This document shows positions 1 to 64,000 of a stretch of DNA of 64,000 nucleotides, in pieces. Source of the DNA: Methanoregulaceae archaeon. Lineage in GTDB: Bacteria; Armatimonadota; Fimbriimonadia; Fimbriimonadales; Fimbriimonadaceae. The notes under the pieces were generated by a model. The model ran no database searches, was not told where the DNA came from, and saw nothing but the letters and a program-made list of their open reading frames with translations. Where the stretch lies: positions 1 to 64,000 of the forward strand of contig JADZEW010000015.1 in assembly GCA_020850325.1 (NCBI GenBank). The letters are read 5' to 3'. Numbering within the stretch: position 1 is the stretch's first letter; each line of letters starts with the position of its first letter. The translations under genes were made by a program, and so were the position numbers.

Positions 1-135
1 AAGATAGCGTTCGACTCCCGCCGCGGACGACGCGTGCACACTCTCGCTATGGGCCTCGATTAGCCCAAGGGGAATCGTGCCTTCCCGCGTCGTTCCCGAC
101 TCGCAGTGTTTTACTAGGGGAAGGTGAGAACTGAC

Positions 136-1680
136 TTACAGCCCAAGTCGCGGCCACATCTCGTCGATCTTCGCCTTCACATCGTCCGCCATCTTGATCA
201 GCTTCGGATAGTCCCGGTCGAAGCCATTCTCTCCCCGCCACTTGTGGGTGCAGTCGAATCCGATCTTGCCTCCGAAACCCATCGCCATCGACGCATGGTC
301 GAGCTGATCGACGGGGCCGCGGGAGTGCAGCGTATCCCGGCCCGGATCGCAGTTGGCTCCGATCCGGAACAGCACCTCGGCGAAGTCGTGGACATTGCAG
401 TCTTCGTCGAACACGAATACGAACTTCGTGAACGCGAGTCCGCCTAGGCCCCAGACCGCGTTCATCACCTTGAACGCATGCCCGGGGTACTTCTTCTTGA
501 TCTTCACGAACGCGACGTTATGGAAGGTCGCTTCCACGGGCAGGTTCATGTCGATGATCTCAGGGACGGTCAGCTGGATCATCGGCAGGAAGATCTCCTC
601 GACCGCCTTGCCCATCCAGCCATCTTCCATCGGGGGGATGCCGACGATCGTCGCCGGGTACACCGGCTTCTCGCGCATCGTAACCGCGGTGACGTGCAAC
701 ACCGGGAACTGCTCGGCTAGGGAGTAGTAACCCGTATGGTCGCCGAACGGCCCTTCGAGGCGTCGCTCGCTGGGATCAACGTAGCCTTCGATCACGATCT
801 CTGCATCTGCCGGAACCATCACATCGACCGTTTTCGCCTTGATCATTTCCACCCGGTCGCGGCGAAGGAAGCCCGCAAAGAGAATCTCATCGATGCCCGG
901 GGGCAGCGGAGAGATCGCAGAGAACGTGATGGCCGGGTCACCGCCTAGCACCACACAGACCTCTAGGTTCTGGCCCTTCGCCCCCGCGTCCTCCATCTGG
1001 CGCATACCCGTCTTGTGCATCTGCCAGTGCATGCCGCACGTGTTCCGGTCGTGGACCTGCACACGGTACATGCCCACGTTGCGCTTACCGGTGTTCGGGT
1101 CGTGGGTGAAGACCAGAGGCAGCGTGACGAACGGCCCCCCGTCTTCTGGCCAGCAGGTGAGGACGGGCAACTTGGTGAGGTCAATGTCGTCGCCTTGCAT
1201 GACGACTTCCTGCGAGATCGCCTTCCGCGCCGTCTTCGGCGGAACATGCCGGAGGTCGCCGATGAGCTTCGGCAACTGTTTGAGCGCTTCGATCGGGCCC
1301 TTTGGGATTTCGGGCTTCAGCAAGGCGCCGATCCGATCGGCGTGCTCCTTGAAGTCGTCGCACGAGAGCGCCATCGACATGCGCTTGCGGCTGCCCATCG
1401 TGTTGATTGCAACTGGGATGTCATAGCGGCGCTTAGGGACACTCGGCTCAGGGCGGTGGATGCTTGGATGGCCCATGACCGCGCTCATCGGATTGACGGA
1501 GCCAAGCCGCATCTCTCGGCCGACCACGTTATCGAAGAGCAGAGCAGGTCCGCCCGCCTTCATGACTCGGTCAGCCACTTCCGTGATTTCGAGGTACGGG
1601 CTTAACGGCTCACGGATTCGGCGGAGTTCGCCCGCGGATTCGAGCACCTCAAGAAAGTGTTGAAAGTCGCGATACGCCAT
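136..1680 (-). CDS. ubiD: UbiD-family prenyl-FMN-dependent decarboxylase
   Basis: A 514-residue protein with the length and layout of UbiD decarboxylases, which use prenylated FMN to remove a carboxylate from an aromatic or unsaturated acid. In bacteria they usually act in ubiquinone or menaquinone synthesis in the cytosol. The C-terminal half carries the hallmark stretch EGPFGDHTGYYS, which holds the family's acidic active-site residues and FMN/metal contacts, and the N-terminal half has the typical VMKAGGPALLF region. The start ATG is preceded at 12 nt by a TAGACT hexamer with GGAG in between, so this gene appears to have a short leader with a ribosome site. It reads away from the secreted protein to its right. 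Whether it makes quinone or acts on another acid cannot be told; no other quinone gene lies in the window. Confidence 0.9.
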   Translation of the reverse strand: MAYRDFQHFLEVLESAGELRRIREPLSPYLEITEVADRVMKAGGPALLFDNVVGREMRLGSVNPMSAVMGHPSIHRPEPSVPKRRYDIPVAINTMGSRKRMSMALSCDDFKEHADRIGALLKPEIPKGPIEALKQLPKLIGDLRHVPPKTARKAISQEVVMQGDDIDLTKLPVLTCWPEDGGPFVTLPLVFTHDPNTGKRNVGMYRVQVHDRNTCGMHWQMHKTGMRQMEDAGAKGQNLEVCVVLGGDPAITFSAISPLPPGIDEILFAGFLRRDRVEMIKAKTVDVMVPADAEIVIEGYVDPSERRLEGPFGDHTGYYSLAEQFPVLHVTAVTMREKPVYPATIVGIPPMEDGWMGKAVEEIFLPMIQLTVPEIIDMNLPVEATFHNVAFVKIKKKYPGHAFKVMNAVWGLGGLAFTKFVFVFDEDCNVHDFAEVLFRIGANCDPGRDTLHSRGPVDQLDHASMAMGFGGKIGFDCTHKWRGENGFDRDYPKLIKMADDVKAKIDEMWPRLGL

Positions 1681-1773
1681 GTGCTTCGCTCCAGTCTACG
1701 CGTTTGGCGATTCGAAAGGCGGCGCGGTTTGGCACGGACCTTGCGGTTTCTAAGCGACGGAGAGACTCTGCCG

Positions 1774-2688
1774 ATGACCACCTGGCTTGCCCTTATCGCC
1801 CTTGGATCCACTCCTGTTCCTTCCGCGGACTGGGCCGCTTTGTGCGGACTCCGCGTCGCCGAGCTTGCTTCCGCAGAAGGTTCGATCCATGTCTACCTAC
1901 CCGCGCACATTGCACCCGGCGATACGATCTCCGGAACCGTGTTCGCGTTCGGCAGTGGACCCAGCGTGTCCGCCCGCAACCTCAATCAAGAGGTCCTTCA
2001 AAGCCTTGAACTGACCATCAGCGGCAAGACCATTCGCGTTTCCGAGGCCAACGTCCGCTTCCAAGTGCCGAGTGGGGCGTCGGCCATCGAGATCTCCGTG
2101 CGCAGGCCAGACGGCGGCGGGCTCGTCCGCTCGGTCGTGGAGGTTCGCTCGGCTCGGAGTGCCTACGCCGGACTGGCAGCCTCGACGATTGTGGAAGAAG
2201 GCTACGCCATCCGGGCCATCGGGCGGTTCGATGGCGATCGGGATACGACGGAAGTCAAGCTGGACGGCATCGACGCGGGCATCCTAGCGGAGAGTCCTCG
2301 CGAATGCGTGATCTCGACGATGAATCGCGGACTCGGTGCGCACCGCTTGCAGGTTTCTGAGGGTTCGGGCGCCCTTGATCAGAAGGTCAACATCGCGCGC
2401 CTCACGGTCACGCCTCCGGAAGAGGCCCGCATCGGCAGGAAGTCCTTCATCGAACTTGAAGTCGACGGGCTCAAAGGGGCCGACCCGCGCGGGTTTCCGC
2501 TTCTCGCCGTGCTTCGATCCCCAACCCCCGAGCAGCTCTCGTTTGGCGCAGAGACGAGCCTAGAGATTCGGCCTGATCAGATCGTCGATGGCCTGTGGAA
2601 GGGGCGAATCGAGTTCAAGGCAAAAAGGAAGGGCCGTTATGAGCTCCTTCCTCAGCTGATTGCGCAAGGCCCGGCCAGCGCCCAATAG
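1774..2688 (+). CDS. Hypothetical secreted protein
   Basis: A 304-residue protein that I do not recognise. The frame is open back to 1657, but that part lies over the ubiD promoter and is rich in Arg, so I chose ATG 1774, which gives a short hydrophobic start (TWLALIALG) resembling a signal peptide. The rest is rich in alternating beta-type segments (LELTISGKTIRVSE, AIEISVRRPDG), as expected for an exported beta-sandwich protein with two or three Ig-like domains. No catalytic motif or repeats are visible. It is divergent from ubiD and 69 nt upstream of the radical SAM gene, with no obvious functional tie to either. Confidence 0.6.
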   Translation: MTTWLALIALGSTPVPSADWAALCGLRVAELASAEGSIHVYLPAHIAPGDTISGTVFAFGSGPSVSARNLNQEVLQSLELTISGKTIRVSEANVRFQVPSGASAIEISVRRPDGGGLVRSVVEVRSARSAYAGLAASTIVEEGYAIRAIGRFDGDRDTTEVKLDGIDAGILAESPRECVISTMNRGLGAHRLQVSEGSGALDQKVNIARLTVTPPEEARIGRKSFIELEVDGLKGADPRGFPLLAVLRSPTPEQLSFGAETSLEIRPDQIVDGLWKGRIEFKAKRKGRYELLPQLIAQGPASAQ

Positions 2689-2717
2689 TCCAATCGTCCC
2701 TTGCGGGAACATTTCGG

Positions 2718-2760
2718 TTGACATTGTCGTCATACTAGTAGACATAGAGATACTAGTATG
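2718..2760 (+). promoter_or_regulatory. Promoter and 10-bp inverted repeat over radical SAM gene start
   Basis: A perfect TTGACA at 2718-2723 is followed 17 nt later by GACATA, a plausible sigma-70 promoter. Lying over it is a perfect inverted repeat, catactagta (2731-2740) and tactagtatg (2751-2760), with a 10-nt spacer; the second arm contains the start codon. Arms spaced about two helical turns apart fit a dimeric repressor or autoregulator. The same ACTAGTATG start context recurs at the antitoxin gene near 33.68 kb. Confidence 0.55.
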
Positions 2761-3633
2761 CAACTCGCCCTCTTAGACGTCCCGGTTGCCCCGCTCGTTG
2801 ATCGATGGCGGAGTGAATCGCCGTTGCCTCGTGTCAGTGAGCACTTGGATGTTCGCTGGTCGGAGACGTCTCCGGTTCTGAATCGCGGCACTGGACACTT
2901 GCGCGACTACGACTTCGCGGTCAATTCCTACCGAGGCTGTCAGTTCGGTTGCTCCTATTGCTACGCCGCGCTGTTTGTCCCCGATGAGCAGGATCGCAAG
3001 GCGTGGGGGCGATGGGTCGTCGTCAAAGAACGGTCGGTCGCCCAAGTACGCTCTAAGCAAATCGACGGCCTCAAGCTCTACATGAGCAGCGCGACCGACC
3101 CCTACCAGCCGATCGAGCGCGAGCTGGAGCTCACTCGCGGATTGCTTGAGGAGTTCTTGGCCAAGCGTACGCCGCCGCGGCTCGTTATCCAAACCCGAAG
3201 CCCGCTAGTGACGCGCGACATCGATCTGCTGGCCCGATTCCCCCACGTTCGCGTCAATGTTTCGATTACGACCGACAACGAAGAGGTCCGCAAACGGTTC
3301 GAGCCTTCATGCCCGAGCATCTCGCGGCGGCTCGCCGCGGTACGGGAACTGCGCGAAGCGGGCATCAAGACCCACATCTGCGTCTCGCCGATGTTGCCGA
3401 TTCACAACCCGGCTCGATTTGCCGAACAGCTTCGTGCGAGCGGCGCCAACGCGGTGGTCGTGACCGGTTTGCACGAGGGCGACACGCTCTTCGCGGCGGG
3501 AACCCGGCCGGAAGGCGTAGCCCAGGCCCGACAGCTTGGGCATGGACGAGATCGGGTGTCCGTGGTCCTGCGAGAACTCGGCAACCGGCTCGACAATCTG
3601 GTTTCGACAACGGCAGGATTTGGCCCTGAGTAG
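2758..3633 (+). CDS. SPL-like (Rv2578c-type) radical SAM protein
   Basis: A 291-residue radical SAM protein. The iron-sulfur ligands are Cys61, Cys65 and Cys68 in RGCQFGCSYCYA, a CxxxCxxC motif that would hold the 4Fe-4S cluster and S-adenosylmethionine. The following STDPYQPIE-type segment (here SATDPYQPIERELELTR) and TRSPLVTRD are typical of the spore-photoproduct-lyase-like / Rv2578c family. That family is widespread in non-spore-formers and of unclear substrate; DNA repair is suggested by the name only. The start ATG 2758 sits inside an inverted repeat with a near-consensus promoter, so it is probably its own regulated unit with little or no leader. The protein lacks the longer C-terminal domain of true spore photoproduct lyase. 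Confidence 0.85.
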   Translation: MQLALLDVPVAPLVDRWRSESPLPRVSEHLDVRWSETSPVLNRGTGHLRDYDFAVNSYRGCQFGCSYCYAALFVPDEQDRKAWGRWVVVKERSVAQVRSKQIDGLKLYMSSATDPYQPIERELELTRGLLEEFLAKRTPPRLVIQTRSPLVTRDIDLLARFPHVRVNVSITTDNEEVRKRFEPSCPSISRRLAAVRELREAGIKTHICVSPMLPIHNPARFAEQLRASGANAVVVTGLHEGDTLFAAGTRPEGVAQARQLGHGRDRVSVVLRELGNRLDNLVSTTAGFGPE

Positions 3634-3731
3634 GCTGCCCGTTCGCCTCTCACCCTCAAGTTTTTAGCGTGAATCACCGAAGAAATACCAGGTGACGACG
3701 TCGCCTAAGTTGAAGGGATTCCGCATACTCC

Positions 3732-4004
3732 ATGGGAAACAAGAAGCGAGTTCGAGGGGCCGAGCGGGCCGTGGCCATCAGTGCCGCCAGCGTCATCACT
3801 GGCGTCGAAGTGCACACCCTGCGCTATTGGGAACGTGAGTTCGCCGACTTTTTGCAACCCCTTCGCACGGATGGCGGACAGCGCCGATACCGACCCGAGG
3901 ACATTCAAACCCTCTTTGTGATCAAGCGGTTGCTTAGGGATGAGATGTTCAGCATCGCCGGAGCCCGCAAGTACCTCGTCCAGACTCAGCTGAGGGCGGC
4001 ATGA
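3732..4004 (+). CDS. MerR-type winged-helix transcriptional regulator (short)
   Basis: A 90-residue protein made almost only of a MerR DNA-binding head. Residues 15-80 contain ISAASVITGVEVHTLRYWERE, a shortened helix-turn-helix, and GGQRRYRPEDIQTL, the wing and second helix typical of MerR. There is no long coiled coil or effector domain, so it resembles the small MerR-like proteins fused or coupled to partners. It overlaps the next gene by ATGA at 4001-4004, implying coupled translation with the glycosyltransferase. I see no MerR-type operator with a 19-bp spacer upstream. Its ligand and targets are unknown. Confidence 0.8.
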   Translation: MGNKKRVRGAERAVAISAASVITGVEVHTLRYWEREFADFLQPLRTDGGQRRYRPEDIQTLFVIKRLLRDEMFSIAGARKYLVQTQLRAA

Positions 4005-6040
4005 GCGCGGACACCCGTCCGGTTCGCAGACTCCTCAAAGCCTACAAACACGAAGAGGCCGAACAGCTTCTCACCGCTCTGCTTGCCGACAACCCCAACG
4101 ACCCCGAACTCCAGGCCGAACTCGGCGTTCTTTACGCCTACACCCAGCGTGAGTTCGAAGCGGTCGAATGTCTTGCCAAGGCCGGAGATTCAGATTCCGC
4201 GAACGAGCTCCGCCAGATCCTCGCCAACTACTTTCACTGCCGCTCTCAACTCGCGGCCCGGCTCGGAGCCGAGGACCCCAAAGGCAAGCAAGCCCTCAAG
4301 GCCGTGGGCGGCACCCCCGATCCTAATGTCGGCATCAGTTTGACGGCCTGTCTGATCGTCAAAAACGAATCAAAGAACCTCGATCGCTGCCTGAACTCGC
4401 TAAAGACGGTCTGCGATGAGATCGTGGTCGTGGACACGGGATCGACGGACGACACGGTTAAGATCGCCGAGAAGCACGGCGCGAAGATCGGCCACTTCCC
4501 GTGGTGCGACGACTTTGCCGCGGCCCGCAATGTTAGCCTTGATTTGGCCACCGGCCACTGGGCGCTCTGGATCGATGCCGACGAGGAACTCGACGCCGGC
4601 TCGATCAATGCGGTCCGCGAAGGACTGATCCGGCCGCAGTTCGGCGGCTACTTCGTGCGCATCGTCAACTACGTCAGCGAGGACGGCACGGCGAACCAGT
4701 ACGTCCACAGCCCGGTGCGCATCTTCCAGCGCCGCCCCGAGATTCGCTTCGTGGGACGCATCCACGAGCAGGTGCTACAGGCGTTTGAAGAGCACGGCTT
4801 TGTTGCGGCAAGCCTCAGCAATGTCACGCTGCACCACTACGGCTATCGCCCGTCCGAAATGGACGAGAAGCAGAAACTCGACCGTACGATTTCGATGCTG
4901 GAGCGCGAGGTGCGCGAGCATCCTCGTGACGCGTTCCATTGGTTCAACTTGGCCAACGCGTACAGTGTGGGGCGCCGGTGTGCGGACGCCGAGCGAGCCG
5001 CTCGCGTCTGCCTGAACTACGTGCCCGACGGTGCCCCGTACGCGCCAGTCGCCTACCAGATTCTAACCTCTGCCTTGATCGCCCAGGACAAGTGCGACGA
5101 GGCGCTCCAGGAGTGCCACGTCGGAGACGTCCGAGGCATCACGACCGTCATCAACGAGTTTGATCGAGCTCATGCCCTCTACAAGCTCGGCCGCCCCGGC
5201 GAGGCGCTCAAGGCGATCGATCGGTGCCTCGAAATGCCGTGGCCGCCCGATCTCACCGGCGACTACGGAATCAAGACTTACAAGGGTCATGTCCTAAAGG
5301 CCCAGATTCTGGTGAAGCTGGGCGATGCCGAGGGCGCGTTGGCGCTGACCGAAGCCGCGCTGCAGACTGATCCCGGATTCGGCATTGGCTGGTACGCCCA
5401 CGGACTTGCGCTACAGGCGCTGAACAAGTGGTCAGACGCTGCCAAGGCCTTTCTGCAGGCGTCGAAGGCAACTGGACTAGAACCCTGCCGGCGGTTGGCC
5501 GGAGACATGTGGCGCGAGGCGAACGAGCCCCAGCGCGCCCTCGATGCCTATGGCGAGTGGCTCAGCACGCACCCGCACGATGCTGAAGCGCTCGCGGGCT
5601 GGCTCAATGCGGCCGAAGAGCTCGGTAATCCCGATGTGCTCCGCCACGGATACGAGCAGCTGCTGCAGAACAAGATCGAGTCGCCGGAGATTTGGGTCAA
5701 CTACGGTCGAGCCCTCACCGGAGCTAACCTTTTCGAGGAGGCGCTTGGGGCGTTCGCTCAGGCGCTCAAGCACGACCCGAGCCACGCAAACGCCTACTTC
5801 AACGCGGGCGATCTGCTATACCAGGCGGGCCGCTACCAAGATGCAGCGGAGTGGTACGAACAAGGACTGCGCTACGCGCCGACGTTTGCCCAGGGCTGGT
5901 TTGTGCTCGGAAACTGTTTCGCTCAACTAGGCCTCAACAAGGGCGCAGAGCTTGCCTATGGGCAAGTTTTAGCATTTGAACCTGATCATTTCGAGGCACG
6001 CAACAACTTGAAGACGATCCGCGAATGGGCCGCCGCGTAG
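4001..6040 (+). CDS. TPR-containing family 2 glycosyltransferase
   Basis: A 679-residue cytosolic protein. Residues about 1-90 are helical TPR-like. Residues about 113-300 form a GT-A glycosyltransferase: LTACLIVKNESKNLDRCLNSL, the VVDTGSTDDT nucleotide-binding segment and the metal-binding DxD-like WIDADEE. The rest is at least eight tetratricopeptide repeats, clearest near the C-terminus (HANAYFNAGDLLYQAGRYQDAAEWYEQGL). This architecture is common in Firmicutes and Armatimonadota SPBc2-type glycosyltransferases, which modify surface polymers or proteins. The acceptor is not identifiable. It is translationally coupled to the small MerR gene. It converges on polA with only 15 nt between stop codons. 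Confidence 0.88.
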   Translation: MSADTRPVRRLLKAYKHEEAEQLLTALLADNPNDPELQAELGVLYAYTQREFEAVECLAKAGDSDSANELRQILANYFHCRSQLAARLGAEDPKGKQALKAVGGTPDPNVGISLTACLIVKNESKNLDRCLNSLKTVCDEIVVVDTGSTDDTVKIAEKHGAKIGHFPWCDDFAAARNVSLDLATGHWALWIDADEELDAGSINAVREGLIRPQFGGYFVRIVNYVSEDGTANQYVHSPVRIFQRRPEIRFVGRIHEQVLQAFEEHGFVAASLSNVTLHHYGYRPSEMDEKQKLDRTISMLEREVREHPRDAFHWFNLANAYSVGRRCADAERAARVCLNYVPDGAPYAPVAYQILTSALIAQDKCDEALQECHVGDVRGITTVINEFDRAHALYKLGRPGEALKAIDRCLEMPWPPDLTGDYGIKTYKGHVLKAQILVKLGDAEGALALTEAALQTDPGFGIGWYAHGLALQALNKWSDAAKAFLQASKATGLEPCRRLAGDMWREANEPQRALDAYGEWLSTHPHDAEALAGWLNAAEELGNPDVLRHGYEQLLQNKIESPEIWVNYGRALTGANLFEEALGAFAQALKHDPSHANAYFNAGDLLYQAGRYQDAAEWYEQGLRYAPTFAQGWFVLGNCFAQLGLNKGAELAYGQVLAFEPDHFEARNNLKTIREWAAA

Positions 6041-6055
6041 GGATGAAGACTCACG

Positions 6056-8656
6056 TTAGTCCCGAGCTATCTCCACCATTTCCGCCCAGTTCGCTCCGAC
6101 CTTCGCATCCACCTCGACCGGAACCGAGAGCGGCAGCGCATTCTCCATCGCCTCTCGGATCGGGGAAATGAGATGGTCCTCACCTTCGGCGAGTTCGAAC
6201 ACGAGTTCGTCGTGAACCTGGAGCAGCATCCGCGTCTTGACTCCTGACATCAGCTTGTCCACCTGGATCATCGCCAGCTTGATCATGTCGCTAGCCGTGC
6301 CTTGGATCGGGGCGTTCATCGCCTGCCGCTCGGCATACATGCGCTCATTGCGGTTCGCGTTGTGGATGTCCGGGAAGTAGCGCCGCCGCCCGCACAGCGT
6401 GGTTGTGAACCCCTTGCTGCGCGCTTCTTGGACCGTCGCCTCGGTGAACCCCTTCACCTTGGGGAACCGCTCGCGATATTGCTCGATGAGGGTACGGGCC
6501 TCCATGATCGAGAATCCACCGCCGAGCTGGTTGGCGAGACCGTACTCAGTGACGCCATACAAGACCGCGTAGTTGAGGAGCTTGGCGAGGCGTCGCTGCT
6601 CCTTGGTCACCTCCGACTCGGGGATTCCGAACATCAGCGACGCGGTCACCGCGTGGACGTCGGTACGGCGGGCAAACGCCTCGACGAGGTTCTCATCGCC
6701 GCACATATGGGCCAACACCCGCAACTCAATCTGCGAGTAGTCGAACGAGGCCAGTTTGTAACCCGGTGCGGCGACGAATGCCCGCCGAATCTCGCGGCCC
6801 AGCTCGGTCCGAATCGGGATATTCTGGAGATTCGGATCGATCGAGCTTAAGCGCCCCGTAGCGGCGACGGTTTGGTTGTACGTGGTGTGGATACGACCGT
6901 CCTCGGCGATCAGCTTCGGCAAAGCGTCGGCGTATGTCGACTTCAGCTTCGACAGCTCGCGCCAGTTCAGCACGTTGCCGACAATCGGAAACGCCGGGGC
7001 TAGCGGCTGAAGCACTTCGGCACCCGTCGGATACCCGGTCTTCCCCTTCTTCACGCCCGGGATCATCATCTTCTCGAAAAGTACGTCGCCCAACTGCTTC
7101 GGCGAGGCGATGTTGAAGGTGGTGCCTGCCTCTTCGTAGATCAGTGCGGTGAGCTTGGCGATCTCGCCTTCCAGGATCGATGAGAACTGGCCCAAGACGT
7201 CGCGACTGACCATGATTCCCGCTTGCTCCATTTCCGCGAGCATCGGGACAAGCGGCAACTCGATGTCGGTCAAAACGCTGGTCTGGCCCTCCTTCTCAAG
7301 CCGATCGCGCATTGGCGCTTCGAGCAACGACAGCGCAGCGCACATCTCGCCGCCCGTCGTGGGCGGGGTGACTTCAAGATAGCCCTGCACCAAGTCGCGA
7401 AGTGCGTAGTTTGACCTGCCTGACTGGAGCACGTAGCCCGCGAGCAAGGTATCAAAACGTACGGTCTGCTTTGGGGCGTCTCCCGACTTGTAAAGGGGCT
7501 TGGCATCGTGGATGACCGCGAGATCGGGCCGCTCGACCAGCAGGCGTCTCCCGACTGCCTCGGGCGTTCGGCGGACATCGCTGCCGATGGCGATATAGGC
7601 CACTCGCTCGGGCTCGTCAAACATGCCCAACTGGGCCGACACCGTCTCGAAGTAGAGCGCATAGGGCCGGTCGGCGATCCAGGGGAGGAGACGCCCGTAA
7701 TCGCGCTCCTCACGCTGCACGATCTCGAGCTGTTCGACTTCGACCTTGACGGGCTTGGCGTCGGCCTCCTGATTCTCCCGGTACTTCCCGAGCACCACCG
7801 GCATCCGACGGACCTGGGATCGCAGTTCGTATTGCTCAAGGATCGCCCGTGCGTGCTCGTACTCTTCATCGCTCAGCTGGAAGGGCTCGAAGTTGTAGTT
7901 CACCGGCGCTTTGGTGTCGATCGTCGCCAGCCATCGCGACTTGAGCATCTGCTCCTTGGCCGGTTCGATCTTCTTCTGGAACTTGGGATCGACCTCGTCC
8001 CACCGATCGAGCAGATCCTGTATTCCCTGAAACTTCTGCAGCAGCGTGGTCGCACCCTTCTCGCCGATGCCGGGAACGCCCGGGATGTTGTCGCTGGTAT
8101 CGCCGACGATGGCCTTGTAGTCAGGAATGAGGGCGGGTGGAAAGCCGTAGCGCCCAAACACCTCGCCGGGGCCGTAGAACACGACTTCGGTTACGCCCTG
8201 CTTCATGGTCATCACGCGGATCTGCTCATCGACGAGTTGCAGGGCATCGAGATCGCCGGTGACGATCGTGGTTTGGTAGCCGTTCTGCTCGCCGAGTTTG
8301 GCGATCGTTCCAACTACGTCGTCGGCCTCGAATCCCGGCGCTTCGATCATCGGAATGCCAAGACCCGTGATCAGCTCACGGGCCACCCCAAGCTGTGATC
8401 GAAGTTCATCGGGGGTCTCCCGCCGGGTGCCCTTGTACTCCGAGTACTCGGCGTGTCGGAACGTCTTTCCGGGCGCATCCATGGCCACGACAACCGCGTC
8501 GGGGTCATCCTTTTCGAGGATGAAGAAGAGCATGCTGACAAAGCCGTACAGCGCGTTCGTAGGCCGACCGTCGCTGGTGCTGAGGTAGCGCGTCGCGTAG
8601 AACGCGCGATAGAGGAGGCTGTAGCCGTCGAGGATCACCAGGTGCTTGGTGGCCAT
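6056..8656 (-). CDS. polA: DNA polymerase I
   Basis: An 866-residue Pol I that fills gaps in repair and replaces Okazaki primers. The N-terminal 5'-3' nuclease (about 1-290) has GYSLLYRAF, the acidic FEADDVVGTIA and the helix-hairpin-helix GVPGIGEKGATTLL. The C-terminal polymerase has motif A DYSQIELRVLAHM, the O-helix RRLAKLLNYAVLYG and motif C QVHDELVFEL. The middle 3'-5' exonuclease domain is present but begins YFETVSA where active enzymes have D-x-E, so proofreading is probably lost, as in Thermus and many other bacteria. I chose ATG 8656 (MATKHLVILDG) over the longer frame to 8704 because that extension overlaps the htrA terminator hairpin. A TACGGT hexamer lies 7 nt before this ATG, consistent with a leaderless transcript. 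Confidence 0.95.
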   Translation of the reverse strand: MATKHLVILDGYSLLYRAFYATRYLSTSDGRPTNALYGFVSMLFFILEKDDPDAVVVAMDAPGKTFRHAEYSEYKGTRRETPDELRSQLGVARELITGLGIPMIEAPGFEADDVVGTIAKLGEQNGYQTTIVTGDLDALQLVDEQIRVMTMKQGVTEVVFYGPGEVFGRYGFPPALIPDYKAIVGDTSDNIPGVPGIGEKGATTLLQKFQGIQDLLDRWDEVDPKFQKKIEPAKEQMLKSRWLATIDTKAPVNYNFEPFQLSDEEYEHARAILEQYELRSQVRRMPVVLGKYRENQEADAKPVKVEVEQLEIVQREERDYGRLLPWIADRPYALYFETVSAQLGMFDEPERVAYIAIGSDVRRTPEAVGRRLLVERPDLAVIHDAKPLYKSGDAPKQTVRFDTLLAGYVLQSGRSNYALRDLVQGYLEVTPPTTGGEMCAALSLLEAPMRDRLEKEGQTSVLTDIELPLVPMLAEMEQAGIMVSRDVLGQFSSILEGEIAKLTALIYEEAGTTFNIASPKQLGDVLFEKMMIPGVKKGKTGYPTGAEVLQPLAPAFPIVGNVLNWRELSKLKSTYADALPKLIAEDGRIHTTYNQTVAATGRLSSIDPNLQNIPIRTELGREIRRAFVAAPGYKLASFDYSQIELRVLAHMCGDENLVEAFARRTDVHAVTASLMFGIPESEVTKEQRRLAKLLNYAVLYGVTEYGLANQLGGGFSIMEARTLIEQYRERFPKVKGFTEATVQEARSKGFTTTLCGRRRYFPDIHNANRNERMYAERQAMNAPIQGTASDMIKLAMIQVDKLMSGVKTRMLLQVHDELVFELAEGEDHLISPIREAMENALPLSVPVEVDAKVGANWAEMVEIARD

Positions 8657-8698
8657 GTTCCTCACCGTACCCGCCGAGCGCTTCCCTTGGCCCAAAAT

Positions 8699-8732
8699 GA
8701 ACAAGCCGCCGGACTTTGCCGGCGGCTTGTTT
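8699..8732 (-). terminator. Hairpin terminator downstream of htrA
   Basis: A 12-13 bp GC-rich stem, acaagccgccgg (8701-8712) and ccggcggcttgt (8719-8730), with a 6-nt loop. It lies just after the htrA stop codon. Read on the minus strand it is followed by cattttggg, a weak T tract, so it most likely ends the sigma-factor operon before polA. Confidence 0.7.
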
Positions 8733-8749
8733 ACGATCGACGAGTCGAC

Positions 8750-10330
8750 TTAGCGGAACTCGACGTCGGTGGTCTGTTGCATCTGGCTGTTCGTGGTGAA
8801 CTTGCCGTAGGAGATGCGGGTACGGTCGCCCCACTTCAGTCCCTTCATTACGTCAGAGACATCCTGCGGTGATTTGATCTTCTTGTCACCCAGCTGCTGG
8901 ATGACCGTTCCCGTCTCGATCCCCAGTCGCTCCGCCACTGAACCCGGTTCGACGGCAATGACGACCACACCTTCAATGTTGGCGGGGATGCCGAACTCCT
9001 TACGGCGCTCAGCGGTCAACGAGTCCATCTGGATGCCCAGGCGAGCCTGGCCTTCGCGGATCGGAGGAACGTCCCTCTCGGGGGTCGGATTCGTTCGCGG
9101 ACCGAAGTTCCAGCCGGGGATGTTCGGGAAGTCCTGGAACGGGCTATCTTCGCCGTCATCGGACTTGTTCGGCGCCGGAGTCGGGTTCGGAGATCCGCGG
9201 TCGAGCTTCTTGGGGTCGGCCAAGGTGACCTTGATGGTCTTCTTCTCGCCGCCACGGATTAACTCGACTTCAACCGACTGACCCGGGGCGTAGCGGTACA
9301 TCGCAAGCCGGACGTCCATTTGGTTCTTGATCGGGAACGTGCCGACCCGAACGAGAATGTCGCCCTTCTTGATCCCGGCCATCGCGGCGGGGCTGTTGTT
9401 GGGGATCTCCTCAACGACCGCACCACCATCCAGATTCTGCTTCTGCCTCTCGTACGGCTTCAGATTGCTCGGAATGAGTCCCATGGCGCCGCGCTCGACC
9501 TTGCCCTTCTCGATCAGGGTCTCGGCGAGAAATCGCGCCAAGTTGGACGGAATCGCGAAACCGATACCGTTGCTTCCGCCGGTCGAGCTGATGATCGCGG
9601 AGTTGATGCCGACAATCTGGCCCTCGATGTTCACCAACGGACCGCCGGAGTTGCCCTGGTTGATCGGGGCATCGGTTTGAATGAGATCCGGATAGTAGCG
9701 CGCGCCACCGGGCAGACGCGGGTCAGGAATGCTGTTCTCACGGTTGAGGGCGCTGATGTGCCCGATGGTAACCGTGTTGTCGAGGCCGAACGGCGATCCA
9801 ACCGCCATCGCGAACTGGCCGGGACGAACCTTGTTGCTGTCGCCGAAGTTGGCCGCAGGCAAGTCTTTCGCCTCGATCTTGATGACGGCGAGATCGCTCT
9901 CCTCAGCACGGCGAACCTGCCCGGAGAACTCTCGTCCGTCCGCGAGGACGACAGTGACCTTGTCAAATCCGTTTACGACATGGTCGTTGGTGATGATCCA
10001 GCCGTCGGGACGGAAGATCACGCCCGTGCCCACACCGCCGGTCCGGCCAACGCGACGGCCGAACACGTCGGCTCCGCCATTGCCCTCAGACTTGATGTGA
10101 ACCACCGAAGGCGAAACAAACTCGGCCAAGCTCGCGAAACTCTCGTCGAGGTTTCGGAGGGCGGTCATGTTTTCCGCGGAGATCGAACTGATGACTCGGG
10201 CGGCCGGAGTCTCCGGGCCTGCCTGCACCGACGGGACGATCTGCTGGAGGTTGGCAACGGCGAAGCCGCCGATGACGGCTCCGATCGCCAACACCGTCAA
10301 CATGCTCTTCGAAAAGGGAGAGGTCTTCAT
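8750..10330 (-). CDS. HtrA/Deg-family periplasmic serine protease with two PDZ domains
   Basis: A 526-residue S1C protease. An N-terminal hydrophobic segment (about residues 9-27) anchors or exports it. The trypsin-like domain has the catalytic triad His117 (TNDHVVNG), Asp146 (ESDLAVI) and Ser228 (QGNSGGPLVN). Two PDZ domains follow: about 290-370 (DGGAVVEEIPNNSPAAMAGIKKGDILV) and about 430-515 (VVVIAVEPGSVAERLG), separated by a Pro-rich linker (SPNPTPAPNKSDD). It is the last gene of an operon with an ECF sigma factor, its anti-sigma factor and an RseB-like protein, so its likely jobs are quality control of envelope proteins and possibly DegS-like cleavage of that anti-sigma factor. Symbol htrA, degP or degS cannot be fixed from sequence alone. 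Confidence 0.92.
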   Translation of the reverse strand: MKTSPFSKSMLTVLAIGAVIGGFAVANLQQIVPSVQAGPETPAARVISSISAENMTALRNLDESFASLAEFVSPSVVHIKSEGNGGADVFGRRVGRTGGVGTGVIFRPDGWIITNDHVVNGFDKVTVVLADGREFSGQVRRAEESDLAVIKIEAKDLPAANFGDSNKVRPGQFAMAVGSPFGLDNTVTIGHISALNRENSIPDPRLPGGARYYPDLIQTDAPINQGNSGGPLVNIEGQIVGINSAIISSTGGSNGIGFAIPSNLARFLAETLIEKGKVERGAMGLIPSNLKPYERQKQNLDGGAVVEEIPNNSPAAMAGIKKGDILVRVGTFPIKNQMDVRLAMYRYAPGQSVEVELIRGGEKKTIKVTLADPKKLDRGSPNPTPAPNKSDDGEDSPFQDFPNIPGWNFGPRTNPTPERDVPPIREGQARLGIQMDSLTAERRKEFGIPANIEGVVVIAVEPGSVAERLGIETGTVIQQLGDKKIKSPQDVSDVMKGLKWGDRTRISYGKFTTNSQMQQTTDVEFR

Positions 10331-10367
10331 GCGCGATTTTCCTTACGAGAAATCGACGCGCAAGTGC

Positions 10368-11453
10368 TTAGTGGGAAACGCCGAATGGAACCGGGCCGTT
10401 TCCTTCACGCTGCCTTGCGCGATCTACATCCGGTAACACAGAATCGTCCTGCGAAGTGCCCGAGAGGGACTGAAGTCCCTTCGCCAACTCCTTGACGAAA
10501 GCGTCGATGAGCTTGGACAGCACCACTTCCGGCAAATCGCCCACCAGACGCATGCGAAGGCCGTTGACCTCGCGCACGCTCTTCTTGTCTTGGCAGGGCA
10601 CCGGATTCTTCCGCGACATCGGCCACTGATAGAGCGTGGCCGAAGCGAGGCCGTCGGTCAGCCGAAGGGCTACAAACCGCTCCGACTTGTCGCCTACGAC
10701 TTGGCCTTCTTGGATCACAAATCCGTAGGGGAGATCTCGCGGCATGATCGGCGTAAAACCGACCATCGCCTTCGCGGCTTCCGCCGATCGAATGGTCTCT
10801 GGCGACTCTAGATAGATCCGCCGAACCCCCGTGGCAGGCGTGATGCGAAATGCCTCGGGCGAGGAGGCAACTTCAAACGCAATCGCCTTCGTGTCGAGCA
10901 AGACCTTTGGCGTTCCGCCGTCGACCACATCCATCTTCAAGATGTACGGGTAGTCGCTGTCGATCCAGTAGCGCCGCGTAGGCATCTCCGGAGACTTCGG
11001 CGTGGCAACAACGACGATGGTCTTGCGACCCGCGATGGTATCGCCCGTGTCGGAGACAAATCGGTAGCTGGAAGCGGCCGCGCGCTTGCGGCGGCTGGTT
11101 CCGCCCATCAAGCGGGGCGAACCTTGGATAACGACACGATTCTCATCGGGCACGTAGGTCATCCAGTTCTGGCCATCATCCAGCGTCGTCACACCCTGGA
11201 ATGAGAGCGGGGAGAGCACGACCGTCTTCGAGATGCCGGTTGCCTGCGCCATTCGCAGCTGCATCATGCCCGGGTCGCGGGTGCTGTTGCGCCGGAGGAT
11301 GATGCCTTCGACGGCGAGATAGCGCCCCTTGTCCATCGCCCCGAAGAGGAGGTCGCGGGCATCGTCTCGACGCTGAGCCGAAGCCGATGCCGACCCAGCC
11401 AGCAGGGCAAAGGCGACACCGCCGAGAATCAGGAAAGAGTTAGCGCGCGCCAT
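10368..11453 (-). CDS. RseB/MucB-like sigma-E regulatory periplasmic protein
   Basis: A 361-residue exported protein with an N-terminal signal peptide (LILGGVAFALLAGSASASA). Residues about 30-200 form a lipoprotein-localisation-like (LolA/RseB) half-barrel region: LRMAQATGISKTVVLSP, NWMTYVPDENRVVIQG, GRKTIVVVATPK, TRRYWIDSDYPYILKMDV. About 220-340 resembles the second RseB domain (PRDLPYGFVIQEG, FVALRLTDGLASATLYQW). In E. coli RseB shields the anti-sigma factor RseA from protease and senses misfolded outer-membrane parts. It overlaps the anti-sigma gene by 14 nt and precedes htrA by 37 nt, which strongly supports that role here. The family assignment is by pattern and context, since similarity to RseB is modest. 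Confidence 0.75.
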   Translation of the reverse strand: MARANSFLILGGVAFALLAGSASASAQRRDDARDLLFGAMDKGRYLAVEGIILRRNSTRDPGMMQLRMAQATGISKTVVLSPLSFQGVTTLDDGQNWMTYVPDENRVVIQGSPRLMGGTSRRKRAAASSYRFVSDTGDTIAGRKTIVVVATPKSPEMPTRRYWIDSDYPYILKMDVVDGGTPKVLLDTKAIAFEVASSPEAFRITPATGVRRIYLESPETIRSAEAAKAMVGFTPIMPRDLPYGFVIQEGQVVGDKSERFVALRLTDGLASATLYQWPMSRKNPVPCQDKKSVREVNGLRMRLVGDLPEVVLSKLIDAFVKELAKGLQSLSGTSQDDSVLPDVDRARQREGNGPVPFGVSH

Positions 11454-11895
11454 GGGTCGAGGTCAAGATGACGGTGTTTCCGGCAAACGGATCACCGCCT
11501 GCGGCATACGCCTGGTCGCGGGCAAGGTTGAAATCGCTCTTCGCCATCTGGTTGCGCATATCGGTGTCGCGAGCGTCAGCGGCCTGCAACCACATCCATG
11601 CCCCGGCGAAAGCACACGCAAACGCGGCCGAACCTGCCCAAGCGAGGGCAATCCGACGTGGTGCCGGCCGATGCGACTTCGTGAACACGGCTTGCATCAG
11701 CCGCTCTTCGAGGCCGTCCGGTGCAACCGGATCGGGCTGTACCGCGAGCAAATCCTTGAGGTGCGACAACTGGGCCAGCGCAACGGCGCACTCGGGGCAA
11801 TCGTGCAGGTGCGAACGCACCATGGCCAGTTCGCTTCGAGAAAGCTCCTGATCGAGGTACGCACTCAGCTTCGATTCAACCTGCTTACAGTTCAT
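11440..11895 (-). CDS. Zinc-finger (zf-HC2) membrane anti-sigma factor
   Basis: A 151-residue protein with the anti-sigma zinc-finger motif H-x3-C-x2-C: His29, Cys33 and Cys36 in HLHDCPECAVAL. It is preceded by the usual helix LSAYLDQELS. One membrane span follows near residues 85-105 (AWAGSAAFACAFAGAWMW), putting about 45 C-terminal residues outside the cytoplasm. Such proteins hold an ECF sigma factor at the membrane and release it after proteolysis. It overlaps the sigma gene by 11 nt and the RseB-like gene by 14 nt. The periplasmic tail is the expected target of the RseB-like and HtrA proteins encoded next to it. Confidence 0.88.
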   Translation of the reverse strand: MNCKQVESKLSAYLDQELSRSELAMVRSHLHDCPECAVALAQLSHLKDLLAVQPDPVAPDGLEERLMQAVFTKSHRPAPRRIALAWAGSAAFACAFAGAWMWLQAADARDTDMRNQMAKSDFNLARDQAYAAGGDPFAGNTVILTSTHGAR

Positions 11896-12484
11896 CGTTG
11901 GCCATACCTCCGTACACTTCGGGAGCGTGATTCAGAAGATGTCGCCGCAGCTGCTTGCGGCCGCGATGGATGCGAGATCGGACGGTTCCCACCGAGGTGT
12001 TCATCACTTCCGCAATCTCCTCGTAGGCCATGCCTTCGACATCGGCGAGGAGAACGGCCGTGCGGAACTCGGGGGTCATGGTCGACAGCGCGTCGGTAAC
12101 GTGCTCGCCCATCGCCTCATCCACCATCATTCGATCGACCGTCACTGCGGTATCGGGAATGTCCATGGTCGACATCCCGGACGCGGTCGGCTGCTCAAGG
12201 CTGTTGGTCTTGATTCGCTGCTTGCGGCGCACCTGGTCAATGTGCGCGTTGCTCATGATCCGGTACAGCCAGTTCGTGAAGGGTAGAGCCTCGTCGAACC
12301 GGTGGAAGAACCGGAAAGCGCGAACGTAGGTCTCTTGAACCAGGTCTTCGGCTTCCGCCGCGTTGCCCGTGAGCTTCGAGGCGAAGCTGTAGGCTTGGCG
12401 ATATGTGCTGCGCATCAAGCTCTCAAATCGAGCCTGTCGCTCTTCCGCCGTGTTTCCACGGTCTCGCCAAAGCACACTTAACAT
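11885..12484 (-). CDS. ECF (sigma-E-type) RNA polymerase sigma factor
   Basis: A 199-residue ECF sigma factor. Region 2 (about 22-95) has AYSFASKLTGNAAEAEDLVQETYVRAF and FTNWLYRIMSNAHIDQVRR, which bind the -10 element and core. Region 4 (about 130-185) has LSTMTPEFRTAVLLADVEGMAYEEIAEVMNTSVGTVRSRIHRGRKQL, a canonical helix-turn-helix for the -35 element. A linker of about 35 residues with ASGMSTMDIPD separates them. It heads the operon with its anti-sigma factor, an RseB-like protein and HtrA. A possible autoregulated ECF promoter lies just upstream within the 3' end of gpsA. Confidence 0.93.
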   Translation of the reverse strand: MLSVLWRDRGNTAEERQARFESLMRSTYRQAYSFASKLTGNAAEAEDLVQETYVRAFRFFHRFDEALPFTNWLYRIMSNAHIDQVRRKQRIKTNSLEQPTASGMSTMDIPDTAVTVDRMMVDEAMGEHVTDALSTMTPEFRTAVLLADVEGMAYEEIAEVMNTSVGTVRSRIHRGRKQLRRHLLNHAPEVYGGMANDEL

Positions 12485-12504
12485 GGAGGTTGAGTTTCCT
12501 GCTC

Positions 12505-13524
12505 CTATTGTACGTTCGGTTCTTCTACGCCAGTTCCCAACCTCAAAATCGCTTCAGTTCTGGGGGAGCGCTCCATCAGCATTTGGACCGCGTCGTTCGG
12601 GCGAACCCGTCCCCGGATGACCGCTTCGATCGCCTCGAACGTGGGCATCGGGATTCCGTATCGCCGCGCCAACACCATAACCGACTCGCTCGTGCCGACC
12701 CCTTCCGCGACCTGTCCTACCTGATGGAGGGCATCGGTAAGCGATGCTCCCGTACCCAGCGCACGACCAACGCGATAGTTGCGGCTCAGGGTCGAGACGG
12801 CCGTTGCAAAGAGATCACCGACCCCGGCTACTCCCAAAAAGGTGTCGATCCGCGCGCCCATGGCCAGGCCGAGCGAGGTCATCTCATGGAGGCCCCGCGC
12901 CAAAAGTGCGCCCTTGGTGTTGTCGCCGAAGCCAAGCCCGTCGCTCAGGCCAGCCGCGATCGCGAGCACGTTCTTTAGCGAACCCGCCAGTTCGACGCCG
13001 ATGATGTCGTCGCTCACATACACCCGGAAGGTGCGGCACATAAACGCCCCGCGAATACGCTCGGCATCTGCCGCTTCGGGGAACGCGCATACGGCAGCGG
13101 TCGGGATTCCACGCACGATCTCGATCGCGAGATTAGGACCGCTCAACGCTCCGATCCGCGCTTCTGGAGTGACTTCCTTCACGACTCGGTGCAGGAGCAT
13201 GGAGGTACCGGTTTCGAGCCCCTTGGAGGCGACGACGACCAGGGGGGCGTTGCCTCGGATCAGCCCCACGACCGAGCGAACACTGGTCGAGGGCACGGCG
13301 ACGATCCAAGCATCGGTCTCGCCGATGTCCTCCGCGCTCGAAACACAAGTGACACCGGGAGGCAACACGAATCCCGGCAGATAGGCCATGTTCTCGCGAA
13401 TCGATGACATGGTCTGGATCTCGTCTTCGTCACGACCGTAAAGTGTGACTTCATGGCCGTTCCGCGCGAGCAGGATCGCAAGCGCGGTTCCCCAGCTTCC
13501 AGCCCCCAATACGGTCAGTTGCAC
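12505..13524 (-). CDS. gpsA: NAD(P)+-dependent glycerol-3-phosphate dehydrogenase
   Basis: A 339-residue cytosolic enzyme that reduces dihydroxyacetone phosphate to sn-glycerol-3-phosphate, the backbone of membrane phospholipids. The N-terminal Rossmann motif is LGAGSWGTALA, followed by YGRDEDE. The conserved ASKGLE, SGPNLAIEI, ELAGSLKNVLAIAAG (catalytic Lys region) and GVGDLFATA segments are all present, with the family's usual length. It begins 3 nt after the upstream STAS/USP-like gene and so is the last gene of the KimA operon. No other phospholipid gene is in this operon; cdsA is at 41 kb. Confidence 0.95.
   Translation of the reverse strand: MQLTVLGAGSWGTALAILLARNGHEVTLYGRDEDEIQTMSSIRENMAYLPGFVLPPGVTCVSSAEDIGETDAWIVAVPSTSVRSVVGLIRGNAPLVVVASKGLETGTSMLLHRVVKEVTPEARIGALSGPNLAIEIVRGIPTAAVCAFPEAADAERIRGAFMCRTFRVYVSDDIIGVELAGSLKNVLAIAAGLSDGLGFGDNTKGALLARGLHEMTSLGLAMGARIDTFLGVAGVGDLFATAVSTLSRNYRVGRALGTGASLTDALHQVGQVAEGVGTSESVMVLARRYGIPMPTFEAIEAVIRGRVRPNDAVQMLMERSPRTEAILRLGTGVEEPNVQ
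12510..12538 (-). promoter_or_regulatory. Candidate ECF autoregulated promoter for sigma operon
   Basis: On the minus strand GGGAAC (12538-12533) and CGTAC (12514-12510) are separated by 18 nt, the element pair and approximate spacing of many ECF promoters (GGAAC ... CGT). TACAAT (12512-12507) overlaps the second element. It lies 26 nt before the sigma-factor ATG and inside the last codons of gpsA. The fit is by eye only. Confidence 0.4.
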
Positions 13525-13527
13525 GTG

Positions 13528-14331
13528 CTAACCACCTCGAACAAAGATGACATTCCTGGTCACCCGCGCCAGCACGGATTCCACCAGCTTCAAGTTCTCG
13601 TCCTTCTTCAGCGGATCGCGCATCAAGGGAAGGACAACCTCGGGGGCATCGACCGCGGTCAAGACGTCAGCCAGGGCCGAAGCGACGTCTCGCGCCCGCT
13701 CGACCTGCGACACGTAGGTGACGTCACGAACCGCAAAGTACTGCTCTGCGCGCTGGACGGCCTTGGAAGCAGCGATCTCGCTGGCCTCGAGCGGTGATGT
13801 CAACGGCAAGTGGCGCGGCACTAAGAGGACACACACCAAGTGGACCTCCGTAGGCTGCGAGTCCGCGATCTTGCCCGCGATGTTCATGGCGGCGTCATCC
13901 TCTTCGACCGACGTACCGGTGTAAAGGCAGACAATCAGTTGGCGGGCATTCTCCGGCGCATGCTTCTTCTTCTTCTTAACGGGCGCATCGCTGTCTTCAT
14001 GAAGAAGATCCAGTGAGCGACGCGCAGCTTCGACCGAGTTGGCCACTGCCAGCTGCGAGCGCACCTCGGGCACCGACTTCAGGACCTCCATCACCGCCGG
14101 AGGCACGGCCGCGACAATGATACGCGCATCGTGCTTTTGGATAAAGTCCATCGCCGCGCGGAACGTATCCGCTCCATCGGGGGTCGCTTCGCTGAGTCCG
14201 CTGCAGTCGATAATAACGCCACTCGGATGTCGTTTGAGTGTGAGCGAAATCGCGGTGTGGATCGCCTCCCAGAAGTTCGAGCGCAGTGCGCCGGATAGGA
14301 TGATGACGTCTTCGTAAGACTCGATGATCAT
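13528..14331 (-). CDS. STAS domain plus USP-like domain protein
   Basis: A 267-residue cytosolic protein. Residues about 1-110 form a STAS fold: the beta strand DVIILSG and the loop GVIIDCSGLSEATPDG. The loop has Thr-Pro-Asp where phosphorylated anti-anti-sigma factors have a Ser, so switching by serine phosphorylation is unlikely. A Lys-rich linker (KKKKKH) leads to a universal-stress-protein-like region (about 130-267), ending in ARVTRNVIFVRGG. ATG 14331 is preferred over longer in-frame starts because it overlaps the kimA stop as ATGA, which signals coupled translation. STAS or USP domains are often fused to anion and APC transporters, so a role in sensing or gating the adjacent importer is likely but inferred. 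Confidence 0.7.
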   Translation of the reverse strand: MIIESYEDVIILSGALRSNFWEAIHTAISLTLKRHPSGVIIDCSGLSEATPDGADTFRAAMDFIQKHDARIIVAAVPPAVMEVLKSVPEVRSQLAVANSVEAARRSLDLLHEDSDAPVKKKKKHAPENARQLIVCLYTGTSVEEDDAAMNIAGKIADSQPTEVHLVCVLLVPRHLPLTSPLEASEIAASKAVQRAEQYFAVRDVTYVSQVERARDVASALADVLTAVDAPEVVLPLMRDPLKKDENLKLVESVLARVTRNVIFVRGG

Positions 14332-16151
14332 CGCAGGAAGTACCTCACGTTGGTGATAACGACGTTTCGGCGGCTTTGAAGCGCCAGCTTGAGCGGCACC
14401 GCGGCGTTGTTGTGTAGCAAACCATGCCACCAGAACTTGGGCACCGCTTGGGGCACGATCACGGTGACCATCACGGACGGATCCTCGGCCACCGTCTGGT
14501 CGATATAGTTGATGATCGGCTCGATGAACGAGCGGTAAGGCGAATCCAAAATCACGAGCGGGATGTCAGCCCCGAACCGATTCCAGTCTTCCTTTATCTT
14601 GCCGACCGAAGCCGGGTCGAGCGTGACGTGGATCGCGCGCACGTCATTGGTGACCGATTGCGAATACGCGATCGCCTTGAGGATGCCCCGGTGGAGTCGC
14701 GGCACGAGAAGGAGGACCGTGGTCTTGACTTCACGCACGGAGTCATCGGGCCCAACCGAGAGTTCGCGGGACAGATAGTCGTAGTGCTTTCGAATTCCCG
14801 CCATCACGCCCATCATCAGCACGATCGCGACCACGAGAATCCAGGCCCCCTCGGTGAACCGCGTGACCAGCAGGATGATCGTGACGGCCGCGGTCGTAAC
14901 CGCGCCGATAAGGCTGATGCCCGCCTTCCATCCCACTTGCTTCAGCCGGACGAACCGCATGACCATACCGGCTTGGCTCAGCGTGAAGGAGAGAAAGACG
15001 CCCGCCGCATAGAGAGGAATGAGAGAGTGCGTGTCGGCCTTGAACACGATGATCAGCGCGATCGATACAACGGCCAGTGTGATGATCCCGTTCTGATAAA
15101 CCAGGCGGTCACCCACGCTCATCAACTGCCGCGGCAGGTACCCATCCTTGGCAATGAACTGTGACAAGCGCGGAAAGTCGGCAAAGCCGGTATTCGCGGC
15201 CAAGAACAAGATCAGCGCGGTCATCGATAGGACAAAGAAGAAGATGGGTGAGTTACCGAAGAGGGTGCTGGCAATCTGCGCCACGACCGTACGGTAGCCC
15301 TCTTCGCCGAACTCCATCGGCACGACGCCAAAGTGCTGGGCGGACCAACTGATGCCGATCACAAGAACGGTGAGCAGCCCGGCCATCATGACGAGCGTCG
15401 TCGCTGCGTTCTTGGCCTCGGGGGCTTTGAAGGCGGGAACTCCGTCCGCGATGGCTTCGGTTCCGGTGAGTGCCGTGCAGCCTCGGGCAAAAGCCGCGAT
15501 CAAGAACACCCATGTGACGTCCTTGGTTTGCTCCGGCAGTTGGGGTGGCACGGGCCCGACCCCGGTCGATGCCTTGAAGAGCCCATAGGCGACCATGCCC
15601 ACCAAGGCGAGGACGAATCCGTAAGTCGGAATCGCGAAGACGATACCGCTTTCCTTTGCGCCTCGCAGGTTCAGCAGAGCCAAAATCGCAACGCCGGCAC
15701 AGGCGATTGCCGTTCCCGCGGGCTGAAGCTGAGGAAACATTGAAGTGATGGCGGCGGCTCCCGCGGACACCGACACCGCGACGGTAAGCACGTACCCGAT
15801 CAGCAGAGACGCACCTGCCACCCGCCCGGCCAACGAACCGATGTTCTCGGAGGAGACGCGGTACGAGCCACCACCTTGAGGATAGGCGTTGATCGTCTGG
15901 TAGTAGCTAAACACTACGACCCAGAGCAGGGCAACCAGCACGAGCGAGACGGGAACCAACTTGTAGAACCCGAGCATGCCGCCAAACACGAGGATCGTGA
16001 GGATCTCCTCGCTGGCATAAGCGACCGACGATAAGGCGTCGGACGCGAAGACAGGAAGGGCGAACACCTTGGGAAGCCGCTCGTGATGGGCGTGCTTCGT
16101 GTGGATAGGTTTTCCCACCAGGATGCGTTTGACGGCAGATAAGAGGCCCAT
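14328..16151 (-). CDS. kimA: KimA-type potassium importer (APC superfamily)
   Basis: A 607-residue inner-membrane transporter with about 12 hydrophobic spans and a cytosolic C-terminal region of about 120 residues, the length and plan of Bacillus KimA (YdaO), a high-affinity K+/H+ symporter. Signature stretches recalled for KimA are present: RILVGKPI near the start, SDALSSVAYASEEIL, AYPQGGGSY with VSSENIG, LTVAVSVSAGAAAITS, and NTGFADFP. I chose ATG 16151 (MGLLSAVKRILVGKP) over a 20-residue longer frame, to match the family N-terminus. It is first in an operon with a STAS/USP-like protein and gpsA. In Bacillus the gene is controlled by a c-di-AMP riboswitch, but only 89 nt separate this gene from its divergent neighbour and I see no room for one. 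A general amino acid permease is the alternative. Confidence 0.8.
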   Translation of the reverse strand: MGLLSAVKRILVGKPIHTKHAHHERLPKVFALPVFASDALSSVAYASEEILTILVFGGMLGFYKLVPVSLVLVALLWVVVFSYYQTINAYPQGGGSYRVSSENIGSLAGRVAGASLLIGYVLTVAVSVSAGAAAITSMFPQLQPAGTAIACAGVAILALLNLRGAKESGIVFAIPTYGFVLALVGMVAYGLFKASTGVGPVPPQLPEQTKDVTWVFLIAAFARGCTALTGTEAIADGVPAFKAPEAKNAATTLVMMAGLLTVLVIGISWSAQHFGVVPMEFGEEGYRTVVAQIASTLFGNSPIFFFVLSMTALILFLAANTGFADFPRLSQFIAKDGYLPRQLMSVGDRLVYQNGIITLAVVSIALIIVFKADTHSLIPLYAAGVFLSFTLSQAGMVMRFVRLKQVGWKAGISLIGAVTTAAVTIILLVTRFTEGAWILVVAIVLMMGVMAGIRKHYDYLSRELSVGPDDSVREVKTTVLLLVPRLHRGILKAIAYSQSVTNDVRAIHVTLDPASVGKIKEDWNRFGADIPLVILDSPYRSFIEPIINYIDQTVAEDPSVMVTVIVPQAVPKFWWHGLLHNNAAVPLKLALQSRRNVVITNVRYFLR

Positions 16152-16240
16152 AGTGATGCCGCCGGTAAGTTTGGCACGTTTCGCCGAGAACCCGGCTAAA
16201 CCCAAGTCCAATCTGGGGGGATGGGTAGACTTCCGACCCT

Positions 16241-16645
16241 ATGGCGCAAGAAGATCTGTCGCCGATCCGCCATGCGCTCGGGTTGGCCCGAGAGCGAGGG
16301 TTCGCGGAGGTGGTCTTGGAATATGACGATGTCAAGTTCAAAGCCGCCCTCCAGCCTGCCGCCAAGTCGGCGAGCCGGCCCGCACCGTCCTCGGCGAGCG
16401 ACGATGCACCGAGCGAGCCCGCCCTCGCCGAGGTCACCGCAACCCTGGTCGGCTATGTTCAACCCGCCCGCCAGCCGGTGCAGGTCGGAGATCAACTCGA
16501 AGTCGGCCAAATCGTCGCTTCGGTGACCGCACTGGGGATCGCGACCGATGTCGAATCCGCGGTATCGGGTGAAGTGGTCGAGGTGCTGTTCGAGGCGAAT
16601 CAGCCGGTAATGTACGGCCAGTCGCTCCTTCGGGTGAAGCCGTGA
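16241..16645 (+). CDS. Biotinyl-domain protein lacking the biotin lysine (BCCP/BADC-like)
   Basis: A 134-residue protein built like the biotin carboxyl carrier protein of acetyl-CoA carboxylase: an N-terminal helix (PIRHALGLARERGFAEVVLEY), a Pro/Ala/Ser linker (about 38-62) and a C-terminal biotinyl barrel (about 66-134; VGDQLEVGQIVASV, SGEVVEVLFEANQPVMYGQSLLRV). At the hairpin where BCCP has EAMKM, this protein reads TALGI, so the biotinylated Lys is replaced by Gly99. It cannot carry biotin. Similar lysine-less proteins (BADC) in plants and some bacteria bind acetyl-CoA carboxylase and damp it. It is GTGA-coupled to a pilin-like gene and followed by uppS. A TAGACT hexamer 9 nt upstream of the ATG suggests a near-leaderless start. 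Confidence 0.8.
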   Translation: MAQEDLSPIRHALGLARERGFAEVVLEYDDVKFKAALQPAAKSASRPAPSSASDDAPSEPALAEVTATLVGYVQPARQPVQVGDQLEVGQIVASVTALGIATDVESAVSGEVVEVLFEANQPVMYGQSLLRVKP

Positions 16646-17004
16646 GCCGTCGTTCCGGCCAAACTCTCGTCGCTTCCTTGATCGTGATCGTGATCATCGC
16701 CATCCTCGCCGTGACCCTCTTGGGGGGTAGCGGCAAGAGCTCGCGCGCAGATGGTCTGGGCCGCACGCTTCCGACCCAAGTGAAACTCAAAGCAAAAGAT
16801 GACGCCTGCATGAGCAACCTGCGCCAGGCCCGCGCGGGGATCATGATCGCCCGCAGCAATGCCGACGACGCGCCTCCCGCCAACCTCGGCGAGACCGGAC
16901 TGAGCGCGGACTTCCTCAAGTGCCCGATCGGCGGTGAGCCCTTCGCTTACGATGCCGCGTCCGGCACGGTGACCTGCCCGCATCCGGGCCACGAACAGTA
17001 TTGA
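16642..17004 (+). CDS. Small membrane-anchored pilin-like protein
   Basis: A 120-residue protein starting with GTG 16642 inside the stop of the previous gene (GTGA). It has one N-terminal hydrophobic helix (about 8-28, LVASLIVIVIIAILAVTLL) after a short positive segment, like type IV pilins, though a clear G/F-TLxE cleavage site is absent (GQTLVAS). The exported part has CMSNLRQARAGIMIA, matching the C-x-x-N-x-x-Q helix of Armatimonadota-type pseudopilins, and a C-terminal Cys pair (LKCPIGGEPF, VTCPHPGHEQ) that may form a disulfide. Function unknown. It is coupled by overlap to both the biotinyl-domain gene and uppS (TTGA). Confidence 0.65.
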   Translation: MSRRSGQTLVASLIVIVIIAILAVTLLGGSGKSSRADGLGRTLPTQVKLKAKDDACMSNLRQARAGIMIARSNADDAPPANLGETGLSADFLKCPIGGEPFAYDAASGTVTCPHPGHEQY

Positions 17005-17693
17005 ACCAAGTTCCCACGCACATCGCGATCATCATGGACGGGAATGGGCGCTGGGCCCAGAAGCGAAGCTTGCCTCGTCTGCTCGGCCACCGCGAAGGCT
17101 ACAAGACCCTGCGCTCGGTGCTGCTCTACGCCAGCGAACGAGGCATCCGATATCTGACCGTGTACGCCTTCTCGGCCGAAAACTGGCGTCGCCCCAAAGA
17201 TGAAGTCGACGGGCTAATGAAGCTCATCGAGCGGGCGGCGCGCGACGAGCTTCGGGTGATGCACCGCAACGGCGTTCGGGTGCGCGTCGCCGGCCGAATG
17301 GACGAACTTCCTTCCGGCCTCCGCCAAGCGCTCGAAGATGGAATGGCGACCACGGCGGGCAACACCGGCATCACATTCACGCTCGCGATCAACTATGGCG
17401 GGCGAGCCGAGATCGTCGATGCGATGAAGAAGATCGTAGGCGAGGGCATTCCTGCCGATCAAATCGACGAAGAAACGGTGGCCGCCCACCTCTACAACCC
17501 GGATCATCCCGAACCTGATCTCATGATCCGCACCGCGGGCGAGATGCGGTGGAGCAACTTTCTTTTGTGGCAGTCTGCATACTCAGAGTTGTACGTAACT
17601 GAGAAGACTTGGCCGGAATTTGACGACAAAGAGCTCGATCGGGCGATCGAGGCGTTCGCGGGACGAACGCGTAAGTTTGGAGCGCTGGCTTAG
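17001..17693 (+). CDS. uppS: Isoprenyl transferase (undecaprenyl diphosphate synthase)
   Basis: A 230-residue cis-prenyltransferase that extends farnesyl diphosphate with isopentenyl units to make the C55 lipid carrier for cell-wall and surface polymers. The P-loop and catalytic Asp are in IIMDGNGRWAQKR. Further conserved segments are GHREGYKTLRS, YAFSAENWRRP, NYGGRAEIVDA, DLMIRTAGEMRWSNFLLWQSAYSE and the C-terminal WPEFD. The start is TTG 17001, overlapping the previous stop as TTGA, so translation is coupled to the pilin-like gene. No cdsA follows here, unlike many bacteria; cdsA is at 41.2 kb. Confidence 0.95.
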   Translation: MNQVPTHIAIIMDGNGRWAQKRSLPRLLGHREGYKTLRSVLLYASERGIRYLTVYAFSAENWRRPKDEVDGLMKLIERAARDELRVMHRNGVRVRVAGRMDELPSGLRQALEDGMATTAGNTGITFTLAINYGGRAEIVDAMKKIVGEGIPADQIDEETVAAHLYNPDHPEPDLMIRTAGEMRWSNFLLWQSAYSELYVTEKTWPEFDDKELDRAIEAFAGRTRKFGALA

Positions 17694-17706
17694 GTAAACA
17701 CGGCGC

Positions 17707-18546
17707 ATGCCCGCAGAACTTCTCGGCGCCCACATTCCCATCAAGGGCGGCCTCGGCAATGCTGTCCGCACGGCCCACACCATGGGCTGCACTGCGATTC
17801 AGGTGTTCACCTCCTCGCCGCGCCAGTGGTATAGCGCTCCCGTGGGCGATGACCAAGTCCGCGAGTTTCAACGTGCCCGGGAGGAGACCGGAATCGTGGA
17901 TGTCGTGAGCCACGACAGCTACCTGATCAACCTATGCGCGCCTACGCCAGAAATCGCCGAGAAGAGCTTTGCCGGGCTCAAGGGCGAGATCGAGCGGTGC
18001 GCCAAGTACGGGATCGACCGCGTAGTCTCTCACCTCGCCAGCTACAAGGGTCAGGACCCGGGCGAGACCCTGCTCGTCGTAGCGGAGCGAGTCAGCCAGA
18101 TCTTGGATGAGACCCCGGACTCAGTCACGTTGCTGATGGAGACAACCGCCGGCCAGGGCAGTTCGATCAACTCGCGATTTGAGGAAATCGCGATGCTGCT
18201 TGAGCTGACCAAGGGGCACCCTCGGTTTGCGGTATGCCTGGACACCTGCCACGTCTTCGCCGCGGGATACGACATCCGCACTTCCGAAGGGTACGAGAAG
18301 ACCTTCGCCGAATTCGATCGGCTGGTCGGAATTGACCGGCTTCGGGCGATCCACGTGAATGACAGCCTGAAGCCGTTTGGCTCGCGAGTCGATCGCCACG
18401 CCGACATCGGCGAGGGCGAGATCGGAATCCTAGCCTTCGAGCTGTTGGTCAACGATCCGCGGTTCACGCGAGTCCCGATGTTGTTGGAGACTGACGCCGA
18501 GCGGCATCTGGAAAACCTCGACCGCCTTAAATCGCTTCGACAATAG
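17707..18546 (+). CDS. nfo: Endonuclease IV (AP endonuclease)
   Basis: A 279-residue TIM-barrel DNA repair enzyme that cuts at abasic sites using three zinc ions. Conserved family segments are GAHIPIKGGLGNAV, QVFTSSPRQW, VVSHDSYLINLCAP, TLLMETTAGQGSSI, VCLDTCHVFAAGYD, IHVNDSLKPFGSRVDRHADIGEGEIG and PMLLETD, covering the known metal ligands (His, Glu, Asp). The start ATG 17707 is 13 nt after the uppS stop, so it may be cotranscribed. Its 3' end overlaps the convergent methyltransferase gene by 20 nt. Confidence 0.95.
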   Translation: MPAELLGAHIPIKGGLGNAVRTAHTMGCTAIQVFTSSPRQWYSAPVGDDQVREFQRAREETGIVDVVSHDSYLINLCAPTPEIAEKSFAGLKGEIERCAKYGIDRVVSHLASYKGQDPGETLLVVAERVSQILDETPDSVTLLMETTAGQGSSINSRFEEIAMLLELTKGHPRFAVCLDTCHVFAAGYDIRTSEGYEKTFAEFDRLVGIDRLRAIHVNDSLKPFGSRVDRHADIGEGEIGILAFELLVNDPRFTRVPMLLETDAERHLENLDRLKSLRQ

Positions 18547-19513
18547 CGTGTCGAATGCGGGGACCCGCCGGATAGAGCACGACGATGCCGGGCCGACCCG
18601 AGGTTTGCTTCCACCGCTTGCGCAACTTGATCGGATCGGCGTGCAGTCCCCGCAGTTTGACCTCGGGCGTTCCGATGCCGAGTTCTCGCAGTCGATGTTC
18701 GGTCTTGCGGTCATCCCCCGGGCCATCCGCGAGTACGCGATAGCGTCTTAGCCAAGGGGAGTCGATGAGTTCGTCCCCCGTCAAGTATCCATTGCTGTCC
18801 CCCAATCCGGCAAGGCCGAAGCTCCCCAATGCATGAGCCCGAATCGCCGCAGGATCAGCCTCATACAGATACGCCCCGGCTTCATCGGCATGGTCGTAAA
18901 GGTCGGCGGCAGCCAGGCGATCGCCCGAGTCCAGATGAACAGCCCCGCGCCAAATCTCCTCGATCTCGGAACCGATCATGAACAGCGCCTCCGGACACTC
19001 GCCCCGATAGGACAGGAACTCCAGTTGGTACGGCCGCCCCTCGGCCAACTTTGGGAACGCATCATCGACCAGCAACGGCGAGAGCTTGAGGGCGATCCGC
19101 CGGGCCGATGGATGGGCGGCAAGGATCTCCGCGGGCGCAGGCTGATACGCATCGATCTGGCGCGAGCGGCGAGCGGGGTCACGGCGGGCGGGATCCGCGA
19201 ACACGTAGGCTGCGGGCGGATGTTCGAGGCCATCCCCCACGCGCACGTCCGAATCCGCGCCGTTGACGGCCAAGTTGTGGCGGAGCAACTCGGCGCGATC
19301 AGGTGCGAGTTCGTAAGCGATGACCGGCCCTCGGCGAGCGAAGCCGATAGTATCCGCCCCGATGCCTGCGGTCAAGTCAACAACCGCCTCACCGACTGGA
19401 AAGAGGCTGGCGTGGTATGCCGCTACCGCTTCCGAGCTCGCCATCTCCAGCGCTTCGCGGTCGAAGAGCATCTCCGCCGCCCGTTCGAACTTGCGAGCCG
19501 CGACTTTGCGCAA
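18527..19513 (-). CDS. Class I SAM-dependent methyltransferase with THUMP-like domain
   Basis: At least 328 residues. The SAM-binding Rossmann core is VVDLTAGIGADTIGFARRG with YELAPDRAELLRHNL, and YVFADPARRDPARR resembles the catalytic loop of N- or C5-methyltransferases. The C-terminal region (about 240-328) with ELGIGTPEVKLRGLHADP matches the THUMP-like domain family common in Actinobacteria and others. The start is a problem. TTG 19513 gives a protein missing about 40 family-like residues, since the same frame is open to a TAG at 19652-19654 and reads ERELAVLGAARGREL and YGDDLARWALGQWALRK. That extension has no ATG, GTG or TTG. The real start may be ATC 19639 or ATT 19576, or there may be a frameshift from ATG 19635, which overlaps the upstream stop as ATGA. 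Confidence 0.8.
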   Translation of the reverse strand: MRKVAARKFERAAEMLFDREALEMASSEAVAAYHASLFPVGEAVVDLTAGIGADTIGFARRGPVIAYELAPDRAELLRHNLAVNGADSDVRVGDGLEHPPAAYVFADPARRDPARRSRQIDAYQPAPAEILAAHPSARRIALKLSPLLVDDAFPKLAEGRPYQLEFLSYRGECPEALFMIGSEIEEIWRGAVHLDSGDRLAAADLYDHADEAGAYLYEADPAAIRAHALGSFGLAGLGDSNGYLTGDELIDSPWLRRYRVLADGPGDDRKTEHRLRELGIGTPEVKLRGLHADPIKLRKRWKQTSGRPGIVVLYPAGPRIRHAIVEAI

Positions 19514-19631
19514 CGCCCATTGACCCAGGGCCCACCGCGCGAGGTCGTCGCCATACTCCCGGGCGAGAGCCGTAATCGAGTTGGGGTTTAGCTCCCGGCC
19601 GCGCGCCGCCCCAAGGACGGCAAGTTCTCGC

Positions 19632-21665
19632 TCATCGATCCCAGAACACTCCTACCTGGCTCTCCGCTGGCGTAAGGCCCTTCGTTGTCCAGTTCGCGGT
19701 CCTCGCGCCATTCTGCGCCCAAGTGAGCGCGCTCGGATACGTGTCGCTACCCGCGAAGTCGAGGAAAACGCCAAGGCAGAGCGCTCTCGAACGCACGCCG
19801 AACGCGGTTGCTTCGGCGGCCTTTCCTAGAGTCAGTCCGCTAGATTCGTAAACATCGTCCCCAAGCAGGTCGATGAACACGCCCAAGCCATTCGCGTTAC
19901 CTCCGCCCAAACTCAGATTGGGAGCCTTGTAGCGATCGTTACCGTCCCGGTCGAGCAACCAACCGATCGAGAAGTCGTGACCGGCGCCCTGGGCCATATT
20001 CATCGGCGCGGTGTATTCGTCATCTCCGGCCAGGTCTTCCAGGTACCCCACGGCAAAGTGCGCCGCCGCGCCCTGGACATACCACTGGCCGTGATACTTA
20101 TCTTTGCCGGCCCCGTCGAGGAGCATCCCCACGCCTTCCCAGTAGCCGACGCCTTGCCCGAACACACCTGCACGATACTCGTCGTCACCGGCGGCGTCAT
20201 AGAGCATCCCCACGCCCCCGGCAAGGGAGTGGGTGTCGATGTAGTCGGCGCGGCGGCCGATCGACGCCCCTTGGGCCAAGCTGACATTGTGCTTGTCGCT
20301 CTGCGGGGACGGAAAATCGATCACCGTCTCATTGGCGAGGTACCGGTCGTTGCCGGCGCGATCGATCAACAGACCCGAGCCGCGCACCGATCCCGAACCC
20401 TGGCTCTGGGTAAAGCAGAGGTAGAGATCGTTGCCTTCGTGATCTTCGAGCAACCCATAGCCGCCGTAGCCAAATCCTTGACTGTCCGCGTAGGCGTCAT
20501 ATCGGTCGATGCCCAACTCGTCCTGAACCATCGCGAACCCGAAGCGACCGGAGCCTAGCCCAGGGCGGTGGGTGGCGTACCGATCATCGCCTTGAAGATC
20601 GACGAGGCATACAATGCCAAAGAGCGCCCCCCCTGGACCGGGCTTCGCGCCACCGGTGCGACGTTGGGCGAACTTCTCAACCTCGGTGTTCGCGAGTGCG
20701 GGGTCGCTGAGGTAGCGATCGTTGCCCTGAGTGTCGATCACCACGCTTGCCCAGTTACCCGCCGAGGCGTTGCTCGGGCAGTTTAGGTAGGTGTCGTTTC
20801 CGCCCGTGTCGATGATGAGCAGCGTCGGCCGGTCCGCATGTTGGGTGTCGCTGCCTCCGGTGAGTCGAATCACTCCCCAAGTCGTGTCGATCTCGACGTC
20901 GTATTTCAGCAGCGGTGAAACGCTCTTGAGCCGCTGCGCGGCTGCACGAGGGGCGGTCGGCGCTGGTCCGCGATCTGCGCCGACAAATCGATAGGTGGCA
21001 TAAAAGATGTCATGTGCCGCGGCGCCAAAGTAACCGGAATCGACGCTGCGATGCAGCCGAATCATCCGATCCATCTCTTCGCCCCCGAGGTCGTCGCGAC
21101 CTCGAAGGGCGACAAACGTATAGGCGTCGGCCACGTCGGGAATGCCTCGCAACGCGAGCCGACGGTGACCCAGAGATGTGTTCATGGCGTTGAGCACCAG
21201 CGCCGCCGCGGACTTCACATCCGCGGGCACCGCGGTCAAGTTGGGAATCTCTCCCTTCACGACACCTGCTTGCTTCAGGCTCTGCAGCACCTTCTCAAGC
21301 CCGTCAGGCTTGGCCGCCTCGGCTTCGGCGGACGCGATCGGACTCCCCAGCAGCGTCCGCCTCGACCCCGCCCCGCCAAGCCGCATCATGGTGTTCAGCT
21401 GATCGCTCGGCAAACCGAACGCTGCGGCCATTTCTCGACGAATTCCGTCGGCAAGAAAGGGCAATCGCCACGGGCGCTCCTGCAAAGCCGAGTAAAACGG
21501 ATGGGTGAACTCCGTCGGGCCGAAGAAGCGCAAAATGTTCTCGTCCATGCGGGCGGTCTGGGTGTTGAGACCCGCCGTACCCAACGCAGTATCGAGTTCG
21601 GCTTCAAAACCCGCGGTTCCCTGGGTCGCCAGTGCCAGCACGATCGCAAGAGTTGTGTTTGCCAT
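19632..21665 (-). CDS. Secreted repeat protein with about 27-residue GxDxY repeats
   Basis: A 677-residue protein with a signal peptide (MANTTLAIVLALATQGTAG); I chose ATG 21665 for this reason, over the longer frame to 21929. Residues about 20-330 are mostly helical and unrecognised. From about 330 to the end there are at least ten repeats centred on D-x-x-G-[ND]-D-x-Y, for example DTGGNDTY, DLQGDDRY, DAAGDDEY, DGAGKDKY, DLLGDDVY and DFAGSDTY. Four adjacent units are 27-28 residues long and share QGxG in the middle and a G-hydrophobic-G-hydrophobic-L/I-x-D lead-in. Acidic loops at regular spacing suggest a beta-helix or similar solenoid, possibly binding calcium. It is divergent from an alpha/beta hydrolase. 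Substrate and function are unknown. Confidence 0.7.
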   Translation of the reverse strand: MANTTLAIVLALATQGTAGFEAELDTALGTAGLNTQTARMDENILRFFGPTEFTHPFYSALQERPWRLPFLADGIRREMAAAFGLPSDQLNTMMRLGGAGSRRTLLGSPIASAEAEAAKPDGLEKVLQSLKQAGVVKGEIPNLTAVPADVKSAAALVLNAMNTSLGHRRLALRGIPDVADAYTFVALRGRDDLGGEEMDRMIRLHRSVDSGYFGAAAHDIFYATYRFVGADRGPAPTAPRAAAQRLKSVSPLLKYDVEIDTTWGVIRLTGGSDTQHADRPTLLIIDTGGNDTYLNCPSNASAGNWASVVIDTQGNDRYLSDPALANTEVEKFAQRRTGGAKPGPGGALFGIVCLVDLQGDDRYATHRPGLGSGRFGFAMVQDELGIDRYDAYADSQGFGYGGYGLLEDHEGNDLYLCFTQSQGSGSVRGSGLLIDRAGNDRYLANETVIDFPSPQSDKHNVSLAQGASIGRRADYIDTHSLAGGVGMLYDAAGDDEYRAGVFGQGVGYWEGVGMLLDGAGKDKYHGQWYVQGAAAHFAVGYLEDLAGDDEYTAPMNMAQGAGHDFSIGWLLDRDGNDRYKAPNLSLGGGNANGLGVFIDLLGDDVYESSGLTLGKAAEATAFGVRSRALCLGVFLDFAGSDTYPSALTWAQNGARTANWTTKGLTPAESQVGVFWDR

Positions 21666-22836
21666 CCTGGCCGCGATTTTATACCGCTCGGCCCCGGCCC
21701 AGGCACGGGTCAACGATTCGATCCCCCCCATCACCTTCGACAACTGGACTCCTGACCGAGTCGATGACGACGAACTCGAGGAGTTTCGAGTCAGCTTCCC
21801 AAGTCCGGTGGTCACCGGCGACCCGAGCAACGACGAAGTTCGGTTGCGGGTCATCCTGCCGCGGCGACGCACTGGCCCGGTACCGGTCGTGGTGCTGCTG
21901 CACTTTTGGGGCGCCTCGGACCAGCGCATGGAGCGATCGCTTGCGGGGGACTTGGCCAGGCAAGGCGTCGCGAGTGCCCTCGTCTCGCTTCCCTATCACA
22001 TGGAGCGGACTCCAGCCGGAGCCCGTTCCGGGGAGCGAGCGATCTTGCCTGACCCCGCACTGCTCGTGCGGACTATGACCCAAGCCGTACTCGACGTGAG
22101 AAGGTCGGTCGATTTTCTCGTCACCCGTCCCGAGTTGGACCGCGACCGGATCGGGCTTGCAGGTACGAGTCTGGGCTCCATTGTCGGAAGCCTCGTATAC
22201 GCAACGGAGCCGAGGATCGAAACCGCCGCGTTCATGCTGGGCGGGATCGATGTCGCCCATATCCTGTGGCATAGTTCTCGAGTCGTCAAGGTCCGCGACG
22301 AACTGCGAAAGCAAGGCTTCACCGAGGATCGGCTGAGGGCCGCACTGACCGCCATCGAGCCGGGCGCTTTTCTGGAACATCGACGCGGGCGCACCTTCGT
22401 GATTGGCGGGAAGTACGACACGGTGGTTCCCGCAGCGGACACCCAGAAGCTGATCGATGCGCTGCCCGGGTGCGAGACGCTTTGGCTGGATACCGGCCAC
22501 TACGGCGGTGTTTTCGTGCAGCGTCGAGTGATGAAGCTCGTGGCGCAGTTCTTTGCCGTCGAGTTCACTAAGGGTGGATTTGTGCCGCCCAAGAAGCTGT
22601 ACGCGCCAACGCTGCGCATCGCCGTTCAGGCGAACACCGAAAGTGGAATGCAGGTGGGTATCGGCATCGATGTTTGGAAATCGAACGCGCGCGGCGATCT
22701 GTTCTCCAGTTTCGTCCTGACTCCTCGGGGACCGCAGCTGTATCTGGGCGCGCGCATCGATCGCGGATTATCGATCGGAGCGTTTGCTACCCCCAAGCGA
22801 GTCTCGCCGGGAGTGTTTTGGAGCACCGTGCTTTAG
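21655..22836 (+). CDS. Secreted alpha/beta hydrolase
   Basis: A 393-residue alpha/beta hydrolase. The catalytic triad is visible: Ser172 in the nucleophile elbow LAGTSLGS, Asp255 in GGKYDTVVP and His282 in DTGHYGG. An oxyanion-loop-like VVLLHFWGA precedes them. This resembles dienelactone-hydrolase or acetyl-xylan-esterase types. The frame is open back to 21505, but I prefer GTG 21655, giving the signal-peptide-like FAILAAILYRSAPAQA; the choice is uncertain. The start overlaps the divergent repeat-protein start by 11 nt, so the two promoters lie inside each other's genes. The C-terminal 90 residues (about 305-393) are a beta-rich tail with no match I know. Confidence 0.72.
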   Translation: MFAILAAILYRSAPAQARVNDSIPPITFDNWTPDRVDDDELEEFRVSFPSPVVTGDPSNDEVRLRVILPRRRTGPVPVVVLLHFWGASDQRMERSLAGDLARQGVASALVSLPYHMERTPAGARSGERAILPDPALLVRTMTQAVLDVRRSVDFLVTRPELDRDRIGLAGTSLGSIVGSLVYATEPRIETAAFMLGGIDVAHILWHSSRVVKVRDELRKQGFTEDRLRAALTAIEPGAFLEHRRGRTFVIGGKYDTVVPAADTQKLIDALPGCETLWLDTGHYGGVFVQRRVMKLVAQFFAVEFTKGGFVPPKKLYAPTLRIAVQANTESGMQVGIGIDVWKSNARGDLFSSFVLTPRGPQLYLGARIDRGLSIGAFATPKRVSPGVFWSTVL

Positions 22837-23555
22837 TCAGACTCGCGGCCGAGAATGCCGCCACCACCTACGCCTTCATCGCGGCCGAGTTGCCCGGATC
22901 CGAGATCGAGTCCGGCCCCGGCTGGGTGCGTGCGCATGGTCCGCTCCTCCATTCGGCATGCAACTTTGCGATGGCGCTCGACAGCGAGGCGATCCCCGAG
23001 TGCCTGGCCTTTGTCAAAGAGGACCGGACGAGGTTGCTCTACACGTTCACCGGAGGCTCCGACCCAGCCCACGACCCGGACGTCCGACGAGTTCATCGCA
23101 TGGCGGTGATGGTCGAGGAGTCGGCTCCCGTCGCCCATCCGCTTCCTGAACTCGAAGTCGCCGACGCGGGTCGGTCGGCCATCGCCCGCTTTATGGCGCA
23201 CCAGTTCTTCCGCAATATGAGCCGCGAGTTCCGGGACGAGATCGCCGCCGCCACCACAAACGCGGAGTCGCTCGAACTCGTGGCCTTTCAGCGACCCGGC
23301 ACGGGTCGGATCATTGGTGCACTCATGCTCGGGCGGAGTTCCGAGATGATCGGGCTCTACAATCTCTGCGTGGATTCGAGCGACCGCGATCGGGGAGTGG
23401 GCCGCAGAATGATGCGGTGGGTATCTGAGCGGGCACTCGCAGAGAGCCGACGCCTTACCCTGCAATGCGATCCCAATCTCGTTCCGTGGTATCGAGACCA
23501 AGGCTTGCGTGAACTCGTCGATATGCATGTTTGGTCTGCATCCTGCGGAAGTTGA
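22818..23555 (+). CDS. GNAT-family N-acetyltransferase
   Basis: A 245-residue protein. The C-terminal half is a GNAT domain: GRIIGALMLGRSSEMIGLYNLCVDSSDRDRGVGRRMMRWV holds beta strands 4 and 5 and the acetyl-CoA loop (DRGVGRR fits R/Q-x-x-G-x-G/A), followed by WYRDQGLRELVDM at the end, as in many GNAT enzymes. The N-terminal half (RLAAENAATTYAFIAAELPGSEIESGPGW) has a region seen in GNAT proteins that act on small amines, but the substrate is not known. I chose TTG 22818, which overlaps the hydrolase stop by 19 nt; longer in-frame starts lie deep in the hydrolase gene. It may be cotranscribed with the hydrolase. Confidence 0.7.
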   Translation: MEHRALVRLAAENAATTYAFIAAELPGSEIESGPGWVRAHGPLLHSACNFAMALDSEAIPECLAFVKEDRTRLLYTFTGGSDPAHDPDVRRVHRMAVMVEESAPVAHPLPELEVADAGRSAIARFMAHQFFRNMSREFRDEIAAATTNAESLELVAFQRPGTGRIIGALMLGRSSEMIGLYNLCVDSSDRDRGVGRRMMRWVSERALAESRRLTLQCDPNLVPWYRDQGLRELVDMHVWSASCGS

Positions 23556-23557
23556 AC

Positions 23558-23563
23558 TATAAT
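23558..23563 (+). promoter_or_regulatory. TATAAT -10 box for prepilin gene
   Basis: A perfect TATAAT at 23558-23563, 3 nt after the acetyltransferase stop, 22 nt before ATG 23586. A GGGGA ribosome site sits at 23570-23574. A -35 box is weak (tctgca at 23535-23540 would give a 17-nt spacer). This gene therefore has a short leader, unlike many neighbours. Confidence 0.5.
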
Positions 23564-23585
23564 GTATGCGGGGAGACGCTCTAGC

Positions 23586-24434
23586 ATGAGGACGCGCGCG
23601 TTCACGCTGACCGAATTGCTCATTGCGTTAGCAACAATGGCGTTGCTGGCGGCTATTTTGATGCCCGTCTTTCGGGTGGCTCGTGATTCGGCGAAAGCGA
23701 CCACCTGCATCAGCAACTTCCACCAGACCGCCCTCGCTACTCAACTCTACTTGGTCGACTATGAGGATCGGCTGATCCCGGTCAATCATCGCCCCGGACT
23801 ATCTGGCAATGCGACGAATGATCGCACTTGGGTGCAGATTGTCCAGCCATACCTGCGATCGTTCGCCGTTTTTCGCTGCCCCTCGGATTACGGTCGACGC
23901 CCCTCTTCGGAGGGCGTGTTTGACGCGGATCTCGTTCCCGGTGATTCCGAAGCCCGATTCTATGAGGCGTCGAAGCGATCGAACCTCGGCTACAACCACC
24001 TCTACCTTGCGCCGGTAGTGAGAGCATCTGGTGGGCCTTGGACCGCTTCGCCACGGACGGCCGGACAGGCGGCGGACCCCTCGCGAACCCTTCTCTTCGT
24101 GGACTCCGTTTGGGAGGTCAACTCCCGAGGCAAGCCATCCGGTGGGGGGCGTTGGGTCGTTACCCCGCCGTGTCGCTTTGAGACGCGAGGTGCCGGGCTG
24201 GCGGATTCCTTTGGTGCCGAAGGATCGGTCCACGTCCCCGAGATTGGATGGCAACCGCAAGTGAAGAACTACGGAGGCGTCTGGCCCTGGCACAACAACC
24301 GCGTCAATGTCGTCCGGCTCGATTCCAGCGCCAAGTCGCTCTCGCTGAGCAGCTTAACGGCCGGGTGCGAGGCGTTGGCTCGTTGGACCGGAAAGATCAC
24401 CGACAACGACAGCTACATGTGGGATTTGCGCTAA
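23586..24434 (+). CDS. Prepilin-type pseudopilin with N-terminal methylation domain
   Basis: A 282-residue exported protein. After the short leader MRTRA comes FTLTELLIALATMALLAAILMPVF, a type IV prepilin/pseudopilin N-terminus with the conserved Glu at position +5, to be cut before Phe and N-methylated by prepilin peptidase. The next segment, CISNFHQTALATQLYLVDYEDRLIP, has the C-x-x-N-x-x-Q pattern typical of the large sets of such proteins in Armatimonadota, followed by an exported beta-rich domain with FRCPSDY and a C-terminal SYMWDL. No pilus assembly genes lie nearby. I chose ATG 23586 because it places the leader correctly; the in-frame ATG at 23562 is upstream of the ribosome site. The role could be secretion pseudopilus or surface adhesion. 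Confidence 0.85.
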   Translation: MRTRAFTLTELLIALATMALLAAILMPVFRVARDSAKATTCISNFHQTALATQLYLVDYEDRLIPVNHRPGLSGNATNDRTWVQIVQPYLRSFAVFRCPSDYGRRPSSEGVFDADLVPGDSEARFYEASKRSNLGYNHLYLAPVVRASGGPWTASPRTAGQAADPSRTLLFVDSVWEVNSRGKPSGGGRWVVTPPCRFETRGAGLADSFGAEGSVHVPEIGWQPQVKNYGGVWPWHNNRVNVVRLDSSAKSLSLSSLTAGCEALARWTGKITDNDSYMWDLR

Positions 24435-24439
24435 CGCGA

Positions 24440-24445
24440 TAAACT
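24440..24445 (+). promoter_or_regulatory. Candidate -10 box for isochorismatase-family gene
   Basis: TAAACT at 24440-24445 lies 7 nt before ATG 24453, immediately after the prepilin stop. This spacing places transcription initiation at the start codon (leaderless). Part of the window-wide TANNNT pattern. Confidence 0.35.
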
Positions 24446-24452
24446 CGGCATC

Positions 24453-25010
24453 ATGCTTGCCGACGCCAACCAATCCGCGGTCCTCGTGATCGACATCCAG
24501 CCGAACTTCCTCAAAGTCATCGAGGGTGGTGACTCGGTCGTTCGACGCACAAAGTTCCTACTTGAGACGGCAAAGCTGCTCGAGGTGCCAGCGTTCGCGA
24601 GCGAGCAGGTTCCCGGACGAATGGGCGGCACCCACCCGGAACTTCGCGCCCAGCTTGAGGCCATGCACGCGCCGATCGAAGGCAAGGCCGTCTTCTCGGC
24701 GCTTGGCTGCGCGGGGTGTCTTCCGTGGATTGAATCCACAGGCCGAACTCAGGTCATCATCGCCGGAATCGAGACGCCCATCTGCATCACTCAAACCACC
24801 GTCCAACTGCTCGAACTGGGCTATGACGTCACGCTCGCTTACGATGCGGTTGGTGCGCGTTCGAACGAAATGCACGAGCGGGCGCTTTCTCGCCTTCAGC
24901 AACTCGGTGCCCAGCTCGCCCATACGGAAGCGATTGCCTACGAGTGGATGGGCACGGCGGAGCACCCCGCATTTCGAGATGTCCTCGCCGCACTCAAATC
25001 TGCCGGTTAG
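24453..25010 (+). CDS. Isochorismatase-family hydrolase
   Basis: A 185-residue cysteine hydrolase of the isochorismatase-like fold. The catalytic triad is Asp14 (LVIDIQPN), Lys78 (EGKAVFSAL) and Cys111 (GIETPICI). The family includes nicotinamidases, N-carbamoylsarcosine amidases and YcaC-type hydrolases; this one looks like the YcaC/ribonuclease-inhibitor-like subgroup, whose substrate is often unknown. It lies 18 nt after the prepilin gene and 21 nt before the TIM-barrel gene, but each has its own possible promoter, so it may be a single-gene unit. The cytosolic location is inferred from the lack of a signal peptide. Confidence 0.85.
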   Translation: MLADANQSAVLVIDIQPNFLKVIEGGDSVVRRTKFLLETAKLLEVPAFASEQVPGRMGGTHPELRAQLEAMHAPIEGKAVFSALGCAGCLPWIESTGRTQVIIAGIETPICITQTTVQLLELGYDVTLAYDAVGARSNEMHERALSRLQQLGAQLAHTEAIAYEWMGTAEHPAFRDVLAALKSAG

Positions 25011-25019
25011 CTCTCGGGT

Positions 25020-25025
25020 TACAAT
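25020..25025 (+). promoter_or_regulatory. Candidate -10 box for TIM-barrel gene
   Basis: TACAAT at 25020-25025, 6 nt before ATG 25032. The spacing fits a leaderless transcript starting at the ATG. No good -35 is visible. Confidence 0.45.
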
Positions 25026-25031
25026 CCGCAC

Positions 25032-25946
25032 ATGCAACCGTCCCGCCGTGAACTGCTAACCGCTGGAGCCGCTGCCGCCGCCGGTATGATGACCCCCAAA
25101 GTGATGTCCGAGTCGATTTCTCCGTCGGGAGCCCCATTCAAGCTCAAGTACGCACCTCACTTCGGTATGTTCCGGAGCCATGCCGGTGACGACTTGGTGG
25201 ATCAGCTCAAGTTCGCCGCGGACGAGGGCTTCCTGGCGTGGGAGGACAATGGCATGCGCGGCCGTAGCGCGCAAGACCAAGAGAAGATCGGCAAGGCAAT
25301 GACCGACCTCGGCATCACGATGGGCGTGTTCGTCGCCAATGACATCGACTGGACCAACCCGACCCTGACGACCGGTAAGCAGGAACAGATCGACCGGTTT
25401 GTGCAGAACTGCCGGGACTCGGTCGCGGTGGCGAAGCGCGTCAACGCCAAGTGGATGACCGTGGTTCCGGGCACGATCCAACCCCGCTTGGACATCGGAT
25501 TCCAGACCGCCTACGTCGTCGATGCGCTCCGCCGAGGGGCGGAAATCTTTGAGAAGGAAGGCCTGGTGATGGTGTTGGAGCCGCTCAACTTCCGCGACCA
25601 CCCGAATCTGTTTCTCAACAAGATTCCTCAGGCTTACAACGTTTGCCGCGCCGTCAACAGCTCGGCATGCAAGATCCTGTTCGATATGTATCACCAGCAG
25701 ATCCATGAGGGGAATCTGATCCCGAACATCGACCTTGCTTGGTCGGAAGTCGCCTATTTCCAGATTGGCGACAACCCTGGCCGCAACGAGCCCACGACCG
25801 GCGAGATCAACTACCTCAATGTGTTCCGGCACATCCACGCCAAGGGCTTCACCGGCGTGATGGGGATGGAGCACGGCAACGCCAAGCCGGGCAAGGAAGG
25901 CGAGCGCGCGTTGATCGATGCGTATCGCAAGTGCGATAGCTTCTGA
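25032..25946 (+). CDS. Exported hydroxypyruvate-isomerase-like TIM-barrel protein
   Basis: A 304-residue protein of the xylose-isomerase-like TIM-barrel family, in the hydroxypyruvate isomerase group. It has a Tat-type N-terminus, SRRELLTAGAAAAAGMM, so it is probably exported folded to the periplasm. The barrel carries LMVLEPLNFRDHPNLF (metal-binding Glu), ILFDMYHQQIHEG (conserved Asp-x-x-His) and VMGMEHGNA (second Glu). These are the usual metal ligands. It stands just before a sugar ABC importer and may act on a related sugar acid or keto-sugar, but the substrate is inferred. A TACAAT hexamer 6 nt before the ATG suggests its own leaderless promoter. Confidence 0.8.
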   Translation: MQPSRRELLTAGAAAAAGMMTPKVMSESISPSGAPFKLKYAPHFGMFRSHAGDDLVDQLKFAADEGFLAWEDNGMRGRSAQDQEKIGKAMTDLGITMGVFVANDIDWTNPTLTTGKQEQIDRFVQNCRDSVAVAKRVNAKWMTVVPGTIQPRLDIGFQTAYVVDALRRGAEIFEKEGLVMVLEPLNFRDHPNLFLNKIPQAYNVCRAVNSSACKILFDMYHQQIHEGNLIPNIDLAWSEVAYFQIGDNPGRNEPTTGEINYLNVFRHIHAKGFTGVMGMEHGNAKPGKEGERALIDAYRKCDSF

Positions 25947-26016
25947 GTGCATTCGCCGTCAGCAGTTTGCGGTTGGCCAACTTGAGAAAGTCCGGGCCAA
26001 ACCGGGCCGAGGACGC

Positions 26017-26022
26017 TACAAT
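26017..26022 (+). promoter_or_regulatory. Candidate -10 box, gene at 26029
   Basis: TACAAT at 26017-26022 followed by gcgcat and ATG 26029, a 6-nt gap. Supports ATG 26029 as the start over the longer in-frame ORF from 25918, which overlaps the previous gene. Confidence 0.45.
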
Positions 26023-26028
26023 GCGCAT

Positions 26029-26757
26029 ATGCCTGAAGAGCGCATGTACAGCGAGCAGGAGGTTGCGGCCATTCTGCGCCGGGCTATCGAGCTCACCGAA
26101 CAGGAGGGTGCGAAATACCAGCCTGGCGTCACCCGTGAGGAACTCATGCGGGTCGCTGAGGACGTTGGCGTGCCGCTGCAGGCCCTGGAGCAAGCTCTCC
26201 TCGAACTCGGTGAATCCAAGGAAGCTCGCGGCCCGCTTCAACTGTCGGCAGAGTTTGAGCGCGTCGTTGACGGCGAGGTCGATCCTAACCAATATGACTT
26301 GATTATCGAAGGCGTCAAGCCTCTTCAGCGTGGTCATTCTGCAGGACCCAGTCAAGTCGGCAGGAAGCTGACCATGCCTGCTTGGAACGGAGTCGGGCAA
26401 TCGCAGATCGAGCTGACCGCGCGCGAAGGCCGCACCCGCATCAAGGTGAAGTCAACGGCATTGTTCCAGGGGCTGATGACGCTCTACCCGGCCTTCATCG
26501 GATCCATGATCGCGATGGGGGCCCTCGGGGAACGCGGGATGATCGGTCTTGGTGCCCTCTTGGCAGCGGGTTTCACTGCGGTAGGCGTCACTATGTTCAG
26601 CTTTCTCACCCGCCGCGGACACGAGAAATCGCGCGAGTTGGCTGATGAGCTGCGAGACCGAGTCGCGCGTACGCTGGCCCAACAGGCAGCCCCTTCCCAG
26701 GCCGCCGCCAAGGCGCAGGAAGAGGAGCAAAGTCTTCATCAGAGACTCGGCGGGTAA
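26029..26757 (+). CDS. Hypothetical two-span membrane protein
   Basis: A 242-residue protein that I do not recognise. Residues about 5-70 are a helical domain with SEQEVAAILRRAIELTE and TREELMRVAEDVGVPLQALEQAL, a pattern seen at the N-terminus of several bacterial membrane proteins of unknown function. A middle region (about 80-145) is beta-rich. Two hydrophobic spans follow (about 150-190, LFQGLMTLYPAFIGSMIAMGAL and GLGALLAAGFTAVGVTMFSFL), then a charged, Gln- and Ala-rich helical tail. It ends 12 nt before the sugar ABC ATPase gene and could be cotranscribed. Function unknown. Confidence 0.6.
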   Translation: MPEERMYSEQEVAAILRRAIELTEQEGAKYQPGVTREELMRVAEDVGVPLQALEQALLELGESKEARGPLQLSAEFERVVDGEVDPNQYDLIIEGVKPLQRGHSAGPSQVGRKLTMPAWNGVGQSQIELTAREGRTRIKVKSTALFQGLMTLYPAFIGSMIAMGALGERGMIGLGALLAAGFTAVGVTMFSFLTRRGHEKSRELADELRDRVARTLAQQAAPSQAAAKAQEEEQSLHQRLGG

Positions 26758-26769
26758 CTTAACCGGAAT

Positions 26770-28233
26770 ATGGCGCGACTAGCCGTCCGGAACCTCACGA
26801 TGCAGTTCCCCGGAGTCTGGGCGCTGGACGACGTGTCCGTCGAGTTCGCCACCGGCGAAATCCACGCCCTGATCGGCGAAAACGGGGCGGGCAAGAGCAC
26901 CCTTCTCAAGGTTCTCAGCGGCATCCAGCTTCCTACCTCAGGAGAAGTTCAGATCGAGGGAAAGACGGTCGCGCTCCACTCCGTGAAGGCCGCCGAACAC
27001 CACGGCGTGGCGATGGTCCACCAAGAGCTGAATCTCATCGACACGCTTACCGTTGCCGAGAACATCTGCCTCGGGTCAGAACCCAATCGTATCGGACTCA
27101 TCGACCGCAGCACGATGCGATCGATCGCCCAAGAGGCGCTCGCCCAACTCGGCGCACCCATCGACCCGTGGACTCCCGTCGGCGACCTGCCCCTCGCTTC
27201 CAAGCAGATGATCGAGATCGCCAAGGCGGTCGCCCAGCGCGCGAAGTTCCTGATCCTCGACGAGCCGACCGCTGTACTCGCGGAAGCCGAGACCATAGCG
27301 CTCATGCGCTTGGTTCACAAGCTGAAGGACGAGGGGGTCGGGGTGATTTACGTTTCGCACCGGCTTGACGAGGTTTGCGCCTTGGCCGACCGCGTTACGG
27401 TGTTGCGCGATGGCAAAGTCGCGGCTGAGCTTGACGGGGCAGGCCAGCGCGATCAGATCGAGCCCCACAACCTTGCCAATCTGATGGTTGGCCGCGAACT
27501 TGAAGATCTGTTCCCGCCAAAGATCACCTCTCACCCCGACGAGGTCGTGCTTGAGCTTGACGCGGTCGTCCTCGACGGGTTCCCGGCCCCCATATCTCTG
27601 AAGGTCCACGCCGGGGAGATCGTCGGATTGGGCGGGCTCATCGGTTCGGGCCGTACCGAGATAGCTGAGGGCGTCATCGGGATGCGCCACAAGGTGTCAG
27701 GTCGACTGACGGCCAAGGACCCCGCCTACGTCTCTGAGGATCGGAAAGGAACGGGGCTTCACCTCTCCCTCGAGTTGAAAGAGAACACCTCGATGGCCAA
27801 CCTGAACAACTATGGGACGCTGACGGTTGACGAGGGTAAGCAGGTCTCGGCGGCGGAGGCTTGGATCGGCAAGTTAGGGATCCGCGCCCCCGGTCCGCGG
27901 GTGGCGGTGCAGTCGCTCAGCGGTGGGAATCAGCAAAAGGTATCGCTGGCCAAGTGGCTAGACACCAATCCCCGGCTTCTGATTCTGGATGAACCCACGC
28001 GCGGCGTCGACATTGGCGCGAAGTCGGAGATCTATCAGCTAGTCCACGAGCTGGCCGCAAATGGCATGGGCTGTCTGGTGATTTCGAGCGAGATGAACGA
28101 ACTGATTGGATTGTGCGATCGGGTGCTGGTCTTGCGCGAGCGACGTCTCATGGGCGAGCTGCGCGGTGAAGACGTGACCGAATCGAACATCATGATGCTC
28201 GCCGCTGGAGTCGGCGCGAGCGGGGTGGCATGA
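26770..28233 (+). CDS. Sugar ABC importer ATPase (RbsA/MglA-like, two ATPase halves)
   Basis: A 487-residue protein with two fused ATPase domains, the hallmark of carbohydrate-uptake CUT2 importers. The first half has Walker A GENGAGKST and Walker B FLILDEPT; the usual LSGGQ signature is degenerate there (LPLASKQM). The second half starts GLGGLIGSGRTEIAEG (degenerate Walker A) and has a full signature LSGGNQQKVSLAKWL with LLILDEPTRGVDIG. This asymmetry is normal in RbsA-type proteins. It powers sugar uptake at the inner membrane with the permease and binding protein that follow. It overlaps the permease start by 4 nt. The sugar (ribose, galactose, xylose or other) cannot be fixed. Confidence 0.93.
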   Translation: MARLAVRNLTMQFPGVWALDDVSVEFATGEIHALIGENGAGKSTLLKVLSGIQLPTSGEVQIEGKTVALHSVKAAEHHGVAMVHQELNLIDTLTVAENICLGSEPNRIGLIDRSTMRSIAQEALAQLGAPIDPWTPVGDLPLASKQMIEIAKAVAQRAKFLILDEPTAVLAEAETIALMRLVHKLKDEGVGVIYVSHRLDEVCALADRVTVLRDGKVAAELDGAGQRDQIEPHNLANLMVGRELEDLFPPKITSHPDEVVLELDAVVLDGFPAPISLKVHAGEIVGLGGLIGSGRTEIAEGVIGMRHKVSGRLTAKDPAYVSEDRKGTGLHLSLELKENTSMANLNNYGTLTVDEGKQVSAAEAWIGKLGIRAPGPRVAVQSLSGGNQQKVSLAKWLDTNPRLLILDEPTRGVDIGAKSEIYQLVHELAANGMGCLVISSEMNELIGLCDRVLVLRERRLMGELRGEDVTESNIMMLAAGVGASGVA

Positions 28234-29225
28234 AAGGATTCTTGAGCAAGTACGGCGTCCTCGTGGCCTTCTTAGTGCTGTGCATCATCAGCGCCGCATG
28301 GAAGCCCGACCTGTTCCTCAAGCCGGAGAACCTGAGGAACATCATCAACCAGAACGTGCCGGTCGGCATCCTGGCAATCGGGATGACGTTCGTGATCATC
28401 AAGGGCGGTATCGACCTGTCCGTTGGTAGCATGATCGCCTTCGTGGGCGGTCTTGGACTGACCTTGCTCAACCGGCAGATGGCCAACGGCACCCCCGAAC
28501 TCACGGCAGCGATGATCGCCGCTGGCGCGATGATCGGGCTCGGTGGATTGGCGGGGTTCGTTCAGGGGCTCATCGTCGCCTACGGCAGGGTCACTCCGTT
28601 CGTTACCACCCTCATTGGGATGCTCGCGTTCCGCTCGATGACGCTGGCGCTGGCCAATGGCGGCGAGGTTCGCTCGTCGAGCACGGAGGTCTGGCCAGCA
28701 TGGGGCAGCGACGGGATCCACATCCCGTGGATCAAGATCGCGGATGGGCGGATGGATCTGGTCATCACCTACGCGATCATCGCGTTCTTTGTGGTGATCG
28801 GCATCGCGTCGTTCATCCTGAACAAGACCCGCTACGGCCGATATGTGATCGCGGTCGGTGCGAACGAGCGAGCCGCGCGTTATAGCGCCATTCCCGTCGA
28901 GCGCATCAAGATTCTCACGTACACCATCAGCGGCATCGCAGTAGGGATCGGAGCCATCTTCCTCTCGGGGCGGATGAACTCCGTGGCCTCGGGCTCGCAA
29001 GGGCTCTTCTTCGAACTCGATGCCATTGCCGCGGTGGTGATCGGTGGGACCTCGCTGCGGGGCGGCTATGGACGCATCTGGGGCACCTTCGTCGGAGTCC
29101 TGCTCCTGGGCGTGATCAACAACATGCTGATCTTCGCTGGCGTAGGTTCGCACTGGCAAGGTGTGGTGAAAGGAATGGTGATTCTGCTCGCCGTATTGCT
29201 TCAACGCGAACGCCGCGACGTATAA
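28230..29225 (+). CDS. Sugar ABC importer permease (RbsC-like)
   Basis: A 331-residue membrane protein with about 8-10 spans, of the CUT2 permease family. Conserved segments are NIINQNVPVGILAIGMTFVIIKGGIDLSVGS near the N-terminus and AIAAVVIGGTSLRGGYGRIWGTFVGVLLLGVINNML near the C-terminus. It starts 4 nt inside the ATPase gene (ATGA), so ATPase and permease are made together. Its last codons carry the promoter of the binding-protein gene. A homodimer of this permease is expected. Confidence 0.93.
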   Translation: MKGFLSKYGVLVAFLVLCIISAAWKPDLFLKPENLRNIINQNVPVGILAIGMTFVIIKGGIDLSVGSMIAFVGGLGLTLLNRQMANGTPELTAAMIAAGAMIGLGGLAGFVQGLIVAYGRVTPFVTTLIGMLAFRSMTLALANGGEVRSSSTEVWPAWGSDGIHIPWIKIADGRMDLVITYAIIAFFVVIGIASFILNKTRYGRYVIAVGANERAARYSAIPVERIKILTYTISGIAVGIGAIFLSGRMNSVASGSQGLFFELDAIAAVVIGGTSLRGGYGRIWGTFVGVLLLGVINNMLIFAGVGSHWQGVVKGMVILLAVLLQRERRDV

Positions 29226-29226
29226 T
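29196..29226 (+). promoter_or_regulatory. Internal promoter for sugar-binding protein gene
   Basis: TTGCTT (29196-29201), 19 nt, then perfect TATAAT (29221-29226), then cgtcgc and ATG 29233. The promoter lies over the last codons and stop of the permease gene. It should give extra, leaderless transcript for the binding protein, which importers need in excess over the membrane parts. Confidence 0.6.
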
Positions 29227-29232
29227 CGTCGC

Positions 29233-30234
29233 ATGCTCAAGAGGATCAGTCTTTTTGCTTGTGCCGGAACCCTCGTGCTGGGTCTGGCCGTTGGTTGTGG
29301 TGGCGGTGAAAAGCCCTCCGAAGGAGGAGAATCGACAACGACCACGACTTCGGGTGCCGAGGGTGCCAAGAAGTTCAAGGTTGGCGTCAGCGTCCCCGCA
29401 GCCGACCATGGTTGGACCGGCGGCGCGCTGTACTGGGCCACGGAAGCCACCAAGAAGTACCCCGATATCGAGTGGACGATCGAGACCGCCGACACCCCCT
29501 CGGATCAGATCAACGATCTCGACACGCTGGCGACGAAGGGCGTGGATGCACTTGTGATTCTCGCCACCGAGAGCGCCCCGCTCACTCCGAAGGCCAAGGA
29601 GCTCAAGGAGCGCGGCATCTTCATCGTGAACGTGGACCGCGGTTTCACCGAGCCGGTAGCCGACGTGTTCCTTGCGGGTGACAACAAGGCGTTTGGCAAG
29701 ATGTCGGCCGAGTACATGGTCGAGAAGCTCGGCGGCAAGGGCAATATCTTGATCCTGCGGGGGATTCCGAGTACGGTGGACACCGACCGCTACGACACGG
29801 CGATGGAAGTGTTCAAGGCCAACCCCGGCATCAAGGTGCTGGACTCGCAACCCGGCATGTGGAACAAGGACACCTCTTACAAGGTGATCCAGAGCATGCT
29901 CGTGAAGCACCCGCAGGTCGATGCGATCTGGTCGTCGGACGACGACATGAGCGAAGGCGCGGAGCAGGCGCTCAAGGAAGCTGGCCGCGATAAGAACATC
30001 TGGATGCTCGGCGGCGGCGGCAAGAAGGAGATCGTCAAGCGGATTATGGACGGCGACCCGATGTATCCGGCGCTCGTTACCTACCCGCCCAGCATGACCG
30101 CGCAGGCCGTCGACAAGTGCGTCGAGCTCTTGAAGAATGGCAAAAAGGTCGATGAGAAGGAGATTCTGATCAAGCTGGACATCGTCAACAAGGACAACGC
30201 CAAGGACTTCTACTTCCCGAACAGCGTTTACTAA
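29233..30234 (+). CDS. Periplasmic sugar-binding lipoprotein of ABC importer
   Basis: A 333-residue substrate-binding protein of the ribose/galactose (periplasmic-binding-protein 1-like) type. The signal peptide ends in a lipobox LAVGC with Cys22, so it is a lipoprotein; an acidic/Thr-rich linker (GGGEKPSEGGES to TTTTSGAEG) follows. The fold is seen in FKVGVSVPAADHGWTGGALYW, DALVILATESAPL, IFIVNVDRGF and DAIWSSDDDMSEGAEQALKEAG. These residues resemble sugar-binding proteins with a D-ribose/allose-type hinge. It delivers sugar to the permease encoded upstream and is probably expressed at higher level from its own TATAAT promoter. A strong terminator follows its stop. Confidence 0.92.
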   Translation: MLKRISLFACAGTLVLGLAVGCGGGEKPSEGGESTTTTTSGAEGAKKFKVGVSVPAADHGWTGGALYWATEATKKYPDIEWTIETADTPSDQINDLDTLATKGVDALVILATESAPLTPKAKELKERGIFIVNVDRGFTEPVADVFLAGDNKAFGKMSAEYMVEKLGGKGNILILRGIPSTVDTDRYDTAMEVFKANPGIKVLDSQPGMWNKDTSYKVIQSMLVKHPQVDAIWSSDDDMSEGAEQALKEAGRDKNIWMLGGGGKKEIVKRIMDGDPMYPALVTYPPSMTAQAVDKCVELLKNGKKVDEKEILIKLDIVNKDNAKDFYFPNSVY

Positions 30235-30244
30235 GCTGTCTTGA

Positions 30245-30285
30245 CGATAGGTCCCAGGCTCTTTCGTGGCCTATGGGACCTATCG
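30245..30285 (+). terminator. Intrinsic terminator of sugar ABC operon
   Basis: A perfect 12-bp stem, cgataggtccca (30245-30256) and tgggacctatcg (30274-30285), with a 17-nt loop, 10 nt after the binding-protein stop. The tail catttcaatg is only mildly T-rich. It marks the end of the sugar-importer unit. Confidence 0.75.
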
Positions 30286-30305
30286 CATTTCAATGAGGTT
30301 CCCGC

Positions 30306-30947
30306 ATGCGGGAACCGATGAGGTCCAAGATCAGCACTCTTCGCTGGACCGATGAGCTACCGGCGAACTTGGCGCGGCAGTACAGCGTGCTGAGGGCACT
30401 CTTGATCGCGCATCCGATCCTCTTGCTCGTAGGCATTGGCCTATTGCTCGTATCCATCCCTCTCGGACTCTCCCTGATCGGCTGCAGTCTTGTCTTCAAC
30501 CTGGCGTCGATCGGCCTTCAGTCGCGATTCGTCCGCGCGATGCGTTATCACCGGATGCCCGACGCGCAACGAGTTGACTTCCTGTGCGTGCTGGCCTTCT
30601 TTCGAGACAACCTGCGCCACCCCCTCGAGGCTTGGGTCATCAATGAATTCTTGGACCTGCTTCCTAGGCTCTCCACCCCCGTCGGGAAGAGCGAACTCCG
30701 TCTCTTTCGTGACCTCTTCGAGTATCCGCAGAGCTACGCCAACCCTCACCAGCGGAAGCTCCTGCACGCCATGGCAGATCGGCTGCGCCGAGACCCGGTT
30801 GTCGGGCTGCCAGCGATGTGGCGCCAGCTCGACCGTGAGTTCAGTCTCACTTGGAAGCGAGAACTGCAGCAAGAAGTGCGTCGGCTGGTGCAGCAAGTCC
30901 CGGTCGCCGGAACGGCTGATCCCGCTGAAGCGTCCAACCCACGATGA
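30306..30947 (+). CDS. Hypothetical membrane protein
   Basis: A 213-residue protein I do not recognise. Two close hydrophobic spans lie near residues 30-70 (LRALLIAHPILLLVGIGLLLVSIPLGLSLIGC) and the rest is hydrophilic, with Leu-rich, basic helices (ELRLFRDLFEYPQSYANPHQRKLLHAMADRL; KRELQQEVRRLVQQV). No catalytic motif is seen. It begins just after the terminator of the sugar operon and overlaps the next gene by ATGA at 30944, so it starts a small unknown operon of three envelope proteins. Confidence 0.6.
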   Translation: MREPMRSKISTLRWTDELPANLARQYSVLRALLIAHPILLLVGIGLLLVSIPLGLSLIGCSLVFNLASIGLQSRFVRAMRYHRMPDAQRVDFLCVLAFFRDNLRHPLEAWVINEFLDLLPRLSTPVGKSELRLFRDLFEYPQSYANPHQRKLLHAMADRLRRDPVVGLPAMWRQLDREFSLTWKRELQQEVRRLVQQVPVAGTADPAEASNPR

Positions 30948-31381
30948 TGCGCCTCGCTCTCGCCGTGATCGTGTTGGCCCTGCTCCCCGGCCCGGGTCTG
31001 TCGCAGACCAAGAAGAGGACCCCGGTTAAGAAACCGGTGGTCAAGAAGAAGGTGCCGGCGAAGAAAGCACCGGTCGTGAAGAAGAAAGTCGACCCATTGA
31101 ACGCTCAGATGGTCGGTACGTGGTTCTTGCTGGACTCCGAGGGCAAGCCGGTCAAGTCGACGAAGATCACGTTTACACCCTACAGCGAGTTCACGTTCAC
31201 CGGCGCGGCGTGGAAGTCAGCGGGGACGTTTACGCTTCGCGATGGCTGGATGAACTTGACTTGGACGAGCGTAGACGGCGTCGCCGTGAAGCCGGGGACG
31301 TTGAAGAAGAAGCTGCCTCTCGAGGCGGATGGCACCCGATTCCAGATCGACCGCTTCCGTTATGGCAAGACGGGTACGTAG
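30944..31381 (+). CDS. Hypothetical secreted lysine-rich protein
   Basis: A 145-residue exported protein. A signal peptide (MMRLALAVIVLALLPGPGLSQ) is followed by a basic stretch of repeating K-K-x-V/P units (TKKRTPVKKPVVKKK, PAKKAPVVKKK), then a compact beta-rich domain (AQMVGTWFLLDSEGKPVKS, FTPYSEFTFTG) of a lipocalin-like pattern. The basic tail could bind an acidic polymer or the membrane. It is coupled to the upstream gene (ATGA) and is followed at once by another small gene. No function known. Confidence 0.6.
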   Translation: MMRLALAVIVLALLPGPGLSQTKKRTPVKKPVVKKKVPAKKAPVVKKKVDPLNAQMVGTWFLLDSEGKPVKSTKITFTPYSEFTFTGAAWKSAGTFTLRDGWMNLTWTSVDGVAVKPGTLKKKLPLEADGTRFQIDRFRYGKTGT

Positions 31382-31810
31382 GTGGGCCGACGACGCGCCT
31401 GGATCATCGCGATCTTCGCCGCTGGAGTCGCTGCCGCCGTCGTGTTCTGGCCACCTACGGCACACGCTCGCTACCTTCGAAGCATCGCGGGTCGACTTGC
31501 GGATCATCGAACCTCCTATCAAGCAGCGGTCGAGTGGTCCCTCGATCAGAAGACCACTGGGTGGTTCGCCCTTCCTGCCGAGTTCAAGCCCCTGTCGAAG
31601 AATGGCTCCGTCTTCCTGCACGGGCATGATAACCAAAGGATCGTCTGCTTCTTCGTCGAGGACAACGGCGAACTGGTTCGTTTCCTGGGTTATGTAGAAC
31701 CGCCGAGGAAAGCGGTCGAATCACTCGATTGGGTCGAGGAAGACAAGCTCGCCTACTGGACCGAGACGACGCTCGACGACCATTGGCAGGTCATCGTGGC
31801 CCTGCCTTGA
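31382..31810 (+). CDS. Hypothetical membrane-anchored protein
   Basis: A 142-residue protein. An N-terminal Arg-rich stretch and a hydrophobic segment (AWIIAIFAAGVAAAVVFW) form a signal anchor; the remaining 120 residues should face outside. I see no motif that I can name. The start GTG 31382 directly follows the stop of the preceding gene, supporting a single transcript with the other two. It converges on the uvrA-like gene, with 69 nt between stop codons. Confidence 0.55.
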   Translation: MGRRRAWIIAIFAAGVAAAVVFWPPTAHARYLRSIAGRLADHRTSYQAAVEWSLDQKTTGWFALPAEFKPLSKNGSVFLHGHDNQRIVCFFVEDNGELVRFLGYVEPPRKAVESLDWVEEDKLAYWTETTLDDHWQVIVALP

Positions 31811-31879
31811 ATCTCGGCCACCTACCTTTTCTAGCCATGAACGCCACTATCTGAGTCTAGGGGCCGGATCATCCCGAGG

Positions 31880-32908
31880 CTACGAACGAGCAGTTTCGCG
31901 AACGCGCGACAGCATCTCCCGCAAATACCGCCCCGTCCAGCTCGTTTCGACCTTCGCCACCGATTCTGGCGGGCCCATCGAGACCACCGAGCCGCCGCCG
32001 TCGCCGCCTTCGGGACCCATGTCGATGATCCAGTCGGCCGTCTTGATCACGTCCAGGTTGTGTTCGATCACCACCACGGTGTTGCCGGTGTCGACCAGGC
32101 GATGCAGCACCACGAGCAGGCGCTTCACGTCCTCGAAATGCAGGCCAGTCGTCGGTTCGTCGAGGATGTAGATCGTTCGGCCGGTGGCGCGCTTGGAGAG
32201 CTCCTCGGCCAGCTTCACACGCTGAGCTTCGCCGCCGGATAGGGTGGTCGCCGGTTGACCCATGCGGATGTAGCCGAGGCCTACATCGAGCAGGGTCGCC
32301 AGCTTGCGGTAGATCTTGGGGATCGGCTTGAAGAACTCGACCGCTTCCTCGATGGTCATGTCGAGCACGTCGCTGATGTTCTTGCCCTTGTAGCGGACCT
32401 CAAGCGTCTCGCGGTTGTACCGTTTGCCTTTGCACACCTCGCACGGCACGTAGACATCCGGCAGGAAGTGCATCTCGATCTTGATGATGCCGTCGCCCTT
32501 ACACGCCTCGCAGCGGCCGCCTTTGACGTTGAAGCTGAACCGGCCGTTCTTGTAGCCGCGGATCTTGGCGTCGGGCGTGAGCGCGAACAACTCGCGGATC
32601 ATGTCGAACGTGCCGGTGTAGGTGGCGGGGTTCGACCTCGGCGTTCTTCCAATCGGGGATTGGTCGATGTCGATGACCTTGTCGAAGGGCTCGTGGCCTT
32701 CGAGGGTGTCGTGCGGCTCCCACACGCCGCGGGTGCCGTACACCTCGTACATGAGGCGCGGAAAGAGCGTGTCTTGGATGAGGGTGCTTTTGCCGCTGCC
32801 GCTGACGCCGGTGACGCAGGTGAAGAGTCCGCGAGGAATGGCGACATCGACGCTGCGCAGATTATGCCCGCGCGCGCCCTTCAGCACCAGCCAATCTGCG
32901 TCCGACAT
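31880..32908 (-). CDS. Stand-alone C-terminal half of UvrA (second ATPase)
   Basis: A 342-residue protein that aligns with only the last third of UvrA (about 940 residues). It starts at the second ATPase core: [17 protein letters not shown], Walker [10 protein letters not shown] (34-42), then [19 protein letters not shown], the zinc module CEACKGDG and [17 protein letters not shown], the ABC signature [16 protein letters not shown] and Walker [15 protein letters not shown] with [15 protein letters not shown]. The first ATPase and the UvrB-binding domain are absent. There is no N-half upstream; the next gene is a PIN toxin. TATACT lies 9 nt before ATG 32908, so the half gene has its own probable leaderless promoter. 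It may be a partner of a separate N-half elsewhere, a UvrA-like regulator or a decayed gene. Confidence 0.9.
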
Positions 32909-32917
32909 GTGGACAAG

Positions 32918-32923
32918 AGTATA
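32918..32923 (-). promoter_or_regulatory. -10 box of half-uvrA gene
   Basis: TATACT on the minus strand, 9 nt before ATG 32908. No clear -35 is visible. It shows that this half gene is expressed on its own. Confidence 0.45.
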
Positions 32924-33024
32924 TCGGATTTGAGGTTGGGGATTGCTGGCAATCCCCACCCCACGTGAGCTCTCCAAAATCGCGGAAGCCCCTGAGGGCA
33001 TCGGTGGGCTCGTCCCGATGCTGG

Positions 33025-33444
33025 TTACGTAGTGTGCCCGAAGACGCGAACACCCTCAGAACTCGCAACCCGCGTCAGGCGCTGATCCAAAGTCGCCAAG
33101 ACTGCCCCCTCTCGGATCGCTAACTCAAGGTAGGCCGCATCATAGCTGGTGAGCTGGTGACGGCGAGCCAACTCAAGGGTGGCGCTGAGGGCTTGGCCAG
33201 TGGTCATGACATCTACCGTGAACGGCAGTGACCGCAAGAAACGCGTCGCGTTTCTCACGGCTTCGGCATCGATTCGCGACCTGCGCTCCGCCACCACGAG
33301 GAGGTTCGACAGTTCTAGCGACCAGTGAGCAGGGACGATCAACTGTGCCTCGACAATCCGATCAAGAACTTCCAGGGCGAGATTGCTTTCCTCATCGGAG
33401 AGACACCATGCACCTCCGATGGAAGCATCGACGACAAGCCTCAC
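33025..33444 (-). CDS. PIN-domain toxin (VapC-like ribonuclease)
   Basis: A 139-residue PIN-domain protein. The acidic metal site is Asp6 (VVDASIG), Glu44 (SLELSNLL), Asp102 ([10 protein letters not shown]) and Asp120 (ATLDQRL), all in the expected order and spacing for VapC ribonucleases. VapC toxins cut tRNA or rRNA when the antitoxin is lost. It overlaps the antitoxin start region by ATGA (33441-33444) and lies downstream of it, the usual order. Its target RNA is unknown. Confidence 0.9.
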
Positions 33445-33683
33445 TTCCTGCCCTCTTCAATCATCTCTTTGATCTCCCCAGGATTCACGCGGTACTTGGC
33501 ACGAAGCTCGCGCAGACCCGCCACCGCCTCGGCGACCGACACGGTTTCGGGCTCCTGAGCATAGGGGCTGAGCACGGCCAGTGGGTGCCCGTGTCGGGTG
33601 ATGATGATGGTCTCACCCTGCGCGACTTCGTCGAGCAAAGCAGCCAGGTGCGTCTTGGCTTCGTAAGTGCCGACGGTTTTCAT
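33441..33683 (-). CDS. Phd/YefM-family antitoxin
   Basis: An 80-residue antitoxin. The N-terminal DNA-binding fold TYEAKTHLAALLDEVAQGETIIITRHGHPLAVL is classic Phd/YefM. The C-terminal part ([28 protein letters not shown]) is the helix that would wrap around the toxin. It overlaps vapC by 4 nt and its upstream DNA carries two ACTAGT-centred palindromes, the likely operator for autorepression. Confidence 0.9.
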   Translation of the reverse strand: MKTVGTYEAKTHLAALLDEVAQGETIIITRHGHPLAVLSPYAQEPETVSVAEAVAGLRELRAKYRVNPGEIKEMIEEGRK

Positions 33684-33703
33684 ACTAGTCTAAGACTAGT
33701 CTA
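33683..33703 (-). promoter_or_regulatory. Operator/promoter of toxin-antitoxin pair
   Basis: Two copies of actagtcta (33684-33692 and 33695-33703) lie 11 bp apart, about one helical turn, including the 8-bp palindrome gactagtc (33694-33701). On the minus strand they create two TAGACT -10-like boxes directly before the antitoxin ATG. This arrangement fits an antitoxin dimer binding its own promoter. Confidence 0.6.
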
Positions 33704-33735
33704 AACTTCAAAAAGTTCCCAGTGAGCCCTGTAAA

Positions 33736-33785
33736 GGCTCTCCCTCCCTAACCCTCCCTCTCGCGGGAGCGAAAGGGAGGGAGCC
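33736..33785. repeat. GC-rich intergenic hairpin (CTCGCGGG type)
   Basis: Imperfect inverted repeat between the GH38 gene stop and the antitoxin: ggctctccctccct (33736-33749) pairs with agggagggagcc (33774-33785), with a small bulge and an inner ctcgcggg loop. A similar hairpin with tctcgcggg occurs at 58876-58915. It may end the GH38 transcript or be a dispersed intergenic element. Confidence 0.4.
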
Positions 33786-33787
33786 CG

Positions 33788-36268
33788 TTAGTCCACCCGA
33801 TGGACCGTCGCCCAGATCTCGCGTTTGGCGTCGAGGTCTCGGGTTTGCTTGCGGCCGGGGATGAGGTCGAGATACAGCGTCGCGATCTCGTTGGCGCGCA
33901 TGTTGAACCGGAGCCGCTGGGGCACGATGCCGAATGGTTCGAGCTCCTCGGGGGTCGCATAGAGCGCGTTCGGGTCGGCGGCTTCGGGGGTCAGTTCCTG
34001 CTCGATCTGGCCGAGGAGGTTGGTCCTGAACGCCTTCGCCACCGGCCCGGCGATGACGAGGTCGACCTCGCGATCCTTGCCTTCGAGTTCCACCAAACGC
34101 ACGATGAACGGATACTCGATGCCCTCGCCCGCGTAGCGCTCGGTGTGGCGCCCGGCGTAGTCGCCGATCTCGCGGTAGAAGGCGGTCACGCGGACGTGGT
34201 CGGAGTCGAGGCGAAGAGGGGCGAACTTGGCGGGAAGGTCGCCTTCTTGATCGGGGCCGCTCGGAGCATCACACCAAGCCCTAGCCTCTTGAGCCCTAGA
34301 CCATCGTTCGGCGTCGGAAAGTCGACCGTGCGGGATCAACCAAAGCGTCGTGAAGTCGGTCTCCCAATGATCCTCGTCCCAAGGGTCATAGAGGTTGAGC
34401 ACCGCCTCCGCGCCTTGGTCGGTTTTGAACCACTGTTGGGTGCCGTCGTGAGCAATGAGCAAACCCCGGCCGTCGGCTTGGACCAAGTCCACAAAACTCA
34501 GCCCCGTGAACGCGCCCTCGACGTTCTCGAACCATTGGGGCGACGTCATCCAGTCCCCCTCGGGGTACTTGCGAACCCCCTTGCTGGTCTGGGTGACCCG
34601 TTGCACACCGTAGGGCGTATCGCGGATGATCTCGTGGACTCCATGGCGAAGTTCAAAGCGGGTCTTCATCGCCCCTCCAAACCCCGGTTCCGGGTCAACA
34701 TGATTCGGATAGAACTGGATTTCGAACCCGTCAATACCCTCCATCACATCGATTGTGAGTCGGTAGCTCGGCATGCCCTCGCCGTGGTAGCGCAGCTCAA
34801 GCGCACTGTTGATGAAATCAACTTCGGCCAGTTCGAGCCAAGCACTTGAGCGCTGCTGACCATTCGAGCGCCAGACCAACTCCATCAGAGGTTGCTCTTC
34901 GGAGAGCACTCCCTCCGGAAACTCGTCAGTCCAGATCTGTCGGAGAACACCTCGCTTCACGTCGAAGTGGGCGCGGAATGCTCCGTCTTCGAACCAGGCG
35001 TCATCACCCTCGACCCGGAAGCCCCGGGGCTTCTTCCAAGCACCTATCGGCGCAAACCCGAAGGCAGGGACTTCGACGCCGAACTGCGACACGCGCGACC
35101 AGCCGAGCGGATTGCGGTTGTAGCCTCGAACGCCATTCTCAGGTAATCGGCGAGCCAGCATGCCTTCCAGCAACGCACCGATGTTCCAAGCCAACTCCTG
35201 TGCCCGCCGGTAACTCGCCTCGCCCACCCGGCCGCAAAGCCCCTCGCACTCGCAGTTGTCGTGGTGCTGCGCGGACAGCAGCTCTCGCCACGCCTCCTCC
35301 AACTCCCACGTCGGATACACGTCCCACTGCGCGTACGGCCGCCCGAACAGACTCAGCATCGCCGCCAGCGACTCTGCCGACATGATCGCCTTCTCAGCCT
35401 CGAACGACATCCGCCGCATGCGGTCCGAGTTCTTCCCCAACGACAACCCGTGCCACATCTCGCCGGGGTCGTATTGGCGGGTGATCGTCGGCTCGGAACT
35501 CTCCAGATACGAACCAAGCGTCGTCGGAACAACTTCAAACCGCGGGTCGTTCAGCAGCTCGCGAAGCCGCGGTAGGATCACCTCGGCGCGGCACATCCAG
35601 TCCGGCGAGGGCATCAGCTCCAACCACTGCTGAATCAGCGGCACACCCGATTCCTGCGAAGGCGGGTTGGCGGCGAGGTCGGCTAGCAGGATCTCCATGT
35701 CCTCCGGCCACTGGTGCAGATTCAGGGCGTTGCGGCTGGCGGTCCTCAGCTTCGAGCCGTCGGGGGCTTGCCACCAGATAACCGGCGCATCCTCGCGGGG
35801 CACTTCCGGCGTGTGCCAGGTCCATTGGAAGAACAGCGAGGCACCCGTGTAGCCCGCGCCGACCAGCATCTGCGGCAGTTGCGGGAAGCAGTAGAACTCC
35901 TCTTCCCAGAACGTCTTCGGCCATACGCCGAGCAACCGGCGGCAGGTGCGCGCGCCGTAGATGAGCTGCCGCACGTTCGATTCGCCGCCGTGGAACTGAC
36001 CGTAAGGCTGCCCATACGAGCCGCCGATGATCTCGATGTCACACGCGGCGATGGCTTCTTTGAGTTCGCCGAGGGCCTCGGGATCCTCGGCGGCCAGCTT
36101 CTCGTAGCCGATGGCGTCGAAGTTCACGCCGCCCTTCACGCCCGCCTCGCGGACCAGCTTGCGCATATCGCGGATGGAACCAGGCAGGACGTGGTAGCCC
36201 CACAACCACTGCATATCCACCCAGTGCATGTGGTTGCCAAACGTGTAGGCGAGGCGCGGACGAGACAT
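33788..36268 (-). CDS. Divergent glycoside hydrolase family 38 (alpha-mannosidase-like) protein
   Basis: An 826-residue cytosolic protein of the GH38 alpha-mannosidase fold. The frame runs to 36556, but the family start HMHW is near residue 13, so I chose ATG 36268. A TATGCT box lies 7 nt before it. The metal-binding motif normally H-x-H-x-D is here H13-M-H15-W-V-D18, one residue longer. The nucleophile segment, normally Q-x-D-x4-GGES (as in GPWYTQTDT), here reads QPYGQFHGGES, with Tyr89 at the Asp position. The middle (about 240-420) has helical GRVGEASYRRAQELAWN and the C-terminal beta domains are intact. It faces a sialate esterase gene, so a glycan role is plausible, but retaining-mannosidase activity is doubtful. 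Confidence 0.82.
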   Translation of the reverse strand: MSRPRLAYTFGNHMHWVDMQWLWGYHVLPGSIRDMRKLVREAGVKGGVNFDAIGYEKLAAEDPEALGELKEAIAACDIEIIGGSYGQPYGQFHGGESNVRQLIYGARTCRRLLGVWPKTFWEEEFYCFPQLPQMLVGAGYTGASLFFQWTWHTPEVPREDAPVIWWQAPDGSKLRTASRNALNLHQWPEDMEILLADLAANPPSQESGVPLIQQWLELMPSPDWMCRAEVILPRLRELLNDPRFEVVPTTLGSYLESSEPTITRQYDPGEMWHGLSLGKNSDRMRRMSFEAEKAIMSAESLAAMLSLFGRPYAQWDVYPTWELEEAWRELLSAQHHDNCECEGLCGRVGEASYRRAQELAWNIGALLEGMLARRLPENGVRGYNRNPLGWSRVSQFGVEVPAFGFAPIGAWKKPRGFRVEGDDAWFEDGAFRAHFDVKRGVLRQIWTDEFPEGVLSEEQPLMELVWRSNGQQRSSAWLELAEVDFINSALELRYHGEGMPSYRLTIDVMEGIDGFEIQFYPNHVDPEPGFGGAMKTRFELRHGVHEIIRDTPYGVQRVTQTSKGVRKYPEGDWMTSPQWFENVEGAFTGLSFVDLVQADGRGLLIAHDGTQQWFKTDQGAEAVLNLYDPWDEDHWETDFTTLWLIPHGRLSDAERWSRAQEARAWCDAPSGPDQEGDLPAKFAPLRLDSDHVRVTAFYREIGDYAGRHTERYAGEGIEYPFIVRLVELEGKDREVDLVIAGPVAKAFRTNLLGQIEQELTPEAADPNALYATPEELEPFGIVPQRLRFNMRANEIATLYLDLIPGRKQTRDLDAKREIWATVHRVD

Positions 36269-36275
36269 GCCCTTT

Positions 36276-36281
36276 AGCATA
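36276..36281 (-). promoter_or_regulatory. -10 box for GH38 gene
   Basis: TATGCT on the minus strand, 7 nt before ATG 36268. Together with the TAAACT box at 36295-36300 on the plus strand, it packs two divergent leaderless-type promoters into 39 nt. Confidence 0.4.
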
Positions 36282-36294
36282 GAGCAAACGGGGC

Positions 36295-36300
36295 TAAACT
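36295..36300 (+). promoter_or_regulatory. -10 box for sialate esterase gene
   Basis: TAAACT, 7 nt before ATG 36308, fits the leaderless pattern. It shares a 39-nt region with the divergent GH38 promoter. Confidence 0.4.
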
Positions 36301-36307
36301 TGAATCC

Positions 36308-38203
36308 ATGAAACTTGCCGCCGGTATGGTGTTGGCGCTCGCGGTCACGATGGCCGCCGCCGAAGTCAAACTCGCCTCCCCGTTCTCGTCGAACATGGTT
36401 CTGCAGCGGCAGACCGAAGTGACGATCTGGGGCACCGCCGACCCCGGCGAGCAGATCACCCTGCGGGCCACCTGGGGCGCGACCGGTAAAGCCACCGCCG
36501 ACGACAAGGGCCAGTGGCGCGCGAAGCTGAAGACCGGCCCCGCCGGAGGACCGCATGAGCTAAGCGTCAGCGGATCCAACTCCCTGTACCTTCGCAATAT
36601 CCTCCTCGGCGAAGTATGGGTGTGCTCTGGTCAATCGAACATGGAGTGGCCTCTCAACATCGTTGAGAACGGTCCCGCCGAAGTCGCCGCCGCCAACCAC
36701 CCGAATCTGCGATTCTTGACGGTGCCCCATCGCATGGCCGATCAGCCGGAGAACTCCTTCGCAGGCAGCTGGGTGGCTTGCAAGCCGGAAACTGCCCGGG
36801 GCTTCTCGGCCACGGCGTACTACTTCGGCCTCGCGCTGCAGCGTGAACTGCGCGTCCCCGTAGGCTTGATCCAAACCGCGGTCGGGGGAACTGAGGCCGA
36901 GCTTTGGACCAGCGAGCCGACCCTTCGCACCATGCCAGATCTAGCGGCGAGATTTGATGCCGTACGGCAGCGCTACCAAGAGGCGCAGAATGCGGCCGCC
37001 GAGCGGCGAAAGCGCCTAGCCGCCGATCCGGGTCTGGGTCAGTGGTCAGCCAACGAGATGGATGATCGCGAGTGGAGCCGCATCTCAGATCCGGGGCTCT
37101 GGCGTGAGGGCGACTTGGCCGACCTCGACGGCACCGTCTGGTACCGAGCGCGGCTGTTGCTTACGGACAGCCAAGCCAAGGAAGGCGGCACGTTGCGTCT
37201 TGGCCAGATCGACGATGAGGATGAGGTGTGGATCAACGGCAGACCTGTCGGCAAGACCGCCGGCGCGGGACAGGAAAGAGCCTACCAAGTCAAGCCAGAA
37301 GGGCTCCGCGAAGGATTCAACACGGTGGCCATCCGCGTGACCGATACCGGCGGCGAGGCTGGATTCCGCAACCCGCGCGCGATCGGCTTCTTCCCCAAGG
37401 AGGGATCGATTCCGCTGACGAACTGGCGCTACCGCATTGGCGTGAAGACCAACGATCTGCCCGCCCCATTCGGCGCACCCCGGCCCGGAGCGAGTCTCTA
37501 CAACGGCATGATCGCGCCGCTCGTACCGTACACGATTCGCGGAGCCATTTGGTACCAAGGCGAATCGAACGTCTCGCGCGCTGAACAGTATCGCACGCTC
37601 TTCCCGGCGATGATCGCCGACTGGCGCAAGGCGTGGGGCATGGAACTCGCGTTCTATTTTGTACAGATTTCACCCTTTGAATATGGACAGAATCATGCCA
37701 GCGCGGAGCTTCGCGAGGCGCAGTTGGACACGTACCGCACCGTGCCGATGACCGGCATAGCGGTGACCGCCGACATCGTGCCTAACCTTCGCGACATCCA
37801 TCCGACGATCAAGCAGCCGGTGGGCGAGCGGTTGGCGAAATGGGCGCTGGTCAACCAATACGGTCGCAAGGACATCGTCCCCTCGGGCCCGCTCTACAAG
37901 AGCGCAAAGCGTGACGGCAAGGCGATGCGCGTGGAGTTCGACTTCGGAGTCGGCCTTACCGTGAAGGGCGACTCGATCCTAGGACTGGAGATCGCGGGCG
38001 AGGACTTGAAGTTCGTTCCTGCGCAGGGAAAGGTCGAAGGATCCACGCTGGTGGTCTGGGCAGATGGCGTCGAGAAGCCGGCCGCGGTTCGACTGGGTTG
38101 GAAGGATGCGGTGCTGATGAATCTGTTCAACGGGGCCGGGCTGCCTGCGTCACCGTTCCGCACGGACTCCGCTCCCCGGCTGACGGCAGGCGTGAAGTGG
38201 TGA
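36308..38203 (+). CDS. Sialate O-acetylesterase-like secreted esterase
   Basis: A 631-residue exported protein with a signal peptide (MKLAAGMVLALAVTMAAAE). The family SGNH motifs are present: the nucleophile Ser110 in CSGQSNMEWPLN and GESN in IWYQGESNVSRAEQY, plus a conserved His in RDIHPTIKQPVGERLA. These proteins remove O-acetyl groups from sialic acid or other glycans. The middle carries a beta-sandwich insert (about 250-370, GTVWYRARLLL, EDEVWINGRPVG), as in bacterial family members. It is divergent from the GH38 gene, so both may process the same glycan. The true acetylated substrate is not known. Its stop is directly followed by the stop of the convergent methyltransferase gene. Confidence 0.88.
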   Translation: MKLAAGMVLALAVTMAAAEVKLASPFSSNMVLQRQTEVTIWGTADPGEQITLRATWGATGKATADDKGQWRAKLKTGPAGGPHELSVSGSNSLYLRNILLGEVWVCSGQSNMEWPLNIVENGPAEVAAANHPNLRFLTVPHRMADQPENSFAGSWVACKPETARGFSATAYYFGLALQRELRVPVGLIQTAVGGTEAELWTSEPTLRTMPDLAARFDAVRQRYQEAQNAAAERRKRLAADPGLGQWSANEMDDREWSRISDPGLWREGDLADLDGTVWYRARLLLTDSQAKEGGTLRLGQIDDEDEVWINGRPVGKTAGAGQERAYQVKPEGLREGFNTVAIRVTDTGGEAGFRNPRAIGFFPKEGSIPLTNWRYRIGVKTNDLPAPFGAPRPGASLYNGMIAPLVPYTIRGAIWYQGESNVSRAEQYRTLFPAMIADWRKAWGMELAFYFVQISPFEYGQNHASAELREAQLDTYRTVPMTGIAVTADIVPNLRDIHPTIKQPVGERLAKWALVNQYGRKDIVPSGPLYKSAKRDGKAMRVEFDFGVGLTVKGDSILGLEIAGEDLKFVPAQGKVEGSTLVVWADGVEKPAAVRLGWKDAVLMNLFNGAGLPASPFRTDSAPRLTAGVKW

Positions 38204-38914
38204 TCAGCTAGCTTCGACCACCAACCACGCAAAGCCCAGAGTGTCGCGCCCGTAGCGCCAATACGCCTCGAACCACCGATCGCTGTATGCGCGGAACTCC
38301 TCGGCATCAACGTCCGCGGCGTTGTCGGCCAGCCACGCAAGCATGGTGTTCCGGTAGAGCCCTTCGTAGTGGTCCCACTCGGCGGTGGTCGAGGTCGTGA
38401 GATACGCGATCCGCGGAACACTCTCACATAGTGCAGTCAAGGTCGGCATCTCCTCGGGGGTCGCCCCTAGTACGTCGAGATACGCCGCATCCGGATCGCG
38501 TTGCCAGTAGCCATCACCGATGAGTGCGCGTCCACCGGACTTCAGCATGCGATCGATCTCAGGCAGTCCTGCCTCCAGACCGCCCAGTGCATGGCTCGCG
38601 CCGATGAGCAGCACAGTGTCGAAGATCCCGCTCGCCACGAGATCCGCGTCGTAGTTGCAGTTCATCCACTTCACAGTGGAGCCGAAAGCGCGCCCACGCT
38701 CGACGAACTCTGGGTTAGGCTCGAACGCAACGACCTCCGCCCCCATCTCCACCGCCAGAGCGGCCCAGCCGCCGAAGCCGGCTCCGATATCGAGAACGCG
38801 TGCACCTGGGCAAACACCCGCCACTCGAAGCAACTCACGAGCGCGGACGGATGCGATCGGTGCCGCGAACTCGTGCTGGGCATGCGCGATGGTGGAGAAT
38901 CGGCGGCGATCCAT
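38204..38914 (-). CDS. SAM-dependent methyltransferase
   Basis: A 236-residue class I methyltransferase. Motif I is VLDIGAGFGGWAALAVEMG with the acidic AFEPNPEFVERG; a loop with TVLLIGASHALGGLEAGLPEIDRML and GGRALIGDGYW is the usual mid-domain. The frame is open to 39226 but ATG 38914 gives the typical start and avoids covering the cysS promoter. The substrate is unknown; the relatively long C-terminus (HYEGLYRNTMLAWLADN, AYWRYGRDTLGF) is typical of small-molecule enzymes of the ubiE-like class. It is divergent from cysS, with 84 nt between starts. Confidence 0.75.
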   Translation of the reverse strand: MDRRRFSTIAHAQHEFAAPIASVRARELLRVAGVCPGARVLDIGAGFGGWAALAVEMGAEVVAFEPNPEFVERGRAFGSTVKWMNCNYDADLVASGIFDTVLLIGASHALGGLEAGLPEIDRMLKSGGRALIGDGYWQRDPDAAYLDVLGATPEEMPTLTALCESVPRIAYLTTSTTAEWDHYEGLYRNTMLAWLADNAADVDAEEFRAYSDRWFEAYWRYGRDTLGFAWLVVEAS

Positions 38915-38984
38915 CAGATAGCCAGACGAAGAGCGCGAACCAAAGGCGCGGGATACTTTCCCAAGCGTGGTAAGCCCCGCCCGG

Positions 38985-38990
38985 TATCCT
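38985..38990 (+). promoter_or_regulatory. -10 box for cysS
   Basis: TATCCT within cggtatcct (38982-38990), 8 nt before ATG 38999. The same cggtatcct occurs upstream of valS at 42935-42943. Confidence 0.4.
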
Positions 38991-38998
38991 ACAGAAGT

Positions 38999-40495
38999 AT
39001 GAGCCACCGTTCGTTTCGACTCTACGACACGATGACCCGCCAAGTCAAAGAACTGGTGCCGGCAACGCCCGGACACCTCAAGTTCTATTCGTGCGGGCCG
39101 ACGGTGTACAGCTACGCTCACATCGGCAACTTCCGCACGTTCTTGACCGCTGATCTCATCGTCCGAACCGCGGAAGCACTGGGTTGGAACGTCGACTATG
39201 TGAGCAACATCACCGACGTCGGCCACCTCACGAGCGACGATCAGGATGGCGGCGAAGACCGCATGGAAAAGGGGCTCAAGTCCAAAGAGGGCGAGCGCTT
39301 TGCCAACGTGTGGGACCTTGCCGAGTTCTATGCGGATTGCTTCAAGGAGGATTGGGATCGGCTGAACCTACGCCGACCGCTGGTGTGGCCCAAAGCCACC
39401 CAACACATGCGTGAGCAGATCGCGGCGGCCGAGAAGTTGATCGAAACCGGGCACGCTTACGAAACCCCGACGGGTGTCTACTATCGTGTGGGCAGCTTCG
39501 CGGGCTATGGAAAGCTCAGCGGGAACACCGACCGAGAGGAACTCATTACCGGCGCGCGAGACGTGGTTCGAGACGACAACAAGGAGCACCCTTCCGATTT
39601 CGCCCTCTGGAAGAAGGATGAGAAGCACCTCATGCAGTGGTACTCACCGTGGGGCTGGGGCTTCCCGGGCTGGCATCTCGAGTGCTCGGTTATGGCGATG
39701 GCCTACCTCGGCGAGACGCTTGACCTCCACGCGGGCGGCGAGGATCTCATCTTCCCTCACCACGAGTGCGAGATCGCCCAGAGCGAAGCCCTAACGGGAA
39801 AGCCGTTTGCCCGACATTGGATTCACACCCGCTTTTTGCAGGTGGATGGCCAGAAGATGTCGAAGTCCCTCGGCAACTTCTTTACAGTGCGCGACCTCGT
39901 CGATGGCAAAGGCGCCGACCCGCTGGCGGTTCGCTACGCCCTCATCTCACAGAACTACGGCGTACCCCACAACTTCACGATGGATCTGCTTCGCGACGCC
40001 ACCCAGAAGATCGAACGGTATCGCCAATGCGATGAGAAGGCTCGCAAGGCCATCGCTCAACCTGGCGAGCCCAACGCCGCAGCCGATGTCTTCGTCGAAA
40101 GCCTTCGCGACCTCTACGACGAGGTGCTCGACGCAATGTGCGACAACCTCAACACGTCGGTCGCGCTCGCGAAGGCGCTGGAAGGAACTCGGGTCATTTT
40201 GCGAGAGTCAAGCCTCGACCTGCCCATGGCAGAGGCGGCCCTGCAGTTCTTGGGGGACATCAATGACCTCCTCGGCATCGTGAGTTTGGATCGTAACGTG
40301 CCCAGTGCCAGCGACACTACTTCCTCCGTACCGGAAGCTTGGATCGAGCAAAAGATCCAGGAGCGAGCAGAAGCCAAGGCCGCCAAGGACTTTGCCAGGG
40401 CGGATCATGTGCGTGACGAACTTGCCGCGCTAGGCATAGAACTAAGAGATACGCCGGAGGGAACGACTTGGAAACATCGCGCAACTATTCTGTAA
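38999..40495 (+). CDS. cysS: Cysteinyl-tRNA synthetase
   Basis: A 498-residue class I tRNA synthetase that charges tRNA-Cys. HIGH appears as YSCGPTVYSYAHIGNFRTF, with the zinc-binding Cys; the second zinc site is in GWHLECSVMAM and HHECEIAQSEA; KMSKS is QKMSKSLGNFFTV. The C-terminal helical domain (DALCDNLNT-like DAMCDNLNTSVALAKAL and KDFARADHVRDELAALGIELRDTPEGTTW) is complete. I used ATG 38999 (MSHRSFRLYDT) rather than longer upstream frames, which lie antisense to the methyltransferase gene. Confidence 0.97.
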   Translation: MSHRSFRLYDTMTRQVKELVPATPGHLKFYSCGPTVYSYAHIGNFRTFLTADLIVRTAEALGWNVDYVSNITDVGHLTSDDQDGGEDRMEKGLKSKEGERFANVWDLAEFYADCFKEDWDRLNLRRPLVWPKATQHMREQIAAAEKLIETGHAYETPTGVYYRVGSFAGYGKLSGNTDREELITGARDVVRDDNKEHPSDFALWKKDEKHLMQWYSPWGWGFPGWHLECSVMAMAYLGETLDLHAGGEDLIFPHHECEIAQSEALTGKPFARHWIHTRFLQVDGQKMSKSLGNFFTVRDLVDGKGADPLAVRYALISQNYGVPHNFTMDLLRDATQKIERYRQCDEKARKAIAQPGEPNAAADVFVESLRDLYDEVLDAMCDNLNTSVALAKALEGTRVILRESSLDLPMAEAALQFLGDINDLLGIVSLDRNVPSASDTTSSVPEAWIEQKIQERAEAKAAKDFARADHVRDELAALGIELRDTPEGTTWKHRATIL

Positions 40496-40561
40496 TGTTG
40501 AGAAACGTGCTGTGTTTTGCGGTCTTTGCCGGTTTTTGCGCTAGGATGGGCAATTCTGTAG

Positions 40562-40598
40562 TGATCGCTGAATCGTTTTCATAACGATCATGTAACAT
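40562..40598 (+). promoter_or_regulatory. Inverted repeats and -10 box before LuxR gene
   Basis: tgatcg (40562-40567) pairs with cgatca (40585-40590) around atcgtt (40572-40577)/aacgat (40583-40588) with a 5-nt loop. TAACAT (40593-40598) lies 7 nt before ATG 40606. The nested repeats look like an operator, perhaps for autoregulation. Confidence 0.45.
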
Positions 40599-40605
40599 CA
40601 TTAGT

Positions 40606-41235
40606 ATGAGAGTAGCCGTCGTTTGCAAGGACACGTTAATCCGCGAGGCCGTTTCGAGCCTGCTAACCCATGAAGGACCGTTTTCGGTAACGGCTGGTGG
40701 AGACTCCGTCAGTGGAGCCATGCGGTCCGTTGGTACCGACACTCGCTCCGTGCTCGTGGTAGTTGCCGGCGGGCTTTCCATCGAGGACTGGGTCGAGCTT
40801 GGCGAGGCCAAGGCGTTAAATCAGATTCAGGTTGTGCTCGTCGTCGACTCCACCAGTAACTCGACCGCGTATCGTATCGCTGATGCGGTCGTCCGCGAAG
40901 CGGACGGAAGCGTCAACCTAATCAATGCGGTCAAGCGCTTCATCGACACCGTCAATCCCGGAGAGCGCCCGTTGCAGGCCATGCAGGCCGGCACGCATCC
41001 GCTGATCGTGGCTGAGAGCATCCACCAGACTTACGGCGGCCGCCGGCTCACCCGCCGCGAGTTGGAAGTTGCCCAGTTGGTCGCGCAGGGTATGGCGAAC
41101 CGCCGCATCTCCCAGGTGCTCGACCTGCAAGAGCAGAGTGTCAAGAACCTCGTCAGTTCGATCATGCGCAAGCTGAACTGCGAGAACCGGACCCAGGTCG
41201 CGCTGAAGCTTCACGGCACCGCGGCACCGAACTAA
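40606..41235 (+). CDS. LuxR/NarL-family regulator with degenerate receiver
   Basis: A 209-residue DNA-binding protein with two domains. Residues about 1-125 have the receiver fold (MRVAVVCKDTLIREAVSSLL; VVLVVDST; ending AVKRFI). The phosphorylated Asp of active receivers, expected near residue 54, is absent (SVLVVVAGGLSIE), as is the acidic pair near residues 7-9 (VVCKD). The C-terminal domain (about 145-209) is a full LuxR helix-turn-helix: LTRRELEVAQLVAQGMANRRISQVLDLQEQSVKNLVSSIMRKL. It would bind DNA without phosphorylation, perhaps through a ligand or protein partner. No histidine kinase is nearby. It stands between cysS and cdsA. Confidence 0.85.
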   Translation: MRVAVVCKDTLIREAVSSLLTHEGPFSVTAGGDSVSGAMRSVGTDTRSVLVVVAGGLSIEDWVELGEAKALNQIQVVLVVDSTSNSTAYRIADAVVREADGSVNLINAVKRFIDTVNPGERPLQAMQAGTHPLIVAESIHQTYGGRRLTRRELEVAQLVAQGMANRRISQVLDLQEQSVKNLVSSIMRKLNCENRTQVALKLHGTAAPN

Positions 41236-41238
41236 GCA

Positions 41239-41919
41239 TTGAAGGCGCGGATCATTACCGCGCTGATCGGGATTCCGATCGTTTTGGGGGCGTGTTTCTA
41301 CACGTCCCCATTACCATTCCTTGCTTTGCTACTTCTGGCGATTGGGCTCACAGCGGTCGAGGCTTTCTCTTTGTTCATCCAGCTATGGGGTACCGGAGCT
41401 TGGGCGAAGTTCGCATCGGCTCTGATCACCTTTCTTTGGGTCGGCGTACCGCTCGCTTCCTTGAACCTCCTCCATTGGGGCAGCTTGCCTAGCGAGCCTT
41501 CTTTCGGCCCATTTCGCTGGGACGCACCCGTCCTCATCGCCCTCCTGCCCCTCTGGGCGGGTGACTCCGCCGCCATCTTTGCCGGTAAGGCCTTCGGAAA
41601 GCACCTCATGGCGCCTTCGATCTCTCCCAAGAAGACATGGGAGGGTGGCATCGCTAACTTCCTCGCTTGCGTGCTGACGGCATATGGAGTTGGACTGTGG
41701 ATTGGACTGCCCGTCACGCATTCCCTCGCCATTGGAGCCTCTACGGGCATCCTTGGCCAAGTCGGTGACCTCGCACAGAGCTGGCTGAAGCGACGGGTGG
41801 GCGTCAAAGACTCGGGCACGATCTTGCCGGGGCACGGTGGATTCCTCGACCGGCTAGATTCGCTGCTTTTCTCCGCCATCCCGGCCGTGCTCATCACCAT
41901 CTACGGACTCACTAGGTAA
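41239..41919 (+). CDS. cdsA: Phosphatidate cytidylyltransferase (CDP-diglyceride synthase)
   Basis: A 226-residue integral membrane enzyme making CDP-diacylglycerol from phosphatidate and CTP, the branch point of phospholipid synthesis. The signature near the C-terminus is complete: SWLKRRVGVKDSGTILPGHGGFLDRLDS. Also present is SPKKTWEGGIANFLA. It has about six spans. The start is TTG 41239, 4 nt after the regulator stop, so it is probably cotranscribed with the LuxR gene. It is shorter than the 270-residue E. coli enzyme, as in many Gram-positive relatives. Confidence 0.93.
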   Translation: MKARIITALIGIPIVLGACFYTSPLPFLALLLLAIGLTAVEAFSLFIQLWGTGAWAKFASALITFLWVGVPLASLNLLHWGSLPSEPSFGPFRWDAPVLIALLPLWAGDSAAIFAGKAFGKHLMAPSISPKKTWEGGIANFLACVLTAYGVGLWIGLPVTHSLAIGASTGILGQVGDLAQSWLKRRVGVKDSGTILPGHGGFLDRLDSLLFSAIPAVLITIYGLTR

Positions 41920-41928
41920 CCTCCGCGC

Positions 41929-42909
41929 GTGCTTGCCGTCGAGACCCGAGAACTCGCCAAGACCTTCACCACGTTGAAGAAGGAACCGGGCATTGCCGGC
42001 TCGCTGAAAAGTCTGTTTTCTCGGGCTCGCAATGAGGTCCGTGCCGTGTGTGGCATCGACTTGAATATCCAAAGGGGCGAACTGGTCGGGTTTCTCGGGC
42101 CAAACGGCGCCGGAAAGACCACGACCTTGAAGATGCTCACCGGCATCCTCAACCCAACATCCGGCTTCGCCGAGGTCCTCGGCTACACGCCGTTCGACCG
42201 TAAGCCCGAGATGCTGCGACGCATCTCGCTGGTCATGGGCAACAAGAACCAGCTTTGGTGGGACTTACCCGCCTGGGATAGCTTTGTCGTGTTGCGGGAA
42301 CTGTACGACGTGCCCGCCGATAAGTTCAAACAACGCATTGATCGCTTGCTAGAAGTCCTCGCCATCAGCGACAAGGTGAATACGCAGGTCCGGAAGCTCA
42401 GCCTCGGTGAGCGAATGAAGTGCGAGCTCGTCGCCGCCTTGCTCCACGCGCCCGAAGTCGTCTTCCTGGATGAGCCGACCCTCGGCCTCGACGTGGTCAG
42501 TCAGCAGGCGATCCGGGAGTTCCTGAAGCAGCTCCATGAAGAAGAGGGCACGACCATCCTTCTGACCTCGCACTACATGCAGGACGTCCAGGCGCTCTGC
42601 GACCGCGTCATCGTCATCAACCACGGAGAGAAGATCTTCGACGACTCGCTCGAGGCGCTCGGCAAGACCTTCGGTGACCGACGCCGCATCGTCCTTCGCT
42701 TCCGAGAACCGGTGGAGTCGAGTGCGCTAGCGCGCTATGGCGAGGTCAGCGATGCCCCGGACAACGGCGTTGCGATCGATGTTCCGCGTGAGGATACGCC
42801 CACGGTGGCCGCCGCCGTTCTTCAACACTTCCCGGTCGAGGACATCTCGATCGAGGACGTGGACATCGAAGACATCATCCGCCGGCTGTTCACCAACGCC
42901 CCGGCGTAA
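41929..42909 (+). CDS. ABC-2-type ABC transporter ATPase
   Basis: A 326-residue ATPase. Walker A is GPNGAGKTTTLK, the signature is KLSLGERMKCELVAALL and Walker B is VVFLDEPTLGLD, with the switch His in LLTSHYM. The N-terminal region has a long insert (FSRARNEVRAVCGIDL) and the C-terminal about 90 residues (RRIVLRFREPVESS ... SIEDVDIEDIIRRLF) match the DrrA/NatA/YhiH-like exporters of the ABC-2 group. Normally the permease gene follows, but here valS does, so the partner is elsewhere. The start is GTG 41929. Substrate unknown; drug or lipid exporters are the usual guesses. Confidence 0.88.
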   Translation: MLAVETRELAKTFTTLKKEPGIAGSLKSLFSRARNEVRAVCGIDLNIQRGELVGFLGPNGAGKTTTLKMLTGILNPTSGFAEVLGYTPFDRKPEMLRRISLVMGNKNQLWWDLPAWDSFVVLRELYDVPADKFKQRIDRLLEVLAISDKVNTQVRKLSLGERMKCELVAALLHAPEVVFLDEPTLGLDVVSQQAIREFLKQLHEEEGTTILLTSHYMQDVQALCDRVIVINHGEKIFDDSLEALGKTFGDRRRIVLRFREPVESSALARYGEVSDAPDNGVAIDVPREDTPTVAAAVLQHFPVEDISIEDVDIEDIIRRLFTNAPA

Positions 42910-42910
42910 G

Positions 42911-42926
42911 TGTTTCGCGCGAAACA
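42911..42926. promoter_or_regulatory. parS-like 16-bp perfect palindrome
   Basis: TGTTTCGCGCGAAACA is a perfect palindrome without a loop, in the gap between the ABC ATPase stop and valS. It differs from the bacterial parS consensus TGTTTCACGTGAAACA only at the two symmetric central positions. A 16-bp palindrome with no loop cannot form a transcription-terminating hairpin, so it is most likely a protein-binding site. One copy was found by reading the window. Confidence 0.55.
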
Positions 42927-42980
42927 TAGGCCTGCGGTATCCTCTGGTTGACCTTTCAATACGGGAAAGGGAGTACACAT

Positions 42981-45581
42981 ATGGCAACTGAACTGGCTTC
43001 AACGTATGATGCCTCGTCCGTGGAATCGCGGTGGTACGAGGCTTGGGAGAAGGCGGGACTCTTCCGTCCGCAGCACAACGGCAAACCCCGTTTCACCATC
43101 ACGATTCCCCCTCCCAACATCACGGGATCGCTCCACATGGGGCATGCGCTCTGCTATCCCATCCAAGACCTGCTAGGACGCTACCAGCGTCTCCGTGGCA
43201 AAGATGTTCTCATCCTTCCGGGAACCGACCACGCGAGTATCGCAACCCAGAGTGTCGTCGAGAAGATGCTCCGCAAGGAGGGATCGAGCGGCGCCCAGAT
43301 CGGCCGCGAGAAGTTCCTCGAACGCGCATGGCTGTGGCGAGATGAGATCGGAGATGCGATCCTCCAGCAGTTCCGGCGGTTCGGTTGCGCGTTCGACTGG
43401 GAGCGCACCGTGTTCACGATGGACGAAAGCTATATTCGCGCCGTGAACACCGCCTTCATCGACTGGTTCGAGGTCGGGCTCATCTACCGAGGCAAGCGCG
43501 TCATCAACTGGGACCCGGTTCTCAAGACCAACATCAGCGACATCGAGACCGAGCGGCGTACGGTCAAGGGCAAACTCTACTACATCCGCTACCCCTTCGC
43601 CGACGGCTCGGGGCACGTCACCATCGCGACCACCCGACCCGAAACGATGCTCGCCGACGTCGCAGTCGCTGTTCACCCGAGCGATCCTCGCTACCACGGC
43701 CTCGTTGGTAAGGACCTCATCCTGCCCCTCATGAACCGCCCGATCCCGTTGATCGCGGACATCTATCCCGATCCCGAGTTTGGCAGCGGCGCGGTCAAGA
43801 TTACGCCCGCCCACGACGCCAATGACTTCACCGTCGGCCAGCGTCACAAGCTGCCGATGCCGGTCGTCATCGACGAGGCCGGCAAGATCAACGAGAACGG
43901 CGGAGTCTACGCGGGTCTCGACCGCAATGAAGCGCGCAAGCGCGTAGTCGCCGACCTCGAAGAGCAGGGCTTCCTCGATCACATCGACGACCACGAGATT
44001 CCGATCATCGTCAGCGAGCGTAGCGGCGAACCGATCGAGCCGCTCCTGAGTGAGCAGTGGTTTGCCGATCAACCCAAGCTGGCGAAGGCGGTCATCGACG
44101 CAGTTGAAGCCGGCAAGATCAAGTTTGTCCCCGAGCGGTACACCAAGATCTTCGTCGAGTGGCTGGAGAATGTCTACGACTGGAATATCAGCCGCCAGCT
44201 CTGGTGGGGCCAGCGGGTTCCCGTGTACTACACCGAAGACGGCACGCCGTTCGCGGCCCACTCGTGGGAGGAAGCCCAGCAGAAGGCGGGCGATTCGAAG
44301 ATCGTCCGTCAAGACGACGATGTTCTCGACACATGGTTCAGCAGCGGCCTCTGGCTGTTCGGCACGTTGGGCTGGCCAGAAGAAACTGAAGATCTGAAGA
44401 CCTTCTATCCAACGAGTGTGCTCGTCACGTCTCGCGAGATCATCTATCTTTGGGTTGCCCGAATGGCGATGATGGGGCTCGACTTCATGAAGGACATCCC
44501 CTTCGAGGACGTGTACATCTACGCGACCGTCCTCACCGAAGACGGACGGCGCATGAGCAAGTCGCTCGGCACCGGCGTCGATCCCAACGAGGTCATGGAT
44601 CGCATCGGCGCGGACGCCCTGCGGTACACGCTGCTCAGCCAAACCGGCTACAACCAGGACATCCGGTACAGCGTCCGACGCACCGATGAGGCCCGCAACT
44701 TCTGCAACAAGATCTGGAACGCCACCCGCTTCGTGCTGATGAACCTCGACGGCGAGGTCCCCAGCGAACCCGGCGAGCTGCAAGTCACTGACGAATGGCT
44801 GCTCAGCCGCCTCTACGAAACAGAGCGCATCGTCCGCGAGGCTTATGATGCCTACGACAACGCAACCGCCGCGCAGCAGCTGTATCGGTTTTTCTGGTCG
44901 GAGCTTTGCGACTGGTACATCGAGGTCTCGAAGAGCCGCCTCAGCGACCCGGCTCAGCGACAGACCCCGCAATGGGTCTTGCTTAAGGCAATCGAGGCGT
45001 TCGTCACGATGATGCACCCGATCATGCCCCACATTACCGAGGAGATCTATAGCCATCTGCCGATCTCGGGCAAGGCCCCCTTCCTTATGTCCGCCGATTG
45101 GCCAAAGCTCGACCTGTCGTTCCATCGGCCGGAGAGCGAGTCCAAGGTGGAACGGTGGTTCGAGATCACCCGGTCGCTGCGGGCTTTGCGTGCCGCCCTG
45201 GAAATCGAACCGCGGAAGACGCTCCCGGCGGTCTACGTCGAAGGCGATCTTGCGGGCGGCGAATCGGTCATCGCCTCGCAGGCATGGTGCGAGCGCGTCG
45301 AATCTGGCAAGCCAGCCGGCAAGTTCGTGTCAACAACGATCCAGGGTGTTGACCTGCACTTGGAGCTGGGTGACATGGTCGACCTCGCTAAGCTGCGCGA
45401 CAAGCTCAGCCGCGAGCAGGAGAAGCTGGCCGACGACGGTCAGAAGCTCCGAGCACGGCTGGAGAACCCGATGTTCGTCGAGCGAGCCAAGCCCGAGGTT
45501 GTCGAGCGCGAGCGGGAAACTCTCGCCGACGTCGAGTCGCGGCTTGAGAAGGTCGTCGAGCGCCTTGCGCTTCTGGGCTAG
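42981..45581 (+). CDS. valS: Valyl-tRNA synthetase
   Basis: An 866-residue class I synthetase that charges tRNA-Val and edits mis-charged Thr. HIGH is PPPNITGSLHMGHAL, KMSKS is RRMSKSLGTGVDP, and the editing domain (about 200-340) has ATTRPETMLADVAVAVHP and PAHDANDFTVGQRH. The anticodon-binding helical domain and a C-terminal coiled coil of about 60 residues (LAKLRDKLSREQEKLADD ... SRLEKVVERLA) are complete. I chose ATG 42981 (MATELASTYD), which follows gggaaagggag, a ribosome site; the in-frame start at 42948 lies within the promoter region. TATCCT at 42938-42943 is a possible -10. Confidence 0.96.
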   Translation: MATELASTYDASSVESRWYEAWEKAGLFRPQHNGKPRFTITIPPPNITGSLHMGHALCYPIQDLLGRYQRLRGKDVLILPGTDHASIATQSVVEKMLRKEGSSGAQIGREKFLERAWLWRDEIGDAILQQFRRFGCAFDWERTVFTMDESYIRAVNTAFIDWFEVGLIYRGKRVINWDPVLKTNISDIETERRTVKGKLYYIRYPFADGSGHVTIATTRPETMLADVAVAVHPSDPRYHGLVGKDLILPLMNRPIPLIADIYPDPEFGSGAVKITPAHDANDFTVGQRHKLPMPVVIDEAGKINENGGVYAGLDRNEARKRVVADLEEQGFLDHIDDHEIPIIVSERSGEPIEPLLSEQWFADQPKLAKAVIDAVEAGKIKFVPERYTKIFVEWLENVYDWNISRQLWWGQRVPVYYTEDGTPFAAHSWEEAQQKAGDSKIVRQDDDVLDTWFSSGLWLFGTLGWPEETEDLKTFYPTSVLVTSREIIYLWVARMAMMGLDFMKDIPFEDVYIYATVLTEDGRRMSKSLGTGVDPNEVMDRIGADALRYTLLSQTGYNQDIRYSVRRTDEARNFCNKIWNATRFVLMNLDGEVPSEPGELQVTDEWLLSRLYETERIVREAYDAYDNATAAQQLYRFFWSELCDWYIEVSKSRLSDPAQRQTPQWVLLKAIEAFVTMMHPIMPHITEEIYSHLPISGKAPFLMSADWPKLDLSFHRPESESKVERWFEITRSLRALRAALEIEPRKTLPAVYVEGDLAGGESVIASQAWCERVESGKPAGKFVSTTIQGVDLHLELGDMVDLAKLRDKLSREQEKLADDGQKLRARLENPMFVERAKPEVVERERETLADVESRLEKVVERLALLG

Positions 45582-46426
45582 CGCGTCCGGACAAAGCCCT
45601 TCGCGGTGGCCTTCAGGTGGAGGTCACCGTGTTGGTCAGTTCGCCACACGACGATGCCCCGCACTCGACACCGTTCCAGCGTGTCGGGAGCGGGGTGTCC
45701 GTAGGAGTTGTTCTTGCCGCTGCTCGCGATCGCAAACTGAGGTCGCACGTGTTCGAGCCATCCGCCATTCGATGAGAATCGGCTTCCGTGGTGGCCGAGT
45801 TTCAGATACTGGGCGGTCCAGGGCCCCTTCTTGATCATCTGCAGCTCGGCGATCTCACCCGCGTCACCGGTCATCATCAGCGACGACGCCCCCATACCTA
45901 TCCACACAAAGAGCGAACCCTCGTTATCGGAAGTGGTGGGATCCCAGGCCGGAACGTCCATCCGCAGCGTCGCGTCGCCGAACTTCGCCACCGAGGGTCC
46001 AGCAATCCACTGCACTTGATCATCTCGGATTCCTGCCTCTTTGAACTCACGACTGAGTTCAGGATGGCCCTTGTAGTGAAGAGGAACTCCTATTGCTTGG
46101 ACGGATATTCTCCGTGTAATGGAGGATAATCCACCAATATGATCGCTATCAGGATGGGTCAGCAGAACCATGTCGATCTGGGTGACTCCCATCTGCCGGA
46201 GCTTTGGGACGATGATCCGCGCGCCCGCGTCGTAACGGTCCGTCGCCGGGCCGGCATCGATGAGAACTGTCTTTCCGCCCGATCGCACGACCGTGCAGTC
46301 CCCCTGGCCGACCGATAGGAACGACACCCGCGTTCCATCGTTGGGCGAGGGGCGCGTGGACCAGAATGCACCGGCCGCGACCAAGCCGACCACGCTGGCG
46401 ACACCGAGCTTATGCCGGGCGTTCAC
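45578..46426 (-). CDS. ComEC C-terminal metallo-beta-lactamase domain as separate protein
   Basis: A 282-residue protein with one N-terminal hydrophobic segment (VVGLVAAGAFWS) and the complete ComEC-type metallo-beta-lactamase fold. Motifs in order: FLSVGQGDCTVV, the metal site THPDSDHIGG, LIDAGPA, SSLMMTGDAGE, YLKLGHHGS and SSGKNNSYGHP. In most bacteria this is the last third of the ComEC DNA-uptake channel protein. Here it is a separate gene, overlapping the stop of the membrane part by 17 nt. It would act outside the cell membrane and may degrade or process the non-transported DNA strand. The N-terminal segment anchors or exports it. Confidence 0.88.
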   Translation of the reverse strand: MNARHKLGVASVVGLVAAGAFWSTRPSPNDGTRVSFLSVGQGDCTVVRSGGKTVLIDAGPATDRYDAGARIIVPKLRQMGVTQIDMVLLTHPDSDHIGGLSSITRRISVQAIGVPLHYKGHPELSREFKEAGIRDDQVQWIAGPSVAKFGDATLRMDVPAWDPTTSDNEGSLFVWIGMGASSLMMTGDAGEIAELQMIKKGPWTAQYLKLGHHGSRFSSNGGWLEHVRPQFAIASSGKNNSYGHPAPDTLERCRVRGIVVWRTDQHGDLHLKATAKGFVRTR

Positions 46427-47786
46427 GGAACCTCCATAGCGCTAACCCAACCATCCACGCGGGCAGCATCCAACCGGCCGCAAACGAGGGGAAGTCGATG
46501 GCGGCGAAGGGCCACGAGGCCATGAACTCCACCGCCACCAGCATCGATGCGCCGGCCCCTTCTACGACCGCCATGATCAGCGCCGGCAAGACTGGAACCC
46601 AACTCACCATCCAACCGGCAAGCGATCCGACCACAATCACCGTGACCGGTACCGACACGATCAGATTCGCCAATACTCCCACCACGGAAAGGTAGCCAAA
46701 GTTGTAAGCGATCAGCGGCCCGGTGGCAAACGTCGCCACCAAGCTGATCCAGGCCGACTGCACGATCGGATCAGCCAGTGACGATTCACCCTCGCGCCGA
46801 GGTCGGGGATACCAAGGGAACAGCCCAATGCCCAGCACTGCCACAAACGATAGCTGAAAGCCGATATCCCACACCGCCCTCGGATCGAGCAGCAGATTTC
46901 CGACCGCGGCCAAGCCGAGGGCCGAGAGCAGATCCGCCTCGCGCCGCCAAAGATACGCGGTCAGCAGCAGTCCCGCCATCGCGACCGCTCGCACCACGGG
47001 CGGACGCAAGCCGGTCGCCCCCATGTAGAGCAGCAAGACTCCGAGCAGCAGCACCAGCTGCCATCGACGGTCAATCGGCAATCTCGACAAGACGGACTGC
47101 AGGAACAGCGCAAAGATGCCGACGTGCAACCCCGAAGCGCTGACGATATGAATAACTCCTACCGTTCGAAGATCTTCACGAATCTCGTCATCCAGGCCGC
47201 CATCCACATTGAAGCAGACCGCATCAGCCAGCCCCGCCGAATCGGCCGACAAATGCCGTGAGGTGAACGATCGGAATGAGTCTCGCCACTGCCTGCCCCA
47301 GCGCCACCAAGGCGGACCTTCGCTAACCACGGCCGCTTCCTCGACCGTTAGCCTTCCATGCACGCCGCGCCGCTCCCACTGCGTTCGCTGCCAGGGCGAA
47401 AACGGCTCACCTCGGGCCGAAATCTGGAGTGTGTCGCCGAGGCTCGCTCGAACTTCGAGGGGGAGCGAAGCGCGATACACGAACTCTCCCACCCGTAACG
47501 ATGCGATCTCGCGGGTGCCACTAACCCGCGGCACCGTGATCACCTGCGCCATCCCGGAAACGCGCTGGACGCTGCTCACGCCCGCGACGCGCGTTTGGCC
47601 AATCAGCAAGCCGAGCCCGACCGTGGCCAGCGCAAGGACACGGCCCGACCAGGTTGGCGCAACGAGCACCAATCCCAAAGCCAGCAAGGCAAGCCACGTA
47701 AGTTCGCGCATCAGCAGGCCCAGCGTCAGCCCGAAGGCCGCCACCAGTAGGGGCCGGTGATACACCTCCCGCCGCAGCACGCACAA
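46410..47786 (-). CDS. comEC: ComEC/Rec2 membrane competence domain
   Basis: A 458-residue protein with about 10 membrane spans, which lacks the MBL domain found in the next gene. It carries the N-terminal ComEC soluble region (about 70-160, REIASLRVGEFVYRASLPLEVRASLGDTLQISARGEPFSP, an OB-like fold) and the competence domain with DAVCFNVDGGLDDEIREDLRTVGVIHIVSASGLHVGI and PVVRAVAMAGLLL. ComEC forms the inner-membrane channel through which single-stranded DNA enters in transformation. Natural competence is therefore possible, and the pilin-like genes fit that, but no ComEA or ComF gene is in the window. Confidence 0.88.
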   Translation of the reverse strand: MCVLRREVYHRPLLVAAFGLTLGLLMRELTWLALLALGLVLVAPTWSGRVLALATVGLGLLIGQTRVAGVSSVQRVSGMAQVITVPRVSGTREIASLRVGEFVYRASLPLEVRASLGDTLQISARGEPFSPWQRTQWERRGVHGRLTVEEAAVVSEGPPWWRWGRQWRDSFRSFTSRHLSADSAGLADAVCFNVDGGLDDEIREDLRTVGVIHIVSASGLHVGIFALFLQSVLSRLPIDRRWQLVLLLGVLLLYMGATGLRPPVVRAVAMAGLLLTAYLWRREADLLSALGLAAVGNLLLDPRAVWDIGFQLSFVAVLGIGLFPWYPRPRREGESSLADPIVQSAWISLVATFATGPLIAYNFGYLSVVGVLANLIVSVPVTVIVVGSLAGWMVSWVPVLPALIMAVVEGAGASMLVAVEFMASWPFAAIDFPSFAAGWMLPAWMVGLALWRFRERPA

Positions 47787-47833
47787 AAGCTACCCGCCGG
47801 ACGGACCAATCTCCTGCTGGGACCATCGAACAA

Positions 47834-48793
47834 GTGCGAATTAAGGGCGTCTCTTCGGGCATGTTGCCTGCTTTGCTTCTGCTGATCACGCCCCCGACAC
47901 TCGATACCGAGGCCGCGTGGACGGTCGCCCAAGCCTCACGCAGCCAAGCGGTGCTGGTGATGCAGGAGGGCAAAATCGTGTTCGAGCGGTACGCGAACGG
48001 GGGAGGGCAAAATCTCCCGCACGCCCTCGCAAGCGGGTCGAAGAGTTTCACCGGGCTGCTGGCCGTCGCCGCGGTTCAGGATGGGCTGCTTTCTTCGCTC
48101 GATGAGAAGGTGGCGGACACGCTGCCCGAGTGGAAGAAGGACCCGATCAAGAGCAAGGTGACGATCCGGCAGCTGCTCAGCCTCGAGAGCGGCATGGCGG
48201 GAGGAAGCGCCGCCCTGGATTCGAACTGGATCTCCTATGCCGATGCGGCGAGCCAGCCTATTCGGTGGAATCCCGAAACCCGCTTCCACTACGGACCTTA
48301 CCCGTTCCTCACCTTCGGCGCGGTGTTGACGAAGAAGCTGAAAGGCGAAACCGTCGAAGCCTTTTTGAACCGACGTCTCCTGGAGCCGCTCGGCATCAAA
48401 GCTCTCTGGAAGAAGACGGAAGCGGGCGAGATCGCACTGCCGGGCGGCGCAGCGATGACCGCCCGCGCCTGGGCAACGCTGGGCCAGTTCTTGATCCAAG
48501 AGGGCAAGTGGAAGGGCAAGCAGCTTCTGCCGGCTGGGCTTCTCAAAGAGTGCTATCGTCCCGCCAAGGCCAATCCCGGCTACGGCATGAGCTTTTGGCT
48601 GACCCCCGATACCAGCGCGCTCTTTCGGCGAGGCAAGACGAAGACAGATTTCGCGATGGCCGCTGGCAAGGGTGGGCAACGCCTGTACCTGCTACCAAAG
48701 CAAGGCCTCGTGGTCATCCGGATGGGGCCCGTATTCCGGGACGACTATCGCGACGAACCCTTCTTGTCAGCGCTCTTGGGCAAGTCCTTCTGA
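47834..48793 (+). CDS. Secreted serine hydrolase, class C beta-lactamase-like
   Basis: A 319-residue exported protein of the penicillin-binding/beta-lactamase-like fold. A signal peptide (MLPALLLLITPPTLDTEA) lies after 9 residues if GTG 47834 is the start; ATG 47861 is an equal choice. SxxK is SGSK in ALASGSKSFTG. The second motif is HYGPYPF where YxN is expected, so Asn is missing and activity may differ. The third is KGGQ, near the KTG position. Typical of the many uncharacterised esterase/peptidase-like proteins of this family. The 3' end overlaps the convergent dciA gene by 49 nt. Confidence 0.85.
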   Translation: MRIKGVSSGMLPALLLLITPPTLDTEAAWTVAQASRSQAVLVMQEGKIVFERYANGGGQNLPHALASGSKSFTGLLAVAAVQDGLLSSLDEKVADTLPEWKKDPIKSKVTIRQLLSLESGMAGGSAALDSNWISYADAASQPIRWNPETRFHYGPYPFLTFGAVLTKKLKGETVEAFLNRRLLEPLGIKALWKKTEAGEIALPGGAAMTARAWATLGQFLIQEGKWKGKQLLPAGLLKECYRPAKANPGYGMSFWLTPDTSALFRRGKTKTDFAMAAGKGGQRLYLLPKQGLVVIRMGPVFRDDYRDEPFLSALLGKSF

Positions 48794-49188
48794 GCTTCAA
48801 GCTTGGCCAGGGTGCGCTCCTTGATCTCGGCGATCGTCAGGTCATCCAGCTCGGGGTCGGCCACCCAGGGCCGGGGAATGTCTCGAGGATCATCTTCGGG
48901 CAGCTCGCGCACGCCGAAACGCAGGGAGACCACCAGATGCGGATCTCCGGTTCTTTGGGCGATCTTCGCCAGGATGTCCGACTCCAAGAGCCTCAACTCC
49001 TGGGCCCAAGCCGAGCCCGTAACGGACACCCAGACCGTTCCCTGATCGAATCGATCGGGATGAGAGCGAGCCGCAAGCAGGGGACCGACGATCACTTCCC
49101 AATCGCGGAGCGCTCTTTGCGCCCGGGCGGCTCTCAGCACCTCTCGGCGCTTGATCACGTCGCCCATCATGCCCGACAATCGCTTCAT
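48745..49188 (-). CDS. dciA: DciA-family protein (DUF721, replicative helicase loading)
   Basis: A 147-residue protein with the DUF721 pattern: LRAARAQRALRDWEVIVGPLLAARSHPDRFDQGTVWVSVTGSAWAQELRLLESDILAKI. DciA loads or assists the replicative helicase DnaB in bacteria that lack DnaC or DnaI. The C-terminal 40 residues are charged and variable. It overlaps the recF stop by ATGA (49185-49188), so recF and dciA are translated together. The function is by family; the gene name is used with modest certainty. Confidence 0.8.
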   Translation of the reverse strand: MKRLSGMMGDVIKRREVLRAARAQRALRDWEVIVGPLLAARSHPDRFDQGTVWVSVTGSAWAQELRLLESDILAKIAQRTGDPHLVVSLRFGVRELPEDDPRDIPRPWVADPELDDLTIAEIKERTLAKLEAQKDLPKSADKKGSSR

Positions 49189-50312
49189 AAGGCCTCCAGC
49201 GTGCCATTCTGGACGCGGTAGACCGTCGCTCGGTCCAGAATCTCATCCCCAGCCGCCGTCGCCTCTGTACAGGTCAGGAACGCTTGACCCGCATGCCGCG
49301 CCACCCACTGGCAGAGCCGGGCTCGCCGACCGGCATCGAGGTCGGAAAGCATATCGTCGAGGAGCAGGATGGGCGGCTCGCCTAGTTTGTCGCGCATCAG
49401 TTCCAGCGTACCGAGCTTCATCGCGATGACCGCGCTGCGCTGCTGGCCCTGGCTTCCGTAAAGCCTCCCGTCGCGGCCCGCGATCGTGAGCGACAGATCG
49501 TCCCGGTGCGGACCGGCGGTGGTCGTACCTCGAGCGATGTCCTGACGACGATTCTGAACCAACGCTGCTTCATACTCTGCCGCGGTAAGAGCTTCATCAC
49601 GCGACACGTACGTGATCTTGAGCGATTCACCCTCTCCCAACTCAGCCTGAGCTTCGGCCGCCAGCGGCGAAAGTTCCTCGACGAATCGACGACGGTAGTC
49701 GCGCAAACTTGCTCCGTAGGTTGCCATTTGCGCTTCCCAGGCCGAGAAGGACTCGTCCGGCACAAACCGATCTTGAGCTTGCTTCAGGAGTGCGTTCCGT
49801 TGTTCAAGGGCTCGTTTGTAAAGAGACAACGCCCGCAGATACGCCGGATACACCTGGCTGAGTTCAAGATCCAGGAACATGCGCCGTTCGCCAGGTTCTC
49901 CGCTGACCATGGGCAGATCGAGCGCCGTGATGCACACGGACGGCAACCGCCCGATGAGGTCGGCGGCTCGAGGCAAACCGACGCCATTGAGCAAGGCACG
50001 CTTGCGGCCGCCACGCTCCAGCGTTACGGCCAAACTGGTTCGACCCTGGGCAACTGAGCCCTCCACTCGGAAGCGGTCTTCGCCCTCGCGAATCGCTTCT
50101 GCATCCCGCATTCCCCGCAGCAATCGGGTGGTTGAAATGAGATAGATCGCCTCAAGCAGACTTGTCTTGCCCTGGGCATTCGGTCCAGCTAGGACGTGAA
50201 AGCCGGCATTCGGCTCCAAGGCCGCGTGGCGGTAGTTTCGAAAGCCCTCGAGGATCAGACCGGTCAAACGGAGAGTTTCCACCGCCTTCTCCGTAAATTG
50301 AGCTTCTTTCAT
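49185..50312 (-). CDS. recF: RecF, DNA replication/repair ATPase
   Basis: A 375-residue SMC-like ATPase that loads RecA at gaps with RecO and RecR. Walker A is GPNAQGKTSLLEA, the signature is GSQGQQRSAVIAMKLG, and Walker B is ILLLDDMLSDLDAGRR. The N-terminal GFRNYRHAALEP and the helical arm (LERGGRKRALLNGV ... YPAYLRALSLYKRALEQRNALLK) are complete and of usual length. ATG 50312 is used; the family often starts at the LRLTGLIL segment 13 residues later, so the true start might be a few residues on. No dnaA, dnaN or gyrB is next to it. TATAAG lies 18 nt before the ATG. Confidence 0.93.
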   Translation of the reverse strand: MKEAQFTEKAVETLRLTGLILEGFRNYRHAALEPNAGFHVLAGPNAQGKTSLLEAIYLISTTRLLRGMRDAEAIREGEDRFRVEGSVAQGRTSLAVTLERGGRKRALLNGVGLPRAADLIGRLPSVCITALDLPMVSGEPGERRMFLDLELSQVYPAYLRALSLYKRALEQRNALLKQAQDRFVPDESFSAWEAQMATYGASLRDYRRRFVEELSPLAAEAQAELGEGESLKITYVSRDEALTAAEYEAALVQNRRQDIARGTTTAGPHRDDLSLTIAGRDGRLYGSQGQQRSAVIAMKLGTLELMRDKLGEPPILLLDDMLSDLDAGRRARLCQWVARHAGQAFLTCTEATAAGDEILDRATVYRVQNGTLEAL

Positions 50313-50350
50313 TTAAGAACTCTTGTTCTTCTTATAGGGCCGAAATCGTT

Positions 50351-50437
50351 GGAAAAGCCGTCAAGGATGACGTGCGCTGAGTTCAAAGACGCCAGATTTC
50401 GGTGGGGATATCGCTGAGGAAAAGCCCCGGAAAAGCC
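50351..50437. repeat. Three GGAAAAGCC 9-mers in recF upstream region
   Basis: ggaaaagcc occurs at 50351-50359, 50418-50426 and 50429-50437 in the 205-nt gap between recF and the RDD gene; the last two are 11 bp apart. The rest of this gap holds a small hairpin aagaac/gttctt (50315-50320/50325-50330) and gtttccc/gggaaac (50493-50499/50511-50517) right at the RDD stop. I see no DnaA boxes. Confidence 0.35.
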
Positions 50438-50517
50438 TAGGGTCCTTCCCCAAGGGTACGCCCGAAACCGTTGCTCACGGCTTGCCACCACAGTTTCCCT
50501 CGAGCATTTGGGGAAAC

Positions 50518-51255
50518 TCACAACAGACCTCGTTCGCGGCCGACCTTCATGACAACGGCCTCGGCCAACGAAAGCGGGTGCGCGCCCGGATGCTGAGGAA
50601 TGTTCCGCCGCTGGGCGATCGGCAGCCACACCTCGCGCATTAATCGCTCCTGTACGGTGGTGGGCAGCTGCGGGAATCGGTCGCACAGTTGGCGGAGCGC
50701 CTGATACTCCTCGGAGGTGACGTCCTTGAGATCGCCGACGAACGCCTCGTACGGGTGGATACCGTCCTGGTGAGGAGTTGCGACGAACCGAGGCATGCCC
50801 CGCTTCTCAATGACGACAATGGTGTTGGCCGCGAAGTCGCCGATACGCTGCGCGCGTGGATTGCTCAGGATGGCGAGCGCTCCCAGCAAGAACCCACCGG
50901 GAAGGAAGTCGGCGACCCGCAGGAAGTTGCGCCCGAGCGCCGAGATAAACACGACCGGAGTCCCGTCCGCCATCCGCACCCGGATCGAAAGCGCCATTTT
51001 GCCGATGGTCTGTCCATTGTTGAGACCTTCGAACAGGGCGAAGTAGGCCAGCCACCCGGTAGACGACACGATCCCGATGATCGCTGAAGCATAGGGCTCA
51101 GGAACGACGGAAGCCACGCCCTGGATCAGCGTCAACATCGCGACCAGAATGAGGATCCAGTCAAGCAGTTGGGCCATAAAGCGGCTGCCTAACCCGGCGA
51201 CGCGGTACGTGACGATCGTCTTCTCGGGGCTCAGCACCGCCAACTGGTGGGCCAT
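50518..51255 (-). CDS. RDD-family membrane protein
   Basis: A 245-residue membrane protein. The RDD hallmarks are present: VAGLGSRFMAQLLDWILILVAMLTLIQG (Arg and the two Asp region), NNGQTIGKMALSIRVR and GRNFLRVADFLPGGFLLGALAILSNPRAQRIGDFAANTIVVIEKR. It has about four spans, then a soluble C-terminal region of about 80 residues. The function of RDD proteins is mostly unknown (sodium or ion transport in a few). It is divergent from a DUF58 gene with only 16 nt between starts, a pairing seen in the MoxR/DUF58/RDD clusters. Confidence 0.9.
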   Translation of the reverse strand: MAHQLAVLSPEKTIVTYRVAGLGSRFMAQLLDWILILVAMLTLIQGVASVVPEPYASAIIGIVSSTGWLAYFALFEGLNNGQTIGKMALSIRVRMADGTPVVFISALGRNFLRVADFLPGGFLLGALAILSNPRAQRIGDFAANTIVVIEKRGMPRFVATPHQDGIHPYEAFVGDLKDVTSEEYQALRQLCDRFPQLPTTVQERLMREVWLPIAQRRNIPQHPGAHPLSLAEAVVMKVGRERGLL

Positions 51256-51271
51256 ACTGGGATGCTACCGC

Positions 51272-52579
51272 ATGATTCCAACCAAGCGACTCTGGGCCCT
51301 GTTCGCGGCCGGGATTCCTATCGCCGTCATCTCCGCGGTGGCCGGTCAGGGTTGGGTCATTTACGCGTACAACGGGATGTTGCTCGTGGCGGCTTGGATC
51401 ACCAGCCGAATGAGCCCCGATATCACGCACCTTAGGGCGGTTCGAGAGTTCGATCCCGTCTTGTCGGTTCGGGCCGCGAATCGGATTCGCCTTCGTCTGG
51501 TGAATGATGGAGTGGAGCCCCTGCGCGGAAGACTTCGCGACGAACCCCCGGCTTCTTTTGAGACCGAGCACTGTGAGTTCCCACTCCATCTCGAAGCGGG
51601 AGCTGAACGCACCTACAGTTACGATACGATTCCGCCTAGCCGCGGTGCGGACTACTTTCGCGGCACGTTCTTGCGGCTCGCGTGTCCGCTGGGTTTGGTC
51701 GAGCGCCAGCTCAAGCTGCCGACCGAGCAGCCAGTCCGGGTCTATCCCAACGTGCTGGCCCTGCGCGAGTTTGACTTGCTGAAGCAGAAGGGCAAGCTCC
51801 GCGATTTGGGCATCCGGGTGTCGCGGATGCGCGGCCTCGGTTCCGAGTTCGAGTCGCTGCGCGAGTATGCCCTCGGCGACGACATCCGCAAGGTCGATTG
51901 GAAAGCCACCGCCCGCCGTGGCAAGCTGATCGTTCGGCAATACGAGCAAGAGCGGAACCAGCCGGTGCTGATCGCGATCGACATCGGCCGCCGCATGCTC
52001 TCGGAGGTCAACGGCGTCACCAAACTCGACCACGTCCTCGATGCGCTGCTCATGCTGACTCATGCGGCTTCGGCGGCCGGTGACCTCGTCGGGCTCCTGG
52101 TTTACTCGGATCGTGTCCATCGCTATATCCCGCCACGCAAGGGCCGCAACCAAATGGGCTTCATCATCGAGGCCATCCACGACCTGCTTGCTGACCCCGT
52201 AGAGTCGGACCCCATGGGTGCGTTCGCCTATCTGGCCGCGCGCTGGAAACGGCGTTCGCTCATCGTCAACTTCACCGACGTGGAGACCGGCGAAGAAGGG
52301 CAGCGATTGGCTTCGGCATTGGGGTCGCTCGTTCGGCGCCATATTGTGCTCACCGCCCGAATCGCCGACCCGCGGTTGCAGGAGTTAGTCGAAGCTTCCC
52401 CGTCCCGCCCCGAGACGTTTTTCCGTAAGGCTTCGGCCCTCCAGTTCGTCGACGAGCGTCGCGAAGCGGGGGCGGCCCTCTCCGCCGCGGGCATGCACCA
52501 CCTGGAATCTGAGCCCCAGGAGTTGGCTTCCGCCTTGGTCAGCTTCTATTTCCACGTAAAGGAGAAGTCGCTGCTCTGA
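51272..52579 (+). CDS. DUF58 (von Willebrand A-like) protein
   Basis: A 435-residue protein of the DUF58 family. Two membrane spans lie near residues 8-45 (LWALFAAGIPIAVISAVAG and VIYAYNGMLLVAAWI). The C-terminal part has the family core RGLGSEFESLREYALGDDIRKVDWKATARRGKLIVRQYEQER, with a DxS-like metal site near LIAIDIGRRML, as in a von Willebrand fold. DUF58 proteins work with MoxR AAA ATPases to assemble or fold envelope enzymes; no moxR is in the window. I chose ATG 51272 over 51149, whose start lies inside the divergent RDD gene. Confidence 0.85.
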   Translation: MIPTKRLWALFAAGIPIAVISAVAGQGWVIYAYNGMLLVAAWITSRMSPDITHLRAVREFDPVLSVRAANRIRLRLVNDGVEPLRGRLRDEPPASFETEHCEFPLHLEAGAERTYSYDTIPPSRGADYFRGTFLRLACPLGLVERQLKLPTEQPVRVYPNVLALREFDLLKQKGKLRDLGIRVSRMRGLGSEFESLREYALGDDIRKVDWKATARRGKLIVRQYEQERNQPVLIAIDIGRRMLSEVNGVTKLDHVLDALLMLTHAASAAGDLVGLLVYSDRVHRYIPPRKGRNQMGFIIEAIHDLLADPVESDPMGAFAYLAARWKRRSLIVNFTDVETGEEGQRLASALGSLVRRHIVLTARIADPRLQELVEASPSRPETFFRKASALQFVDERREAGAALSAAGMHHLESEPQELASALVSFYFHVKEKSLL

Positions 52580-52609
52580 CGAACACGTCAGAATGAGAGC
52601 AGGCGATCT

Positions 52610-55600
52610 TTGCGAGGGTTTTTACGGCTTGTAGCATGGCTTTGTACGGTCGTGCCGGTGGCCATTCTTCTAGGATGGGGTACGGCGTTCTTGACGTCGT
52701 GCGTTGTTGCGCTCTCCGCTGGCGGGGTTCCGATCATCTACCGCTACGACACTCCCGGCGGCCTCCTGACTGCGCGCGCCGACTCGTACCGGTGGAGCAT
52801 TCCGCGGAACACCCTGCAGCTGCGCAAGCTCGAGATCACCGATCCAGATGGGCTGTCCGTTGCGCGAGTAGGTGAGCTGTTGCTCAGCGACTTCGTCCCC
52901 GGCCAGAAGCCGGTGCAGGTTCGCCTACGCGATGTTTTTGTTCGTCTCGAGCGCAAAGCCGACGGCCACTTTCGCCTCGAAGAGTGGATGCCCGCCGAAG
53001 TGGGTGAACCTTCGGAGGTGGCTTACACGGTCGACGCCGGTCGGGTGTCGGTGCTCTGGGATGATTTCGCAGGTAAGTCGCGGTGGCGCAAGTGGGTCTC
53101 CACGCCTCGGTTGCGGCTCGATGGTCGAGGCGCGGAGTGGATCGCTTCCGGCCGGCTGAAGATCGAGGACGCGGGCTACCTGAGCGCGCGCATTGCGTCC
53201 AACCCAGAATCGGGAATCACCGGCGATCTTCGGTTCCACAACCTCGATGTGGCGGGGCTTGTGCGGCGGTTTGCCGACATGCCCGAAAGCCGGGACCTGC
53301 CCGAGATTCGCGACGTCCGAGTTGCCTCGTCCCTAGTTCAGGGCCACCTGCGGTTCGGACTACCTCCTGAGAAGCCGGTGGTTCTCGCGGGGCGGCTTCG
53401 CGCATCGACCGACGGCTTCCGATTTGGGCCTGACATTGCCGCGGAGCAGAGCTCCATCGATGCGGTCCTCACCAATCAAGGGGTGCGCGGCCAAGTGGTG
53501 TTTGCCGATCGCAAGGTGGCGGGCTCCTTCTCGGGAGTCGCACGCTGGGAACCTGATCTGGTGGTTTCCGGCAGCCTGTTGGCCCGAGCCGATCGATCGG
53601 GCAGCCTCCCTAACCTCCTTCGCGCCAGTCTGCCGAAGGGCCTCGATCTCCGTCGCCCCAGCTATGATGGTTGGATCGACTACCGGCCCCGGGGCGGATG
53701 GGCAGCGCTCGGCGATGTCGCCGCGGAGAGCTTGAACTACGAGGGCGAGCAGGTTCGTCAAATTGTGGCTCGGCTCAGCTACCAATCGGATCAGCTGTTG
53801 CTCGCCGATCTGCGTGGTGCCTATGCCCAGAATCCCGTCACGGGCGACCTGCAGCTGAATCTGCGCACTCAGACGCTGCGGGGCCAAGTCTCCGCGGCTC
53901 GGGTGAATGTTGCGGACGTGGCGCGGCGCTTCGGCCTCCCGGCACTCGAGGGTCGAGGCGAGGCGCGGCTGGCGATGTCGGGCACGGTTGCCAAGCCTGT
54001 CCTCGAACTCCGAGCCACCGGTAACGCGACGTCGAGAGAACTGGGTTACGACGCCCGACTCGGGCGATTTGAGCTGGTGGCGGGCCTGGCTGCCAATCAG
54101 GTGACCGTAGATCGACTGACCGTCGTTGGCCCATCGGGAACCGCGTATGCGTTGGGCAAAGTGGACTTGCGAGATCGCAGTCTCGACTTCGATGTCCTGG
54201 CGACCAGCGTGCCGCTCGGCAACTTCTTCGAGGCCATCGAGGCATCAGCGGCATTCTCAGGCACGGTCAGAGGAACGTTTGAAAGTCCGATCGCGCTCGG
54301 ACAGCTGGAGCTCTTCGGTGCTCAGGCCGCGGGCCAGACCATTCCTTATGCGCGAGGCGATGTCGAGATCGACCGTCGAGGGCTCTCGGCCGATCAGGTG
54401 CTCGCGTTCAAACGAGGAGCCACCGCGCGGGGCGAGTTTGGCCTGACCTTTGGCAATCAAGCGTTGACCGGCAACTTTACGACGACCGGCGTTAATCTGT
54501 CCGACTACCCACCCGAGGGTATTTCCGGGATCGCCCGCGTGACACGAGCAACTCTGGCGGGCACGCTGGAGTCTCCCGTGCTCAATGCGGATGTAACTGC
54601 CGATACGCTGGTGGTCGCGAATGTTCGGTTTGGCGATGTCACCGCCAAGGCACGCATCGAGGGCAGGACGCTGTACATCGAGGAAGCATCGGCGGCCAGC
54701 GACACGGGGAGTCTGAAGGGCTCCGGCAACTTTTCGCTGGATGACGTGAGCGGCACTTTCGATGTCGAGGCTGACCAGTTCGCGCTCGCCCCGCTGCTGC
54801 GAGAACTGCCACTCGATCTGGCGGTGGAAGGGAGTCTCGACGGGCGCGCCCAGGGTTCCTTCGCCGACGGGAAGCTGAAGACGTTGTCGAGCGATGGCCA
54901 AATCTCGGGGCTACGGGTCAATCAGGCCTTCTTGGGGAATGGACCGTTGGTGGTAAAGGGCGAGGATGGCATTTGGGAAGCATCGCTGTTCCTCGGCGAC
55001 CTGAACTCGTATCTCGAACTGCCGAGCATGATCTTTGATCAGGCGACGAACCAGATCAAGGGCGAGGTCGTCGCAAACAACTTTGATATCCAACTGCTCT
55101 ACCAGTCATTCGAGCGGTATCTCGTGGATGCCGATGGCGCGTCGCGCCTCCCTGAAGATCTACGTGAGAAACTCGCGACCACATCCGGCGAACTGGACCT
55201 CAGCGCGCAGCTCAGTGGCAACGTCGACAACATGAACGTCGAGGTGCCTACGCTTTCCCTCAACCAACTGAACTTCGAGGGGCAAGACGCGGGTGACCTG
55301 CAGGTCAAAGGACGGCGCGAGAATCGAGTGTGGACCCTTGATCAGTTTGAATGGCAAGGCGGACCGGCGCTGGTCAAGCTCAACCGGGCGCGGATCGACG
55401 AGCACGGCGAAATCGATATCGACGGTGAGGTGAACGACCTTCGGTGGGCTTGGTTTGCCCCGCTCTACCCGGGGCTGGCGAGCGTACGAGGGGAGACCGA
55501 CTTTCCCTTCCTCGTCACCGGCATGACCCGCTCGCCGGAGATCCGCGCCTCGCTCAGCTACGAAGAACGTCCGCCCGAGACCGTGATCACCCCGTGGCCC

Positions 55601-57163
55601 AGCACGCGGTTAGCCCTTCGAGACGCCCGAGCACGCACCCGCCGCATCGATCTCGACACGATCTCGATCGAGGCGGGTGAGATCAATGCCTCGGGGGCGT
55701 ACAACTTCGATGGCTTCACCGGGCCGATCGAGGCAAAAATCCCCTTCAACTATCCGTTCGAGATTCCCGCAGATCGCGAGATCTTCGCCCGAGTGAGTCT
55801 CCCCGAGCGACCCCTGAACTCGCTGACCGACTTCCTTCCGGGCCTCGACGTTAATCGGACTGAGGGATCAGTTCGGGGCGAGGTGGAAGTGCGCGGTCTC
55901 CGCGATGCGCTCAAGGTGACGGGATTGGCCGAGGCTCGGGCCAAGGAGGTCGCTTGGCAGGGCTTCGCAACCGCGCTCCGCGACTTCAAACTGGACACGT
56001 CCTTCAACGGCGAGTCCGTGGCGATCCGTGGCTCCGCAATCGGCTCCGACGGCGGATCACTGAGTATCGAAGACGCGGGGCTCAAGCTCGACAATCTGAG
56101 CGAGGCGTTCAGTTCCACTTTCGATACGCTCCTTGGCAACCAGCTCTATGGCTCTTTCAAGCTGAACGACTTCAAGATGGTCTACCAGGACCCAAAAGAG
56201 GGCGCCATGTCCGCCGCGCTTGGCGGCAACCTTAGCCTCAATGGCACGGTCCGCACTCCGGAGATCAGCGGCCAGCTGCTCATCAGTGAGGTCAACGCCG
56301 CCCCGCCATCCACCTTGGCCCAGGGAGGTCCGCCCCGCCATTTCCCGATCGACCCCCGCTTCAACGTCTCGTTACTTGCCACCGACTCCATGCGGATGCG
56401 GTTGAGTACCGGCACGTTCTTTTTGGGTGGCTCGGGTCAACTCTCTGGCCAGCTAAGTTCCCCCGACTTCACCTCGACGCTTGTGGTTGAACGCGGCTCA
56501 ATCCGTCTGCCGAACGCTCGGATCAACATTGAGCCGGGGGGCGAGATTGCCATCACGTACCGTCCAGGCCCCAACGGAACCAACGCCGGCCGCGCGGAGC
56601 TGAACATGGTCGGCCGCACGCAAGTGTCCGCCGAAAGTTACACCGGCAATGTCGAGCGATACGACGTCATCCTCAACATCACCGGCGACTTACTCCAAGA
56701 GGGTGGCCTGCAGCTGACCGCCCAAAGCGACCCGCCTGACCTGAGCCAGGAGCGCATCCTGATGATTCTCGGCCAGGGCGATGTGCTCGGCAGCCGACGG
56801 GGCGAGGCCTTCCGGGCCGATCGTCAACTTCAGTCAGCGCTCATCGGCATCGCGCTCCCCTACGTCGCGGGCGGGCTCACCGAGCGACTGGCCGACCAGC
56901 TGGGCCTCGACTATCTCAACATCGAATACAACACGTTCGATCGCTTGTCGGTGACGGCGGCGATGTCGCTCGGGCGGGACATCGTACTGAGTGGGCGGCG
57001 GCAGCTCTCCGAACCGTACCCGGGCGAGAAGGCCAAGTACGAGGTGCGGCTTAGCTATCGGCCGCCGTTCCGAAACCGGGCCTTGCGTAGGTTCAGTATA
57101 AGCATCGGCACCGACCAGGACCGGCCCTGGAAGATCATGATCGAGTATGGGTTCCGCTTCTAG
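52610..57163 (+). CDS. TamB-like outer-membrane assembly / lipid transport protein (DUF490)
   Basis: A 1517-residue protein: one N-terminal anchor (LVAWLCTVVPVAILLGWGTAFLTSC), a long beta-rich, low-complexity middle of the beta-taco/AsmA-like type, and the DUF490 C-terminus (about 1190-1517) with LLQEGGLQLTAQSDPPDLSQERILMILGQGDV, YVAGGLTERLADQLGLDYLNIEYNTFDRLSVTAAMSLGRDIVLSGRRQL and a final aromatic FRF. TamB bridges inner and outer membranes in assembly of autotransporters or transport of phospholipids. It supports a diderm cell plan. Start TTG 52610 is the best in-frame start; no ATG lies just before. No TamA/BamA gene is in the window. Confidence 0.85.
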   Translation: MRGFLRLVAWLCTVVPVAILLGWGTAFLTSCVVALSAGGVPIIYRYDTPGGLLTARADSYRWSIPRNTLQLRKLEITDPDGLSVARVGELLLSDFVPGQKPVQVRLRDVFVRLERKADGHFRLEEWMPAEVGEPSEVAYTVDAGRVSVLWDDFAGKSRWRKWVSTPRLRLDGRGAEWIASGRLKIEDAGYLSARIASNPESGITGDLRFHNLDVAGLVRRFADMPESRDLPEIRDVRVASSLVQGHLRFGLPPEKPVVLAGRLRASTDGFRFGPDIAAEQSSIDAVLTNQGVRGQVVFADRKVAGSFSGVARWEPDLVVSGSLLARADRSGSLPNLLRASLPKGLDLRRPSYDGWIDYRPRGGWAALGDVAAESLNYEGEQVRQIVARLSYQSDQLLLADLRGAYAQNPVTGDLQLNLRTQTLRGQVSAARVNVADVARRFGLPALEGRGEARLAMSGTVAKPVLELRATGNATSRELGYDARLGRFELVAGLAANQVTVDRLTVVGPSGTAYALGKVDLRDRSLDFDVLATSVPLGNFFEAIEASAAFSGTVRGTFESPIALGQLELFGAQAAGQTIPYARGDVEIDRRGLSADQVLAFKRGATARGEFGLTFGNQALTGNFTTTGVNLSDYPPEGISGIARVTRATLAGTLESPVLNADVTADTLVVANVRFGDVTAKARIEGRTLYIEEASAASDTGSLKGSGNFSLDDVSGTFDVEADQFALAPLLRELPLDLAVEGSLDGRAQGSFADGKLKTLSSDGQISGLRVNQAFLGNGPLVVKGEDGIWEASLFLGDLNSYLELPSMIFDQATNQIKGEVVANNFDIQLLYQSFERYLVDADGASRLPEDLREKLATTSGELDLSAQLSGNVDNMNVEVPTLSLNQLNFEGQDAGDLQVKGRRENRVWTLDQFEWQGGPALVKLNRARIDEHGEIDIDGEVNDLRWAWFAPLYPGLASVRGETDFPFLVTGMTRSPEIRASLSYEERPPETVITPWPSTRLALRDARARTRRIDLDTISIEAGEINASGAYNFDGFTGPIEAKIPFNYPFEIPADREIFARVSLPERPLNSLTDFLPGLDVNRTEGSVRGEVEVRGLRDALKVTGLAEARAKEVAWQGFATALRDFKLDTSFNGESVAIRGSAIGSDGGSLSIEDAGLKLDNLSEAFSSTFDTLLGNQLYGSFKLNDFKMVYQDPKEGAMSAALGGNLSLNGTVRTPEISGQLLISEVNAAPPSTLAQGGPPRHFPIDPRFNVSLLATDSMRMRLSTGTFFLGGSGQLSGQLSSPDFTSTLVVERGSIRLPNARINIEPGGEIAITYRPGPNGTNAGRAELNMVGRTQVSAESYTGNVERYDVILNITGDLLQEGGLQLTAQSDPPDLSQERILMILGQGDVLGSRRGEAFRADRQLQSALIGIALPYVAGGLTERLADQLGLDYLNIEYNTFDRLSVTAAMSLGRDIVLSGRRQLSEPYPGEKAKYEVRLSYRPPFRNRALRRFSISIGTDQDRPWKIMIEYGFRF

Positions 57164-57166
57164 AGC

Positions 57167-58852
57167 CTAGCCGACCAGCTGCTTGAGCACGTCGGCGAAC
57201 TTCTCTTTGACCACCTTGCGGCGCACCTTAAGGCTCGGCGTGAGTTCGCCCGTCTCAATGCTGAACGCCGCCGCGAGCACGGTGTGCTTCTTCACCTTCT
57301 CGAAGTCGGCGAGCGTCTTGTTCACGCCGTCGAGCTCGCTCTTGATGAGGGCCTTCACATCATCTCGCGCGGCGAGCGTCTGGTCGTCGGCGTCGGTCTC
57401 AAACTTCTCGCGGACGCGGTCGAAGTTGGGGATAATGAGCCCGTAAAGAAACTCGTGGCCATCGCCGAACAGCACCACTTCTTGGATGAACGCGCTCTCC
57501 TTGAGCGTGTTCTCGATCTTCTGCGGCGCGACATTCTTGCCGTTCGCAAGCACGATGATGTCCTTCTTGCGGTCGGTGATCTTGAGGCTCTTGCCCTCGA
57601 ACTCGCCGATGTCGCCCGTGTGGAACCAGCCATCGGCATCGATCGCGTGGGCGGTCTCTTCCGGAAGGTTGTAGTAGCCCTCCATTAGCCCCGGACCCTT
57701 CACCAGGATCTCGCCATCCTCGGCGATCTTGATGTCCATGCCCATCGGCTCGCCCACCGTCCAATACTTGTTCCGGTCGGGGTGGTTCAGCGTCGTGCCG
57801 GCGGCGGTCTCGGTGAGTCCCCAGCCCTGTAGCACTGTGAAGCGGAATGCGAGATAGAATCGAGCGACGTGCGGGGGTAGCGCCGCTCCACCGGAAACGA
57901 AGAAGCGCATGCGTCCGCCGACCCGAGCGCGGATCTTCTCACCGACGATCTTGTCGAGAATCCCGGACAGCGGAGCGAACTTGCCGTCGGCGCGCTTGGC
58001 GCCCTGGTCGAGCGCCATAAAGAACAGCTTCTGGCGCAGCGCGGGTTGCTTCTTGGCCCCGTCGACGATCTTGTCCATCGTAGCTTCGAGGAAGCGCGGA
58101 ACGCAGAGCATGACCGTCGGCTGGACAGTCGTTAGGTCACTCGCTAGGGTGGCCAGGCTCTTCGAGAACGCGACCGTCGCGCCCATGTAGATGGGCAGCG
58201 CTTGCCCCGCCACACGCTCGAACACGTGAGACATCGGCAGGAACGTGAGGAACGTGTCTTCGTGGTTTAAGGGGTAGTTATCCTGCGCAAACTTGCACAC
58301 ATGTAGGATCGCGCGGGAGCTGAGCATCGCGCCTTTGGGGTTGCCGGTGGTACCGCTGGTGTAGATAAACGTGCTGACTTCATTCAGCTGCGCGGCGTCG
58401 ACTTCGCGTTCCCAATCGCTCACCGGCATATCGGTGGTCTTGGCGGCATCCATGATCTCGGGGAGAAGCCGCTTGCGGCCGTCGAACTCGGCGACCTTCG
58501 CCTGCTGTTCGGGGGTGCTCGAGATGACCGCCGCGCATTCGGCGTCGCGCACGATGTAGATCGTCTGGTCGGCGGGCAGGGTCGGGTAAATCGGCACGAG
58601 CACCACGCCAAGGCAGCGGCTCGCCCAATCGACGATGCTCCACTCGTAGCAGTTCTCGCTCTGCAGGGCGAGGCGGTCGCCCCGCTGCAGGCCCCACTCC
58701 TTGAGCACGGCGGAGACTCTGCGGACGAGGTCCTCGAGTTCGCGATAGGTGATCGAGCGAAACTCTTTGCCTTCAGGGACCAACATGGCCGACTTGTCTG
58801 GCCACGTGCGGCAGCTATGGCGCAGCGTGTAGGCGAGCGACTTCAGTTCCAT
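57167..58852 (-). CDS. Long-chain fatty-acid-CoA ligase (AMP-dependent)
   Basis: A 561-residue acyl-adenylating enzyme making acyl-CoA from fatty acid, ATP and CoA. The P-loop is TFIYTSGTTGNPKGAML, followed by FLPMSHVFERVAGQ, SGGAALPPHVARFY and LQGWGLTETAAGTTLN, the nucleotide site DGWFHTGDIGEFEGKSLKITDRKKDIIVLANGKNVAPQKIENTLKES and a C-terminal Lys-rich KVRRKVVKEKF. The match to long-chain (FadD/AAE) enzymes is close, including the gate region VFERVAG. It converges on tamB, with 3 nt between stops. A TATACT box lies 10 nt before ATG 58852. Confidence 0.92.
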   Translation of the reverse strand: MELKSLAYTLRHSCRTWPDKSAMLVPEGKEFRSITYRELEDLVRRVSAVLKEWGLQRGDRLALQSENCYEWSIVDWASRCLGVVLVPIYPTLPADQTIYIVRDAECAAVISSTPEQQAKVAEFDGRKRLLPEIMDAAKTTDMPVSDWEREVDAAQLNEVSTFIYTSGTTGNPKGAMLSSRAILHVCKFAQDNYPLNHEDTFLTFLPMSHVFERVAGQALPIYMGATVAFSKSLATLASDLTTVQPTVMLCVPRFLEATMDKIVDGAKKQPALRQKLFFMALDQGAKRADGKFAPLSGILDKIVGEKIRARVGGRMRFFVSGGAALPPHVARFYLAFRFTVLQGWGLTETAAGTTLNHPDRNKYWTVGEPMGMDIKIAEDGEILVKGPGLMEGYYNLPEETAHAIDADGWFHTGDIGEFEGKSLKITDRKKDIIVLANGKNVAPQKIENTLKESAFIQEVVLFGDGHEFLYGLIIPNFDRVREKFETDADDQTLAARDDVKALIKSELDGVNKTLADFEKVKKHTVLAAAFSIETGELTPSLKVRRKVVKEKFADVLKQLVG

Positions 58853-58875
58853 GATTCCGGGAAGTATAGCTTGCG

Positions 58876-58915
58876 CCCCCTCTCCGCGAGTGCATTTTTT
58901 CTCGCGGGGAGGGGG
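58876..58915. repeat. GC-rich intergenic hairpin (CTCGCGGG type)
   Basis: ccccctctccgcgag (58876-58890) and ctcgcggggaggggg (58901-58915), a 15-bp stem (one G-U) with a 10-nt loop, between fadD start and glyS stop. It may end the glyS transcript, though it has no clear T tract. It shares tctcgcggg with the hairpin at 33736-33785. Confidence 0.5.
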
Positions 58916-58934
58916 TTGGGGGTGGGGTCGTTGG

Positions 58935-60941
58935 TCACCCCGCGATGACGATCTTCGAGAAGTCGGCGACTTCCTTCAGCCGATCGCCCACCAGCCCGAG
59001 CAGTGCAAGCCGCGCGTCGCGCACCCGTGCATCATCCACCATCACCATCGTCGCATCGAAGAACGCGTTGATCGGCGCGACCAGCGCGAGCAAGTTGTCC
59101 TTCGACACCGATTCCAGCGCCGATAGCAAGGCGGAACCCTCGGGTGAATCCAGAGCCGCCGCATCCAAAGCCACCGGGGCGATGCCCTTCTTCTCGGCGG
59201 CGCTGATAATGTTCAACGGCCGGATCGCGGCCTGCAGGAACGGTACGTCCGCGGCGAGCGGGCGCAGCATCTCCAACCGAGACGCCACGCGATGAGGAGC
59301 GAACACCAGTCGCGCATCGGCGGCGAAGATCGCATCCAGCCAATCGGCGGGTACGTTCTCGAACAGCGTCGCGTACCGTTGGCGGAACACCTCTTCGGCG
59401 TTCGCCATTGCGGCGTCGCGGTCCAGTTCGATCGTGTACGCACCGATCGCCTTGCCCAGCCATTCATCGAGCCGAAGATCGGCCTCCGGCCAGCGGAGCG
59501 CGATTTCGAGCACGATGCCCGCCGCGCGGCGCAGGCCGTACGGATCGCTCGATCCGCTCGGGACCATGCCCAAGCCCAGATAACCGGCGAGCTTGTCGAG
59601 TTGGTCGGCAAGGGTCAGCCGCAGTCCGATCCGAGAGGCCGCGCTAGCGGTGGTTGGGTTCAGATCGGCTCTGTAGTGGGTCGCGATCGCGTGGCACACG
59701 TCGGCGTGGCGACCTTCGCGCGCGGCGTAGAGTCCGCCGACCATGCCCTGAAGCTCATCGAGCTCGCTGACCAAACCGCTGCTGAGGTCGGCCTTCGCGT
59801 ACTTGCCCGCCTCTTCCGAATGAGCAAGTTCTTCGGCAGCGGACCCCTCCGCTAGAGACCGAGCCAAGAACGCAAGCCGGTCGGCGCGCTCGCGAACCGT
59901 GCCGAGCTTGGCTTGGAACACGATGCCTTCCGTGCGCTTGAGGAACACGTCGAGGTCGTACTTGCGGTCCTCTTCGAAGAAGAAGTCGGCGTCGGCGAAT
60001 CGACAGTTCAGCACCCACGCGTTGCCCTTGGCGACGGTGTGGGTTTCGCCCCCATTTCGGATGGAGACGAACTGGTTCGTCAGTTCGGTGGAGCCTGCTG
60101 CTTGCACCGGGAAAAACCGCTCGTGCTTGGCCATTACGGTGACGAGCACCGGTTCGGGCAGGCGGAGGAACTTGGGATCGAACTCGCCGAGCACCGCGGT
60201 CGGCCATTCGGTGAGGAAGGCGTTTTCGATGATGAGGTCATCGGACAGGCGCGCCCGCCCGCCGCTCACCGCTTCCGCCTGCTCGCTGATGCGGCCGATG
60301 CGCACCGTCGGATCGGGCTCGACCTCGCGGCTCCGCAGCTCGTCAATGAGCTGATCGAACGAGGTCACCGTAAAGGGCTCGGGGTGGTTGAAGCGATGGC
60401 CGCGCGATTGGCTGCCGCTCTGCACGGCGTCGAGCGTGAAGGGTGCGACTGCACCGCCCACGAGCGCGACCACCCAGCGGATTGGCCGGGCGAACCGCGT
60501 GCGATGGTGCGCCCAGCGCATGGTCTTCGCGAAGCTGAGTCCGCGGATCGTCGCCGGTGCGACTTCGGCAACGACTTCGAGAGCGGATCGCCCGACCACT
60601 TCCTTCTTCACCCACACGTAGTCGCCTTCGGTGAACGCGGCGGAGGGGTCGACGCCTTGGCCCCGGCAGAAGCCTTCGAGGGCCTTGCTTGGCGCGCCAT
60701 CGGGTCCGTAGGCGGCCTGGGCGGCAGGCCCGCGGACGGTCTTCGCCTCGTCGGGTTGTCGGTCGGTGATCTTGGCTCCGACGATGAGGCGTCGTGGCGT
60801 GGCGTAGGTTCGAAGTTCCGTGGGTTCGAGCTTGGCCTCGGTCAGCGCGGCGTGCAGGGCGGACGCCCAGTCATCCAGCGCCTTCCCAATGAACGAAGCG
60901 GGTAGCTCTTCGCAACCAAGTTCAAGAACGAGTTCAGGCAT
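58935..60941 (-). CDS. glyS: Glycyl-tRNA synthetase beta subunit
   Basis: A 668-residue beta subunit of the alpha2-beta2 glycyl-tRNA synthetase. The N-terminal LVLELGCEELPASFIGKALDDW is characteristic, as are TPRRLIVGA, VRGPAAQAAYGPDG, SFAKTMRWAHHRTRFARPIRWVVALVGG, KHERFFPVQAAG and the HD-like/anticodon region YGLRRAAGIVLEIALRWPEADL near the C-terminus. The alpha subunit gene (glyQ) is not adjacent and not in the window, which is unusual but known. I chose ATG 60941 over the longer frame to 61190, which runs over the divergent gene. TAGACT lies 8 nt before it. Confidence 0.95.
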   Translation of the reverse strand: MPELVLELGCEELPASFIGKALDDWASALHAALTEAKLEPTELRTYATPRRLIVGAKITDRQPDEAKTVRGPAAQAAYGPDGAPSKALEGFCRGQGVDPSAAFTEGDYVWVKKEVVGRSALEVVAEVAPATIRGLSFAKTMRWAHHRTRFARPIRWVVALVGGAVAPFTLDAVQSGSQSRGHRFNHPEPFTVTSFDQLIDELRSREVEPDPTVRIGRISEQAEAVSGGRARLSDDLIIENAFLTEWPTAVLGEFDPKFLRLPEPVLVTVMAKHERFFPVQAAGSTELTNQFVSIRNGGETHTVAKGNAWVLNCRFADADFFFEEDRKYDLDVFLKRTEGIVFQAKLGTVRERADRLAFLARSLAEGSAAEELAHSEEAGKYAKADLSSGLVSELDELQGMVGGLYAAREGRHADVCHAIATHYRADLNPTTASAASRIGLRLTLADQLDKLAGYLGLGMVPSGSSDPYGLRRAAGIVLEIALRWPEADLRLDEWLGKAIGAYTIELDRDAAMANAEEVFRQRYATLFENVPADWLDAIFAADARLVFAPHRVASRLEMLRPLAADVPFLQAAIRPLNIISAAEKKGIAPVALDAAALDSPEGSALLSALESVSKDNLLALVAPINAFFDATMVMVDDARVRDARLALLGLVGDRLKEVADFSKIVIAG

Positions 60942-60949
60942 GAGCTTAG

Positions 60950-60955
60950 AGTCTA
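60950..60955 (-). promoter_or_regulatory. -10 box for glyS
   Basis: TAGACT on the minus strand, 8 nt before ATG 60941, fits a leaderless start. A second TAGACT on the plus strand (60998-61003) serves the divergent gene. Confidence 0.4.
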
Positions 60956-60997
60956 CCGTTCGCCCCAAATGCACCATGATCCCACCCACATCTGTCG

Positions 60998-61003
60998 TAG
61001 ACT
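60998..61003 (+). promoter_or_regulatory. -10 box for gene at 61011
   Basis: TAGACT followed by ctcttcc and GTG 61011, a 7-nt gap. It supports GTG 61011 as the start over the upstream in-frame codon at 60969. Confidence 0.4.
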
Positions 61004-61010
61004 CTCTTCC

Positions 61011-61403
61011 GTGGGTGCCTACTACATCACCTCCGACCTGGACTTGCGAGCCCGCTTTGAGCCGTCCGCACTGGACGAAGCTCTTAGACACGCCGGGCTG
61101 TTTGGTGGCATTCGTCAGCGGGATGGCTACTGGCAAGCAGGTTACTCCTGCGCGCCCTGCGTGGACGCCCCAGCTTCGGCGCTGAGGCATCTCCTCGATA
61201 TCGTCGAGTCACTCGACCCTGAGGCTCGTGACCAGTGGGACCGATGCTATTCGCGGCGGTTCGACATGGGATTCCAGTCCTTTGATGAACGGTTCGCCTC
61301 GCGTTGGCAGATCAATGATCGGCTGATGCGCCGACTGGCGGCCGTGAACGCCGAGCTTGTGGTGACGATCTATCGGGCCGAGCAATCCCGTGAGGCCACC
61401 TAG
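61011..61403 (+). CDS. Hypothetical protein
   Basis: A 130-residue protein I do not recognise. It starts GAYYITSDLDLRARFEPSALDEALRHAGL and continues with LRHLLDIVESLDPEARDQWDRCYSRRFDMGFQSF, a soluble alpha/beta mix with no signal peptide and three Cys. No motif is known. The start GTG 61011 is set by the TAGACT box 7 nt upstream. It is divergent from glyS and 25 nt before the glycosidase gene, which has its own possible promoter, so the three may form separate units. Confidence 0.55.
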   Translation: MGAYYITSDLDLRARFEPSALDEALRHAGLFGGIRQRDGYWQAGYSCAPCVDAPASALRHLLDIVESLDPEARDQWDRCYSRRFDMGFQSFDERFASRWQINDRLMRRLAAVNAELVVTIYRAEQSREAT

Positions 61404-61417
61404 CCCCCGTGGAACCC

Positions 61418-61423
61418 CATAAT
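61418..61423 (+). promoter_or_regulatory. -10 box for glycosidase gene
   Basis: CATAAT, 5 nt before ATG 61429, fits the leaderless pattern. It supports the upstream ATG rather than the second ATG at 61456. Confidence 0.35.
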
Positions 61424-61428
61424 AAGCC

Positions 61429-63414
61429 ATGCTGGAATGGATTGCGTTGGGCGTCATGAGCGAAGCACGGCTGGAGTCGAATCGCTGGGAAATCGAGCCA
61501 AAGGGCGGCATCGTAACCACGCTTGAGCGACTGACCCGTGGAGCAGCCCACAGCGACCATCTAGAGATGGGCGGGCGCACCGTGAATGCGATCGTAAAGT
61601 GGTCGGTGACGTCTAGCGGAGAAGTCACGTTAGAGCGCATCGTGCGGTGGCCGATGCTTCGCGAGAAAAAGGACGACACCCACGCCGCACTCTCGGTGCA
61701 GATCAAGTCTGAAGCCGACCCCAAGCTCCTCCTCGACGGCAAGCCCTATGCCCCCGGAAAGGCCAAGGAGTTCCGCATCCAGGGCATGCTCCAATGGACC
61801 GACGAGCACGCAAGTGTGCGCATCCGGCGAACGGTATTCCCGAGCACCAGCTTGCCGTGTTTGTTGGAAAGGTGGGAGGTTACGAACTGCTCGAAGCGGC
61901 CGATCACCCTCGATACCCCGGAGCCCGTCTCGGAGGAGCTTCTGCCGATCGAGCGCTTCGCTTGGGCCGCGCATCGGGTGCGCCGCGAGTGGCTCGGCGG
62001 ACGGGCGAGGATTCTCGCCCCCGGCGAAACCGCGACGCTCGGGCTCGCATTCTCGGCCCGCGAGGAAGGTCAGCCGGCAATCCACCCCGACCTCGACGCC
62101 GAGTGGTCGGCACGCCAAGCCTACATTTCCAAGCTGACCAACGACCTCGTGTTACAGACCGGCGATCCCGTCGTCGATCGGCTGTTCGCGTTCTCGAAGC
62201 TGCGGGCGGCAGAGAACGTGCTCGCCACCCGCGGTGGATTGATGCACGCCCCGGGCGGTTTCAACCGTTACCTCGCCGCGCTGTGGTGCAACGACCAGAA
62301 CGAATACGTGAGCCCGTTCTTTCCGTTCCTCGGCGACGAGGGCGGCAACGAATCCGCGCGCAACGCCTACGCCTGGTTCGCGAAGTACATGAACCCCGAG
62401 TTCAAGCACATCCCAAGCTCCATCGTCGCTGAGGGCCGGGGTGTGTGGCAAGGTGCCGGTGACCGAGGCGACGCGGCGATGACCGCGTACGGCGCCGCGC
62501 GGTGGGCGCTGGCGACCGGAGACGCTCGACTGGCTCGCGAGGTCTGGCCGTTCATCGAATGGTGCCTAGAGTATTGCGAGCGTCAGAAGACCACCGACGG
62601 GGTGATCGCCTCGAACAGCGATGAACTCGAGGGCCGATTCTCGTCGGGCAAAACCAACCTCGCGACGTCGTGCCTCACCTATGATGCACTCATCTCGGCC
62701 GCATACCTTGCCGAGGCGCTCGGTGAACCCGCCGCGAAGTCGCGCAGTTACCGCGCTCGGGCAACCGAACTCCGTGCGGCGATCGGACGCGTATTCGGTG
62801 CGCGGGTTGCCGGATTCGAGACGTACCGCTATCACGAGGGGCTGGACAAGCTTCGATCATGGATCTGCATCCCGCTCGTAATGGGCATCCACGAGCGAGC
62901 GAAGGGCACCATCGAGGCGCTATTCTCGCCCGACCTGTGGACCACTGACGGCCTGCTCACGGAGGTCGGCTCGAAGACCTACTGGGATCGCTCGACGCTG
63001 TACGCGCTTCGTGGGGTGTTCAATGCCGGGGAAGCCGACCGCGCGGCGGAACATCTGCGGCGATATGCCGAGCGGCGTCTGCTCGGCGACCATGTTCCCT
63101 ATTGCCAAGAGGCGTATCCGGAGCAGAATCAGAGCCACCTTTCCGCGGAGTCGGGCTTGTTTTGCCGGATCATCACCGAGGGCGCGTGCGGCATCCGGCC
63201 GATCGACTTCGACCGCTTTGAAGCCACCCCGCAACTTCCGAAGCAGTGGCGTCAACTGAAGCTCGACCGGATTCATGCGTTCGGCCGGGTGTGGGATTAC
63301 CTAGCCGTCCGCAAGGGTAAGGGGATCGAACTGACGATCAAGGATGCCTCTGGCCTCGTGGTGTATCGGGAGTCCAAGCCGGTCGGCGAACCGCATCGGG
63401 TTCAGTTTCGGTAG
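61429..63414 (+). CDS. (alpha/alpha)6-barrel glycosidase-like protein
   Basis: A 661-residue protein, without a signal peptide. The N-terminal about 220 residues are a beta-sandwich and the rest is a six-hairpin barrel, as in amylo-alpha-1,6-glucosidase-like, GH63 and GH78 enzymes. Visible landmarks: ALWCNDQNEYVSPFFPFLGDEGGNES, GDRGDAAMTAYGAARWALATGDARLAREVWPFIEWCLEY, ASNSDELEGRFSSGKTNLATS, YWDRSTLYALRGVFNAGEADRAAEHLRRYAERRLLGDHVPYCQEAYPEQNQSHLSAESGLF. Acidic residues in WCNDQNEY and DELEG could be catalytic. The precise family and substrate are not determined. A CATAAT box 5 nt upstream favours the first ATG. Confidence 0.75.
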   Translation: MLEWIALGVMSEARLESNRWEIEPKGGIVTTLERLTRGAAHSDHLEMGGRTVNAIVKWSVTSSGEVTLERIVRWPMLREKKDDTHAALSVQIKSEADPKLLLDGKPYAPGKAKEFRIQGMLQWTDEHASVRIRRTVFPSTSLPCLLERWEVTNCSKRPITLDTPEPVSEELLPIERFAWAAHRVRREWLGGRARILAPGETATLGLAFSAREEGQPAIHPDLDAEWSARQAYISKLTNDLVLQTGDPVVDRLFAFSKLRAAENVLATRGGLMHAPGGFNRYLAALWCNDQNEYVSPFFPFLGDEGGNESARNAYAWFAKYMNPEFKHIPSSIVAEGRGVWQGAGDRGDAAMTAYGAARWALATGDARLAREVWPFIEWCLEYCERQKTTDGVIASNSDELEGRFSSGKTNLATSCLTYDALISAAYLAEALGEPAAKSRSYRARATELRAAIGRVFGARVAGFETYRYHEGLDKLRSWICIPLVMGIHERAKGTIEALFSPDLWTTDGLLTEVGSKTYWDRSTLYALRGVFNAGEADRAAEHLRRYAERRLLGDHVPYCQEAYPEQNQSHLSAESGLFCRIITEGACGIRPIDFDRFEATPQLPKQWRQLKLDRIHAFGRVWDYLAVRKGKGIELTIKDASGLVVYRESKPVGEPHRVQFR

Positions 63415-63437
63415 AACGCGCCCTCCCGGTCAGCTTC

Positions 63438-64000
63438 CTAGGGCGATTCGACGTCCAGCGCTCCGCGTTTCTCTAGGAACTCGGCGAACTCAACTTCAGT
63501 TAGCTCCGCACCGATCGCCGCCTCCGCCTCAAAGCTCTCACCAAGCGCCTCGCGGGCAATCATAAGGGCCTCATCGTAATCGTCGACGGCCCAGGGGATC
63601 ATCCACATCGAGAATCGGCTTCGGAGCTTGCCCATAAGCCCGGAGACCGCCGCGGCCTGGCGATGCAATCCCTGGTGGACCAAAGCGGGAAGTAGCCGCA
63701 TCAGACTGGCCTGGGTGGCTCGTGCGTTGTGCTCGCGGATAAAGGTGACGATGACCGTCTCAAGCATCGCCTGCGCGCGGGCATATTGCCGCTCGTGGCA
63801 AAGCAAGGAAGCCTCCGTAAGATCGAGGTTGTTACTCAGCAGTCCGGCCGGTTCAAAGCTCCGCGCACGCTCGAGGTATTCACGAACCCGTGGCAAATCG
63901 CGATTGGCCAAGTGGACATTCGCGCCGTTGATCAGGTTCGCAATGTGGGTGCTCCTGTCGTCCAAATCCGCAGACAGATCGCAGGCTCGCTCCACCGCGA
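63438..64000 (-). CDS. C-terminal part of a TPR-containing regulator (runs off the window)
   Basis: At least 187 residues, open to the window edge. It is all helical in tetratricopeptide style: HIANLINGANVHLANRDLPRVREYLERARSFEP, LDLTEASLLCHERQYARAQAMLETVIV. The last 40 residues (YDEALMIAREALGESFEAEAAIGAELTEVEFAEFLE) resemble the usual end of large multi-domain proteins with an ATPase and TPR half (AfsR, protein-kinase or adenylate-cyclase type regulators). The N-terminal domains lie beyond the window, so the function is only a guess. It converges on the glycosidase gene, with 23 nt between stops. Confidence 0.6.
   Translation of the reverse strand, partial: AVERACDLSADLDDRSTHIANLINGANVHLANRDLPRVREYLERARSFEPAGLLSNNLDLTEASLLCHERQYARAQAMLETVIVTFIREHNARATQASLMRLLPALVHQGLHRQAAAVSGLMGKLRSRFSMWMIPWAVDDYDEALMIAREALGESFEAEAAIGAELTEVEFAEFLEKRGALDVESP

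Follow-up and report, generated by a model that had tools for sequence, protein, structure and literature searches.

A lysine-less biotin carboxyl carrier protein homologue from the accC operon of Armatimonadota: candidate for a non-catalytic subunit of acetyl-CoA carboxylase or a regulator of this enzyme

What does a biotin carboxyl carrier protein (BCCP) do if it lacks the lysine to which biotin is attached? This question is raised by an ORF in the window, a 64,000 nt stretch of a contig from a Fimbriimonadaceae genome (phylum Armatimonadota). The ORF encodes a 134 aa BCCP homologue designated here AccB-1. The first-pass annotation, made from the sequence alone, proposed a role comparable to that of the plant BADC proteins in acetyl-CoA carboxylase (ACC) and a coupling to a pilin-like gene and to uppS. 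The following features are relevant:

16241..16645, plus strand: AccB-1, lysine-less BCCP homologue, 134 aa (BCCP architecture, phylum-wide orthologues, AlphaFold2 model, structural match)
16259..16348, plus strand: N-terminal alpha-beta part of AccB-1, helix 7-19 and strands 23-28 and 31-36 (profile match, secondary structure)
16523..16552, plus strand: hairpin VTALGIATDV of AccB-1 with Gly99 in place of the biotinylated Lys (alignments)
16642..17004, plus strand: pilin-like protein with a single hydrophobic stretch at the N-terminus (Pfam N_methyl at E 5e-4, narrowly missing the cut-off)
17001..17693, plus strand: uppS, undecaprenyl diphosphate synthase (Pfam PF01255, E 2e-82), overlapping the pilin-like gene by 4 bp

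AccB-1 is a complete BCCP composed of an N-terminal alpha-beta part, a linker and a biotinyl barrel. The C-terminal half matches the biotinyl/lipoyl barrel (Pfam Biotin_lipoyl PF00364, 27.9 bits at a cut-off of 22.1 bits), and the N-terminal part resembles the BCCP N-terminal domain in profile and secondary structure. Searched against the PDB, the family profile was matched best by full-length E. coli BCCP (4hr7, E 8e-16), with profile positions 4-132 aligned to residues 21-175 of chain 4hr7_B. In the AlphaFold2 model, pLDDT values are 86-91 for the barrel, 55-67 for the N-terminal part and below 50 for the linker. Among solved structures, the model is closest to the BCCP chain 4hr7_G of the E. 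coli BC-BCCP complex (72 residues aligned at rmsd 1.0, Z 14.1). The hairpin V-T-A-L-G-I-A-T-D aligns to EAMKMMNQ, and Gly99 (codon GGG, 16535-16537), located in turn 98-99 of the model, lies opposite the biotin Lys. This bears out the initial description of a BCCP homologue in which EAMKM is replaced by TALGI. The biotinyl domain is, however, not of normal length as assumed at first: Compared with canonical AccB, about 5 residues are missing from the barrel, which has no 'thumb' loop. Between two conserved glycines, AccB-1 has 11 residues compared to 16 in 30/30 canonical AccB-2 (see below) and 10/10 outgroup AccB. Thus, AccB-1 shares with bacterial AccB/BCCP (TIGR00531; E. coli 4hr7, 1bdo) the full-length architecture, the fold and the operon position by accC, but differs in the missing Lys, the shortened thumb and a TIGR00531 score of 54 bits, below the equivalog cut-off of 115.2. 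The AccB-2 of the same genome is likewise under this cut-off (89.6 bits). Since the thumb is absent from most AccB-1, the binding mode may differ from that of canonical BCCP, i.e. a thumbless AccB-1 need not bind as canonical BCCP does.

The substitution is shared by relatives. The sister species (L109, Fimbriimonadaceae) has the same hairpin, and the Lys column is Gly in all 39 Fimbriimonadaceae loci sampled. At the level of the order (Fimbriimonadales, 51 loci) Gly was found 50 times, Thr once and Lys never. A sequencing error at Gly99, which the first-pass annotation had named as a reason to discard its idea, is ruled out by the agreement of the sister species and all family relatives. Comparison of window and sister species yielded dN 0.021 and dS 0.244 (dN/dS ~0.09). 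This value and near-universal retention rule out a pseudogene. Judged by these comparisons, AccB-1 is a conserved protein under purifying selection, neither an error nor a decaying gene. The N-terminal part is conserved (IRHAL..AR..G...V), and the barrel with its hairpin is conserved at least as well.

The lysine-less state is not a local oddity either: It is order-wide and arose many times in the phylum. Among 119 AccB-1 loci, the Lys column contains Gly (63), Lys (38), Arg (11), Thr (3), His (2), Ser (1) and Asp (1). Six families (f9, f12, f13, f21, f26 and f28) mix Lys and non-Lys AccB-1. When the Lys/non-Lys label was mapped onto a phylogeny of the linked AccC (quick method), it changed at least 9 times, and well-supported branches (95 or more) required 8 of these changes. 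Because Lys is present in every AccB-2 read and in the outgroup AccB, loss is the likely direction of change as far as can be read from the alignments. The thumb did not disappear as a result of Lys loss, as it is missing from Lys-bearing AccB-1 as well and a loop of 16 residues occurs in some AccB-1 devoid of Lys.

A genuine carrier is encoded elsewhere in the genome, as the first-pass annotation had suggested checking. AccB-2 of the window genome (G000:C26:9786, L003) has an intact EAMKVF motif. Outside the reduced genus g29 discussed below, AccB-2 was found in 66 of the 69 genomes of the phylum that were searched; the three genomes in which it was not detected (G157, G211, G235) are 74, 93 and 86% complete. 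All 30 AccB-2 read have the EAMK Lys and the 16-residue thumb segment. AccB-1 and AccB-2 are homologous over their whole length (end-to-end alignment of the AccB-1 family profile with AccB-2 of the same phylum, hhalign probability 99.7%). They form two clades with support 96 when the hairpin columns are removed (72 columns, quick method). In contrast to AccB-1, AccB-2 has, in addition to the intact motif, the thumb (SPSPSSPPF), and it is not linked to accC. The idea that Lys was lost only where AccB-2 exists and retained where it is missing was rejected, as AccB-2 is present also beside Lys-bearing AccB-1.

The usual gene row in Armatimonadota is efp, a ~370 aa membrane protein gene (outside Fimbriimonadaceae), accB1, the ~125 aa pilin-like gene, accC, nusB and folD. 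In 103 of 119 loci, accC is located at most 1 kb downstream of accB1 on the same strand. This row resembles the gene order efp-accB-accC-...-nusB-folD in Bacillus, so that accB1 occupies the place expected for AccB. The ~370 aa multi-span membrane protein has a Cys cluster; its gene separates efp from accB1 in the majority of other families (L066, L067, L079-L083 and other non-Fimbriimonadaceae loci). Its N-terminal 200 residues have no Pfam match. The window genus departs from the usual row: accC-nusB is found at G000:C1:257250, away from accB1, and uppS comes next after accB1 and the pilin-like gene, with 4 bp overlaps (GTGA and TTGA). Among the 119 loci, uppS adjacency is restricted to the window genome and its sister. 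Since accC moved off in the window genus, uppS is a recent neighbour and the pilin-like gene an old one. Hence, the proposed coupling to both genes holds for the overlaps and for the pilin-like gene, whereas the link to uppS and the lipid carrier reflects a genus-level rearrangement; an old association with uppS is ruled out. A mirror image of the window arrangement was observed at G045:C2:65480-67474, where accC directly follows the pilin-like gene and accB1 is elsewhere.

Nearly every near-complete genome sampled retained AccB-1, except those of genus g29 (G029 and G230; 1.5 Mb, 97% complete), which belongs to the family of the window. In these two reduced genomes, neither AccB-1 nor AccB-2 was found. 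An ACC-type AccC was not found and only a PCC-like biotin carboxylase is left; AccD proper was not found and only a partial carboxyltransferase match was obtained. Both genomes seem to be devoid of ACC altogether, which suggests that they depend on outside fatty acids. The joint absence, as far as gene content tells, ties AccB-1 to ACC within the window's own family, as one evolutionary event.

We propose, with a probability of about 0.62, that AccB-1 is a non-biotinylated, non-catalytic subunit or regulator of ACC, analogous to BADC and of separate origin. According to this model, accB1 would be the AccB-type gene of an accB-accC operon that is ancestral in Armatimonadota. With the biotin-carrying AccB-2 present, AccB-1 could have been freed from the need for the biotin Lys and have lost it repeatedly, the site becoming fixed as Gly, with one Thr, in Fimbriimonadales. 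AccB-1 would join the AccC/AccB-2 subcomplex through its BCCP-like N-terminal part and the barrel. There, it might either aid assembly of the subcomplex or lower its activity by displacing AccB-2, as proposed for plant BADC. At the sequence level, the model is built on homology, loss of the site, conservation, the accC operon, the presence of AccB-2 and the joint loss with ACC; binding of AccB-1 to AccC/AccB-2 and the direction in which it acts are what we infer. The BADC-like role assumed in the first-pass annotation has thereby gained strong indirect support (accC operon, AccB-2, purifying selection, loss with ACC), and its uppS link and local character had to be given up. The following counts against a role in ACC: In the window genus, AccB-1 stays with the pilin-like gene while accC moved. 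The role of AccB-1 might therefore follow the pilin-like protein rather than AccC. In addition, the place beside accC is an inherited one and could persist after the function has changed.

This leads to a doubtful alternative, according to which AccB-1 and the pilin-like protein form an envelope module and the single-span protein holds AccB-1, hence ACC, at the membrane. The pilin-like gene adjoins accB1 in 107 of 119 loci, sits between accB1 and accC across the phylum and still overlaps accB1 by 4 bp where accC moved. Its product fits no curated family well, has a conserved C-terminal motif (CP..Y.YDP.TG.V.CPHPGHE) and was not found in 98 cyanobacterial genomes, a search performed there in the absence of a positive control. 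The orthologue is also missing in the ACC-less reduced genus (best match 4e-6 vs 1e-43 in the window), and a precedent exists in CTI, which docks plant ACC at the membrane (PMC7712654). However, six genomes (G081, G166, G155, G137, G187 and G104) keep AccB-1 and AccC but lack the pilin-like orthologue, and with a prepilin-type topology its C-terminal part would lie beyond the membrane, separated from AccB-1 in the cytoplasm. Both points speak against a general need for the pilin-like protein, which may serve as anchor or sensor.

In E. coli, overproduction of AccB represses accBC. By analogy, AccB-1 could be an autoregulator of acc expression, with the N-terminal part under selection and the barrel relieved of biotin. 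The conserved N-terminal part and the position of accB1 ahead of accC in one row in most genomes would agree with this. We consider it slightly more doubtful still, as barrel and hairpin are conserved no less than the N-terminus and accB1 of the window genus is conserved although it is away from accC. Replacement of Lys by six different residues in different families might point to a remnant of carrier duplication that has no function of its own, is only loosely constrained and is heading for loss. Such a fate is very improbable in view of the low dN/dS, Gly throughout the family and retention nearly everywhere save in the ACC-less genus, which already disfavour it. A move of AccB-1, together with uppS, to envelope lipid carrier supply has the 4 bp overlaps of the accB1-pilin-uppS row in its favour and can practically be dismissed on synteny, as uppS is a neighbour in one genus only and accC is the usual one elsewhere.

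Plant BADC (biotin/lipoyl attachment domain-containing) proteins have 25-30% identity to BCCP, lack the AMKL motif and bind BCCP and BC (PMC11926652). Whether they act as assembly glue or as inhibitors is disputed (PMC11926652; PMC7712654). The plant enzyme has been described as the only one with non-catalytic BCCP-like subunits (PMC11926652). In a search of open-access literature, we found no lysine-less bacterial BCCP. The fused BC-BCCP in the paper on Chloroflexus ACC has an intact motif, unlike AccB-1. Like Arabidopsis BADC1-3, AccB-1 is a BCCP homologue devoid of the biotinylation motif in a genome that also encodes a true BCCP. Both are linked to biotin carboxylase, in the case of AccB-1 by genomic evidence (accC operon, joint loss). 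In contrast to BADC, AccB-1 is bacterial, encoded in the accC operon and mostly thumbless. Because Lys-bearing relatives are found inside the same bacterial AccB-1 clade, its origin is probably separate from that of plant BADC, which were compared by description. At most, AccB-1 would function in the manner of BADC, and it is not classified as one.

Parallel losses of Lys, with the rest of the protein conserved, suggest that the non-catalytic role came first. The chances are about even that the phylum evolved, many times in parallel, a BADC-like non-biotinylated subunit from an operonic BCCP, and thus an ACC with a catalytic and a non-catalytic carrier, perhaps anchored to the membrane through the co-encoded pilin-like protein. 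The same operon harbours related AccB-1 proteins that have the biotin Lys and others that lack it, a natural series for the role of a second carrier in ACC, the enzyme of the committed step of fatty-acid synthesis. This series from Armatimonadota would allow the second-carrier role to be tested without plant genetics.
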